Of a stretch of DNA of 64,000 nucleotides, positions 1-64,000 are shown piece after piece. How positions within the stretch are numbered: position 1 is the first letter of the stretch; each line of letters opens with the position of its first letter. Below the pieces are notes generated by a model. It saw only the letters and a program-made list of their open reading frames with translations, was not told the DNA's origin and ran no database searches. The position numbers and the translations under genes were made by a program. The DNA comes from Asterochloris sp. CNOR1 (lineage: Eukaryota > Chlorophyta > Trebouxiophyceae > Trebouxiales > Trebouxiaceae): NCBI GenBank assembly GCA_963969365.1, contig OZ017750.1, forward strand, positions 558,001 through 622,000, read 5' to 3'.

Positions 1-1145
1 GCCTGCAGCACCAGGCTGAACGACTGTGAATACTGCTCATAAGAGCTGACACCGGGTGTAGGCTCACAGCAATGGCCTGAAATCTGGGTGGACTGCTTGG
101 GTTGCCTGCAGCCTGTGCACCTTTGATATAGTTGGGTTCAATGTCATTTGCCATGCCTTCAAGGCTTGCTTTGGCATGCGGGCTGTCCTTGCTATGCATG
201 TTCAGATGACGAGGATAGCAACAGGTATTGACTTGCTTATGGCAAACTCCCTGCGCTGGCCCACCGGCCCCAGAAATTGCAGCAGATGTGTTTCAAGGCC
301 AGCAAGCTTTGCTTGCTCTGGATGACTTGCATTGGCATTTGTGTCTGGCCCACTGGGGCCTGCAGCAGGTACTGGAGGGCATCAGGCAGCGCTTGCTCTG
401 GGTGCCTTGCCCTGGCACTTCTGTTTAGCTGTGCGGGCACCTCACGTCTTCGCCGCCCGGTCATGCCACTTCCCTCAGCAGGGGTCAACTGCTTCCCACC
501 TTTCTTGCTCGGCCCATGCCAGTTCCTCTCTGTCTGGGAACAGGCTGCTGAGCATGGCCACCACGCCCTCATCGCCTGAGAGCACCAAGCGCGTCTTCAT
601 CTGCAGAACTTGCACCAGTCAGGAAGGAGCTATGGGCTAGGACGCTATGACCTTGGGAGGACCAATTGCATTTTTATCTGCAACAAGCGCGTCAGTGAGG
701 CAGGGTGAGTTCGGATGCTGTGAGCTTGAGAGGGCCAGGCCTGCGGCAAGTGAGAGCACAGGTGCCGCACAAGGGGCAGCACATTGGAGCCCGACACAGG
801 TCCCAGGGGCCCTGCCCGTCACAAGAGTGAGCAGCCAGTGACGCTTAATTCTAAGGTCAAGTTGCTACATGATGTCAACTTGCGACCTTCCACGTCCTTG
901 CATGATGGCATGATGGGTCCGCCACCAGCCACTGGATGGCAGCTGCAAGCTGTGCTGTGCACATGCCTCATTCATCTGCACAAGCCAGTCAAAGGGCGGG
1001 ACTGAGGCTCATGCTCAATGACCATGCTGCCACCAGGTTTTGATTGCTCAAGGCACAGTCTCAGCCAAGGGGGTCAGGCTTCTCAGCAGCTGTTCAGCCG
1101 AGCAGCCATGCATGGCCTGCGGATGTCCCCGTGCACTGCTGCCTG
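1..1145. other. No gene recognised; degenerate repeat-bearing stretch
   Basis: Short frames occur on both strands but none has splice-phase support, a recognisable family or a clean start. The only structure I see is a degenerate direct repeat at about 300-440. It may be the intergenic region or an intron of a gene running off the left edge. Confidence 0.4.
300..435. repeat. Degenerate direct repeat
   Basis: A segment at about 306-352 (core TTGCTCTGGATGACTTGC) recurs at about 388-431 (core TTGCTCTGGGTGCCTTGC), each followed by a TGGCA-(T/C)TT-(G/C)TGT stretch. A weaker third version may lie at about 505-540. This is the same kind of short, diverged tandem copying found inside introns elsewhere in the window. 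Confidence 0.5.
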
Positions 1146-2174
1146 TCACCTCAGCACATTGGTGCAGGCAGCCACGATACCACACCACGTCGAGCCTTGA
1201 TGACACCTCACCTCCAGCATCAGCTTAGCCGATGGATACAGCCTGCGGGGCTCTGCCAGCGGTGGGAATGCCGAGACGGCCGCTGCACTGTAGGCGTGCA
1301 GGGCCTCCAGAGCATCCAGTGAGGCCATCGTGAAGTTGCAGCGGCCGTTCTGAAATTCATCGCCCAGCACACGCAGCAGCAGACGACACTGCACTGAGGC
1401 TGGGATGCATGCGACCCCATAAAAGTGCTTGTCATAGAAAAGCTTCACAAGGCGCCTGCAGTGCAGCAAGGCCTGCAGTCCTGAGGTAGACCTGCTGGTG
1501 AGGTAAGGGACATTCCCATGCGACACCAGCGCACTGAAGATGTCAGTATCTCACTCATCAACTTCTCTCTGTGTGAGCAGATGCTCTAGTACCATCAGGT
1601 CCAACTCAAATCGGTGGTCCTGCACTTGTACAAGCAAGACTTCTAGCATTTTGAAACACAGCATAGCATGAGGTGAATCAACGATCACCGTCATTGCCGC
1701 GCAGTAAAGGCTGCCAGTGGTATTTGCGTTAATCACTGATGGGTCAATGGGACAAGAAGTTGACTGGTTCTGTCTGGGCCAGTCAGGACCCAACATCTGA
1801 AATAGCAGCATCAGCGTGTCTTGATATAGCTCGCTGGCTGCGAGAACGTTCAGGTGTGTTTCCATCCTCAGCTGTCCCAAGACAACGGGACGGACCGTCA
1901 TGTGTACTAATTGACGCCGCAAACAGCCCAGACGTGGCGAGGCCGTGGGCAAGCGGTGCCATGAAGTTTCTGCCAAACTAGATTTAGAGTCCAGGTTGAC
2001 CTGACCTGCAGAGCACAGCAAACCCTGCCGGCTCCTGTGCAATTTGAGGCCTATCGAGTAGCCTAGAAGAGAAACCTCTGGTAGATCAGCATGCAGTGAG
2101 CTTGTATCTTCGTGTTCGAGGTGAAGCCGTCTGCATGCCAGTGAACGTGCCGGCAATGCCCCTGCGTGATGGCA
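1146..2174 (-). CDS. Uncharacterised reading frame with internal TGA
   Basis: On the minus strand one frame stays open from about 2174 down to 1146 except for a single TGA at 1553-1551. Both sides look coding: leucine-rich and helical with balanced composition (for example LTQREVDE just before the stop and FSALVSHGNVPYL just after it). No splice junction that would remove the stop is visible. Upstream, another frame (about 2090-2510, containing MAVEEVTARL) could be an earlier exon, but I could not join the two. I recognise no family. Options are a decaying gene, an unresolved small intron, or two exons ending and starting near the stop. The 3' end at about 1200 could also be a donor site (GAGGTGAGG). 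Confidence 0.35.
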
Positions 2175-2781
2175 TTGCTAGCACCAACGGCAGCAGCTCA
2201 GCATTCAGGATTGCCATTGCAAAGATGCTTTCTGTCCTGGCATGCTTCACTGAAAGCAGCATATGTGCTTTTCTGCAGGGGGAGCCGGCCACCCCAATGG
2301 GTGACTCCTCTTCAGTATTGGAGAGCCTGCTGCCTGACAGGGGCACAGGCTCAGCTCCCTCCAATTCTGACCAGACGTCCGCCAGAGCGGCACGCAGCGG
2401 CGACATGGAAAGTGGCCATGTCCCCAAGGTGGGTGGCCTGAGCAGCAAATTGCCACTGTCCTGGCTGAGGCGTGCAGTGACCTCCTCCACAGCCATAAAT
2501 GAAAGGCTTGTGCTGCACATTGCATCAGCTGAAAGGGCTTGCACTGAGCACTTGAGTGCAGGCACGTGTCTCAGGGTTGATCATCCCACCTCTTGGCTCT
2601 GGTAACTCCACCCTCTGCTGCAACATCAGCTGCATTGCGGCCTGTCATGGGACAGCACTCACCTCTACACCCATGACTAAAGCCATGCTCACTTGTGTTT
2701 GACTGGGACAGCTGCTCGAAGACCTGGAGCTACCCCACGTGGTCAGGCCCGCTGCACCTGCAAGCTGCTCGTCAACAGCGA

Positions 2782-5700
2782 ATGCTCATGGATGCTGAAG
2801 CTGCTCACCCATGCCCTGTTGTACAGGGCGGCGACACAACACCTGAGGCTCACACAGCTGGAGCTTCTGGCAGTGATGCAGCTCCAGCCAGCGCTCTGAG
2901 CTACATGGACATTCTGAGAACCTGGATCGTTATGGGCTGGATCGGCTTTGGCGGCCCAGCAGCACATATAGCCCTGTTTCAGAAGGTGTGCAGTTCTGTG
3001 GCGCCTTTTGTGGGGCGTTGTTTGAGATGCAGCAGGGCCATTGAGAGGCACACTCTGGCAGTGCAATTTCTGGTCAGCAGCTGCCAGTTGATGCATTGAC
3101 AGCCGGCAGGCTGGAGGCTGCTAGCAGCCACTCTGCTGTCGCCTTCAGCGACAACTGTGTCAGGAAGCGGCAAGATCAGCACACTGACTCATACTGCAGC
3201 CTGCCTCATTCTGACCTCCTGCCCTCAGGTGTTTGTGGAGAAGTTGAAATGGCTGACCTCCACAGTCTTCCTGGAGCTGCTGGCGCTGTGCCAGTGCATG
3301 CCTGGGCCCACCTCCACCCAAGTGTCCTTCGCCATCGGAGTCACGCAGAAGGGGACGACTGGAGGCCTGCTCACAGGTAATTGCTGTGCTCCAAGCACAG
3401 CCTGCTGGCGTGCAATTTGCATGTTCCCACAGGGGCTGGTTGGCAGACTTGATGGCAGATGCCTTTAAGTGCAGTGCGACATGCAGACCAGAGGCAACAA
3501 GGGGGACCAGGACTTGCCGCTTGATGCAGCTTTGCTGGACAGCCGTGTCACCTCTTGGACTGGTCGGGGGCGCCACATGGCGCCTGACCCCGTCCCTTGC
3601 CTGACTGCACACCATACAGCTTTCACCTGATGCACTCCTACAAATGAGCGGCCCTCGATTCCCCTGCAGGCCTGCTGTTCCAGTACCCTGGATTGCTGCT
3701 GGCAGGCCTGGTGGGTGTGGGGGCAGCCAACTGGCTAAAGAGCCCTGCGCCCTGGCTTAAAGCCCTCACCAGCGGCGGTGAGGCTTGTGCATCTGCGATG
3801 ACGCACGCTACAGTGCCCCCTCCCAACTGCTGCTGCCCCCACACAGTGACAGGTGTTGACACCTGGCCATTGCCTCTGCACCGGGGGATCATCCAGGTGC
3901 CGCAAGCTGAAACTCTGATGCTGGGCTGGCCCATGGCTGCCTGCCCTCAACGCCACTGCTGCCCTGTGTGCTGCAGGGCTGGCCCCAGTGGGTGTGGCCC
4001 TGGTTGCCAGCGCAGCCAAGGCGCTGACCAAGTCCACATGCAAGGACAAGGTCTGTGTGGCCATCAACGCCACAGCAGCTGTGACCGTCTTCTATTACCC
4101 TGCGACCTGGGTGTTTCCCGTGAGTGGTGCCTGCATTGCCTCTGGAACACAGGACCATGCACCTAACACGTGGCAGCTAGGCTGTCAGCAACAGATGGCA
4201 CCAGCAGGAGGCAGCTGGCCTGCCTGTGCCATCTGAACCCGTCCGCTCTGCAGCGCTCTTGACGGCCATATCGTACAGACGTCTATGTGGTTCTGCAGCA
4301 CCTGAGCTATGCCGCCGTTCCCGATGCACTCCTGGGCGCCTGGCCAGAGGCACCAGCTTTTCCTCCTGCCACGCCTGCAGGGTCATTCCTACAAGCAGGT
4401 GGATGCTCCCATCACTGAGACATCAGTCCCCACTCCTCTGCTGGTCTGCCTGCAGGCCCTGATTGCTGCAGGCGGCCTGGTGACGCTGTTCACCCGCCGC
4501 AAGCAGGTCACCACTGTGGCTGTGGAGGATGAGGTCAAGGAGCTGGGCGTGGGGCGCGGCTTTGGGGCTGCCCTGGTCCTTCTGTGGGGCGGGCTGCTGG
4601 TGGCGTCCATCATCGCGCGCTCCAAGACCAGCTACAGCGACTTCAAGATCCTGCATTGGTGAGCTCACAGGGCCCTGCTGGGAGCGTTGGCCCCGTCGCC
4701 TGGGCCCGCCATGGGGCAAGCTCCTGGTGGCATCCGTTGTGGCGCACTCCGGACCAGCAAAAGCAGTGCCAGACTTCCCTACTGTTGGCACAGGGGGCTG
4801 ATGAGAGTGTTTACTCTGTCGCCTGGGTTTGCTACACTGGGTGCCGTCGATTGTGGCGCGCTTTCAGACCAGCTACAGTGGCTCCAGACCTCTGCGCTGG
4901 TGGGAGCACATGATGTCTGCAGGTGCTGCTGGCTCCCCTTACATGCCTTTGCCTAGGCACTGGGCGTTCAGGGCAGCCCTGACACGCCTTAACCTAGGCG
5001 CTGGACGCTTCAGGATGCCCTTACACTATCTATTACTTAGGCGTTGACTGCTCTCGGCCGTCCTTTGCCTGCTGTGGTCGCTATCTCTGAGTTGAGCTCT
5101 GGCGCAGTCCTTCCTGCCATATGTGGTCTGTCTGCAGGTGGGAGATCTTCTTCCGCACCGGCTCCATCATCTTTGGCGGGGGCCAGGTGGGTGCATTGTC
5201 CTTGATAGACTGTGCCTGATGTTGCTGGGCACCTGTAGCACCTAGGTGGCCGCCTGGAGGCCTGCATAGAGAATGTGTGCAGATGTGGGCAGCCCAGAGG
5301 CTGCGCTGGCCCCACTGCCGTCCATCAGAGACTGCAGAGGGGACCTCATGAGAGGCTCGCTTAGTGATGAAAGCCGCTGCGATGGGCAATTAAGTAGATA
5401 GCTGGGGGCCAACCCCACATTTATGCTCGGGCAGCATCCTTGCTTCAGCAGCTTGCCACCCGCAGCAAGCCGGGCAAAGGCTGAAGCACATGACTGCAGG
5501 TGGTTTTGCCCATGCTGGACAGTGGGCTGGTGGGCCCTGGCTGGATTAGCGAGGCTGACTACTACACTGGTAAGTGCAAGTGAGGGACGTAGACAGTGTG
5601 CTACGCAATGGTGGGTGGGTCACGACATGTTGACGCTGGCTGAAGGGGCAGGAGTGCTGGTTGAAGTCTGCCGGCAGCGCACAAGGCTTGCTCAGGCAGT

Positions 5701-6867
5701 GCTTGTCGTGAGCACAGTCTCCAGTCTTTGCCCCATGACTTGAGAGCCTCCAGTCTGTACCTCTGACCTTGCTTCATGATGTAGACAGACACAGCCTGAT
5801 ACCTACTTGCAGGCATTGCCCTCATCCAGGCCATGCCCGGCCCTCTCTTCAATATTGCAGCCTATTGCGGGGCAGTTATTGCCATCAATGCCAAGATCTT
5901 TCCCCTCATTGGCATCATCATCTGCTGGGTAGGTGTGGTGCTTGCCTGGGGAGGTTGGGTGCCAGCGCTGCTGCTGTGTCTCAGCTGTGCTGAACTGTTA
6001 GAGCCCAAGCGTGATTGTCCCTGCTGGTGCAGGCTGGGCTGTTTGCCCCGGGCATCATGCTGATCTATGGTGAGAGCAGACCATACACCCTGAAGTACTG
6101 GTGTCCCTGATTTCCTAGTGTGGGTCTGACTTCAGCGTCGTGGCACTGCAGGCATTTTGCCTTGGTGGGGTGACTTCAGATGCATACAGATGTACCGAAG
6201 GTGGGCCTTACATTGTCAGAACATCTGGAATTACCATCAGCCACCCAGCCAACCAGGTTCACCCTGAGTACAACAGGGGCTCTGTTTTGGGTGTAACCAG
6301 GCCAGATAATCTAGTGAACTGGCAGTTCAATGCCAAAAAGTACTCTGCCCTGGGAGCTTGCATTTGAGTGGAGTAGGCTTACACACAATGCCAGCCTGTG
6401 TTTGCCATGCTCGAATTTCACATGGAACACCGCTTCCACGACAGCACCGTGGTCCATCTGTGCAGGGCGCTGCCAGGCCTCAATTCTGCTGGCGTTGGCC
6501 TCATTGTAGCCTCAGTATTCCAGCTGGGGCTGAAGATTAGAACCCTCAGCCCCTTTCCTGAGGCCTCTGTGTGTATCGGTGAGTTGCGGTTGGCTGGCTG
6601 CCTGCCTGTTCCAGCAAGCTCTGCTCTGTGAGCCAAGGGATCCGGGTCTGGGCATTCAGCCTTGCATGGGCCATTCAGGTGCTGGCATTGTGAACCAGGC
6701 CTGCACGCCAGTCTGGCACATTGCCATGCCCTCTGTAAGACGCCCTGATCTTTGTGTATGCAGGCATCATTGGCTATGCACTGGTGGAGCTGGGCCTGCC
6801 AGCTCCTGTCACAGTCGGGGTGGGAGGTGTCCTGGGCATCATTGGCTGGGCCACTGGAGTACACTAG
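2782..6867 (+). CDS. Chromate transporter (CHR family)
   Basis: Twelve exons close in phase to give 476 residues: 2782-2985 (open upstream to 2695), 3229-3376, 3670-3777, 3977-4119, 4456-4658, 5138-5186, 5500-5569, 5813-5928, 6033-6069, 6152-6200, 6466-6578, 6764-6867 (TAG). The protein has the two homologous halves typical of CHR transporters. The N-terminal half carries GWIGFGGPAAHIALF and the signature CMPGPTSTQ; the C-terminal half repeats these as SIIFGGGQVVLPML and QAMPGPLFNIAAYCGA, each followed by hydrophobic helices. Known family members export or exchange chromate/sulfate across membranes; substrate and membrane are not determinable here. The start is uncertain: ATG at 2782 or 2788, or a non-ATG extension to 2695. 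The intron after exon 5 contains two decayed copies of that exon's end. The gene is convergent with the next one. Confidence 0.9.
4563..4910 (+). repeat. Two decayed copies of a CHR exon end inside the next intron
   Basis: The last ~100 bases of exon 5 (4563-4658, with CTGGTGGCGTCCAT and AAGACCAGCTACAGC) recur at about 4690-4782 (CTCCTGGTGGCATCC, GGACCAGCAAAAGC) and at about 4814-4906 (TTGTGGCGCGCTTTCAGACC, AGCTACAGTGGC). The donor motif TTGGTGAGC corresponds to CTGGTGGGAGC in the second copy. Confidence 0.8.
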
Positions 6868-7160
6868 ATCCTGCAACAGACTAGAGTATACTGGATCTCT
6901 AGAGCTTGGTAGACACAATGCCAGATGAAGTCATGACGGCGTCTGCATCACCTCGATGATGCAGGATGTGTCTTCCTTGCTCTTGATGGATGCCTTTCAA
7001 GTATGCCAGTCACTTGACCATCCCTTGTTCAATGGCTTCTGCTCCACTGGTGACATGGTCGAAGTATTGGCAGTGCTGGAACAAAGCAGCGCATGACTCC
7101 AGATTCAACTCCATTGATCTGATCATTGGTTCATTCATGGGTCTGGTTGCAGCTGAGCTA
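6868..7160. other. Intergenic, between convergent 3' ends
   Basis: About 290 bases between the stop codons of the chromate transporter and the CCDC137-like gene, so probably both 3' UTRs. The only local feature is a short imperfect palindrome-like repeat at about 6858-6900 (ACTAGATC / TAGAGTATACTGGATC). No RNA gene seen. Confidence 0.5.
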
Positions 7161-8518
7161 TCATGACTCAGTACTTTGTTGGGCGGCTTGGGCCTGCCCA
7201 TGGCGTACAAGGGCTTGCAGCGACTGCACATCAGCCTTGTGGCCAGGCTGACGTCGTTTCTGACGGTACTGCTGAATGACCTGCACAGGGCAGGGCACAG
7301 CATGTCCTCCGATTAGGGTCCGCAAAGCAAGCGCTAAGATTGTACAGACAATGGCAGGGAAGTGATGACAACATGGGGTCCTCCAGGAGGAGCACGGAGG
7401 AGCAGAGGGCAGCCACAGCCAAGGCAGTGGCCTACCTCTGAACGGGTGAAATCCCTTTCCTTGGCCTGCAGCCTCTCCTGATGCTGCTGCCGGAGGCTGG
7501 GCACATGGGTTTGCAGGGTTGCCCGATGCCCAGCCTCGGCTAGCTGCCTGGTGAAGAGCTGCTGCATCCGCTGCTGGGGACCTTTGGCGTTCCAGTGCTT
7601 GCGCTTCAGATTCACCTGTACAGTGAACAAACATGAGGCAGCGCAAGTAGCATGTGTTTCTAAGGCTGCATAGCTTGCTGCAGGCTTGGGCAGAAGAGGA
7701 AGGCCCCCCATTCCTCCTTCTTGATGGGCGGCTGCTCCTGCTCGATATCTGCATGCTATGTCCACAGGCGGCTCAGGGCATGCATGTGATTTAACCCTTT
7801 TCACTTTGATGGGGGCTGCTGTGCCTACTCATCCCTCAAAGGCACAATCTCCCAGACAGCTCTACCTAGCAGGTGGTTCTTGGAACACCACACAACCTCA
7901 CCTTGATGGGTTGCAAGGCTTGCTCCCCAAAAGGCACTGCCTCCTGAGGCAGCTCCCCGTCCCTCTCCAGCGCCCGCGCCTCCAGCTGCCTGTCCTTCCG
8001 CCGCAGCTTGCGCTGCTTGATAAAGCTCTTGCTGCTGGCCTTGGGCGGCTGATCCCCGGCGGAAGGGCGCTCTCTCGCTTTTGCAGCCTTGTGCTTCTTG
8101 GGCGGCACATGGGTGTTCTCTGGCTGCCGCGTCTGCTCCGGCGCTGGAGGTGCCTCCTGCTGTGGCAGGAGCTCTTCAGCAGGCTCCTCCTGTGCCCTGG
8201 TGGGGCCCGCTAACTCAGGCACAAAGGCATTTCCCTGAGCAACCTTCCTGCGCTTGGCTGGGCGCTCGCTGAGCACCTGCTGCGTCCGCTGCTGCGCCTG
8301 CTTCAGGCGTTGCAGGGAGCGCGGCATGTAGCTGTCCTGGCCAGCCTTCATGGGCTTGGGGGCGGGCGCCAGGGGCGCTGCGCCATGGCCCTGCCATGAG
8401 CGAAAAAGGCAGGTTTGTTGTGCAATTGTGGAGTGTGTGGAAAAATCAAAGGGAGGCACACCTTGGCATGCTTGAGCTCATTGGCAGCACGCCGGCGCCT
8501 GGCCTTGCCCTTGCCCAT
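7161..8518 (-). CDS. Small basic CCDC137-like protein
   Basis: Four exons in phase: 8518-8462, 8390-7902, 7615-7436, 7280-7161, giving 281 residues. The start MGKGKARRRR is strongly basic. The middle is Ala/Pro/Gln-rich with Lys/Arg clusters, including SFIKQRKLRRK and then PFGEQALQPIK. The last exon ends VIQQYRQKRR followed by a short tail. A basic N-terminus, a KQRKLRRK-type patch, a FGE-x-P motif and a terminal YR-x-KR segment recall eukaryotic CCDC137 and plant relatives, which are nucleolar or chromatin proteins. This assignment is by motif memory only. The composition alone would also fit a ribosome-biogenesis factor. The protein is probably nuclear or nucleolar. Confidence 0.6.
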
Positions 8519-9719
8519 GTGTGGGGGCAGGGGCCAGGGGATGCCTAAGTTCTGGTGCTGTTGTCTCCTCTGTAAGATGCCTGTCCAAGCCCTTTGTATG
8601 GTCTGTTTTCTTTGTGTGGTGCTTGGGGATGCAAAGCTGGAAGGGAAGTTGCACTTAGGTCAGAAACACACATGGGCACCTAAAACCATCAGCCCGACTT
8701 GCCCTGGCCTCGAGGTTCTCAATGGAAACATTACCACCAACCCAGGAGGTTCCCCAGAGCTGCTGCTCAGCTTGAACCCCACTTTCCAACCCAACCCCAC
8801 CTCAGCTTGCTTCCAGCAGCGTTGCGTCGCCCAACAGTGGGACAATCAGGCATGCAGTGCACATGCTTGGAGGTTCAGCAATGCTGTTGAGGGCCACCCA
8901 TAGTATTTGGTCTGGTTTGTAGGTAGTTCTTCCTAAGTCGAGCATGGCTTTCTGACCTGTCCCAAACATTGTCTAGCAGCCTTCCACACCTTGTGTACAA
9001 GACGCTGACCTTGCCACTACAGCACGCGCAGTTCGTGTGATACCCTGCAGGGAGGCAGGCAAGCGAGGCTTGTTGCAGGTGCTGGCAAGAGATGCTGCAG
9101 TTGACCTTATGCATGCAGTTAGTAGTTGAAGTCAGAAAGTGCACAACTCATGTGCAGCAGGGAGCCAGGTGGACTGCACCCCTGTCCGGCCTGGGGGCCA
9201 GCCTTTCGACTGCTTCAGTCAGAGCACAACATCTGCGGCTGGCGTGATCCTTGTGGATCAGCTTGCTTGACCAGACTGGGGCAAGAGCAAACACTGCAAA
9301 ATGCAGAGCTGGCTGCAGGGAACTGTGACACAGCTTACTGACTTGTCTGTGAAAGAGCCGCGCACAGGCCTGGCTAAGTGATGGCGTTCAGGGATCTGCA
9401 TGCCACCCACCATGTGGGATGCAACAGGGAAGGTGGCTCAGTGGCATGGAGGGTCCTGTGCTCAGCCTGCCAATTACGCTGTAGCAAGGGGCAACTCCCA
9501 TTTCACACACAGCCTTGAGGTGGGTTCCTACTACTATTGCTTTCTTCCTTGCAGCTTGCCATGATTCGCACCATACAGCCGCAAGTTTTGAGCCAGGGAC
9601 AGCATCAGGGTGCATAACCTGCCAGGAGTGATTCTCATGCATTGATATTGATTGCCCTACATCCAGCGATTGGTTTATGGGTTAAGGCGCCTGCCTAAAC
9701 ATCTCAAATGCTCAATCGA
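8519..9719. other. Intergenic; no gene recognised
   Basis: About 1.2 kb upstream of the CCDC137-like gene and upstream of the tRNA. It should hold the minus-strand promoter of the CCDC137-like gene. Short frames here lack phase-consistent splice sites. At 9665-9700 there is a tRNA D-arm-like stretch (GGTTAAGGCGCCTGCCT) that I could not fold into a whole tRNA. Confidence 0.45.
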
Positions 9720-9826
9720 TTCGGAGTGGCGCAGCGGAAAACTTCAGGTCCCTCAGCGTGCTGGGCCCATATCGTACTTCGATGTTGGCAACCCAGAGGT
9801 CGAATGATCGAAACATTCCTCCGAAA
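9720..9826 (+). tRNA. Initiator tRNA-Met (CAT) with two internal insertions
   Basis: Acceptor arms TTCGGAG (9720-9726) and CTCCGAA (9819-9825) pair perfectly, with A73 at 9826. D stem GCGC (9729-9732) pairs with GCGT (9756-9759). Anticodon stem CTGGG (9761-9765) pairs with CCCAG (9792-9796), with CAT at 9768-9770. T arm GAATG/CATTC (9802-9818) has the eukaryotic initiator loop ATCGAAA. Two extra segments interrupt it. One of 19 nt (9772-9790) sits between positions 37 and 38, the canonical tRNA intron site. One of 16 nt (9740-9755) lies in the D loop. With both removed the RNA is 72 nt and closely resembles plant tRNAi-Met (GGCGCAGCGGAA, GGGCCCATAA). The polymerase III B box is intact. Confidence 0.88.
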
Positions 9827-10025
9827 CTTTCTTTTTCTTAGCCGTGAATTGTGGGGTACAAGAAACTTGCAGTCAGCTGGCAGCGAGGTAGCAAAGAAAT
9901 TGTTGTCGCGTCTTCAGCACTGGTCAATACATTTGGTTACAAGAGGACAGGCGGGGTTCGCTTGGCATAGTCTCAGACCATGTGGGTCTTCACACAGCGT
10001 CACAATGTACAGAGCACAATCAGTG

Positions 10026-11480
10026 TCAATGTCTGCTGCCGCTGGTACTGCTGCCTTTAGAGGAGGAGCTGCCGGCCCCTTGCACCTGCTTCTTGGCCTG
10101 CTGGAGGGCGATCATCTCTGTGACGGCGTCCTTGGCGGCATCGTGGCACCTCCGCAGCATCTCCTTGTACAGGTCCTCCATCACCTTGACTTGGCTGTTG
10201 GCGTAGTGCAACAACTTGGAGCCGGCCATCTCAAGGTTGGCCTTGCTGCCACTGGAGTCTGTGGAGGTGCTCTGCTCAGCTGGGCTCCTGCGCGATGGCT
10301 GAAGCAGCGGCGGCATGATGACCGGCTCGTACGTCTGCGTCTGGCGCATTGCGGCGCCAGCATTTCGCACTTGCAGGGTCATAGGCATCAGGGATGGTCT
10401 GCAGTGCAGGGTGAGGCTGCCGTGTGTCGATAGAAACACCCCCGAGCCAGAGCACTTATGAGCACACAACCTCCACATGCAGCAGCCTGACAGCCACTTC
10501 AGCATGACAGAGGGTCATGCCAGCAGACTGAGCACCCAGGACGTCTCAACATCCAGCCAGACCTGTTATCAGGAGCCTGCATGAAGATGCGGTGCTGGAA
10601 GCTGAGGGTGGCCTCCTCGTGGTCCTGCTTGGCCGCCAGCATGGCAAACAACAAGGGGGCCTGCCGCTGCTGCTTCCCATCCAGCTGCTGCTGTCGCCTC
10701 CTGGGCAGAAGGAAGCCCAGCTGCTCCTCCAACAGCGCAGCCAGGCCAGCTGTGATGGTCTCCTCTCGGGGGGAGGGCTCCAGCGAAACGCCCCGGCGGC
10801 ACACAAACCAGCCCAGCACCTGCAGCTCCGGGAAGCGGCCCGAGATGGCAGCCACCTTGCTGCCTGCAGGGGGCAGCTAGGTGCTGGACATTGCTAGGTG
10901 CTGGTTGCCCTGCGGCGTCCATGTCATGCACTGCTACAGCTGGGAGGCTGAGCATGCTGAGGCAGTGAGCTGAAGCAGGGCTACATGGCTGTTGTGCTGC
11001 AGTGACGCCAGTCTGATGCTAGGCTACAGTGATGCTCAGCTTGCTAATCGTCGAGCGGGCCATGCTGCAGCACACACATGTGCTCACCGTCCACCTCGCC
11101 ATTGCCGGCATAGAAAGAGCGGAGAGAGGTGCAGCAGCAGAAGGCAGTGATGTTGAGGGAGTGTACGACTGTGTTGGCTGGACCTGCATGCAGAGGGGAT
11201 GTGGCATGTGAAAGTCTGAGCCTCTCCTTGTGACCGGGGTCTTGTTGACAAGTTACCTTGGGCATCAGTGAGTACAACCGAAGAGTTGCTGCTGACCTGC
11301 CCTGCAGCGAGGGGGGTAGGCCACTGCTTGCCTGACTTGCGAGCCCAAAGCTTGACAGCCCAGCAAGGACTCACCTAAGATCAGGCCATCATAGTCTCGC
11401 TGGCCCTGCAGAGCCATGCTGTGCAGCAGGGCAGCTAATGCCGGGCCTGTGGTGCAGATGTTGAAGATCTGTTCTGCCAT
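10026..11480 (-). CDS. Abraxas/FAM175-like MPN-domain protein
   Basis: Five exons in phase: 11480-11375, 11301-11257, 11183-11088, 10863-10563, 10398-10026; 306 residues. The N-terminus has the MPN-like features of the FAM175 family: GPALAALLHSMALQGQRDYDGLILG, split by an intron, then VVLTDAQ, SFYAGNGEVDG and VLGWFVCRR-GVSLEPSPREE. The C-terminal exon is helical and likely coiled coil (VKVMEDLYKEMLRRC) with a Ser/Gly tail. In animals and plants such proteins are catalytically inactive scaffolds for the BRCC36 K63-deubiquitinase in the BRCA1-A and BRISC complexes. The last residues show no SPxF motif, which binds BRCT domains in Abraxas 1, so a BRISC-type (Abro1-like) role is more likely. No metal-binding JAMM motif is visible, as expected. 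Confidence 0.85.
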
Positions 11481-11695
11481 CAACCTTTCAACTAGACTTG
11501 TATAGCTGCTGATGCCAATGCCAGACAGGCTGCTGTAGTCAGATCACGGAAAGTCAGCATGACCTAGGCTTCTCCTTCTGTCCTATCATTGTAGGCAGCA
11601 CATCGATTTAGCTGGCAACAAGCAGTGGTGCCCCCATGACATGTTGAGCACACCATTAGGTGGTCGGACAGAGCAGGAACGAGGTGCAGACAGAG

Positions 11696-14600
11696 ATGCA
11701 TTGGGGACCTGTGGTCAGGTGCCGCATGTGTCACAGGCCATTACTGCCTCATGAGCTGCCAGGTGCCAGGCACAGACAGATCCTGCTCTCTGCCAGCTCA
11801 GTGATATCCTCGCCAGATCCCGTGAGGCGCATCGAGCCCGGCAGCAACTTTCTGCCTGCACGCTGGTCCATTACTGCCAGCAGCAGCTCCCCACGGGACG
11901 CGGAAGCACAGGCAGGACACTTCTGGGGCAGCTCATCCCCTGTAACACTTACACCGCAGCACGAGCTGCTGCCTCATGGTGCTGCCCTTGCCTCTCACGC
12001 CAGGCCACCGGCAGCAGTAGATTCCGCAGCGTCCAGGCGAGGGGGCCAAGCAGGGGAACCCGCACATGAGGGGGCCATGGAGGCCATGCTTGGGCAGCCA
12101 GCCGCAGCAGCTGCAAATGGTGCGGCCCCCAGGCACGAGGGCTGCACACAGTCTCTTGTGACAGCTGGGCCAGCAGCAGCAGACGCCCTCAACCTCAGCA
12201 GCAAGGACAGTGCTGAGGCCTCTGCAAGTGAGCTGGGACCCCAGGCTGAGCTTGAACAGCCATGAGTGGGGGCTAATTACAGCAGCGCAGGTGTCTGCCA
12301 AGCAATATTGCTGTTGACATAATGCGATGTGCACTGCAACGCCTGCTTGTCTGAGCCTGTCAAAGACAACAAGGGGTGGCTAAGCCTGCCTCACCTGGAC
12401 TAACAGCCTGTTCACAGACTGGTGATGGTACCTGTGCTGCTCTCACATCGCCCAGACGTTGCAGGGGGACCCGCAGATCAGGCAGCAGCCCAGGCTGCGC
12501 GGCAGGGCACCAGTCGCGCCATGATGAGCGACGCAGACATGTCGTACGAGATGCTGCACGGCGAGGCGGTGGGCATCCTCACCCCCATGCAGCGCAAGCT
12601 GTGGAAGGAGCACCTCAGGAACATGTCAGAGGAGGAGATGGCTCCCAATGACAGGCGACGTCTGCGCATCAGCCGCGCTAACAAGGGGCGCCAGCCTTGG
12701 AATAAAGGGCGTAAGCACTCCCCAGGTGGGTCATTGTGGGGGTCATTGTGGGGGTTCAGGGGCTGATGCATAGCCCTGGAGTGACAGGGTGTTGCTGACA
12801 GCCAGCCCCTGCAAGCAATCAAGCGTCACCTGTGCTGGCATGGGACGCTTGCCCTGAAAGCAAAGGTATGAACATCAGCCCAGGCAGGGTGGGAGATGAT
12901 GCGGCAGCACTGGCTCCTTGACTGGGCACCAGCCCTCAAGCCGAGTCGTCAGAGCAGCAGGCGCCAGTGTAGAGAGTGTTTGCCCATGCATGCCTAGCAA
13001 GGGCAGCTCACCAGACTGACAGACAGGCCTTTTGTGGTGAGGCCTGGGTGTCAGGGAGGGTGCTGCTGCGCTGGCACTGTACTTGTGGCTGGCTGGCTCC
13101 CAATCAGGTCCTGTGTCCTCCTGGCTGCAGAGACGATTGCAAAAATCAGGACTGCCACCAAGGCCAACATGGCCAAAAAGGCCGTCCAGGACAAGCTGCG
13201 CTCCGCAGCTCTGGGCAAATCCCACTCAGATGAGTCCAGGGTGAGCTTTATTATCAATGTAGTCAACTCCTTCTCCAGGTCTGAAAGGCTCTAAGGTTGG
13301 CTACGCCATCAACCCTGCAGATTACATTGCTGCCATGAGAGCATTTGGTGCAGCAGGTGCCAGACCTGGCTATATGGAGGGCTGTCTATTGCAGGGCAGC
13401 TGATGGTGCATGCGGCACAATGCTGCCAAAGTCAGGTCTGCAGTGTGATATGCTGCAGGACACACACTGCCCCAACAGCACTCCTCTAAACCTCAGCCAT
13501 TGGCCCCAGATGCAGGACATCCGCTGCTTGCTGGTGAAAGCTCTTCATAAACTACAAGTGCAGGTCGGTGTGCTGACAGTCTCCCTCTGCATGCAGGAAA
13601 AGATAAGCAAGGGCGTGAAAGCTGCACGGGCTCGAAAGGAAGCCTCCCTTACCCTGGTAAGCAAAGCACAGTCATAGCCTGACAGGGCCCTGGCAGCGCT
13701 TATGGCAGGCTCAGTCTGAATGCACTCATGTGCAATGAGCGGGCGACTGACCTGTTGGTCTGAGTGGCATAGCTCCTTCAGCTGCCTGAGGCTCGGTTCT
13801 GATAGGCAAGCACTCAAGTGGGAAAGCTGCTGCCTCCACAGCTCGTTTAATCATGTTGAGCCAGGCTCTCTTCAGACTAAGTGTGACATCAACAGCTACT
13901 TCCGAGGTGCCTCACACACCCCCATCATGGCCAACCCCGTGCAGCAGGAGGCGCACCAATGACCGTTTCAGGAATGCTGCCTGACCTTGCTTTGCCTTCC
14001 CCCCAGCAGCACTTTGAAAAGGTTACCTGCAGGAGGAGAGGGCAGCACGAGCTGAGGCGACAGCGGAAAACAAAAAGGCAGCGCTGGTCAAGCGAGCGGC
14101 TGCGCAGCAAGCCAGGCGGGCTGCGCTCAGGGAAAGAGAGCCTGCAGGGAAGGCAGTGAGGGTTGTTGCCGTAGCCAAGCCCATCAGCCTGTTCCAAAAT
14201 CAGAAGGCTGCCCAGAAGAAAAAGCCGCGGCTGTCCAAAATGGCAGCCCTGTCCCCTGTGGAGCGAGAGGTGAGCTCTCCTGTTCTGGGATGCTAGCAGC
14301 AGTGCAAAGGTGTGCTGTATCAATTGTGGTGCTGTGGGTAGCAGGCCGGTCCTTGTGGAAGCAAGACAGGTCACCTTGGCCTTGGGTCAATTCCTCAAAG
14401 TTGGAAGCCCTTTGACCCACTACGGTGTGTCTCATACTGCTGCCAGAGCTTGGCAGCCCTGTCTATTGTGAGCAGGCTACCTGGAGCATGCGGCTTGGTG
14501 GCAAGTGCTGGCGCTGCCGACTGAGGCTGATGACTGCTATCAGCATATGAGCTTATATAAGCTCACATCTCGAATGGCATCAACTGCTGCCGCCAGATGG

Positions 14601-16617
14601 CAGCATAGGATCTGTGACGGAGCGGCCTTTTCTTGTGGTCCTGCTCTGCTCTGCCTGCTGCCCAGCTGGGCTGATCTGGTCGGCAGCATCACCTTGCTTA
14701 GCTCAGCAGACACTCCTCAATTGCTGCAGGACATCACTGACATTGTAAATTCAAGTGCACAACTCTGACAATGCAGGTCAAGGGCAGACTTTCTTCAAGA
14801 GAAGCGCATCGCATGATGTTGTGGCCTGAGTTGTCAAGCAGTGGCATGTCCTGAACTGGTGCAGCAAGTTTGCTCAATGGCCGTCAGTCCAGTTGAGGCG
14901 GCATGGGGATGCTCATGTCCAGCTGAGTAGATGCTCTCATGGCACCTCAGACACCCTATGAGCTGCAGCCGCAGGAGCATAGGCCAGGCTCATCCTGCAA
15001 CAATTGCAATCTGGCACATCTAGATCATGCTCCCCCTGCATTTTCCTGGCCCTGATGTACTGCCTCTGGAACGCTGCAGGAGCGCAAGGCAGCCCACCGT
15101 GCAAAGATTGCTGCATCCATCAAGGCACGTTGGCAGGACCCTGACTACAGGAGCAAAGTCCAGACAGCGCTAAAGGGAGGGGGCCACCGCCAGCTGCCCA
15201 AGGTGAGCCCAGGCTGCACAGCATTGCTGTGGTCACGGTAATGGCAGGCCAGCTGAAAGGCTGCTGCCTGAGGACCAAAACGAAAAGTACGCAATGACGT
15301 GAAGGGGGTCTTGCTGCTCTGTGTGGCTCCTCCTGGTCAGCTGCCTGTGCCCGGCTCTGCACAGCAGCCAAGTGCAGTGGGGCTCAGCTGCCACTTCATA
15401 CCTGGCAGGAGCGTCAGCAACTGCTTTCCTCATCGGGTCGTTCATCAGAAGAGGGCGGGCCAGATGTAAGAATAGTATGCAGTACGGTATCCCCTGTGGG
15501 CAGTCACGCCCATCGAAGCTTGGCCTGGACACTTGGGTTGGAGGTACCTCCAACCTGGAATCTGACTACAATGCTGAGATGTCCCCTTGCCCCACCATGC
15601 AGAGTTTGCAGTCGGCTGCCGCAAGGGAGCAGCTAGACAGCCAGCAGCTCCAGTATGCCAGAGTCCAGCAGCAGCAGCTGCAGGCTGCCAGGGACACAGC
15701 CGCCCTCCTGCAGCGGCAGGTGGACCTTGCCCTTACCCAGGTGAGCCAGCTGTATGTTGCTGAGTCGCCCCAAAAGTCAGCCTGAAGTCAGTGGCCTGCT
15801 GGGACAGCAGTCCTCTGGCCCGGCCCCATGCTGCTTGAGTGACAGAGCAGGCCGGACATAGCTGCCGTGGGTCCTCCATTACCACTTCACCACCCATTGC
15901 AGCGTCGTTAGATTCACAAGACACCATGTGCAACCATCCACCCACCTGGTGTGGGGTGCTTGGCAACTGCCTCAATAAGCTGAGAGACTTGCTGCCCACT
16001 AATAGGCCCTGCACAGGCCCCCAGGATCAGACATGGTGCGATGTGCAGGAGGATGAGTACAGCAATGATGAGGAGGGCCGTCGGCGCTGGCAGGCTCTCA
16101 TTGCCCACGCTCAGGAGCTGCTGGCGCGTGCCAGGCAGCATGTGGAGTCTCTGGAGAAGTCTGTGCCATCAGTGGAAGAGGTGTGCTCGGCCTCTTGCCC
16201 TCACCTTGTGGTGTGTAGCAGCAAGAAATGCTGCACAGGGTAGCAACACACCAGGAGAGAGATAATTGCTGTTTACCGTACACGGCGCTGCACGAAGCAT
16301 ACGGCAGCATGATGCAGCCGTCTCTGGCCTATGACACTAGCGCTGAGGCTCTCTGCCATAGCATCCCTTGGCCTCAAGGGCATTCCAGAGCTTGTATCAG
16401 TTGCCCATGGTCTTCCAGCCAGTCAAGCAGTCCTCAAGCCTCAGACAATGTGCAGGTTGCAGCACTGATCAAGGCCACCCCTCAGAGCACCAAGGCTCGT
16501 GCTCAGTTTCAGCAAATGAAGCGGCAGCAGGACCAGCAGCCTGAGGTGGACGTTGCTGAAATCAAGCTGCAGTATCGCGGTGGCAATCTTGTAGGAGAGT
16601 CTGTTGCTGGCGCTTAG
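11696..16617 (+). CDS. NUMOD3-repeat protein, probably organellar
   Basis: Ten exons in phase: 11696-12227, 12465-12725, 13131-13240, 13597-13656, 14033-14269, 15080-15202, 15409-15465, 15603-15740, 16025-16180, 16456-16617; 611 residues from the ATG at 11696. After a low-complexity Ala-rich N-terminus (about 180 residues) come ILTPMQRKLWKEHLRNM and several NUMOD3-type modules: WNKGRKHSPETIAKI, LGKSHSDESREKISKG and HRAKIAASIKARWQDP. NUMOD3 modules are DNA-binding helices first described next to homing endonuclease domains; plants encode nuclear genes with only the modules. No nuclease domain follows, only Gln-rich coiled coil and an acidic helical segment ending VAEIKLQYRGGNLVG. The donor at 12726, not the one at 12711, keeps the HSPETIAKI module intact. 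The N-terminus carries a CRMC pair whose meaning is unclear. The start codon is uncertain. Confidence 0.8.
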
Positions 16618-17683
16618 GCACTGTATGCAGCCTGAACACATCAATCAATTGTTTTCTGAACCCCCTTCATTCTGGCCCCCCTGCAGTGTGCTGTCACGTT
16701 CCATTCTCATGCATCTGAATCTTGCAGCCTGCGGGCCCTTTCAGCTAGCTAATGGTAATCCCACCGCCATGTTTTGAATAGCAGATCCAGTCAAAGCGCC
16801 TTGCCTTGTGCTAAGCGTCTGTCCCTCGGCCTGTGTGGCTGGCCGTTCTCAGTGAACTTCCAAGCATGAGGGCAGGCCTGCCACAAGCAGAGACAAGCGA
16901 GGCTTGGAGGAGTTCTGGACTGAAGCCCGCTTGATGCAGACACACTATTGCAGTCCTGCAAGGGCTCGACAGGCCAGTTCAGGACAGGTAGCTTCAACTT
17001 CTGGTCAGTATGCAGGTGGAGGGGAGGTGCCCTGAGCACCACCCATCACGCAACACGACAGCTGGCCTTGCGCTCTGGCCGAGGACAAAGTAAAAGCCCT
17101 CTGAACAAACATGTCAGTTGTGCTCAAGCTCAGTCAGCTCTTCTCCCAGGCTATGCTAGTGTGAAGGATCTCAAGCTGTGGTACAATCAGTGCCAGCTTG
17201 TGCACTGCTGCAGCGTCCAGGGCGAGTGAATCACGCATGCGCAGTCTGGGCGGCAAGGGGAAGCTCACTTGCCAGCTCCTGGTCAGCATGTCTGTCACTC
17301 TCCCTGTCCCGCCAACGCTCATGGACCGTGCAGCTCCAGCCTGGACAAGTTCTTAGTGACATGCTAACTGATGGCTTTGCTCAGATGCTGCGTGAACCTC
17401 AGAGGTTCACCATCCTCGCCATGTGCTTCCTCCAGGGCCATCGCTTGTCGTCATATCTTGCAGACCTATACTGCAAGTGGCCTGGCTGTGGTAGATGAAT
17501 CTGTGTGTTCTTGAAGGCTAAGCATTTCTCTGTTCCGACATTCCCGCCTGTATCATCGCCGTCAGCTCAATGAGGAGGTCCAAAATGGAGCTTGGCGGTT
17601 GAAAGATGCTGACACCACTGCTGACCACTTATGGAAAAGCAGCTTTTTTCTCTGAGGTGCCAAAACAAAAGCCAGCAGTCACC
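16618..17683. other. Intergenic region and HCF136 promoter
   Basis: About 1.07 kb between two plus-strand genes. It must hold the 3' UTR of the NUMOD3 gene and the HCF136 promoter. In-frame upstream sequence from ATG 17606 would extend HCF136 by 26 residues. No other gene or RNA is supported. Confidence 0.5.
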
Positions 17684-20448
17684 ATGCGGGTGCCAGCCAT
17701 GCCGTCAAAACAGCTGTGTCATCAGCACGGCTGCTTCCTGGGCCGGCCTGCAGGTGGTTCTCCTGCATCCATGCAGATCATTGGATGGCATCTTGAGCAA
17801 AGCTCATGGAACAGGGCTCGTTATGCAGGGCAAGCAGCCAGGGGCAGGACCTCTGCGGCACAGAGGCGACAGGAGCGGAGGCAGGCAGTTTCATGCCAGG
17901 CTGCTGGGAATGATGGACTGTCACGGCGGGACCTGCTCCTTGCAAGCTCAGCGGCTGCAAGCCTGTCCCAGCTGCAGCTGCCAGGTGCTGCAGGGGCCAA
18001 AGTGGTGTCCAAGGACTGGCAGCAGGTCTGTCCAGATTTGCTGGGCACGCATTGCGGCCAAGCATTTTGCCAGGGCTGAAGATGAAAGTTGGCATCTTGC
18101 AAGCATGGACAGCTTGCTATAGAGGTAGCAAGCTTATTGCGGACGCCATGGAAGGCACAAGGTGCATCCACCCAGCAATAGCCAATGCCTGCTGCAGGTG
18201 AAGCTGCCACTTGATCCTGGAGTGGTGCTGCTGGACATTGCTTTCACAGAAACAGACCCCAACAAAGGTGAGACTGGCGTGCCCACAGCCTGCACCGCGA
18301 TGCAGTGATCACAGACTGCAGACAGCGTACAGCGAGCCGCGCTGCCATGCCTCCCTGCACTCAGCCTCACAGCAGGGCTCCCAGACCATCAGCGCTCATG
18401 CAGGGTTTCTTTTGGGGACACGCCAGACTCTGCTGGAGACCACTGATGGAGGCAAGTCCTGGAATCCCCGCAGGATCGAGGCAGCTCAGGATGAGGGCTT
18501 CAACTACAGGTCAGGCTAGTCATCTGTCACTGCCTTAACTAGTCTGCTGGGCAGACAGGCAGCCAGCTGCTGATGTGTGCCAGCCCCGTTCACATCATGT
18601 CTGAGACCCTGGACAGCTGCCCTCATCGTGTCTGTCCCCAGGACCAACCAGTAGCACCTGCTGATTGCTACTCGTCTGCTGCTTGTTCACCCATGCTGCT
18701 GACTCTGTGCTGCCTGCCATACAAATGTGGTCCTGATGCCTGCCAGACCACCACCCCTGCTGTCTGTGCAGGTTCAACTCCATCAGCTTCAACGGCGCCG
18801 AGGGCTTCATCGTGGGGAAACCCGCCATCCTGCTGCACACCAAGGATGGCGGCAGCAACTGGGAGCGTGTACCCCTCTCAGCCAAGCTGCCAGGAAACCC
18901 ACTGGTCGTGACTGCCACCCCCGGCAAGGAGGGGCAGGCTGAGATGACCACCGACCAGGTGATCCTGCCTGACATGAGCATATTCAAAGTCTGGAGACAT
19001 TATGCTGGCCAGCAGTGCTGCACAGCAGCTAGACACCATGGCACTATCAGCTCTCAAGGGAGGCAGCATGCCCTGTCGTTGGGATGGCCAGGCAGCACAG
19101 CAGCAGCATGTTGCACACCTTGTATGTGGCTTTGGGCCACTGCAGCATGTTTTAGCAATTATACAGACCGAGCAGGTCATCACATGATACTGCAGTAGCG
19201 ACGCTGCGCCACTGCTCTGTTCTGCCTGCTGCTGCAAGCTCTAGCCTGTGTCACAGCAGCAATGTTGCTGCACACAGCGCTTTACTTTGCCTGAGTCCCT
19301 GGCTGCTGCAGGGTGCCATCTATGTCACAGACAATGCCGGCTACAGCTGGACAGCTGCTGTGAAGGAGACAGTGGATGCCACTCTCAACAGGACGGTGTC
19401 CTCTGGCATCAGCGGCGCGTCATACTATGAGGGCACCTTCGCAAACATCTCGCGGAGCAAGGCTGGCGATTACGTCGCCGTCAGCTCACGAGGTCTGTGC
19501 AGGACTTTGAGCAGCTCCTGCTGCTGCCCAGCTGCCATCACCTGCTTGCTGCCTGGCACCAGCCTTTGGAACGCAGCAGCCGTACATGCAAGGCACAACC
19601 TGACTTGCACTGCTCTTCAGCCCAGCACCTGCCTTCCTTCAGCCATGTACCATACTCAGGCAACTCGGACAAGCCAAGCAGTGTCCTGTCTGTGGCACAG
19701 TGTTGCTGCAAGTGTATTCTTCTTGCCCCTATCATTCCGTCTGCGTTTGCCAGACTCCCTGATGCATTACATGCAGTCACTGCTGTTTCCTGAGAGCTTG
19801 CCATGCATCACCCTTCTGCTGGCACCTGCAGGCAACTTTTACCTGACCTGGACACCAGGCGCAGACACGTGGCAGCCGCACAACCGCCCCAGCCCACGGC
19901 GGGTGCAGAACATGGGGTGGACGCCTGCCAATGAGCTGTGGTTGTCTGTGCGTGGCGGGGACCTGCTCATCAGCGCAGAGACAGGCGCTGCCAGCGAGAA
20001 GTTCGACAAGGCTAAGCTGGGCTCCCGCGGCTTTGGCATCCTAGACGTCGGGTGGGCCTGCCTGGGTCTCTGCTTCACCTGTTCACGATTCAAGACTTGG
20101 GCTTCTGCTGGGGGTGTCGTCAAGTGGGGGCTTGCAGTATCTGCCTCTTGGACGCTTGTGTGCCTGCCTGAGAAAGTTCCAACGACTTTTTGCATGAGGG
20201 TGGTGTCACAGAGCCAGCGCTTCTCAGAGCTTGAGAGCACATTTGCCTGCAGGTTTAAGAATGACCAAGAGGGCTTTGCATGCGGCGGCAGTGGGACACT
20301 GTTCAAGACAATGGATGGCGGAAAGACATGGCAGCGCGATCGTTCCACAGACCAGATTGCTGGCAACCTGTACGCAGTTAAATACACACCCAGTGGCACT
20401 GGCTTCATCCTTGGCAATGACGGCATCCTGCTTCGCAACTTTGGCTGA
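17684..20448 (+). CDS. HCF136: Photosystem II assembly/stability factor HCF136 (Ycf48)
   Basis: Seven exons in phase: 17684-18025, 18198-18267, 18404-18509, 18772-18958, 19312-19492, 19832-20051, 20253-20448; 433 residues. The N-terminus is a chloroplast transit peptide rich in Arg/Ser/Ala, followed by a twin-arginine lumen signal ([15 protein letters not shown] ... AGAK). The mature part is a seven-bladed propeller of Ycf48/BNR-like repeats: [56 protein letters not shown], ending [11 protein letters not shown]. The protein acts in the thylakoid lumen, where it binds newly made D1 and is needed to build the photosystem II reaction centre. The length is close to land-plant HCF136. An in-frame ATG at 17606 is an alternative start. 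All catalogued repeats are present and nothing is truncated. Confidence 0.97.
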
Positions 20449-20675
20449 GGCCTTGTCAGACAAATTTTGAGTGGCCCAATTTTCTAGTCCCCTGGCTGCA
20501 TTTTCTGTGACAGTGCCTGAAGACGCTAAAAATTTGAAGACTACACTTTTGGCAAGCAACACGTAAAGACAGGCAGGTTAGGGCAAAGCAAAAGCAGGGC
20601 AGCTCGCGGTCCATGGGCGCGGCAACATAGCTGATAGTACATCTGCACTCTGTGCCAGCCAAACAACATCAAAGT

Positions 20676-23600
20676 CTAGTACAAGATCTCTCGCACTAGG
20701 TGGTTCTGCACCAGGAGGGAGGCAGCAGGGCTTACATGCACAGGGGGCTCAGCAGCATTGTTGTTCTTGTCCCCAGAGGTGCTATGTACCCAAAAAGCAG
20801 CCGTGCAACATATTGCAGCGCAGTGTGAGATTTTTGCATCTCCACTGCAGACGGTATGTACGATACAGAATGCCAACCCCTGAGCAGGGAGCTGTTGGCA
20901 GACGACCTCACAGTGGAGCATCAGACCATCTGGCACAGAACAGGGCTGACACTGGTCCTGCAGAGGGATGTGGGTTGCTGAGCGCAGGCAGTGCAAGGCA
21001 GGAAGGGAAAACTGAGATGGCCTGGAATAGATTTTGAAACAGGCAGGGGCAGAGGGCTGACCTTGTGTGGCGGATTATAGGTATGGTGCGGGAGCTCTGC
21101 AGAGCCTCCTGCAGGGTGAACACCTGCAGGCAGGGCAGAGCAAAGGGTCGCAGCACACCACAGGGGTGCTCTGACATACTTTACCTCTCTAGGAGATCCA
21201 GCCTTTATGCAAGCTCCAGCCTTTGTGCACGTCACCGTTCCACAGTGCACCTATGCAGTGCTGTTTGATGCTGCCAGCGATGGGTAGCCCATCAGCATGG
21301 GCAGCAGCCTTAAACCCCTCACCACTGCACAAACACCCACTGTCCCACCTGCATGATACACTGTGCCATTGCCTGATGGTTCTCATCCGGCAGGCAGGCA
21401 GCCAGCTGGCCGTCGTGCAGCAGGCAGCGCACTCACAGCTGGCCGTTGTGCAGCAGGCAGCGCATCCACAGCTGGTCTTGGCGACCTCGCAGGCAGCAAG
21501 CACCCCAGCACGCAGGCACCCACCTTTGCCCTGCCCCTGTGGGTTGTGCTGCCAGCTGGCGCCCATGCAGCGGGGAGCACGCTCACTGCTGGCATCAGAC
21601 CTCAGTAGGCCACAAGCAGGTCAGCAGGTGGACACCAACCTGCATGACGTAGCGCGCCATTGCTCTGTCTTTCTTGTGCAGGCTGGCAGCCAGCTGGCGC
21701 TCGTGCAGGAGGGAGCGCATGTACAGGAGGGACACCAGGCCCAGGCCTGAGGCCAGCCCCAGGTGCAGCCAGTCCCAGTGCTCCATGCGCAGGCGGGCGC
21801 GCAGGCGGGCCGGCAGCGCTGGCCCCTTGCCCTCCCCGCCCGCGGCAGGGCAGTGTATGCCGTAAGTGAACTCCTGCAGTGCGACAAGGTGCATGCTGAA
21901 CACTTCGTCTACCAGGGCGGACCAGTCGTCTGGCAGGGCTGTCAGGCTTTCTATATGGACATGGCAGAAGGAGGCAGCCAGGGGCCCCGGCGCAGCATGT
22001 GGGGTAAATGTATCAGCGGCGCCTGGGCCGCATGTTCTAAATTGCAAACTGATCCAAGCACCATGCATGGACACCTTGCACACGGCCAAGGCAGCCTGGC
22101 CTTCAGGCATGTGCATCTGAGGCGAGGCCAAGCATCAGGCTGCCGCAGACCTGGGAAGCTGACGAGTACATTCAGAACCTGCCAGGCACGAGGAGAGGCC
22201 ACAATCAGGCTGTTGCAGGCACAGAGAGCATTGCTCACCTTCAGAACCTGCCACACCTGCAGGGCCAGGTCGGGGATCTGCTTGATGGCGCCGCCCACAG
22301 CTGCAAAGGAGGCAGTCACTCCAGTGCTGAAGCCCCTGATGTCTGCCTCGACAGCCTTGCCCAGGCGGGCATGCTCCAGTGCGTCCTCCTCATGGTCTGC
22401 CTCATCACCCTGCACCAAACAATCAGGTCAGAACGCTGGCAGTGGCAGCAGCATGCAGCTAACAGGTTCGTAAAATGTCTGGCGGGTGTGCCCACTCACA
22501 TCCGCGGCAGCCAGCAAAAGTAGAGGCACCTGTCAAATGTCAGGCAGGCAGGCAGGCAGGCAGCTGCAGCAGAGAACCCCATGATGGGGCCCACAGCGCC
22601 CAGAAGCGACTCAAGGAGCATGTTCCATACTAGAAGCCCAGCAGGCTGCCCACAGCGCTCAGCACAGGCTCAGCGCTGGCAGCATAACGGCTTGGCTGTG
22701 GCCTGAGTAGGTGCTGCACTGCAGCAACCTGCGCCTCACCTGGACTGCCTCTTCCAGCGACGTCTCCGCGTCGGCGGCTGACTGGACCTCCACCTCAGCA
22801 GCGCTGGCTGTTGCCTGCGGATCCTGCTCCTCCAGGCCCTCTGCTGCCAATGATGCAGCTGCAGGCATTGGTACAATTTCATGTCGATGACTCTGCCGTC
22901 TCAGCAGCGAGGCTGTGCAGGCAGCAAGACTCCGCTGCAGAGGTGCCAGCCAGCAGAAGCAAGATGGACAGACAGGGCAAGTCCAGCAGGACAGGGCAGC
23001 ACGATGAGACAGGCCAGTAGCTGCGGTTAGCCTGCTCAATAGACAGGGCTTTAACAGCAGGGCTTCACCTCGGGCAGCCTCTCCATCCAGCACAGCAGTC
23101 CCCCTGTTGTCACCCATGGGGGTACCAGCTGGGTAGCCCATAGCAATGCTGGCCACCCCCATGTCAGGCCGCGCCTGCATGACAGGAATACAAAACAGGT
23201 CTGCAGTCAAGCACATGCTGCTTACAATGAGGCACAGCATGGAGAGCAGCCATGCTGTTGCCCAAGCTGCCATGGTCCATGCTCATGCAAGCTTCGTTGA
23301 CAGTTGAAGACAGCAGCAGCAGCCAGACTTGTTGTGCTGTTCATAGGATGCTTGGCCCATCATGACAACCCGCATCACAGAATGGCGCATCACAACTTTG
23401 CACCGCACAGCAACACCTGAAACTAAACTGCCCTTGTCAGACGTGGCACAGACAACTGCAGAGCGTGCAGGGCAGCACTGCACAGAACCATCCTGCACTT
23501 AGAGCCCACCTCATAGTCAGCAGCCTCCTCCATGCTGACGAGGGACCCATCAGAGAAGGACCTCTCCGAGCTGCCACACACAAAGGACACCCTGGTCCCA

Positions 23601-24877
23601 TGGCTGGCGACTGAGTTTGGTGCCCCAGCTGTGCCCTCTGCTGACCCAGCACCAGAGACAGCCACAGCCTCTTCCACAGACTGGGGGCTCATTGTCAAGC
23701 TCACAGCTGGGGAGTCAAGCGCAGCTGAGCCTGCCACGCTGCCGGCCCTGGGGTCTGTGTTGATGCTCAGGTGGCTGGGGAAGACCACCATGGGCTGGGA
23801 CACTGGGGAGTAGCGCCCACCCTCCTCGATCTGCACAGCCGGCCCCAGTCCAGCGACTGATGAGGTCAATCATGATGAGGCAGAGCGAGCTGTGGACTTC
23901 CCACGACCAGAGGTGCAGCACCTAGTGTGTTGGAACTCAGGCAGGAACCAGGTCACTAGCCCCACCTTGAGTCTGGCTTCCCAAGGGCACATGCTTTGAC
24001 CATCCAAGATTCACAGGATGGTGTGCGGTCTTATCCAGGCTGCTTGGAACTGCCTGAGGACATGGTCTTCAGGCCACCTTTGCAAGCTAGGCCAAGCACT
24101 GATACACAGAGCTCTCGGTTGCCAGTGCCGCCCCCTGAACATGATCATCGTCATGGCGTCTTTGCCGTGCAGCCAGGTACCCACCTGTTCCTCAGGCGCC
24201 TGCATCTGGGTCTGCTGCGCACGCAGCAGCTGCTCCGTGACTGCCTCCGACAGCTGCGAGTTGCTTATAGGCGCCTCCCTGCCGCTGCTGGTGGCAGCTA
24301 GCACCTCGCCTGCAGAGCGCAGGATCAAAGAGCATAACTTGTTTACATCTGCTGCCAGTGGCAGATGGGTACCTCTGGCTGGCTTCAGGACTACCCGAGT
24401 GCAATATTCCAGCAGCATGTAGGCAACTTGGCCGACCTCATCAGAGGCAGCAGAGGCTAGGCTGGTTGCACGCATGCACGCATTGTACTGGAGCAGCCTG
24501 CTGTGCAGACTGTTTGTGTAGGCGAACAGGTCCTCCAGCAAGTGCATCCTGTGGCATCTCCTGCTTAACAGCCCAGAGAAGCCCGAGCACGACCCACCAT
24601 CGTCCTCGCTGAGCTCTGGCACTTCCCCTTGCTGGGACAGGTCTGAGTGCGGCAATGGCTGCTCGGAGTCTGCCTCCAGCCGCAGGCTCACACCATCGCT
24701 TGAGGCCTGCGCAGTCAGAGTGATGCTGACTGGTGAGGCCGGGCTGAAGGGGACTTGCTGTTCGCCACTTCCTGCAGATAGCGCCCTGCAGGACACGGTG
24801 TTGGACACGGTGTGTGACATGATGAGGCCTGTGAGGGGAAAGAGCAGCTGCAGCAGCAGCACCAGGCAGGGGGCCAT
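20676..24877 (-). CDS. Unrecognised secretory/membrane protein with Ser-rich and acidic regions
   Basis: Exons in phase: 24877-24185, 23830-23510, 23174-23069, 22858-22740, 22409-22239, about 22119-21640, 21123-21062, 20781-20676; roughly 680 residues. It begins with a clear signal peptide (MAPCLVLLLQLLFPLTGLIM). A cysteine-containing helical region (LLSRRCHRMHLLEDL, MLLEYCTRVV) follows, then Ser/Ala/Glu-rich low-complexity sequence, a Gly/Ala helical segment (FSTGVTASFAAVGGAIKQIP), and one hydrophobic segment near the C-terminus (HLGLASGLGLVSLLYMRSLL) followed by basic residues. The topology resembles nuclear-fusion proteins of the KAR5/GEX1 type, but I see only one membrane span and no diagnostic cysteine pattern, so no function is assigned. 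The upstream limit of the sixth exon is unclear. An alternative start at 23273 (MAAWATAW) was rejected because splicing from the preceding exon fits in phase. Confidence 0.6.
21356..21740 (-). repeat. Copies of an exon end (LLHERQLAASL segment) in the following intron
   Basis: The exon end at about 21640-21720 (plus-strand core GGCAGCCAGCTGGC) recurs at about 21390-21425, with a second shorter copy at about 21430-21475 (AGCTGGCCGTTGTGCAGCAG). Translated, the copies read VRCLLHDGQLAACL and MRCLLHNGQL against the parent MRSLLHERQLAASL. The trailing CTGCATGA(C/T) donor edge is also copied. Confidence 0.75.
22135..22260 (-). repeat. Copy of an exon end (VWQVLK) in the following intron
   Basis: The exon end TGGCAGGTTCTGAAGGTGAG (minus strand, about 22255-22236) is followed about 75 bases later by TGGCAGGTTCTGAATGTA (about 22180), and both are followed by a CAGCCTGAT...TGGCCTC stretch. 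Confidence 0.65.
22541..22563 (+). repeat. (CAGG)n microsatellite
   Basis: Five to six tandem CAGG units inside an intron of the minus-strand membrane-protein gene. Confidence 0.8.
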
Positions 24878-25029
24878 GCTCCTGACATAAGCTGCTTCAG
24901 GCTCTTGAGCAGCTCCAGACCCTTGAGCGGCTTCATGGGGCTCGCGCAGTGCAGACAGCAGCAGGTCGCAGCGCGAGCTGCAGATCTGCCTGCCACTGCA
25001 GTGCGCTGGTGGCAGGCAGGCTATGCAGG

Positions 25030-26335
25030 CTAGGCCTGGGATGCTGGTGCGGCCCACCGAGGACTGCTGCCACAGGGAGAGCTGCGGCCGCTGCTGACGA
25101 CTTCCCAGCTGCTGTGGGGATCCTGGCTGGCCTCCTGTTTCTGCAGCACGCTGAGCCAGTCCTCATGGTGCCCATCATTGCTGGGCAGCATGTTGACATG
25201 TCTGTCAGGTGACTGTTCATGATCCATCTCAACCTGCAGGGCCACAACCCTTGGATGAAGTGCTAGGCGCGTGGTTCACCTGGGGGTCAAAGGCCTCTCA
25301 GGTGACAATGCTGCTTGACCAGACGCCTCAGCCACACAGGCGGGACACACCTTGATCTCAGCTGGAGCCATGTCTGACGCCATGGAGACTTCTGCCTGGA
25401 ATCTGCGGGCAGAACGAGCCATGTTGGTACCGCCATGTAAGGCTGCATTCCACCTCAGCATGAGTCCCTTCTGCTTGGGTTGGCAAGCTGCAGTGACAGG
25501 GATCTTTGGGCCTGGCCCAAAGAGCACCACTGGCTGGCGTGTGGCACCGAAAGTTGTGGTGGTGGCAGACCAGGCATGCAGGGCCAAGCACGGTGTTCAA
25601 CAGGCCCTGCCAGTGCACTCGCACAGCACACGCTGTCAGGCACAACTTTCGGAGGAGGGAAGACAGCACTGGCTCTCACCGTGATCCCTGCCTGGTCACT
25701 CACGTGCAGGGAGAGCGACAACCGCAAGCCGTTAAGCTGTGAGAGATCCAGAGATCAGCCAATGTTCTTCTTAAACATTGCTGTAAAAGGCAAACTGCTG
25801 CTGTGTGGGCATACTTCGCGGTGGCATGGTTTCTTCACAGATCATGGCATATTTCTGAAGTGAGGTGTTATTGGTATGACATTCCGTTGGGCAAACAGCT
25901 TGTCAGAAAAGCTATTTTACAGTCACGCTGTGCCCTGCCTCTGCTTCTGCATCTCCTCATACTGGTGGTTGAGAGCAGCCTTGAACAGTCGAACACCTGC
26001 GGCCAGGCTCAGATCTCACCACATGTGCTCTCCTCTGTATGTACATAATGTTTGCATGGCAGCCAGTGCAGAGCAGCAGCAATGGGTGACCTACCTAGAG
26101 GTCCCATCTTGCGGTTCAAATAGTCCGCAAAGCCAACACATGTCAAGCACACAGTCCAGCTGTTAGTGCGCTGGTCAGCCTTGATGCTGTCATGCGCCTG
26201 CACTGCAGTCTTGGCTTGCATGGCCTGCTCCAGATCCTTCACCTCCACATACACCTTGTCATGGCTGCAGCACAGCAGATGGGCGGCCTCGAAAAAGTAC
26301 TCAGTAAGGTGCACTGCTGCTGGTGCCGCATGTGA
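25030..26335 (-). CDS. Uncharacterised C-terminal coding region, possibly the end of the homeodomain-like gene
   Basis: Coding-like exons on the minus strand: about 26335-26093 (VHLTEYFFEAAHLL ... FADYLNRKMGPLG, donor CTAGGTAGGT), about 25995-25925 (VRLFKAALNHQYEEMQKQR), about 25740-25707 (LNGLRLSLSLH) and a last exon of about 25229-25030 (VEMDHEQSPDRH ... PASQA stop). The first resembles in tone the C-terminal helical domain of plant CW-type zinc-finger and AF4-like proteins (a YFEAAHLL-type helix), but no CW finger is present and the match is weak. It lies directly downstream of the homeodomain-like exons on the same strand. I could not join the two: the upstream exon ends in phase 2 while every visible acceptor here needs phase 1. 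Treat this as the 3' half of that gene or as a separate one. Confidence 0.4.
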
Positions 26336-26450
26336 TGAGGTCATGCGCAAAGGTCAATTGAGGGCAGATTAGCTGCCACTGATGGAGGTCCACACTGCAC
26401 GGACTCTGGGCATGACGCTGCATCACAACCTGAGCCTGGGCTAGCCTCAC

Positions 26451-29400
26451 CTGGCCAGCTTGTCAGTGTCCCGCCAGAAGTGCTGATGCCTCATGCGGCG
26501 CCGCTTTGTGGGCGGGCCATCGCCGCTGGAGGACTCCAGCTGTGTCAGCTTCTCAATGGGAAACAGCTTGGGTGACCCAGAGTACACCTGCACAAGCGAG
26601 CAGCGGAAATGGCAGCCAGCAGCCCTGCTGCTGGTAGCTACAGCAGGAGATGTTGTAAGGGGGCCTGGTCCCTGCATCCGCATGATGTGTGTTGTAGTGT
26701 CTGCCTCCACCCGTCCACAGGCACCCACAGCGTGCATTACTCAGCATGCACTGAATCTAGCGCCTTGAGCAGCAAACGCAGCGCAGCGCCATTACAGTCG
26801 GCAACTGTTGGCTGGTTGCAGCAGCTTCAGCTGTTCTCACCGCTGTGGCAGTAGCTGTCTGCAACCCCAACAGCTTGGTGATCAGGGTCAGGTCTTGAGT
26901 CTGGATGGAGTAGGATTCCTGATTAGAAGGGCCCCCATTATTTGACGGCGAGCTGAGGCTCAGCCCTGGCCCTGACAGACTGTTTAGAACAGACGGTGGG
27001 GGTGCTGACGGCTGCGGCAGCTGCTGCCCTCCCTGGTGCCCTCCCATCCAGGTGGACAGCCCAAGTGGCATGGTGCCTGCCAGCCCTGCAGCAATGAGCT
27101 AGGATGAAGATCAGAGAATGTGTGTGTTGGCTGGGTGACAGCATGCAGCTGCTGTTGTGAGATGAAGCTTCAGCTTTAGCTGCCGGTGGACCCCCAGATT
27201 CTCAGATGAGGCCACCAGCCTGATGGTACGCTTCTCAGCAAGGGCAGCTACAAGTTGGAGTGCAGAGCAAAGGTGAGCACCATTCTCTGTGTTCAGGAGC
27301 TTCACATTAGCTATCAAAGTGATGTCTCCACAGGCTAGCTATGACTGTGGTGTCAAAACAGGTTACCTATGCCTGGCTGACCCTGCGGCACAGGCAGGCC
27401 CCTCCTGGCCTGGGGCTTCTCGATGGCCTTTGCCAGCATCTGGTAGCTGCGTGCGCTGACAGAGGGTGGTGGGAACAGCTGCTGGATGTCTGAGGCGGTC
27501 ATGCCGTTGTTGGCCTGCAGCAACAAGTATGCAATCTAGCAACATGGCCTGCTTTATGAGCATACTGACCTCAGCTGCTCCACGGTGGACCAGCAGAATT
27601 TTCTAGCTTTCTGCCCTGGCTGCATGGTTGTAGTGTTGAGACTGTGTGGGGCAGCGAGTACACGGTGTGTTCATAGGGATGCTGGCATCAACTGCACCGA
27701 CAGGTCACTGGAACGTGGCAGATGCCAAGGCAGACAAGGCTCAGTACACACCACCGCAGCTGGCAGCTTCTGCAGGCGCATACATAGCCGCAAGGTGCCA
27801 CACCTGACTGACAGCAGCTTCAGACGCCTCCGGCCACTGCGAGGGGCCTGCTTCCTCACCACCTGCGTGACCAGACATGCAGCTGAGGGGAGCAGAGCTT
27901 TACAGGGATGCACAGATGCTGCCGCAGGCAGCTGGCCAGGGTCGCGAATCTCGGTGCTTCACCTCTTCAAGGCTCCTCCCTGCCCTAGAAAGCAGTGGGA
28001 GCCTATCCCCTCCTGTCGGCTGCTCGAAAAGAGGCGACACCTGCCCCAAATGGCGGCCAAGGCAGCAGAAGTAGGTGGCCAGCGGTTCCGCTCGGCTCAA
28101 GGTCAATCACTGTCGGAGCCTGAGAACCCCGCGCCGCAGCCCTCACTTGCAAGGCGCTGCTGTGCTTTCTGGGCCCCTACTTGCGCTTCCAGCGAGGCAG
28201 AAATACCCAGACAGGCATACAGGGGCCAATGCCCAGCTCACAAGCCGCCAGCTACCAAACGCTGTGGCGTTTGCTTACATAGGCATGCAGCCGCCAGTGC
28301 TGCAGCTGTGGCTGCCCACCAACTCCCGTCGACACCCACAATATGTTGTAGCCAGGCATACGAAGACACACTGGCATGGCGGGGCAGCCAAGCTCTTAAT
28401 CAATAATGCAGAGGACGCAGCATGAGAGGCCTTCAGTCAAGACACCCAAGGGCTGGTCTCACCTCTGAGGAGAGGTAGGCTGTGCAGGCCCTCACGTGCA
28501 AGACATTGTGACGCGGACTGCCCACTTGGCTGGCCTGTGTGAGGGGACAGCCTTGTAGCAGGATATGCGGCACGCACAGGCAAGAAGAGCAACTCCCAAG
28601 GGGTGCCCCTTGCTCCCATTGATGGGCATACCAGGCAAGCCCTCACTTGCAAGGCGCTGAGGCGCAGGCTGCCCCTCGGCCTCCTCCTCTGCCGGCCTCT
28701 TCTGCCCAACAGCCTGGCGCTCCTCCTCCTGATTCAGCCTCATCTTGAACCACTCCCCAACCGACTTGAAGTCCAGCCTGGTGGCTGCAGGCAAGGGTAG
28801 CAGGTGAGTTGAGGGGCCACGGAGCTGCTCTTCAGGGGGACAGCATGCCTGCTGGGGTCCCAGGGTGTTGCATCTCCACTCAAGATGCCTTGACTGGTGT
28901 ACAACAGCTGTAACTTGGCCGCGGTGCTGCAAACCAGTGGCCATTAGATTTCCCCTGGAGCCTACTGAGGCAGCCTCTGGGACAGCTTCAGGTACAGCTT
29001 ACTCAACCTGACACAATGTTCTGCAACAGGCACCAGCCCCTGTGCTGGATGAAAGGAGGCAGGAGCTCGTGGGATTCTGAGCCGAACCATGCGGGGCGGA
29101 AGCATTCCTGACTGGCCCAGCATTGACCTCAGCTGGGCCCTGCGACGCAGGCAGGACGCCTTGCTCCTCACCGGTCATCAGCTTGTACTTCATGTGCATC
29201 TCTGGCACAGGGGTGGCCTGAAAGGCCTGCTCTAGTATATCATGCTGCTGCGGCGTCAGCTTCATGCCTTTTCTGAACCCTGCAGATCCCTCCAGCCTTC
29301 CTCCGCGGTGATGGTGGGCAGGGTTATTGTGCACGAGACTGAAGTGAGCAGTGGCTTTCTGCACTTTCTTCAGTGCAGCCCGGACATGTGGCCTGCCCGC

Positions 29401-29523
29401 GCGCGCACTTTTCCAACTGAGCTGAGCCACAGGTACAGCAGGGTGTGACCGGGCAGCGCCACACTGGAGAGGCAAAGAAAGGAAGTCGTGCAGACTATGA
29501 GTTCGACTTCTGTCATCAATCAT
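26451..29523 (-). CDS. Homeodomain-like protein
   Basis: Exons joined in phase: 29523-29172, 28784-28647, 27862-27804, 27514-27367, about 27247-27135, about 27085-26841, 26587-26451. Across the first intron the sequence reads LTPQQHDILEQAFQ, then KYKLMTATRLDFKSVGEWF-KMRLNQEE. That gives the homeodomain layout of an L..Q...LE.AF helix 1 and a V..WF..R recognition helix. The usual WFQNRR core is diverged to WFKMRL. Downstream are an acidic Lys/Glu linker with KRPAEEE, a winged-helix-like patch (GMTASDIQQLFPPPSV, ALAEKRTIRLVASSENLG), a Ser/Pro/Asn-rich stretch and a nuclear-localisation-like KRRRMRH. It is likely a nuclear DNA-binding regulator; the subclass is not recognised. The start could also be ATG 29586. 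The gene is divergent from the polycystin gene. The fifth and sixth exon edges are the weakest. Confidence 0.55.
28130..28660 (-). repeat. Copies of an exon end plus donor in the next intron
   Basis: The homeodomain exon ends CGCCTTGCAAGTGAGGGC (minus strand, about 28654-28637). The same 18 bases recur at about 28156-28139, preceded by CAGCAG, and a diverged version (GTCTTGCACGTGAGGGC) at about 28508-28491. Confidence 0.75.
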
Positions 29524-29768
29524 TCCAAGACTTACACTGCAGGCTTGATCCAAGTAAGACTGCTGCAGGTTGACGACAAAGAACATTGTGAAGGGGTGCT
29601 GAATCATGGCATGCCCCCTGCTTGGTGTCCCACCGTGGCAGCCTAGCACTTAGCAGCAGTATTATCATCTCAACAGCATTACCCAGAGGCCTGCTGGCGA
29701 CAAGCAACAATCACAGGCCAATCCAGTTCTTGCCCAAGGCAGTCCATCAGTGCAACTGATTGGGCACC
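29524..29768. promoter_or_regulatory. Divergent promoter region
   Basis: About 245 bases separate the likely start codons of the minus-strand homeodomain-like gene and the plus-strand polycystin gene, so both promoters must share or overlap this space. No TATA-like element is convincing. The limits depend on the homeodomain start (29523 or 29586). Confidence 0.4.
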
Positions 29769-32700
29769 ATGCTGAAGAAGAAGCTGGAGGCCTTGGCCGC
29801 CGAGAAGGCCAATCAGGAGGTGAAGCACTGTCTTTTGCAGGCCTCGGCTGGCTGTGGCAGCATGGATAGATAATCAAGTACCACGTGCTAATCGCAGGCA
29901 TGGGCGGAGCAAACCCCACAGACCCCGGTGAAGCCTGGTGATGCTGACAGGATGGAAGACACCACTGACAGGCCCTCCAGAGCGCTGCAGGTGGTGCACG
30001 AGCTGCATGCAAGGTGAGTCGCAGCTTGGCTTCCCATGACAGCAGCAACATGTTTCAGCTGCAATTCAGTGCCTGCAGTCCCTCTACCAAGCCACTTCTA
30101 GCTGCTCATGCCAACTGCTGTGGCATTCGCATGGTGCAGTGGTAGATGTGGCAAACCAAAGCCACTGCAGCCTCCATTTTTGCAACTGGAATGAATCGGT
30201 GACCACTTCTGGCCCACAGTACATCTGAGGTCCTGCTGAGGGCCACAGTGAGAGTGCCAGCATACAAGCATGGCTGAGGCTAGGGTACACTGACCTGCAG
30301 GTACCTCAAGCAGAAGCAGCGTTGGCAGGACTATGTCAAGTTGTTCTCATTCCTGGCCTTTGTGGCGCTGTTCTTGGCGGTCCTCTTCCTGCAGCGCAAT
30401 GCACAGGTTGCCTACCAGGTGGGCGCACTCATAGTCATCCTGCAGCATGGCCAGCAGAGCTTGGGCTGAAGCAGCCATGAAAGGCAGCTGCACCTTGACA
30501 CAGCACTCGTGGCTGCCAAGCAGAGGCTGGAGAGGCATGTGGCACCGTCCTACATCTGGAAAGCCAGGCTCATACCTGCAGCACCCAGTTGAGGTGCTTG
30601 TGAGTCCTGAGGAGCGCGGATGAGGGCCCTATAGTGCAGGGGTCAGCTACGAAGGCTGCAGGAAAACTGTTGTGCTGCTGAGCTTGGATCTGCACTTGCA
30701 GGTCCACTCCACCATCGAAAATGCTATTCTGCCAGGTTCCGATACATACGGCTCTACAGACGATGTGCTGAATTGGCTCCAGACCACACTGACCAACATC
30801 TGGGTGGACCCAGTCTGCGGCGATGGTGTCTGCGAGACGCCTTTCGAGTTTGCTGCATATGGGCGCTTCGGCTGCCGGGCAGACTGTGGGCAGCTGGCCC
30901 AGATCCAGAATCTGACCACTCTGCAGATTGACCTTTACTACGACTTCACGCACCCCTCTGGCTCTGTGTCAGCGACGGTGAGGGCCTGTCCTGGGATGAT
31001 ATCATGCGTTGCTGCACCGCCAGCAGGGAGGCTGCTTGAGACTTGCCCCTGGTCGCAGACTTGCATGCTTCCCATGTGTCTGATTGTCAATCATCTGCAT
31101 GGCTTGGCGCTGCTGAGCAGGCCCCCACATGAAGTCTGCTGGCAGCAAAGCACATGATGCTGCCCTCCTGCAGGAGCTGATGTCCGAGGCTGCCTGGAAC
31201 CTGTGCCCTGTCTCTGGAGTGCCCCAGGGCTCAGACTGCTACTACACAGATGACCAGACCTTCACTGCCACCACAGGGCAGTCCAGTACAGTCATCACAG
31301 ACTGCCCAGATGGTGAGGGTTAGCATCTCTTTGCTACAGCAGCAGGCATACATCGTGTTACTTGCCAAAAATCGACACTTTGCTTGCAACCAGCTGCCCT
31401 TTTTGGGCCCAAAGCAGGTGAGGAACGAGGCAGGGGCACCAACTGCAGATTGAGAGAGGCAGCTGGGGTCATGCTGAAGTGCAGACTTGGAGCACATCCT
31501 GACAACGGCTGCAAATGCACTAGCTCACTCTGCAGCTGCTGTGTGCTGCAGGGGTGTGGAACCTGGTGTTGAAGCGAGATGTCTTCAACAAGGTGGCAGG
31601 CGCTGTGCGTCTCCAGGAGCACCTGGAGGCCCATGCAGAACTGGAGAAGTTCAGGCAAGCAGCCAGCAGCGCAGTGCTGGTACTGGAGCGTCCTGCACAG
31701 CCTTCCAGGCTTCTGCACCCCTCAGGTGGCGCGCTGGATCACGCAGCGCAGCAAGCCAACTGCACCTCACAACCACCTCACAGTGGAGGTCCCTGGACCA
31801 CGTGGCACTGCTTGGGGATGCAGTTTGGCAAAATGGTGGAGGTGCAACATGGGTCACAGCCACCGCTTCATGTTCTTGTACCACATCTCTGGCCCCAGGC
31901 TGTGTCCCTGGCCCGTCCAGCATCCGCTTGCTGCCTGCAGGCTGGCGGACCAGGCTGCAGATGTGGGGCGCAGCACAGAGGTCGCGGCGCTGCAGAACGC
32001 TTCCACCCTGTCCGGGGAGAACCTGCTCGCCATAGTGATGGACTCTGTCACTGCCAACTACAACTCCCGGGAGGCAGCTCTGAATGCCAGCTACGCCAGC
32101 AACTCAACATCCCAGGTGGGCACCATGTGCAGGAGCTTGTTCAAACAGTTGGGTCTGCGGGCACAGTGCAGTACACAACAGACACCCTGAATCAGCCATG
32201 CCTGCAGAAGCAAGACTGCGTGGGAGCAGGGTTGTGCTGATGCTTTGCAATAAATAGGACACTACCTGCATGCAAGTGATTTGATGAAGTAGGGGCATCA
32301 TGTGGCGAGGACAAGCACAGGCCTCAGGAGGAGCATGTTGAAGGGTACAGGGTCTGCCCAGTCGCTGCTGCCTGGTCGTATGGCTGCGCCTGCATGCCCA
32401 CACACTGCCTGCAGGCTCAGTACAATGCTACGCTGGCTCTCCTGAAGGCCAATGAGACCAGACAGATGCTGCAGCTGACGAATACCAGCTTCACCTGCAC
32501 AGATGTGCCGTACTACCGGCCCTCACGTAAGCTCTGAGTGAAGGTAGCAGCCGCTTCAGCCTCCCTCACTGTCTGCTTGAGATGTGGGGGTGCAGCTCAG
32601 GCCATTCCCATTACCAGCATGGTACGCCCAGTGCGTCCTTTGTGCTCGCATGGTGTCACGCCTGGTCTGACGGCATGCAAAGCCTTGACAGAGTCTGCAG

Positions 32701-35700
32701 CCCTGAGACCCTTGTCCCTGCAGAGGCACCTTCCTACTTCTATGACGCCAGTGGGTCAAACATCACAGACGCAGTATGCAGCTATTGGCTCAACTACACA
32801 GCCAATGCAACCACTACCCGCCTGAATGTGGTTCGCAGCATTCTCCTCAACAGGCTGACCAATTCCTCCACAGCCCTGTCCTCAGCCCTGGCCGGCTATC
32901 TAACAGCCTTGGACAGCTCTGCGCCAGAGGTGTACTCATTCGTAGTGGCTGACACTGGTGTCGACCCCCAAGTGTACCCCTACCTGGTAAGGTGTTGTAC
33001 TGATGGCTGACATCACGATGCAGTGTCAATTGTGGGCCCACCTTGACAGTCGCAGTCCCATGCAGCCTGCCTGCCCTGTGCATGGGTGGCGGCTAGGATT
33101 GGGGGCTGCCTGAATCTACTGATTAGTGTGCAGCAGGTGCTTTGCAGGGCACAGCGCGCCATCTCCTCTCAGAACACTGGTCTGGACAGGCTCACACATT
33201 GAGCTGCCCATGGCCAGCCTGATCGGGCTGATGCTCACTCTGCTCTTCTGCAGGCAAGTGTGTCAAACCTCGCCTCCTTTTACGTTGAGGGGCCTTATAC
33301 CACAGCACCTGTGGGGCGCCTGAATTTGTCCAACCCTGCCATCCTCTCCGCCAACAGGACGCTCGCAGACTTTGTGTACCGCAGCAACTACAGGATACAG
33401 GTGAGATGCTCTTGCTGCAGGCTGGACAAGTCTGCCCCGCAATGCTAGCAGCCACTTCACTACTTGCCGTGCAGCCCTAGTTAGTAACCCCCTGCTGGAC
33501 TATCATCTCAAATTGCTTTAGGTCCCACCTCAATCCTGTGGGGTTTCAGTCTGCAGTCGATGTCGATGGCAGGGCTCCCAGCTCCAAGTGTGCATCAGTT
33601 TGGAGAGACTGCCTGCTGCTTGCCAGCAGTGACAGGCTGTGTGCTGCCTGCAGGAGCTGGCAGATGAAGCTGAGGTGGTCGCCCGGCTGCCAGAGATTGT
33701 GCTGGCAGGGCAGGAGAACCAGACCGAGACGCAGGCCTTGGTGGACTACCAAGACACCTCTGTGAGAACGACTAGTGCTGGGCTAGCTGCACACAACAAA
33801 TGGCAGGCATACATTCAGGAACCTGGCCGCGGTCACATCTGCAGCCCGGTCCTACAGCATGGGCTTGCTGTGTGATAGCCTGCGCACAGCTGCTGGCAGG
33901 CTCCTGCAACAATGACAAACCCCAAAGCTCGGTGCTGGCAGCTGCTCTGCTTCCTTGGTCGCAAACTGCCGGCATGCAGCAGTTTTGTTCATGTGCCCTA
34001 CTAGTCAGCCTGCAGCCTGGCTGATGCAGCACCTTTGTCTCCCATCGTATCGGCAGGCCTGAGACCCTCTCCTGTGCCAGCACTCTTGCTGTTGACCGCA
34101 TGCTGCTTGACCTGTGCCTGGGGCTACAGGTACCAGCTGGACGCTGGCAGCCCCTGCTCGTGATCTGTCTCACCAGCAGCCTAGACGCTGGCCCGTATGT
34201 GGTTACCATGCAGCCTTTGCAAGCTTGCCTGTACAGGTGCAGCCACTGGGGGGAGCTGTCATGAGTGTCCGCTTCTCGCCTGACTGCCTGCAGGCTCGCC
34301 CATACAGCTACAACTATCAGGTCTGGACTGGCGGCGCAACAGCATACTCCACCTGCAGCCTACAGACACGTGGTCCAGAGTACCTGGGCAGCTGCAGTCC
34401 CAGGGTGAACTGCACCATCACCACAGCAACAGTCGCAGGTGAGGTGGAGCGTTGGAGCCCCCACCTTGAGTTAACTGAGTGCAAGTATTGTGAAGTTGTT
34501 GCTGGTGCCGACGCGTGACTGCAGGCAAATGTTCACAGGTGCAGGCAGGGCAGGAGGTGCGACCCCAGGTGGATGCACTCCAAAGTTGGCCTGCACCGGC
34601 ATCACCTGCAGGGCCTCTGCTGGCAAAGCAGAATGATGGCTGCTTGCAGGGGTCGGGCAGGTGACCTACAGCTGCTCAGATGGGTCAGATGAGTCCACAT
34701 GTGAAAACACATGCGATCAGATCTCCCTCATGGACTCCCTGTGCTACTGCGGCTCAGCCTGCACCAATGTCACACAGGTGGGGCTGCTGGACTTTGCTTT
34801 GTGCTGCACATCAAGAGCAAAGTCGCACCAGCAGAGGCTGTGCTGTCAGATTGCTCACCTCCATCAACACACATTGATGTACTCCCCGCCAGACCTGCTG
34901 CAAATTAAAGCACGCTGTGCAATTGGGAACACTGACAGCATGATCTGGACGCTGTCTTTGTCCTGCAGGTGTGCAACTGCACCATGGCCGAAATGCAGCC
35001 ACCTGCCGACCAGGACCCCAAGTACCAAGCCATTGCGAGCGTGTCCGCAGTGAGCTCCCTGCTGGCCCCTCGCATGACCCTGCTTCCAGCAGACTGCCTT
35101 CTGGAACAAGCTTGAAGGGCTCGCCTCCTGGGGCAATCACCAAAGCAAGACAGGCTTGCCTCAGGCCTGCAAGCTAACACACTTGTCATCACTGAAGTAC
35201 CCCTACCTTGCTTGCATGCCTCTGAAGCTGCAGCTGGCTGGAGAGGCTGCAGTCCTGTTGTGTGCCAGCATGCACATGCGGTGACATGCAGTGTTGTCCC
35301 CCCACGTGCAGTCGGTCGGGTCTTCTGGCCGCCACCTGCTCCAGGCCACCACCACAGCAGCCCCAGAGCCACCTCCGCCACCACCCGCCACAGTGTCCGT
35401 CAATGAACAGCAGGCCTTGGCAACCATCCTGGCCAGCGTGAATCAGCTGGCCACCGGGCAGGCTGAGCTGGCAACCAACATTGCCACCCTGGGGACTGAG
35501 ATTGATGTGGCCAATGAAGAAGCAGCAGTGAGCGCCCTGTTGTGCTCCATACTGCTTGGGCTGGTCATGAGGGCTGATGCTGGGGTTGTTGCGCCCTTCT
35601 GGGTGACTGGAAAGGGCAGGTTTGCCTCAACGATCGGATGTCTGCAAACCAGATGGAGGCAATATCTACATGCGGCCCTATTGCAGGCTGAGATGCCGGT

Positions 35701-38700
35701 GTGCTGACACAGCTGTGCTCTGTGCGCAGGGAAGGGCTGCATGTCAACTGCAGTTGGTGCGATGTGCCCTTTTACCGAGAGTCAGACTGTACCAGCCCAT
35801 ATGCATGCACACTGTGTGTAGACTCTATTCTTTGCAGTGCCCTCTGTTGTCTACTCTGCGCATGTGTGTACCCCGCAGCTTGCAGACCAGGGCTGCACAC
35901 TTGCCCATGCTGATCAAAGCCGGCAGGGACGACACAGTGTCAATGCCCAGCATTGGTTGCATGCATGGTTACACCCAGATCCATGCAGGGTCCAAAGCCC
36001 ACCCACTCCGTCCATGACTGTACCCTGCCTCATGCAGGCCAGGGGCGCCGACACCACCCTGCCCACGCTGATCAGTGCTGGCGCAGAGGACATTGCGGCT
36101 GGGCAGGCCAAGGTGGTCGCCCTCCTGCAGTCCATCATCGGGCAGCAGAACTCGGCTGCAGCTGCAGCTGAGGATGCTGCAGAGGCACTGGCAGCCATCC
36201 AGAACCTGCAGTCGCAGCAGGCTGCCGCACAGCAGGCCATTGCACTGAGCCTGACAAACAGCATCAGTGCCATACAGGTGGGCTCTACATGCGTTGCTTT
36301 GATATGGACATGGAGTACCTCTTGGAGGTAGCGGCTTGTGCACTGCATCGCCAGCCTGTGCTGGAGACGCTGTGTGCCATGACCTCATATTTGATATTGA
36401 GCATGCTGGCAGAAACCACTGCTCAGTGCCCTGTGCCTGCCCCCGGCCTGTGCCAACCCTTCCCCCGCTGAGGGTGTCAGCCTGGTACTGGATCTCAGCA
36501 TGCCAGCAGACTAATATGCGCTGTCATGGGTAGCCACGCACTACCCCGCCCAGCTGCCAGCTCGCAAGCAGCCACATAGCATACCTGGAACCTGCCTGCA
36601 TGCAGGTGGCACTCCAGCAGGGCACTATCTCCACATCCCAGGCCCGCCTGCTGTTCCGCTCAGCACGCCAAACCAGCCTGAGCGCCAACAAGACGGCCGT
36701 CCTGTCCAACTCGCCCTGCACCAGTGCAACCACTGCCTCACATGAGTTTGAAGTGCTCAACTACAATGACACCACTCCTGACACTGCCCGGGAGCGCTCG
36801 CTGGGCCTGACCAATCGTGTCATTGCCGGCATGCTGCTGCACAGCACACGCAGCACGCCTGTGGACTGCAAGGACTCCAGATTTGACAACTTGGACAATG
36901 TCTGCAGCGGAGGTGGGTGCCTGATTGGTTTGCACCACGGGCACGAGGTGTGCACAGCTGCACAACATGGCACCTCACACATGCAAGCCTGCACAGATCA
37001 CAATGCTGGCACAGACATGCATGTCTGAGGCGATTGCATGGCAGCAGGTAGCTTGCTCAGCAGCCGGACAGCTTCCTGAATGCCTCAATCGCTGGCATCC
37101 GCACCTGCTGCAGATGCAGTGCGCAGCAGGGCTAGGCTGTGCTGTGAGCTGGCATACGATGGAGCTGAAGTACTGCACATGCACGACCCCGTGAAAAGCC
37201 GGATCTGTCGGAGTCCAGGCTAGCCTGCAAGCTGTGCCTGCCCTGTGTAGGCTTTGATCTGGCCCCCTACGGCATTGACCCAGTGTTCAAGCTGGGCACC
37301 ACGCTCTATAATGCTGACCTGGACAATGAGGCAGACACTGTGCAGTACTACAACTGCAGCCTCCTCTCCTACAAGCCCACTTATGATGTCCCAAATGGGG
37401 TGAGTCCACGGTGTGGTGCGCTGGCTACAGCTGTCCGCCGCCCTGTAAGCCCATGGCCTTGATGGGTCTCGCTCAGGACTCGCTGTGCCAACAGCCATCT
37501 GCTGAAAGGCAGTCACATCTGGTTTGTTGCATCAGTCAGCTGGGGACTTCATGCCTTGGTGGGCCTGCACTGTGGCCCCTGGCCTACTGGCTGCTGCAAA
37601 CGGCAAGCTGCTGGCAGCTGTGCATTCTTCACAGGGCAGAGAGTCTCCCCTATAATGCCTGTGCCTAGTGTTGGCTGCTGGGAAGTACATGCAGCAGCAG
37701 TATGGTTTCTCCTTCCCTGGCTGCTTCCAAACATTGCAAGGAAAGTGACAGCTCATGGGTGTCCTGCAGCAAGGAGGGTACACCAACGAGCCACCCTACT
37801 GCGCAGAGCTGTACAACGCACGATCCCTACCCTACGGCTTCCGCAGCTTCAATCTGGTCAATCTCTTTGGCGATGGCTTTCCTGTCTGGTTCGACATCAA
37901 TCTGTCGCAGGAGGATGCCACTCGCTTCTTTGAGTATGTGCAACAGGGGCTCTACTATGACTCCAACACCAGGTGGGCTTGGCTGCTTGAGTCTGCAGAT
38001 CGTGCGTTGCAGGGCTTTGTGGCTGCGGGGGCAACAGCCCAGCCCTGTCGCCAGGGGAGGAGTGTCTCTGCTGTGGGTGAGCCCATGTCCTGCAGCGATT
38101 GTCCTTCAGCAGCAGCAGGGCACATGCCATTGCTCCCTACAACATGTGCAGCAGGGAGCTACGCCTCCAGCATAAGGTGCAGCCCTGAAGAGGTCGTTGA
38201 GTTTGCCTACTGCAGCACCTGGTTGGTGGGGCACCGACGGCAGCCGTCATCAGCCACTCAAGAGGCCCTTGCTGTGCTACACCAAGAGCAGTGCACAAAT
38301 CCTGCTGGTCCTTTGGTGGCTGCAAAGCAAGCACAGGAGGATGTGTGGCCTTGACTGTGAGCGTCTCCAGGCACAGCCCTGGCTGTCTCTGCTGCGCATG
38401 TATGAGCAGCCTGCGCTGCTGCTCTGCAGGCTATCCCTGGTGCAGTTTGTCACATACAACCCGGAGCTGCAGGTCTTCACTGCCTCCCTGCTGCGCTTCT
38501 CCTTCCAGGAAACTGGCTCCATCAGGGTGAGTCTGGCCAGGTGCAGGTCCTGCTGAGGCTCAGGCCTCAGCGCAATTGTTGCTCAGGGCATTCATGCTGC
38601 CACCTGCATGTGGCGACACAGAGTGTGCACCCCCATGCAGAGGCAGTCACACGGTGCACTCATGCTTTGGCAACAAACAAGCTGGCTGTGTCCTGACACT

Positions 38701-41700
38701 GCGCAGGCCATGACTGCAGGGCGACTCCCTGACGGCCCTGCTGTTGATGTCCTCCACTGTAGCTTTCTTGAGCTGTCACTCACAAGATGCACTTCACGTG
38801 CAGCCCAAAAACAGCTCCCACTTGGCATATGCATATGCAATGTACACTTGGTGACTGAGTGTCTCACTCCTGGCCTCCTGCAGGTGGCTCACAAGATCCA
38901 CACGTTGCGGGTGGAGCTGTATGAGAATACGTCAGACTATGTGCGCCTGACGCTGGAGGTCCTGCTGACCCTGGGCATTGGCTACACCGTCTTCATTGAG
39001 TTCAAGGCCATCTTCATGACCCACATGAAGACTGTGAGCCTGCCTGGAGCTCCCAATGTGTTCAGCCTGCAGGCTGCCACAGACAGTGCAGTTACATCTT
39101 GCAAGCAGAGATACCACATACTCATGTCTGCTGTGACAAGCTGTATGAAGCACTTCAGCTCAAGGTCCTCGAGCAGTGACTCCACCCTGCTTTGTTGTGG
39201 TCACCACCACCAGCGGGTGCTGCCAGTGCAGGGCAGCTCTGGAGTTGTGCCTGGCACATGCAAGCATCCCTAAAATGGTCTGCCCTGCAAGCACACGCTT
39301 CATCTCCTGTAGCACTCTTGCCTGCATTCACCTGGCTGCCCTGCCTGCCTGCAGGGCTGGGGTCTTGATTACTTCAGGTCCAGCTGGCACGTGGTGGACT
39401 TTCTGTCTGTGGGCCTGATGGCGGTGTGCATCATCATTTGGTGGGAGTTTGTCATCAGGGACGCCATCCCCTTCGACATCCAGCTGAGGTGAGCGTCCAC
39501 GGTAGAGAATGTGAGCGCTGTACCAAACCTTGGCATCAGGCAGCCTCTGCCCATGCAGCCAGCAGAGTGCTTTCGAGCAACATGCAGTAGGGAACCTGCA
39601 GCAGTGCATCAGAGCTAATGGCAAAGCCACATCCATCGTGCACAGCTGAGTAATTCACTTTGCTGGAAGGCCTGGCAGTGCGGCTGCAGGCGCATGGGAC
39701 CCTTGGCGTCAGCATACTTGCCTGCAGGCTTCTCTGCCTGAGGGGGCCATGCCCTTGAGGCAACCTTTGCCTCTGGCAAGCTTTCTGCTCTCTGGCCTTC
39801 TAGCTTCAGTGCCTGCTGTCTGCCTGCAGGTACAATGTCTATGCCAACCTGCAAGCCTCAGCCAACTACCTTGAACTCAATGCCAACGGAGAATACCTCG
39901 ACCAGGCACAGGCAGCCTTTGCCAATCTGCAGGTTGGTCTTCGCCAAACAGCAAGACACACTGCAATTTGGAGCCTAGAAAAGCCTGCCTGTGCTGCCCC
40001 TACGTGCAAGCAGCCTTTGCCTGCTGCGCATGGGAGGTCGGCCATGCCTCAAGCTGTATGGACACTGCTGCCTCTGCCACACTGCCTTACAGCGGTGCAA
40101 GAGCCTTGCCATGCTGACACAGCCTTTGTCCGCCCAGCACCAGCTCGCTTTGACTGACGCCTGCAATGCGTTTCTAGTTCTGGCTCAGCTTTTCCAGTCA
40201 CTCCTGAGCCTGCAGGGCCTAGTGGTAGCATTTGGGCCTCTGTCCTGCAGGTCACCCTGCGCACTCCAGGGACAATTTCAGGCCAGCTCCTGTTCCCGAC
40301 CCCAACACTGCATCCCAATCTGCTGCTGGGCCTGCAGGACCATCTTTTCTGCCCAAAATCAGCAGATGGCAGTGGCTGCCAAAGCAACCCACTTTTGCCC
40401 ACCAAGGCTCCCACCAGAGACTGCTGGTGGGACGACATGATGCTGCGACCCTGCAGTGGCCGCCCAACACCAAAGTTGTGCAACCCTCCAGCCTGACACA
40501 GCTCCAGCTGTGCCCCCTGCCTGGCCTTGTGGACAGCCTAGCCTGGTCTTCCGCCCACCATCTGCAGAGTGCTGGCAGTGGCTGCTGGCAGCGCCCGCCC
40601 CTGCACCACACTGATCTGGCAACGAGACTGCTGGCCTGCCACTGCAGGGCCTGGCGGACAAGCTGGCCCCACTGTAACGAGTCTCAGAGACCCTTCCAAG
40701 CTGACACAATTTTGCATGTTGGCAGGGCCTGGTGGACAAGCTGGCCTGGTACTACGCCCTCAACGGGCTCAACATCCTGCTGCTCATCGCACGCGTGCTG
40801 AAGCTGATGGACTTCCAGCCGCGCCTGGGCGTGGTTACCCGCTCCCTGGCCCTGGCTGGGCCCGACCTCATCCACTTCTGCCTGGTCTGCGGGATGGTGT
40901 TTGTGGGCTACGCCATGATGGGCCACCTCATCCTGGGCCCCTACATCCAGGTGGGCAGTGACGCTGCTGGGCTGTTCAGAGAGGGCACAGCCAGGCGGTG
41001 TCTGCGGTCTGCGAGCCATGCTGGGGCGCGCCTTCCTGGCACCCTTCAAAGTAGGTCAGCCGTCGGCAGCAGTGATGCACCCACTGGCTGGACAGATGGG
41101 AAACAGACATAAAGACTGGTCTAGGTCATGTTGGGGCCCTGAGCCCTTGGGTCAAAATGTAAGGTCAGCCCCTGGCAGCAATCACTGTTTGTACTGTTGG
41201 CTGTCAGGCCCCTGAAGGGGTGTATTGCTCCTGCCTGTGCCAATTTGAAGCTTTGATGGGTTGCTGCCTTCCCTCATGTTGCAGCATGACCTTGCGAAGG
41301 GGCAGGCACTTAGAACACCAGGTGAGGTTTCAATGCTGCTTGCACTACCAGCAGCTTTCCAGCAGTTCTCAACCTGAGGGGCTTAGTGGTGGCCTGCTTC
41401 ACGATGTTGCTGGGCAACTTTGTTTCCCTTTCTGTCCCTCTCAAGCCTACATGGCCGCTTGCCAAGGCCCCCTGTTTGCCCCTGTCAAAAGTTTTGTTGG
41501 CTGCTTGCCAAGTTCTCCTCTTTGCCCCACCTGCATCATTCTCTATCTCTGGGCGCTCAGTAGACACGTTTCTGCCATGCTGCTGCCTCATCCGCTGGAC
41601 CTTGCCACTTGTCTGCCTGCAGCAATTCTCAACCTTTGGGCGCTCGGTCGACACCTGCTTCGCCATGCTGCTGGGAGACATCAGCGTGCAGACCACGCCC

Positions 41701-44197
41701 TCAGCCCCTGGCGCTGAGACGCTCAACGGCCTCAAGGGCCTGGTGGGCGTCGCCTCCACTCTTTTCTTCTGGACCTACGAGCTACTTGTCTTCATGGTGT
41801 TGCTCAATTTCCTGCTGGCTATCATCGTGGACGCTTTCAGCGAGGTCAAGGAGAACACCCATGAGACAACAGGTGGGTGAGCCTGGGCACCAAGAGCACC
41901 TTGCTCAGAGAGGCACAAGAAGCATCCACAAGGCTACAGCTGAGCTTCACCTCAGTAGCGGCTGCTTTGCTTAGCGGAGCAAAGGCAGGGAGAATACCAA
42001 TGGGTCCATTGACGAGCACTGGGTGAAAAGAACCGCAATTGAAGATGTGCTGTGGCAACTGGAGGCAGCAGGTCCCTTCTCAAGTACTGGCCTGCGCTGT
42101 AGAGCCTTGACAAGCAAGACCTGGGACAACATCCACTGGCACTCAAGCCCAAACTTGCCAGCTTGCTGCAGCCTCCACCAGCTCTGCAGGGCTGCCCAGC
42201 TTCTGAATGCCTCACGACCATACCACCCCCCTTGCTGATTGACCACCTGCCCCCCAATCTGTCTGCAGGGCTGCACACAGAGTTAGCCCAGATGGTGCGC
42301 GAGCGCTGGCGCAGTGCCATCGCGGGATGCTTCCACACAGCCTACGTGCCAGACCGCCGCCTGGGGCAGCTGCTCAAGCAGTGGGGCGGAGACGAGCCCC
42401 TCGATTTTTCTGAGCAGGACCGGTCAGTTGATGGCTGCCTCTGCCTGCTGTTGGATGCAACGAAGCGGAATAAGATGGACCCTTTTGCTGCAGCACCACT
42501 AGCTCTGCATTGTGAGCATCCCTGCTGGCACTGCCTGCTGGCACAAGGCCACTCCTGAGGACACCAGCATGGGTGACACAGCGCTTGGAACACCCTTCTG
42601 CAGGAACAAGGAGAAGCGTCCGGAAAGCGAGAAGCGCGTGCATGTTCTCGGGGAGGAGATGGGGCCAGAGGAGCTTAAGGAGGCCCTGCAGGTGGGATGG
42701 CTGGAGGTGACCTGTGTGCCAAGGCAAGACGGCGTCTGCATGTTTAACTTCCCTCTACTGCCCTGTGGCTTGTACCCGGGGCTTTACCTAGAGAAGGAGA
42801 TGAGCATCACATATCATCCCCTGGAGTTAGTCGCTGTACGCCTGCACCAAAATGCCTGGACTGATGTATTTGACTGTTATAGTGTGTGTCGTTGTCTGCC
42901 CTGCAGGCTGCCATGGCAGCCAGCACGCCCCACGCAGATGTGGAGCAGGGGCGGGGCATTGCGGCAGCCTGGCTGCGCAAAAACCCCACCAAGGCACCCA
43001 CGGAGGAGGAGGTGGAGATGGCAGCAGCTTACCTGGTGTCCAGGTCAGCCAAGTCATTCCTGCCACCCAAAATTTGTTGGGAGTGTGCAGCAGCGTGGAT
43101 TTGATGCACAGCAGCCTATCTGTTGCTCAGGTGAGCCAGTCTTTGTGGTACCAGCCATGGTCTGGTCGAGGCGTGCAACAGTGAGTGACTGCAGTATGTT
43201 GCCTCCAGCGCCACCAGGTGGCCCTCCTGAACAGCGACGGATGTGCAGTACCTTACCCGGCATTCAGGTTGGCCTCGTGACCGTCTTGTGCCACAACAGG
43301 ACTCTGCTGCAGATGTGCTCCGCTGCAGATGTGCTGCCGGCAAGAGAGCCAGCCTGACTTGCACAGCCCTGGAGGTGTCTGAGTGACATTGCTTGTCCTG
43401 TTGAGCAGGAGTCATGTTTCACAGGCTGCCCCTGCCGCAGTTGACACTCCATGCGTGCAGGTTTGGTGGCTTTGACGATGAGGATGAGCTGGATGCTGCT
43501 GAGGGCCTTGAGGAGGGAGAGGGCCAGGTGAGGGCAGTGGCTTAGGAGGTGCTGCAGCCTCTCAGAGGGTGCATTGCGACCACACTCAGGCGCTCTCAGA
43601 GGAGCAACCAAGCCCAGGCTGACTGCTCTGCATGCAGCCCGAAAGCAGCAAGCGAGTGTGCCCCGAGCTGCTTCCCACGCCATCTGGTCCAGACTCTGTC
43701 TCCTGGATCAGGTTGTCTCATGTCCCTTACTGCTGCCTTGCGGGTGCAGGAGGGCAAGGGTGGAGCCCAGAGCAACGAGGCAGTGGAGAAGGAGCGCAAT
43801 CAGCTGGCTCTCGCGCTTGAGAGGCTGGCAGACGTGCAGAAGGAGCTGGCTTCAGGCCAGAATAATCTCATGCAAGGCAAGACTCCACATGCCACTGAAG
43901 TTCTACATTTGGTGGCATGGTGGGCTATCATAGCGCAGGCGGACGCTCCTGGAGTGCCATTGTAATGGGGAGGGGAGTCTGCTGCAGCCTGCACTTGTGT
44001 TCTCACCACAGCAACATGCAGCAAGTGCCAGCATGGGTGACCTCTGACAGATGGCACGCTGACTGTTGCCTTGCTCTGCAGGTCAGCGGCAGCTTGCTGA
44101 GCAGCAGCAACGACTGGTGGGCCTCGTCAATCAGCCTGTCAGCAGTGTAGGACCTGGCCCCTCCTCGTCTGGGGCTGGCCCGTCATCTTCACAGTGA
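29769..44197 (+). CDS. Polycystin (PKD2/TRPP-like) cation channel
   Basis: About 32 exons, ~1,630 residues. First: 29769-29819, 29898-30013, 30301-30418 (TM1 FSFLAFVALFLAVLFL), 30702-30977, 31174-31312. Last: 38884-39033, 39355-39488, 39830-39932, 40726-40950, 41623-41872, 42269-42422, 42604-42691, 42907-43043, 43461-43527, 43750-43876, 44082-44197. Between TM1 and TM2 lies a very large extracellular domain (about 30702-38526) with an LNR-like CGDGVCETPFEF...GCRADCG unit, an LDL-receptor-A-like CSDGSDESTCE unit and many N-glycosylation sites. TM2-TM6 follow: VLLTLGIGYTVFIEF, VVDFLSVGLMAVCIIIWW, NILLLIARVL, FCLVCGMVFVGYAMM, pore region FGRSVDTCFAMLLGD and FMVLLNFLLAIIVDAF. The cytoplasmic tail is acidic, then coiled coil (LALALERLADVQKEL). 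PKD2 proteins are Ca2+-permeable cation channels of cilia and plasma membranes. Exon edges at 31552-31841 are unresolved; the last intron has a GC donor. Confidence 0.92.
35880..36090 (+). repeat. Decayed copy of a polycystin exon start in the upstream intron
   Basis: The exon starting at 36038 (GGGGCGCCGACACCACCCTG, then CCCACGCTGATCAGTGCTGG) has an upstream relative at about 35886-35935 (GGGCTGCACACTTG, then CCCATGCTGATCAAAGCCGG). The copy keeps a CTTGCAGACCAG-type acceptor. Confidence 0.65.
40515..40765 (+). repeat. Two decayed copies of a polycystin exon start in the upstream intron
   Basis: Exon start GGCCTGGTGGACAAGCTGGC (40726 on) recurs at about 40646-40672 (GGCCTGGCGGACAAGCTGGC, then a TAA) and at about 40523-40560 (GGCCTTGTGGACAGCCTAGC, then CTGGTCTTCCGCCC against CTGGTACTACGCCC). 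All three follow a CAG or similar edge. Confidence 0.85.
41345..41700 (+). repeat. Two decayed copies of the polycystin pore-exon start in the upstream intron
   Basis: The pore exon begins at 41623 (CAATTCTCAACCTTTGGGCG, then CTCGGTCGACACC). Copies lie at about 41361-41440 (CAGTTCTCAACCTGAGGGGC, GCTTCACGATGTTGCTGGGC) and about 41530-41595 (CATTCTCTATCTCTGGGCGC, TCAGTAGACACG). The second copy translates FSISGRSVDT against FSTFGRSVDT. Confidence 0.85.
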
Positions 44198-45764
44198 CAC
44201 TGTGCATGCCTTGCATAGCCTGTCCCCTTTTGCTACAGCAGTCTGGAGACTGTGGCCGCACCAGCAGAGTCACTGTGCCCAGTCACTTTCTGACAGCTCC
44301 CGCCATATTGCTGCGCCATGCATTCCACATGTACAATTTACCCCTCAACTGATGCAGAGTTGCCACCTCAAGCTGCCTATCTGAGCTGTCTGTCCGAACT
44401 GCTTGCATAACTGCTATTGACTTTGTCAACATGATTCTAAGAGCGGCTATGTTAGGCAGCTCTGTTCAACAGAGGTGCATGTCTATACACGAAATGATGA
44501 AGCGGGAGCAGCCCATAGCAAATAGGGCTTCATGGCTGTGACGCAAAGGGCTTCCCAAAGGAATTTCGCTTTTCCTGCTGCCATATTGCCTGCAAGCAGC
44601 AGTTGCACGTGCTGGCTTGCCTCCAGGGTGTCTGCTGGCACTGACAGCATGGCTTTGGTGGCTTGGCTGCTGGGTCGCGTCCAGTTCCTTCTGCTAAGAG
44701 GCAGCAGCCTGCCTGCAAGTGCACGCTTGCTATGAGGGTTATTAGCAGGTCTCTGGCTACTGCCGTGATGGTGTGGTGGCGCCCTGGTGCAACTGTGTGC
44801 AGGCGCTACGCTGCCAGGGTAGCAGCTGCTGCCACCAGTTGCTGGAGGGGTGCTGCCAAATGTGCCAGCAGCGGGAAGGGCCGCACCGCTGCCCCTGAGC
44901 TGGCTGAGCAGTTTGTCACTGCAGCAGGCCAGGTCCAGTGGGCAGATGCTTCGTCAGCCTGACGCAGCTGGGGCCATAACCTCTGAACTGCCTACGTCAA
45001 AGTCTGTCAGCTGCTGAGATCTGGCGTCAGGCAGCAGCTGGTCAGGCCAAGATATTGCAAACAAGCAAGCAGACTGACATTGCAACAGTCGACATAGTAC
45101 CACTGCACGCCGCACATTTGCAGAGTGAGTGGGGTGGGCATTGGGCCAGCAGAGGCATCCCCCACTGCCCAGCTTTGCATGTACTGGCCCTGGACAACTT
45201 GCTAAGCATGCAGCTGCAGTCTGGTGAAGCAACTGGCCACCCCATGCTCCAGATGGCTGAGCTGATTCAAGAGGCTGCTGCCCCACAACAGCAAACCCAT
45301 GTCGAGGAGGAATGCAGAAGTTTTCCTGCGGTCATGTTGCATGAGGTCCTCCGAGTTGATACTGCCTGCTTGACTGATCCTGTGCGCATGACAGTGCAGC
45401 GGCCCAACCACTTTCACACTGATGCGTGCTCAGGCAAAGACACGCATAATGTAAGCTGCCCAGTACCAACCCTAGGTCTCTCTGGTCAAACCTTTCTGGC
45501 AGCGCTTCTGGTGGTACAGGAGACCAGGTTCACCCCTCAAAAGCGTCACGATGTTCTAGCTTAGCAGACCGAGTGGTCAGGTGCGTTTTGATGGCTCGTT
45601 CTGTTTGACCTCACGACCTGGCATAGACGGCTGTCAACGGGCGTACACATGGTGCTCCTCAATAGTCATACTCCATTCAGACCCATTTGCCGGCATTAAA
45701 TTGACGGCATGGCCTGCAGAAGTCACCCAGGGCTGATCGACTACTATTTCTGGCGTTTCAGCGC
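44198..45764. other. Intergenic; no gene assigned
   Basis: About 1.57 kb between the polycystin stop and the coiled-coil gene. A 169-residue open frame at 45055-45564 has no recognisable motif and no splice support. From about 45540 the sequence becomes less G+C-rich and probably holds the promoter of the next gene. Confidence 0.45.
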
Positions 45765-48700
45765 ATGACAGCTTGCGAAGCCTACCTGGCTTCCAAAGGG
45801 GAGCACAACCAGGCAATGAGCAGCAGGTGCTGGCAGGCAGAGGCCTTGCCAGCAGCGGCTGCCCTATCTGTGCGGCAGCTCATCACCGCTGCAGAGTCTG
45901 GCAACAGCAGCAGCAGCAAAGCTGTCAGGGGCTCTCCAGGCCCAGACACAGAGTTGCCAGATCGCTACTGCTCTTGGAGCAGGCAGCAGCCAGAGCGCTC
46001 CGTTGATCGCCTGCTACACCACACATCTCAGACCACCCCTCCTCCCTCCCCCACACCCTCCCCCAGGCTCAGGTCTGCAGCATCCCAGCACCTCAGGACA
46101 TTATCCGGCATGTCAGAATTTGACAGAGGCGCACCCCTCCCTTCACTGGGCACGCCACTGGGCACGCCACGCAATGATGCCCAGCGGTGGGGTGGCATGG
46201 ACAATGGTCCTGCCAATGCAACGTTTCAGGGGAGGGAGCCAGCCCGAGAAAGCATGCTGCCTGAGGGAACCGCCCTGGGCTGGCTGGAGCTGTGCAACAA
46301 GGTGAGTTTTCCTCATTGCCTGGTCAGCAGCGCTAAGTGTCTCAAGGGTCTCAGGGTGCATGCCAAGTGTCTCAGGGGTGTCAAGGTGCACTTGTGGACA
46401 CCTGGGGCGGTTCATGTACGCTTTTCAGGTGCTGATGCCTGGCGTACTACAGTTACTAATGAGGAGGGATATCTTACCAGCAAGGCTTCTGATACTTTTT
46501 TGCTTTCAGCATGGGCTGCTTTCTGGAGTGTTGGCCGGCAATCACCAGCAAGAGTCTTGCTCTGCCCCCTTGACCATTGCAGGGGCCAGAAGCCTTTTGC
46601 CCTGGCCCTTGTCTGGTGCAAGAGGCCTTCTGCCCCCACAATGAGACCACATGTGACTGCCGTACCGACATACATGCAGAGCTGCTCACCCCTGTGCCTG
46701 ACAACCTCTGCTGGCTGTCCAAGACCCCACACACTACATCACTGCCCTGATGATGCTGGTATTTGCTGTGCAGGATCAGCTGCTCAGCAAGATTCATGAG
46801 CTCAACAGAGTTGTAGAGGACCGGGACAATAGAATCGCGGGCTACAGGGAGAACAGGCGCCTTCTGCGTGTGGACTGGGAGAGACGCACCCAGCATCACA
46901 ATGCCGTCAGGTGATTTGCGGCAGGAATGGTCGGATTCTGGACAGGTGCTGTGTGGTGCCATTGGCCACACAGGCCGGTGATGGCGATAGGCCTGGGGTG
47001 CTTTGCCAATAGAACCAGGACGCAGAAGCGCCGAGTAGCCACAGATCGCTTGCACTGCACAGCATTGATGTGAGTCATCCTGTTTTGATTTATCTGCACT
47101 GCGTTGTGGGCCTCTTGCCTTGCAAAGCTGGCCCCCCTTACACATGCCATATAGGCTGACCGGCCTCATTGTAGGCCCACTGAATGTGGTTTGTTGGTGG
47201 ACGCTGCACTGGGCTTATTGGTGGACGCTGCACTGGGTTCCAATTGCACTGAAAAAGCTTTCTGGCCAAGAAATCGCACAACCACCAGCTCATGCTCCAC
47301 TCTGTCTGGCTCCACTGCCCCTTTGCCAGCAGGGCCTGGGCCAAGGGACTGCACAAACGCTTGACTCTGGGTGCCTCTGATCCCTGACTCTGCGGCTGCA
47401 GGGTCAAAGCCAAGGAGGTGCACAAGCAGGCCAAGGTGCGCCTGCAGCAGGTGGAGGAGCTGAGCATGCACAACGCCCATCTGGAGAGCGTGGCTGCAGA
47501 GCTAGCAGCACTGCTGCAGGTGAAGCTGATGACATCTTGCCCTTGTTCCGCTCAATTGCTGTTGAACGAGTAGGCATTAAAAAGCAACTTTAGGGGAAAC
47601 ACTGCTGGCCCCCACATGAGCAGATGACTGCGTGCCTTTGTGTGAGGCCTGCTGACACTGCTTGACTTGCCAAAGAGCTGATGCAGCAGGATCAGGGCCT
47701 ACACAATATCCTGCCTGACCAGTACGGGCCACAGCTGTAGCCAGGCCATGCCCTCGCCTAAAGCAGCTTTGACACCTGGCTAATGATGGAGTGCACTCCA
47801 GCTCAGATGTCTTTTGCAGAGCACACCCACAATGCACAGCACAGTCTGGACTGCATTCACTCTTGATGTGCTGGTGCTGGTGCACCTCGCACACATCGTC
47901 CGGCAGCACCCGTGGCGTGACACCTGCGACTGCTTTGCTTGCAGCAGGCAGCCTTGCTTGCTTGCAGCAGACAGGCTTGACTACTGGTCACCTTGGTGCG
48001 CTGTGAGTGCAGGCTGCTCAGGCGGGCACCCACCTGGGCCCCATCCAGATTGAGCGACTGGCAGTCATCGGCTCACAACACCCCACCCTGCTGGAGCTGC
48101 GCAAGGAGAACACCCAGCTCAAGCAGGCTGTGATGCACAGCCGCCAGAATGAGGAGTGCCTGGGGGTAGAGCTGCAGGTGGGGCCTGCCTCTGCATGCAT
48201 GAGCCCTGGACCACGGCCACCTGGCGTTTGCAGGGGTGCAGGCCAATGGTGGCCGCAAGAATGAATTACGCTTGTAGGCAGAGCTGCCTGCCTCTGCATG
48301 CACCCCGCCGGACCCTGTGGCTCAGCTTCTGTGCGGCCAGGTCAGGTGCAACATGTGAACCATGGCAGCTGAGCTCTGCAAAGCTCTTCAGCCGAAGCTT
48401 CAGCTGACTCTTGATCAGGCCTGAGCATGGCGACAGCATTGTTGGGGTGTTGTGAGCTGCGCTTCTGCCTTCCTGGGGGCCTCTGGTCATGTTGACTCCC
48501 GGTACTCTGCTGCCAAGTGACACTGCATGCAGCCAGGCTCCAGCACATTCGAGATTCTTCAAAGGGGAAAAGGACGACAAATTCTGAGTCATGCTGTGCG
48601 CATCTGCAGGAGCTCGCCAGGATCTGCCAAACTCTGCAGGACCAGCTGGAGCTAGCTGAGGTGAGACATCATGCTATTGTAGGTTCCATGTCATGTGGCT

Positions 48701-51700
48701 ATATTGTGTGATAGCGTGAACTTTACGGATAAATTCGCCTTTAATTGTAATGGGCTGCTACCATTGCATTTGCAGGCAGGGATGGGCAGCAGCGCTCAGT
48801 CAGACCTGCAGGATGAAAACAGACGGCTGCAAGAGCAGGTGAGGGGACCTGGCACCGGTAGCGGAGAAACTTCTGCAGTGCCCTCTCTGGTGGGCCAGTA
48901 CCGCACCTCCTGCTAGGACGGTGGCTGTGGTACCCTCATCGCCGCTCCCCCACCCGCCCTCCCCGCCGTGTGGACCTCACCTCCAAACTGAAAACCCTTG
49001 TCTTGTGCCCAGTTTGTGCCCTGGCCCTGTCTTGTGTAGTACACTGCTTGCCACCAGTGGACTCGATCTGGACCACCTGCTCCAGGTGCGCCAGCTGTGC
49101 GTGGTGCGGACACAGAACGAGCGCGTCTCTCGCGACTACTACCAGCTGCTGGGGCAGCTCCAGGACATGACTGCTGTTGGACAGCCTGTGACGGGGGCGC
49201 TGCCCCCAATCCTGGAGTCTGGAGGAGTCGAGGACAGCACTGAGCAGGTGAGTGGCTGTCAACAAGGGCTGGTCACAGTTGCAGTGCTGGACTGCCACCC
49301 AGCAGCGTAGCCTCTGATGGTAGCTTCTGAGGAGTGGCTGCACTGACTGGGCTTTCTGCCGGTCTCTGCCTGCAAATTGATCTTTTGCTCATGAAGGGCC
49401 AAGGCTGCTTGCTTCATGTACACGCTTAGATGTGAGTTCGGCCTGTAGGGCCTGGCTTGTGCCTGCTGTCGCAGCCCCTGAGCAGCTGCAGCAGGTCTGC
49501 ATGTGATGTAGGTCCTGCTGCACATCTTCAACCCAGGTCGCTCATGCTGTGCTGCAGGTGTCCGATGCTGCAATGGTGGCCGCCATGAGGCGCTGGCTCA
49601 GCAGGTAGGCACTGCCGTTATTAGTCCAAAGGGGTGCTGAGGGTTTTGAGGTAGGGATGGAGCACAGCGCAAGCATGGCTTGGCAGAGCACTGGTCAACA
49701 TGCCTGCATGGCTGCTACGCTCTTGACATGTGCTGCACCTGCTTACCTGGCTGACCAGGTGGTGCACCCTCTGCAGGAGTGGCATTGAGAATGTGTTTGT
49801 GAACGGAGCTGGGACAGCCGAAGATAAGGTGCGGGTACCGCCCGCGATTCGTGGTGCACTTCTTGACTTCTCCCTGTGGGTCTCTGCTTGTTTAGCTGGC
49901 CCGCCGGCTCTTCAGCACAGCGTCCCTTATGCCGAGTTTGCTCAAACTGCCCCCATTCACACCAGGTCTAAATGCTGCAGTCAGAGGCAGTCATGTGCTG
50001 CAGTGTCCTGTCCGTGTGCTGCAGCCAGGGGCGGCCCAAGCCTGCATGCCAAAGCATCAGTAACTTAGCATTGCGGTCTTATGCAACAAGGTGTCTGGCT
50101 TATGTGCTGCAGATGGAGGCGGCTCTGGCTTGCCTGCAAGGGGAACGTGAGCGTGCTGCTCTGGACCAGCTGGAGGCCGTCAACACCCAGCTGCGCGACC
50201 AGCTGAAGGAGAATTCGGCAGAGTGAGCCCAGCACTGTGAACATTTTCTGCAGCCACCTGTGCGGCTCCTCAGGCGACACACTCCTCAGCCATGACGGCT
50301 GCGCAAGCATTCACCACAGTGCTGGAGAGTAGGCCCTAGCACAGCGACCTCTCTTCAGCAGCGGTTTGCATGGGCATGTCTGACACTTTGCGCGGCACAT
50401 TGCTGAGCCTCAGTCCATGCCAGCCATTCCTGCGGTGCTGGACTGTGAGCCCAGCCCTGTACATTCACATTGCGTGCCTGTATGCATGACTTGGGGTCAC
50501 GCCCAGTCCAAGCCCCCAGCAGCCCTCAGCTGCAGCAAAGCTGCTTGTTATGCATGCCAGACATCCGGCACACGTCGCTCATTGCATCAGGCCAGTCAGG
50601 AGCACCTGTCAGGGCTCCACCGCCAGGGGCTGCCTCTCTTGTCTGGTATTTCAAGACGCTGATTGAGTGGGCTGCGGGGAGGCTTTTCCATATTGCACAG
50701 CTCCAGGGGGGAAAATTCCTGCATTGTCAGACAGCGGCACAGCCAGGCCTGCAAACTGTACTGCTCACCGGGTGACCTCCTCTGGCCCCCAGGCTGTCCT
50801 CGGTTGCGGCCGAGAACAAGGAGCTCCAGGTGCAGAACCGTGACCTGCAGCACCGCCTCGTGGATGCTGCCCTCCCCATCGATGAGGCCAACGGCAAAAC
50901 CAGCCAGAAGGTGGGGGAACAAGGCCGCTTGACAGCTTGCAGGGCCTTGATGAGGATTCTCCTGCCTGCCTTTGGCAGCTATTCGGCCGAGACCGCAAGG
51001 AGCTGGCGCAAATCGCTATTCCATGCAGGTTGTGCGGGCTGGTGTGCAGCTGTTCCAGCAGCGTGCTGGTGCCGTCAATACCGCTGACCTGTGCGTTGAT
51101 AGCCAGTAGTGCTGTTGTCATGCGTGTGTATGCTGTGTGCCACCTGCACACTGGATTGCTGAGTTTGCACTGCCTGCTGAAAGTACCGCTGTGCCTGTGC
51201 CAGGTTTTCAAGTCTAAGAAGTGTGGCAGCCCTCCTGCTGTGCTGGGCGCCCGTATGCGCTTGTTGCCTAACATGGCCCCTGCGGCCTTCAACCCTGGTT
51301 CCAAGTCTCCTTCAAGTTTCTGCCTACCAGGTGAGACCAGTCAAACCCAGGCCAAGCATGTGGTCATCACACTTGTGGCCCCTGTGCTGCCAATGCAGGC
51401 TGGCGCCATTTAGAGGGGAGTCTGATGGTTGCTATGCTGCAAGGCAGGCTGCTGCCACCAAGGGGGCTCTGCTGGGCTCTCAGCAGCATACCCTGCTGAC
51501 CTCTGCGAAGCAACTGTGATGTGCTGGATGGGGTTCAGCACTGCATTCTGCAGCAAGGAGTGTGCAGACAGCTGGCACAGCATTCAAGGGCCCTGCATTG
51601 CTGTCTGGCAACAGCAAGTCCCTCTCAAGCCGCAGCCACTCAAGGAGCTACTGCCTGCCTCATTTCTTGTGGATGGGCCAGAGGTGCAGGCAGCGCCCGC

Positions 51701-52121
51701 AGACGGGGTGCAGACACCAGCAGGCATGCAGTGCTCACTGTGGCCCTCCTTGCAGGTCTGGATGAGTCAGAGTCTGTTGAGACTGGCAGCAGCTGCAGCC
51801 CCTGCTCCTCACGCCGGTCCTCCCTGGCCCTGACCTACAGCAGCCGGATCAGCAGTCTGCCCAGCGGCTCATCAGAAGGTGAGGGCTTCCGTGCACAAGC
51901 TGGGGCTGCCTGAGCATTCTGCAGGGGGAGAGTCCCGATGTTGCCTTGCTCGGGAAACCTGTGGTCTCACTGCGCTCAAGGCTGTGGCCTGGCCATGCAG
52001 CTCAGCATGCCCCAGTCCAGCTTCAGCTGCTTCAGGTCTTCGCATGTCCCTGTGCATTGCAGATCGTGGTCACCTCCTTGTGACTCAGCTGTGCAGCGCT
52101 GAGAGATCCCCTCGTGACTGA
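45765..52121 (+). CDS. Unrecognised coiled-coil protein
   Basis: Fifteen exons close in phase: 45765-46301, 46774-46910, 47402-47519, 48013-48177, 48610-48660, 48776-48838, 49086-49247, 49558-49604, 49777-49828, 50113-50222, 50793-50910, 50979-51041, 51204-51330, 51756-51878, 52063-52121; 643 residues. The first 180 residues are disordered and Ser/Pro-rich (TTPPPSPTPSP, LGTPLGTP). Then comes a long broken coiled coil with heptads such as LLSKIHELNRVVEDRD, LLELRKENTQLKQAV, LARICQTLQDQLELAE, LDQLEAVNTQLRDQL and AAENKELQVQNRDLQ. The tail is basic then Ser-rich (CSSRRSSLALTYSSRISS). Nothing identifies a motor, kinase or membrane segment. Such architecture is common in centrosomal, Golgi or cytoskeletal scaffolds; function is not assigned. 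The start may lie in an earlier exon, because a TTTCAG acceptor precedes the ATG. Confidence 0.7.
46330..46400 (+). repeat. Tandem intronic repeat
   Basis: AAGTGTCTCAAGGGTCTCAG-GGTGCATGCC is followed immediately by AAGTGTCTCAGGGGTGTCAA-GGTGCAC: two units of about 32 bases in the first intron of the coiled-coil gene. Confidence 0.8.
47193..47245 (+). repeat. Tandem intronic repeat
   Basis: The unit TTGGTGGACGCTGCACTGGG occurs twice head to tail with a short spacer in the second intron of the coiled-coil gene. Confidence 0.85.
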
Positions 52122-53935
52122 TCAGGGACTGTTGCTGACTGGCACCGAGACCTGTCGCAAAAGGGTAAGCCAGCAATCTATGCTGTGCGGCGTGTCTAGC
52201 ACTGCTCAAGTAGGCCTGGCCCTCAGGTGTCCTGCTCCAATCATCACTTAGCATGCTTGAGCTGCTGTGCACCCCGCAGGTATGACACGCAAAGTAGGGC
52301 AGAGGGGCATTGGAGTCTTTCTTGCAGCAATTCACAACACTGTGACCACCAATAATACACAACATCACAGGCAGCAGGCCATCTTTGTATGACGCCCAGC
52401 AAGAACCCTGTCAGCTCGCAAGTGCTGATTTCAGCAGCAGTTGTCACCTCGGAAGGCCTCTGAGTAGGCAATGAGTCTGAAATGAGCATCCTGTGTTGTG
52501 CCATGTAGTCTGGCGCAGCCCAACCCCATCCTCCTTCTCCTGAAGATCAGTGTTCCTTCCCTGATCCAGAACTCACTTGTTCCTGCTCCTTTGAGGCTAG
52601 GTGCTCACCCATTTGTTCCCCATACACATGCATATTTGTTTCCTTCTGCTTGATCTGCTTGAATCCCACTTGCCAAAGGTTCCTTGGGTTTCCGCTCGCG
52701 ATGTTGGCACTGAACATTGATGTCATAACTTTCCCTGTCAAGACTTGCTGATGCCAGCCATCTGTAAAAGTGACGGCTGCGTCTTGGCAATGACAGCCGC
52801 AGACTCCAATGGAGAAGGGACATCACCGGTTTTCACAAAAAGCTCATTCTGCACAAGTTTGAGCATCACCTCCCTGAGCCTACTTCAGCATGCAGCGAGT
52901 GCCACATCCATCTCACACGGACCTGCAGGGTTGTCAGGGCCTGGACAGAGCAAGCTTTTGGCCATTGAAGATAGTCACTAGCATGTGCCTCTCACCTGGC
53001 ACTCCACAGGCCCAGGTCAGCCACTTCTCTGTGAAAGGCAGTACGCCAAATCTGCTGAAATTGGTAGCACAGCAATCCTTAACTCCGTGCAAGAATGGTG
53101 CAGGCAGCTTCAGGTCCTGACTGTCTGGGCTGATGTAAAGCGCCTCCACGTGTTGCATGCAAAGTGCCAACTGGTGAGACTTCACAGCCTTCATGGTGTC
53201 ACAGTCACAGTCTTCCATCACATCCCAGCTGACGCCGTGAGTGGGATCACAAGCTCCAGCTTGAGCCTGAGCTTGTGCTTGCTGCAACCTATTCTTGCAA
53301 GGATCTGGCTACAAGCTTCTCTTGGCATGTTTAGTATGACGCCCAGAGTGCCTTGCAGAATGAGAGGCCTCTATCTGTGCAAGCACCATCCCGCTACCTG
53401 GCGGCATTGAGCAGGTCACCCCAACCATGGTGGAGCCTGGGGCCCGGGTGAGCAATCATGACCACAGTCTGCCAGCGCACTCACATTGGATCATGCCTTG
53501 ATCGGCGTGCCTGGCCTGAACCACATCATCAGTCAGGTGATTCAGATCGAGCATCAGGTCTTTGCAGTCAGCTCATGCCGTGTGTGCTCTTATAGACTTG
53601 AAGTCCTTCGGTGTCTGGTCGAACACCTGAGATAAACCTGATTAGACGGTCCTGGACCCCGCAAGTAACAATTTCAGAGTCATGGCCATACGTTGTAACC
53701 ACAAAGGTTAGGTCAATCTCATGCGCATAACTGCAAACTAGCCAGTCCTGAGAGGAGTTCACAGCCAGAAGATATCTTCAAGCCTCCGGTGAGAGCATCT
53801 GCGTAAGACTTTGGTGTCAGACAGATCGGATTGGCAGGAGCTGCCTGCCTGCAAGTGTCACTGCGATCAGAAGAATAAGGACAGCATGCTGTGCACCATC
53901 TGAGCCCTTGGATATCTGCAGCTGCCTTCAGTGTT
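52122..53935 (-). other. Unassigned region with minus-strand coding-like fragments
   Basis: About 1.8 kb of visibly lower G+C between the coiled-coil gene and TSR2. On the minus strand several stretches look coding but carry no recognisable motif. They are about 53720-53575 (EIDLTFVVTTYGHDSEIV), about 53210-52940 (SHQLALCMQHVEALYI ... FGVLPFTEKWLTWACG) and about 52880-52745 (VMLKLVQNELFVKTGD). Another lies at about 52740-52610 (NIASGNPRNLWQVGFKQ). They lie in more than one frame and I could not link them by phase-consistent introns. They may be a real multi-exon gene, a decaying gene or a mobile-element remnant. TSR2's promoter must be at the right end. Confidence 0.35.
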
Positions 53936-54978
53936 ATGGAGCTGCGGAGCGGCATCTACAAGGGGCTGCATGGGGTACTGCCTCAGCAGGCGCGGCCACG
54001 CTTTGAAGAGGGTGTAAACCTGCTGTTCAGCCGCTGGACGGCGCTTTGTCTGGCCATTGACAATGAGTGGGGTGGACGCAACAGCAGGGAGAAGGCGGAG
54101 CAGATCTACAATGACGTGCTGCACTGGTTCTACAACCACAAAGGTGCACCTCTGCAGGTGGCTGCTGTAGCTGAAACGGTTGCTGCGTTCAAACTTGCCA
54201 CACAGAGCACCTCTGCTGCGCTTTCCTGCTTGAAGACGCTGGTAGACATTCCCTGTGCCATGCAGAGCATTATGCGGACGATTTGGAGGTAGATTTGCAG
54301 GACATTCTGCTTCAGGACTTCAACTTGGAAGCTCAGGATGACAGCTGCAGAGAGGTGCGCTTGTCAGGGCCGGCAGCAATGCCTGCTGCAGTGTTGCTGA
54401 TTGGTGGATCAACTGCAGAGGCGTCAATGCTGCATCCTGTCCTGCTGATAGCCTGCAGATGCAGCCTTATATGCCTGCTGCACGCTCGCAGTTTGGCACT
54501 ACACACAGCTGGCAAATGCAGGTCTTCACCCAACATGGCTAGCACCTCCACTGCGCTCCACCAGCTCTGCTCACTGCAGGTCGCCACGGTGCTCGTTAGC
54601 CTTCATCAGGAGTGTCTGCAGGGCAATTTCCAGCGTATTGAGGCGCTGCAGCAGAGCACACCTCCCAATAACACAGCAGCATCACGGCGACAGCAGGCAA
54701 GGCTTTGTTGCATTGCTCTGCTGGCCTGATCCTGGCGAAATAGTCTCTGACATGCGGGCTTTCTGGGCTTCCTGCAGGTCGACAGGGATGGCACCGTGCT
54801 TGATGATGACAGCTCTGATGATAGCTCAGAGGATGGCAGCGATATGCAGATGGATGAGGCAGAAGCGCCTGCTGCTGTGCGTCTTGATGCCCCCAAGGCC
54901 CCTGTTGTCGATGACGATGGTTTTGAACTGGTTCAGGGGAAGAGCAAGGGTAGGCGGCGGCAGCAGGGTGTACACTGA
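53936..54978 (+). CDS. TSR2: Pre-rRNA-processing protein TSR2
   Basis: Four exons in phase: 53936-54143, 54266-54354, 54580-54696, 54778-54978; 204 residues, close to the family length. The TSR2 domain is complete. It has helical FEEGVNLLFSRWTALCLAI followed by the signature NEWGG (the WGG motif), then HWFYNHKGEHYADDLEVDLQ, and an acidic tail (DDDSSDDSSEDGSDMQMDEAE) ending in a basic KGRRRQQGVH. In yeast and animals TSR2 is a chaperone that carries ribosomal protein eS26 (RPS26) to the pre-40S particle, and it is needed for 20S pre-rRNA maturation. The acidic C-terminus fits release of a basic client. The third intron has a GC donor (CAGCAG then GCAAGG). It is convergent with the deubiquitinase gene. 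Confidence 0.93.
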
Positions 54979-55246
54979 TGATGCCTGTTGAAGAATAGTC
55001 CATAGCTGAATTTAGCTTCAGAGTCTTTGTGGCGCATGAAAGAGGGACATGGACCAGCTCCCATAAAACGCATCGCAGATCAAGTACAACCTGGGTTTTG
55101 ACTTGGAGCAGATGTATTCAGCTGAGGTGGGCAGCTCTGCTGCTACATGCCCAAACTACATTGGTCCTCTGAGAAAGAGCTGTGTGGTGTTGTGTATTGG
55201 CGCACGAACAGCCATGGGTGGCCACATCTGGCAGTGCCAGACATGC

Positions 55247-58200
55247 TCAGCCATCAGTGCCACCGTCTGGGCTGCCTTCCCTGGAGCCGCTGAGGTCAGC
55301 TAAGAGGTCCTTTGAGATCTCTAGCAGCCTCACGAGCTTGCTCTGCAGGAAGCCAGTGAATGCAGGCGACCGCATCTGGGTGTTCAAGCGGTACTGGTGC
55401 AACAGCTCCTCATACGCCTTGTGGATCTGAACCTGCCAGCCATATGGGTCTGGGGACATGAGGTTGGCAACCTGCAGGCAGGGCAGGACAGGTGCTCAGG
55501 AGCTGGCTGCTCGCAGCGGCACAGTGCACCCAGTGCCAGGCAGGCGTGGTGAGTGGCCATGTCAGCTGTTATTGGTGCAGGGAAGCGTCTCCTGGTGTTG
55601 ACGTGCACCCTGCAGTCACATGTGCAGGCTGGCAAGTCTGGTATTGGGGCAGGCACCCTACCAGGGCACATGGTGTGTGAGGATGTATTGAGAGGAAGGC
55701 ACAAAATCACACACTGTATTGGGAACAGGAAACTGTCCTCAGGCCACTGCCTGGCTGGAGGCATGTCTTTTGACATCCCAAGGAAAGAGGGAGGCGCCAA
55801 GGACACAAGCGTGGAGCACAAACTCACCATCTCATGCTCCTCTGACCCTCCCTCCGACAGGGCGCCCATCAGCGTCAGAATGGCAGTCCTCCTGATTGCG
55901 CTGCGTGCGGTGCGAAACAGTACACTTAGGTTGGTCTGGTTGTCGGGCTTCAAGACAAAGTCGATGCGCGCCCGCTTCATTGAATCGTCCAGGAGATAGC
56001 AGTCTGCCAACAGCTGCAGCAGCAGGCCGCAATGTGTGCATCAGTGCAGCAAGAACCCACTGTGCCAGTAGTCTAGAGGGTGACAAGGTGCACACCGCAT
56101 ACCGACCGGCAACTGGAATTGCTGCGGCACACAGCAATGCGTGCAGGGCAGTGGGGGATGGCAGGGGACCCTTCGGCCATGCTGCAGCAGCAGGCAACCA
56201 AGAATTGTCGACAGGCTCTCCTGCCATGAGGCAGGAGACAGTCTGTGGGCTTCTGCCAGACGCCAGACAGAATGCAGATCAGTGGCGCAACGGGTTGTTC
56301 ACGGAACGCTGCGCTGCCCTCACGACAGCATGCCGCAGGACTATCGCTGCAGAACAGGACGTGGAGGTCAGCAAAGCAATGCAAGAGCTGCCCTGCCACA
56401 AATGGCAGGTTAGGTCAATGGCTGGTCCGCTGTGATGAATGAGAAGAGCCAGGAGAGCAAGTCAGCACAGGCTCTGGTCACAGAACACGTTGCACAGTGT
56501 GCAAGAGGGCAACAGCTGCCAAAAACATTGCTTGCAAGCAAAGGTCCTCGTTCAACCCCATGGGAGCAACAGCCCTACACAACCCCAGGCAGTCCAGGCC
56601 AGCCAGCAAGGCCCATGATCAACAAGGAGACTAAGCCGCGCGCTGGAGAGCGATGAGAAGGCGCCATCAGCCCACATGAGCTAAGCCACAGCACCCCATG
56701 CAATGCAGGCCAACAACCAAAGCCCACGACACATAGGTGGCACCCTTGATGATAGCAACAGAACACCGCGGGCCCGACAGGACCCCAGACACAGACACAG
56801 CAGACCTGCATGTTCATGATGTCCTCCAGGTGCAGCTTCTCATGCTGCAGCATGCGCATGAAGGCGTGCAGGGCCTGGCCAGAAGCCTCCCTGTTCTCCC
56901 AGCAGATGTGCTTCAGGCATGTCAGTAGGACTTGCTCATCCAGCTGCAGCAGCACAGGGGCAGCAGTGAGAGGGTGCCGCACTCAGCAGCCGCAAGGCTA
57001 CGTTGTGTACTGTGCTGCGTTTGGCCGCAGCACGGAGCACCAGTCAGGGCGTGGTGGGGGAGAGGGAGAGTGCACATAGGCAGCAGCAGAAAAGTGCTCT
57101 GTTCCAGCACATGTGCTGGAGATGATGTCAATGTGATTCGCCAGTCCAACTGCAGCAGCGCAAAACACCAGTCAGGGTGTGCTACCGTTTGATCCCAACG
57201 CAGCCTGCAGCGAGTCAGGAGGATCTGCTTGTCCAGCTGCAACAGCGCAGGGCAGCAGTGAGGGGTGCTGCAGTTGGGGGTAGCCGGAGAGCACAGGGAG
57301 AGGCTGCGGACAAGATGGCTTCACGCGGTTCTGCGCTGGGACGTCAAGCTGAAGCGGCAGCACAGTCCAGGTGTGTAGGAAGGCATTGCTGGCACTGAGA
57401 GAGAGCATGCACAGGCTGATCAGGTGGTGCTGCACAGGCTGGGATGAGAGAGTGACAGCCTGGGCGTCTTGCAGCTGTTGAAGGCTTGAGCAACATGTGG
57501 TGGTCTGGGGTGCAGCGCCCACGCCTGACTATCAATGGGATGCAGGGTGACAGCCGGGCAGAGCATGCACCTTGACTGATGGCAAGCTCCTGCTTGACAC
57601 AGGCAGAGGATGTGTATGATTGACTGTGTCTGCCAGACATGATCGCAGTCACGTGAGAGCCTCACCACGTCAACACCTCTGATGTCAAGCAGGAAGTACA
57701 GGATGTCCCCCACATGGACACGCGCCGCTGTCTGCAGGGGCAGGTCTGTGTCCAACGCATAGGGGCTGGTTGGGGCATCCTCCGGCTCCCAGCTCGTCCT
57801 GCAGGCAGTGTGACTGTTTGCTGAAGAGCTCTGCTGTCCACGGCGGGTGATGTATGTGCATGGCATCCTCAGGCTCTCAGCTTGTCCGGCAGGCAAAGGC
57901 AAGTCGTCAGGGACTGGAGCCTGTTGGCATTCCTGAGCTGGCAGGGAAGTCGGGCCATTCATGTTCTGAACTGGCTCAGGCTCTTTAAGGATGGGGACAC
58001 CAACACCAGCACTGCATCTTAAGCAGCATTGCATTTTGCCCTGCACTTCAAGACTGTTTGTTATTTGTGGCGACGAGTGCACCTCACTGGCACCCAGTTA
58101 ACAACCCTGAAAGAGAGCCTTTGCAAACCATTTCACAGCCCCACCACCTCAGCAGTGCCAGGTGGCAGCACCTGCCACACAGCTCTGAGCTCAAAGGTTC

Positions 58201-61200
58201 GCCAAGCTCGTGTGCATTCATTGCACAGCCCCACCTGAGCACGACTATCTCAAACACCTTGAGCGCGTCCTGGTAGTTGTGGTGCTGCAGGGGCTGGTCC
58301 AGGTAGTGCTCCAGGCTCTGCATTGCCGGCACCAGGCGATCCAGCAGGTTGCTCTGCTGGGCCAGGTACTGCCGGCACACGGGGTGCAGCTCGCTGAACT
58401 CCTGCACAGCACATCTCAAGCTGTAGTGATCTGCTAGCAGAAACAGTCTTCAGCGGTCATATCGCCCCTCTCGGCACTCTCTGCTGGGCCAGGTCCTGCT
58501 GGCACAAAGGCAGTTCGCCGACCTCCTGCAGAGCACACGGCAGACATCTGGGCCAGGTGATGCCAGCACAGTGCGTGCGACTTGCTGACCTCCTGCAGGA
58601 CGCTTACTGCAGATGGTGGTGCTGATGGTGGTGCTCCACCTCTGTGCAGTCCTGGAGAACACAGTGCCGGCCAGGGAGGGGGAGTACCCCTGCTGGGCCA
58701 CATAGTGGCAGCACAGGGGACCTGAACGCGCCTGTAGGGCACCTCAGACGCTGGGGCAAAGTTTTGCAGCTGCCCAGTCTTGTGTGCACAGTACAAGCCA
58801 GGATGCCCTGCTCGGCACTCTCTGCTGGGCAGGCACTGTATGTCACAGCCTGGGTCCGTGCTGCTGACTGCCTGAGGGTGCAGCCACCAGACGCCATCAT
58901 TTGACCCGGAGACGCAGGGTGCAGCTGTGCTTGAGAGCGCTGCCGAACCAAGACAGAGCCAAGTCAAGGACACTGACCTTCAGCACTGTGAACAGGTAGC
59001 CAGTGTAGAATGCAGACTGGTCCTCCGCGCGAAGGGGGGAGCCGTCATGAATGATGCAGCACACCGCATCCACAAGCTTTGTCACAGCTTCAGCCATGCT
59101 GTCAGCTGGGGGCCGGCCCTACAGCAATTGCGACAAGGTTCTCAGAAGGCGCCCCAAGTCGTGCGGTACAACAGCACATTTACTGCACAGCTTTTTCCAA
59201 CCAGATGAAATGGCAACAACAGCCAACTCTTAACAGCGTCAAGGCTTGAACTAACATGCACATCAGACAAGGGGGTGAATGTCCAAAACGACATCAGCGC
59301 TGTTGGCACAGCGTAGAGCTGCACTGGAAAGAGCCTGTGGCTGGCACCGGCACGGACACCAGTACAGGTGACAGGTGCAGGTGCACCCACCTGATCCACA
59401 TTCCAGCCGCCGTCAAAGTCCACCACAGCATGCCTCAGCGCATCCCCAATGATGTCTGCCAGCAGCTGCAGACCCTGCGGAGGACCCTGCAAGCACATCA
59501 TTTCAGGTTAGATGGCTGATCTTTCCCTTGGTGGACATCTGCAGGCAGGGCATCTTGAGTCAGGTGGCTCAATGCCAGCTTGTGGGACTTTGTGAGGCAC
59601 TGCAGCCACATTGTGTCAAATCTGGTGCCTGCTTGCTGCCGTTGGTCTGCTGCAGCAGCCCTCTTTCAAACACTACAACTCCTTAGTTGCAGTTGGCGGG
59701 CAGGAGCTGAGCTTTTGTGTGACTGGATCAGTGGCGCTTGCCCTGCTCTTGTGCCATCCTGTTGCTCAGGCACATGTGCGGCAATGGCGTAACAGCAAGA
59801 CTGCCCCGTTCGATCCAGCACAAAGCAGGTGGGTTGCCCAAAGCTTCGTGCTCTGCTCTGCTTTTTGGCCTTGCGGCTCTGGCACATGGTGCGACCACAG
59901 CTGCATATGTGGCACAGGCTGTGCAAGATTGCTTGCCTAACAATCTGCATGGCCAAGATGACACGCACTGCTTTTACAGCATGATAGGGCACAGCAGAGA
60001 GGCCCTAACATGTACCAAAACGATCTCAGCAGTACTGAGCAGTGCTTTTGCAAGCATGGCCAGGGACAAGAGCCTATACCTTGAGGCGTGCCAGGACTGC
60101 CCGCAGACCGCTGTGGCGATGTGGGATGCGGGCAGTCCCGTAGACCTGCTGGGGCAGCCAGGTCAGCAGCAGCTGGGTGGCAGGCGCGCTATGGCCCATG
60201 ATGCGGTCCAGGGCACCCCGCCACTCAGGCAAGTCGTCCTGTAGCTGTGGGTTCGCACGCAGCAGCACCTGCAGGGCAATGGAGGGCAGTTGAGGCAGGG
60301 CCAAAGCTGGTCTGAGAGAAGTGCCTGCAAAGTCTGTGCTCGGGGGGTCGCAGGTCCTGTGAAGGCTGCTGGTGCTGAGCTGTTTCTGCAGGGCAGATGT
60401 GCCTCCTACACCTAGTGAAAATCCTTTGCTGGCGGGCCGGATGGTTGGTGCAGGTGTGCAGCAGCACCTGCACAGCAAACGCTCATGGGGCCCTGGTCGG
60501 CGCATGGCAGCACTGCAGCATAGGTGCCAATGCTGCTCAGTAGCACAGGAATGATTGGTGTGCAAACATGCAGCGATATGTGCAGAACAGCAGTTACCGT
60601 TGTAGTCGTGGCTCTGAGCTGACTGATGATGCTTGCAGGGTGGGCCTACAGGCTGATGATTGCAAGCATGCCAGGTGCGCCTACCTTGTACAGAAAGTGC
60701 TGTGCCATGTCTATGGGCCAAATCAGAGATGCCGCCAGACCAGCTTACCTTCAGAAGGAAGCGCTGTGCCACATCCATGGTCAGCACTGAGAGGCTGTCT
60801 GAGTCTTCATCACGACGGCTGCTGCTGCCGGATGGCCGGGAACCTGAGTTTTGAGGCGTCCCAGGGCGGCTTGCGCTGTCTTGAGAGCCTGCAGGTCAAG
60901 ATGCATTTGACTCAGCAAGGGCAGTATGCAAGCTGCTGAAGCATCAGCTGAGAGTGAGCGATCTATGCTGCCCTGCTGCAGGGTGGACAGAGGGGAGTTG
61001 CAGGTGGCGACAACAATGCGGAATCTGCAGCCTGCGCAGCGAATGGAAAGCATTGCCATTGCCTCAGTCACACTATGACTTGCCTGTGGATGTCTCAGGC
61101 TGGGCAGGGGAGGGGGCTCCAGTGCGCCGCATCTTGTGGGACAGGTGCGTCGAGCTGCAGACCACAGCGTTGAGCAGGACCTTGAAGTACTCCTTGTCCA

Positions 61201-63773
61201 GGAGGTGCAGCTCCCGCAGGTGAGTCAGGTTGCTCAGCATCACCCACTGCACAGGCACGCCACAAGAGAAGGCATCAGAAGCTGGCCAGTGAGCAGACTG
61301 GACTGCAGAAGTGATGCGCTCCCCTCAGCATCAGGCGTAGAAAGGAGGGCATTTTATAGCAGACATTGCACAGCATGAGAGGGCACGGCGAAATGTGTGG
61401 CAGTTGGGTAGCAGAAACTGGAATGCTGACATGCTGATACCGGCTTAGGGCGGCCGCCACAACAGACTAGCTGGCACAGTATTGCAGCCAGCACAGGCGA
61501 GGGTGACAAGGGGCATGCCCTCACATCGCAGATGCTGCTGGGCATTTCTGGGATGCCCGTCGTCTGCTCTGCTGCCACCTGCGGGGAGCCTGACACTGCT
61601 GGAACCATCTCTGCATCACCCCCTGAGGTCTCAGTGGCGCCCAGATCCAAGCTGCTCACCCCCTGCAGCAGTTATGGGGAGCCGCCGCTCGGCCGCCAGC
61701 TCTGACAATGCAATGAGAGCCACTGAAGGCGTCCTGCCAGCAAAGCAGTGCGCTGTGCCTGTCAAGTATAGCTGAGTCTCAACACCCAACCCAGTGCCAG
61801 TAAAGCTTAGTGCCAGAGTGTCTTTTCTGACACGAATTGATGCGGGTTCCAGTCATTGGCACACCTTAAGAGGGGACACTGAGGCTGCAGGCCCTGCTGG
61901 CATGGGGGTGTTGGCAGGAGTAGGCGCCTCGGCAGGAGCCTGGCGGCTCGCCACGCTTCCAGCAGCCTCCCAGTGCCGATCAGTGCTGCTGCTGTTCTCA
62001 GCGGAGGCTTCCCATACCTTGGCACCAGCCACTGCTGGCAGCTCGGCAGGGGCTGAGCCTGCCTGAGGATCAACTGCTGGGACTGACGTGTCCTCAGTAC
62101 CCATGGGCTCGTCCTGGTCACCAGGCACCTGCTGCTGCTGACTTGTGCCTGTTCCAGCACTCCTGTTGTCAGCAGCAGCTGGCCCCAGACACGGCTCCTG
62201 GCCACTCTGCACCGGCTCTGCAGCCGCTCTCTCTGGCTGAGCAGCAGCAGCCGCTGGTGCTGTCTGGCCTACTGTTGGCAGAGCAGCAGCAGCAGCCTGG
62301 GTGACAGGTGGCTGCTGATGCTGCTCCTGGGCAGCACGAACTTCTTGAGCATCTGCCAAGCTGTTAAGCTGGGCCTGCGCCTGAGCAGCGCTGCTCATGC
62401 TGGTGCTCAGGTGCTGAACTGGCTCAAATTGCTCGCTGCGCTCATAAAACAGCATGTATGCACTGTTGGGGCGGTCAAACTCCTGCAACTGCAAGGCAGG
62501 GGGCCATAGTCAGCTGACGGCCTCATGATTGCACTGCATGCAGTCCCTGCAAATGAAAGGGGCATCCCTATAAAGCTTTGCCCCGCCATCATGTCAGACA
62601 GAACACCAGAATGGCCTACCAGGAAGTAGACTGCCCAAGAGAACAGCCGCACAAGTCCACCTCAAGGATAGCTTCCCTCAAGCGATACAAAGCTTGAAAG
62701 CCAATGCCCGCCAGCCGGCCTGACCTTGAATTGGTCATGATCGAGGGTTGTCTTGCCGCCAAAGCAGTCCTTCTCCAAGTTCTTGACGTCCCAATTGTCA
62801 ACATTGACATCATCAAAGATCAGCCACTGGCTTGGCTTTTGGGGCTCACTGGCCCGCACCTGCACAGCAACACCTTAGCCTTTCTACATCTATGTGCCCT
62901 GTTGGGGACAGGACAGTGACACCACTCAGGCTGTCAACAGACAATGACATTCAGAAACACAGCCTTGCCCAGCTTGCAGCTGATGCACTCATGCTTGTGT
63001 GAAGTAGCCGTCACGACGCTGACAAATACTAGGCTCAGCCAAACAAGGCATCCCGGCTGAGCTCACGCTGCTCACGACGTAATACTCCATGATCATGCCT
63101 CAGGGCAGCCTCAGGGCAGTATGTTGTATGGCCTGCTGTGTAGGGTGCCGTCGGAATGTGACCAAAAGGGGAAAACGAACGCGCATCAGCTCACAAGAGG
63201 CAAGCCAGAGACTGCCTGCCACATCCGTACCTTTATATATGAATAGTAATGGCCTGCGAACGCTGTGCCTGAGTGCACGACAACCCCCTTCAGCTCATAC
63301 AGGTACAGCGCCAGGTTCTGGTGCTTGGCAACGCCACTGGCACCAGCGTCAGCTGCAGAGAGTGGGGCGCCAGTGGCCTCAGCCTCTGCCAGCCCGTCCA
63401 CAGTGTATTTGTACATGTCCAGCTCCATGGGGAACTCGAACCTGGACAGGAAAGCTCCGTCTTGAGAGGAATCTGCATCTCAGGTGCATGATGCAAGACA
63501 TTGCCTGGGGCAGGCTGCAGCGGGGTCAGAAGTTGCAGCACAGGCGGGCACACTTCAAGCTACTACAGGCTGCAGCTCCTGCAACTAGGGAAAGCATGCA
63601 AAGGTCATGCCGTGGTCCCAATGGCGCATGCTGTCTCAGTCAGGGTCAGACACCGCTCACCTGTCCTTGACCTTCCAGCGGGACATGGTCTCATAGTCAA
63701 ATTCAAAGCGCTTGAGGTGAATCACAAGGGTGTGGGGCAGCGTCTTGAAGCAGTTGCGCTTGACAGCATCCAC
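55247..63773 (-). CDS. Large ubiquitin-specific protease, USP9X/USP24 type (C-terminal part)
   Basis: Fifteen exons in phase, 930 residues to the stop: 63773-63661, 63441-63231, 62859-62725, 62482-61865, 61662-61525, 61246-61084, 60888-60749, 60268-60080, 59486-59391, 59118-58978, 58401-58235, 57798-57666, 56943-56806, 56013-55828, 55471-55247. The first exons hold the second half of the USP catalytic fold: LPHTLVIHLKRFEFDYETMSRWK, FEFPMELDMYKYT, the catalytic His in FAGHYYSYIK, then WLIFDDVNVDNWDVKNLEKDCFGG and SAYMLFYER. After a Gln/Ala-rich insert comes the helical C-terminal scaffold of USP9X/USP24/USP34 relatives (LRELHLLDKEYFKVLLNAVV, LLADCYLLDDSMKRARIDFV). The protein removes ubiquitin from substrates in the cytosol. 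The catalytic Cys and the N-terminal arm lie beyond the right edge. The intron after 61084 has a GC donor (ACAG then GCAAGT). Confidence 0.92.
56915..57262 (-). repeat. Two copies of a USP exon start with acceptor in the upstream intron
   Basis: Real exon start (minus, 56943): CTGCTGCAG then CTGGATGAGCAAGTCCTAC. Upstream copies: at about 57238 (GTTGCAG then CTGGACAAGCAGATCCTCC) and at about 57150 (CTGCTGCAG then TTGGACTGGCGAATCACATT). Translations are LDEQVLLT (real), LDKQILLT and LDWRITLT. Confidence 0.85.
57770..57910 (-). repeat. Copy of a USP exon start in the upstream intron
   Basis: Plus-strand GGCATCCTCCGGCTCCCAGC, TCGTCCTGCAGG (57773-57804) is repeated as GGCATCCTCAGGCTCTCAGC, TTGTCCGGCAGG (57862-57893). 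The acceptor region and about 30 coding bases are covered. Confidence 0.85.
58360..58755 (-). repeat. Four-unit array: USP exon start and three upstream copies
   Basis: Real exon start at 58401: CTGTGCAG then GAG, encoding EFSELHPVCRQYLAQQS. Copies further upstream on the minus strand: about 58525-58470 (CTCTGCAG acceptor, EVGELPLCQQDLAQQ), about 58595-58540 (CCTGCAG acceptor, EVSKSHALCWHHLAQM) and about 58750-58690 (less conserved, LCCHYVAQQG). Spacing is 70-160 bases. Confidence 0.85.
60240..60472 (-). repeat. Copy of a USP exon start in the upstream intron
   Basis: Real: CCCTGCAG then GTGCTGCTGCGTGCGAACC (minus, from 60268). Copy: GCTGTGCAG then GTGCTGCTGCACACCTGCACC (minus, from about 60465). 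Confidence 0.65.
60680..60785 (-). repeat. Copy of a USP exon end plus donor in the downstream intron
   Basis: Real exon end (minus, about 60782-60745): CCATGGATGTGGCACAGCGC, TTCCTTCTGAAGGTAAG. Copy (about 60720-60684): CCATAGACATGGCACAGCAC, TTTCTGTACAAGGTAGG. Translated, MDVAQRFLLK against IDMAQHFLYK. Confidence 0.85.
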
Positions 63774-64000
63774 CTGCAGCGCCACAGCAGATGTGCACCC
63801 AGGCCCACCCAGTATATGCTGTGCAGGGGCTGCAGAGCATTGGCATCCCCCGACCCCTGACAGAAAGCAAAGCGATGCAAAGCTCAGGCCATTGCCAGAG
63901 CGCTGGCACAGTGGCTGGCAGGTCAGGCTCTGCCTGCAGGCCCTGCCAGCATGCCACATGCCAGAACAGATCCCACGCAAACAAAGTGCAGACACAGCCA
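63774..64000 (-). other. Intron at the right edge of the USP gene
   Basis: Sequence upstream of the first visible USP exon shows no catalytic-Cys exon or other conserved USP block, so it is most likely an intron that continues beyond the window. Confidence 0.6.

Follow-up and report, generated by a model that had tools for sequence, protein, structure and literature searches.

A nuclear initiator tRNA-Met gene with a probable second intron in its D loop, among tRNA genes interrupted at several positions, in the green alga Asterochloris

The nuclear genome of the green alga Asterochloris sp. CNOR1 contains an initiator tRNA-Met (tRNAi) gene that, judging from its sequence, is very probably a working gene with two introns, one at the canonical position 37/38 and one at an ectopic position in the D loop (20/21 or 21/22), and that belongs to a set of such genes. 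The genome under study, which looks like that of a lichen alga, comprises 56,383,464 bases in 21 contigs. For a plastid-type CcsA protein from contig C21, four of at least 120 matches carry an organism name, namely Neocystis brevis, Bracteacoccus (two matches) and Musa balbisiana; Neocystis and Bracteacoccus belong to Chlorophyta, which supports a green alga. The gene lies in a window of 64,000 nt (C5 558001-622000), by which we mean the whole stretch of DNA that was analysed; coordinates given below without a contig name refer to this window.

The gene spans 107 nt on the forward strand (9720-9826), arranged as an exon of 20 nt, a segment of 16 nt, an exon of 16 nt, a segment of 19 nt and a last exon of 36 nt. 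Exon 1 (9720-9739) supplies the 5' strand of the acceptor stem, which pairs at 7/7 positions with 9819-9825, followed by tRNA positions 8-21, and it encloses the A-box region (~9727-9738). The ectopic D-loop intron follows at 9740-9755 when the site is placed at 21/22. Because A9739 and A9755 are interchangeable (shifts 0 and -1 both fit), the site carries a one-base ambiguity, and a cut at 20/21, which ends exon 1 at 9738 and places the intron at 9739-9754, is equally good. Exon 2 (9756-9771) provides the 3' strand of the D stem, the 5' strand of the anticodon stem, the anticodon CAU and A37. It is separated from exon 3 by the canonical 19-nt intron at 37/38 (9772-9790), a position that the D-loop insertion does not share. 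Exon 3 (9791-9826) comprises A38, the 3' strand of the anticodon stem, the variable loop AGGTC, the T arm GAATG-ATCGAAA-CATTC, the 3' strand of the acceptor and A73; CCA is not encoded. Downstream, on the same strand, a run of five T (9832-9836) is a probable RNA polymerase III terminator.

The joined exons form a 72-nt tRNA with the anticodon CAT, the T loop ATCGAAA and 21/21 cloverleaf pairs (acceptor 7/7, D stem 4/4, anticodon stem 5/5, T stem 5/5); in the D stem and the anticodon stem, the paired strands lie on either side of an insertion. Taking out the 9740-9755 segment, which does not lie at 37/38, makes the cloverleaf complete. The original prediction had described a 19-nt intron at 9772-9790, a 16-nt insertion in the D loop at 9740-9755 and, once both are taken out, a fully paired 72-nt tRNAi with an AUCGAAA T loop. 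All three descriptions held when the exon coordinates were checked, the D-loop insertion being readable in the two ways given above. The order of the gene is linear and not circularly permuted, as its 3' half does not lie upstream of its 5' half. With introns allowed, ARAGORN called the spliced sequence as tRNA-Met(cat) and gave no call for the unspliced gene; scans of the window by ARAGORN and by Rfam did not detect the gene at 9720-9826.

About 20 bases upstream of the gene, a stretch at 9670-9699, TTGGTTTATGGGTTAAGGCGCCTGCCTAAA, looks similar to a D arm of the class II type (Ser/Leu tRNAs). We weighed whether it might belong to a second gene; inspection by eye revealed neither partner arms nor a matching T arm nearby.

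Eukaryotic cytosolic initiator tRNAs are marked by three G-C pairs at 29-31:39-41 together with the CAU anticodon, by A60 in the T loop and by a D loop without residue 17. The window tRNAi carries GGG/CCC adjoining the anticodon loop, has both A54 and A60 (AUCGAAA) and lacks residue 17 in its D loop. A T loop of the sequence ATCGAAA is usually taken as an initiator mark. The same loop was observed in an uninterrupted tRNA-His(GTG) (L022/L143, C8:2872648-2872720), and the AUCGAAA loop is therefore not unique to tRNAi. The usual eukaryotic tRNAi also has an A1:U72 pair, from which that of fission yeast departs as well. The window tRNAi has U1:A72 instead, which is unusual and counts against the reading of a working tRNAi gene. 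A passage of PMC3978253 names A54U55C56 as an initiator feature.

The genome was searched for other tRNAi copies with five probes, all built on the sequence of the window gene; D-arm patterns ending in GC were not counted among them, because they do not fit the initiator D arm. The exact A-box word was present at 2 places genome-wide and, with one mismatch, at 28. When a gap of 0-30 was allowed, the anticodon arm occurred at 2 places, the one outside the window having no initiator T loop nearby, and the T-arm pattern at 8 places, where the single other tRNA was a tRNA-His. BLAST of the spliced window tRNAi returned the window locus as its sole match. The search for further copies that had been proposed thus returned no uninterrupted tRNAi by any of the five probes, and it revealed a second copy interrupted at the same D-loop site. 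An initiator anticodon motif lay at most 350 bases from the locus centre at two of the 28 one-mismatch A-box places, namely the window gene and locus L025 (C1:3593406 region, minus strand). L025, which was found by a looser script, rules out the window gene as the single tRNAi of the genome. It had been missed by the anticodon-arm, BLAST and T-arm probes and by the strict script; since it escaped these four steps, a strongly diverged intact copy could escape too.

In L025 the D arm and the 3' strand of the acceptor are the same as in the window gene, and the introns are a 19-nt insertion at 20/21 and a 13-nt insertion at 37/38. The D-loop segments of the two copies differ in length and sequence, while the flanking exon letters are identical. 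Relative to the window gene, one anticodon-stem pair has changed from C-G to A-T and one T-stem pair from T-A to A-T, with both sides changed in each case. The 5' acceptor strand of L025 is paired at 3/7 positions. Because an intron in the 5' acceptor that could explain this was looked for and not found, the copy is probably degenerate at its 5' end. An alternative parse, in which an 11-nt intron precedes another 3' acceptor strand with several G-U pairs, was not computed and was rejected because it leaves out the conserved CTCCGAA.

Further tRNA loci were collected with B-box and A-box patterns and a tRNA family model, and were parsed with ARAGORN and by hand. Two of the place lists were used in part (100 of 136 and 100 of 116), and from some only the places that looked tRNA-like by eye were taken on. 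The resulting sample favours genes whose A or B boxes are intact and does not amount to a census, and the intron positions are our own assignments from the joined exons. Introns outside 37/38 occur in at least 13 genes (13/28 of the nuclear tRNA genes resolved) and occupy ten positions altogether. The two tRNAi genes, with introns at 20/21 (or 21/22 in the window gene), share an additional 37/38 intron with elongator Met (65/66), Arg(CCT) (50/51), Tyr(GTA) (51/52), Thr(CGT) (42/43) and the first copy of Ile(AAT) (47/48). The remaining disrupted genes are Ile(TAT) (about 59/60), two Phe(GAA) genes (59/60, 56 nt each), the second copy of Ile(AAT), with introns at 32/33, 44/45 and 50/51, and two Ser(GCT) genes (62/63, introns of 22 and 20 nt). 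Two of the 28 genes, both Lys(CTT), have only the 37/38 intron, and 13 are uninterrupted: His, Glu (two), Asp, Gly(CCC), Asn, Cys, Gln(CTG), Arg(ACG) (two), Thr(AGT), Ser(AGA) and Ser(CGA).

Disrupted genes were found on nine nuclear contigs other than that of the window (C1, C3, C8, C9, C10, C12, C14, C16 and C17) and at a second place on C5. When 14 spliced sequences, from 12 of the 13 disrupted genes and the two Lys genes, were submitted to ARAGORN, 14/14 were recognised with the right anticodon. Left unspliced, 6/14 received no call at all and the second copy of Ile(AAT) was misread as Val. No permuted tRNA gene was found at the thresholds of our script among the loci scanned, which were part of all loci collected. 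No gene for Ala, Leu, Pro, Trp or Val was resolved in this probe-biased sample; these could be permuted or still more heavily interrupted, or the probes may just not have covered them.

Paralogous genes provide the evidence that the segments are introns. The two Ile(AAT) genes have introns at different places, and their joined exons are identical at 72/74 positions, the two differences making up a single change of a G-C to an A-T pair. The introns of the two Phe genes also differ, and their acceptor has one both-sided change from C-G to T-A. The Ser(GCT) genes, which lie ~600 bases apart and may be recent duplicates, give identical 81-nt products after removal of introns of 22 and 20 nt. Because the introns vary between paralogues, whereas the exons agree or mostly co-vary in pairs, we read the segments as introns and not as damage. 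From these comparisons, it seems that the joined exons were kept by selection while the segments drifted. Some disrupted genes may nevertheless be dead, given a mismatch in the T stem of the second Phe gene and the broken acceptor of L025.

We then scored the introns for a bulge-helix-bulge (BHB) motif in its strict form, with 3-nt bulges, a 4-bp central helix, and outer and inner helices. Intron boundaries were set by hand so as to restore the tRNA, shifts across exact repeats were allowed alike in the data and in the shuffles, and the controls were shuffled introns that kept base composition only. The set comprised 14 ectopic introns, with L025 left out, and 8 canonical introns for comparison. 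Against shuffled introns, the ectopic set gave Fisher P values of 5.7e-7 for all helices, 8.8e-11 for the intron helices and 4.1e-3 for the central helix alone; these became 1.7e-6, 1.5e-9 and 7.8e-3 when one Ser and one Phe duplicate were omitted. The corresponding values for the canonical introns were 0.10, 0.17 and 0.15. Individually, 7/14 ectopic introns had P above 0.05 for all helices, and no BHB signal was present in the Tyr (T stem), Thr and both Phe introns (P 0.36-0.80). Shifted registers reached the actual intron-helix score in 46/219 cases for the ectopic introns, in 31/118 for the canonical ones and in 0/15 for the D-loop intron of the window gene.

For that D-loop intron, the BHB P values were 0.025 (all helices), 0.014 (intron helices) and 0.33 (central helix alone). 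The best register, in which the D stem is shifted, pairs 3/4 positions in the central helix and as many in the outer and in the inner one; when the true D stem is kept, these values are 2/4, 4/4 and 0/4. With the D stem left in its true register, the D-loop intron of L025 reaches 3/4, 4/4 and 3/4 (P 0.036 and 0.062). When the intact 107-nt window precursor is folded, its minimum-free-energy structure retains 21/21 cloverleaf pairs, which goes beyond chance, as 61/1000 precursors with shuffled introns did so. In this predicted fold, a helix between exon and intron extends the D stem, so that the 3' site falls at a 2-nt bulge and the 5' site lies within a loop; at the 37/38 intron, the anticodon pairs with the intron and the 3' site lies in a 3-nt bulge. 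The overall folding energy of the precursor is not unusual (z -1.11; 28/200 shuffles fold at least as well), nor is the D-arm hairpin unusually stable (3389/5000 shuffled introns are at least as stable), and the predicted fold of L025 does not keep the cloverleaf. The original prediction had pointed to a possible BHB motif at 9739/9756. A BHB-like fold is indeed predicted there, but it is imperfect. As modelled, the motif would be of a relaxed kind, because the fit in the window gene is modest, the hairpin is ordinary and the fold of L025 loses the cloverleaf.

The tRNA_int_endo domain was found at two places in the genome. The exon at one of them matches Sen34 structures (best E 4.9e-7). The exon at the other had no match among solved structures at E up to 1, and by its motif we take it to be Sen2-like. 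The D-loop segment of the window gene is probably cut by the tRNA splicing endonuclease. According to the mechanism that we propose, the gene would be transcribed from its uninterrupted A- and B-box regions, with transcription stopping at the T run. The precursor would fold into a cloverleaf whose D stem is lengthened by A14-U, G15-C, a bulged C16, G18-C, G19-C and A20-U (tRNA numbering), so that a 2-nt bulge would hold the 3' site and the facing loop the 5' site. A tRNA splicing endonuclease of the Sen2/Sen34 type would probably cut both introns, after which tRNA ligase would join the exons.

Other explanations of the interrupted gene were weighed against this reading. That the window gene is a pseudogene, namely a dead tRNAi with a random insertion whose working counterpart lies elsewhere, would agree with a passage of PMC4090602 in which short insertions in D and T arms, mostly met in one of many synonymous copies, are taken as pseudogenes, and the degenerate acceptor of L025 points the same way. 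However, the window copy has kept all 21 stem pairs, the tRNAi loops and the T run, five probes gave no uninterrupted copy, and both tRNAi copies are interrupted at the same site. Moreover, ectopic introns are also present in genes of other isoacceptors, which a pseudogene would not explain, and we consider this explanation quite unlikely. It is very unlikely that the D-loop segment stays in the RNA, giving a mature tRNAi with a 23-nt D loop. The predicted fold of the precursor does show an extended D arm, yet the segment differs in length and sequence between two copies whose adjoining exon letters are the same, and other genes form their T stems or acceptors only after such segments have been removed.

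If the segments are indeed spliced out, an agent other than the tRNA splicing endonuclease might be responsible. The T-stem intron of Tyr, the Thr intron and the two Phe introns show no BHB fit, and the removal route of 3-nt introns in the Guillardia theta nucleomorph is given as unknown in part of PMC4090602. The enrichment of the motif across the set and the occurrence of the endonuclease domain at two places argue for the endonuclease itself, and make another agent unlikely. An error of assembly or a contaminant is hardly credible, as nothing was found in its favour, the gene lies on a 3.79-Mb contig of a 21-contig assembly, and the same kind of gene recurs on the nine further nuclear contigs and at the second C5 place. 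We therefore retain the reading of a working tRNAi gene with two introns.

In comparing these genes with known systems, we draw on passages of the works cited. Nuclear tRNA genes of the red alga Cyanidioschyzon merolae have introns in the D, anticodon and T arms, several per gene (PMC9602550, Nagato 2022); according to the same text, the sites include 14/15 and 55/56, tRNA-Ile(UAU) has three introns, and the motifs are of BHB type. The nuclear genes of Asterochloris likewise have introns in several arms and several per gene. C. merolae has 11 permuted genes, whereas Asterochloris showed none among the loci scanned, and a passage of PMC3978253 describes the initiator gene of C. merolae as permuted at 50/51, unlike the linear Asterochloris gene with its D-loop intron. 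For nucleomorphs of cryptophytes and chlorarachniophytes, chiefly that of G. theta, part of PMC4090602 describes D and T arms interrupted by introns, and genes with several of them; it also reports excision demonstrated by RT-PCR and introns down to 3 nt in G. theta, and credits the nucleomorph work to Kawach 2005 and Maruyama 2010. Nucleomorphs, however, are relict nuclei of secondary endosymbionts, whereas Asterochloris has an ordinary 56-Mb genome. The non-canonical introns of archaea (Thermoproteales and others), as summarised in a section of PMC4090602, lie, among other sites, at 20/21 and 59/60, have BHB and relaxed motifs, and can be several per gene. Both positions are shared with Asterochloris, whose genes are eukaryotic nuclear ones. 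By analogy, the D-loop intron of the window gene would work like the ectopic introns of C. merolae and archaea. The original prediction had noted D-arm introns as known from Cyanidioschyzon and some archaea, and had called one unusual in a green alga, as the portions drawn from the reviews PMC3978253 and PMC4090602 also indicate.

Among green algae, permuted tRNA genes are described for prasinophytes and Auxenochlorella in parts of PMC3978253 and PMC12633428, and a table in PMC3978253 includes a permuted initiator gene of Micromonas pusilla. In those algae the gene halves are swapped, whereas the Asterochloris genes have the normal order with introns inserted. The one green-algal case of an ectopic intron in the table of PMC3978253 is Ser(TGA) of O. 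lucimarinus, with an intron at 27/28, which is, as far as that table goes, the nearest green-algal ectopic intron to the Asterochloris set. A passage of the same 2014 review describes green algae as almost without ectopic-intron tRNA genes, and one in Yoshihisa 2014 (PMC4090602) names nucleomorphs and C. merolae as the exceptions to the pseudogene view of D- and T-arm insertions in eukaryotes. A sentence in another 2014 review (PMC4033280) lumps C. merolae and green algae together for permuted or multiple-intron tRNA genes, and as it stands this sentence weighs against novelty; a table in that review lists C. merolae as the sole eukaryote for multiple introns. Among the open-access papers that our literature searches listed, we found no report of ectopic tRNA introns in the nuclear genome of a core chlorophyte, and a green-algal ectopic-intron set of such size looks new.

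A broader proposal, which in our view stands about evenly between true and false, is that a core green alga independently took up, or kept, an archaea-like form of tRNA splicing in which the endonuclease reads the BHB anywhere in the tRNA and not only at 37/38. Essential decoding would depend on it, both for Met (initiator as well as elongator) and for those Ile, Phe and Tyr genes that were found, so that introns would have spread through the tRNA set. If true, eukaryotes would have gained or retained relaxed tRNA splicing on more than one occasion, since a green-algal nucleus would need ectopic splicing for its two Met tRNAs and for the Ile, Phe and Tyr genes resolved here. Asterochloris would then provide another eukaryote in which to study changes of the endonuclease. 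It would also follow that tRNA annotation by standard means can miss genes in genomes of this kind; for Auxenochlorella, part of a preprint (PMC12633428) reports an incomplete tRNA set from tRNAscan-SE.

The introns at about 59/60 of the Phe and Ile(TAT) genes (L158, L160 and L151) fall within the B box, so these genes may be transcribed without an intact one. Such transcription is discussed for C. merolae in a passage of the Soma review.

Several loci were left out of the 28 genes: L152, L148, L139 and the copies of a tRNA-Cys(GCA)-like repeat. The Ser(TGA)-like L152 (C10:822700-823300; Rfam match 7-64 of 71) and the Thr(TGT)-like L148 (C16:2246400-2246900; Rfam match 4-67 of 71) have acceptors that are unpaired as they stand, and perhaps represent genes with acceptor-stem introns or dead genes. 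By eye, a 12-nt intron at 69/70 would complete L148, though weakly. L139 (C18:178950-179450, minus strand) displays a B box, a perfect T stem, a T run and a 7-bp acceptor (GGCCAAG/CTTGGCC), with no recognisable D arm and no Rfam match; it is perhaps a heavily disrupted tRNA gene. Finally, a number of nuclear RF00005 matches belong to copies of a dispersed repeat that begin like tRNA-Cys(GCA) and have a tail in common, CACCCCCACCCAGGGTATAAA or a near variant (L050, L061, L062, L066, L075, L105, L110, L117, L131, L146 and others); the repeat is perhaps a tRNA-derived SINE family.
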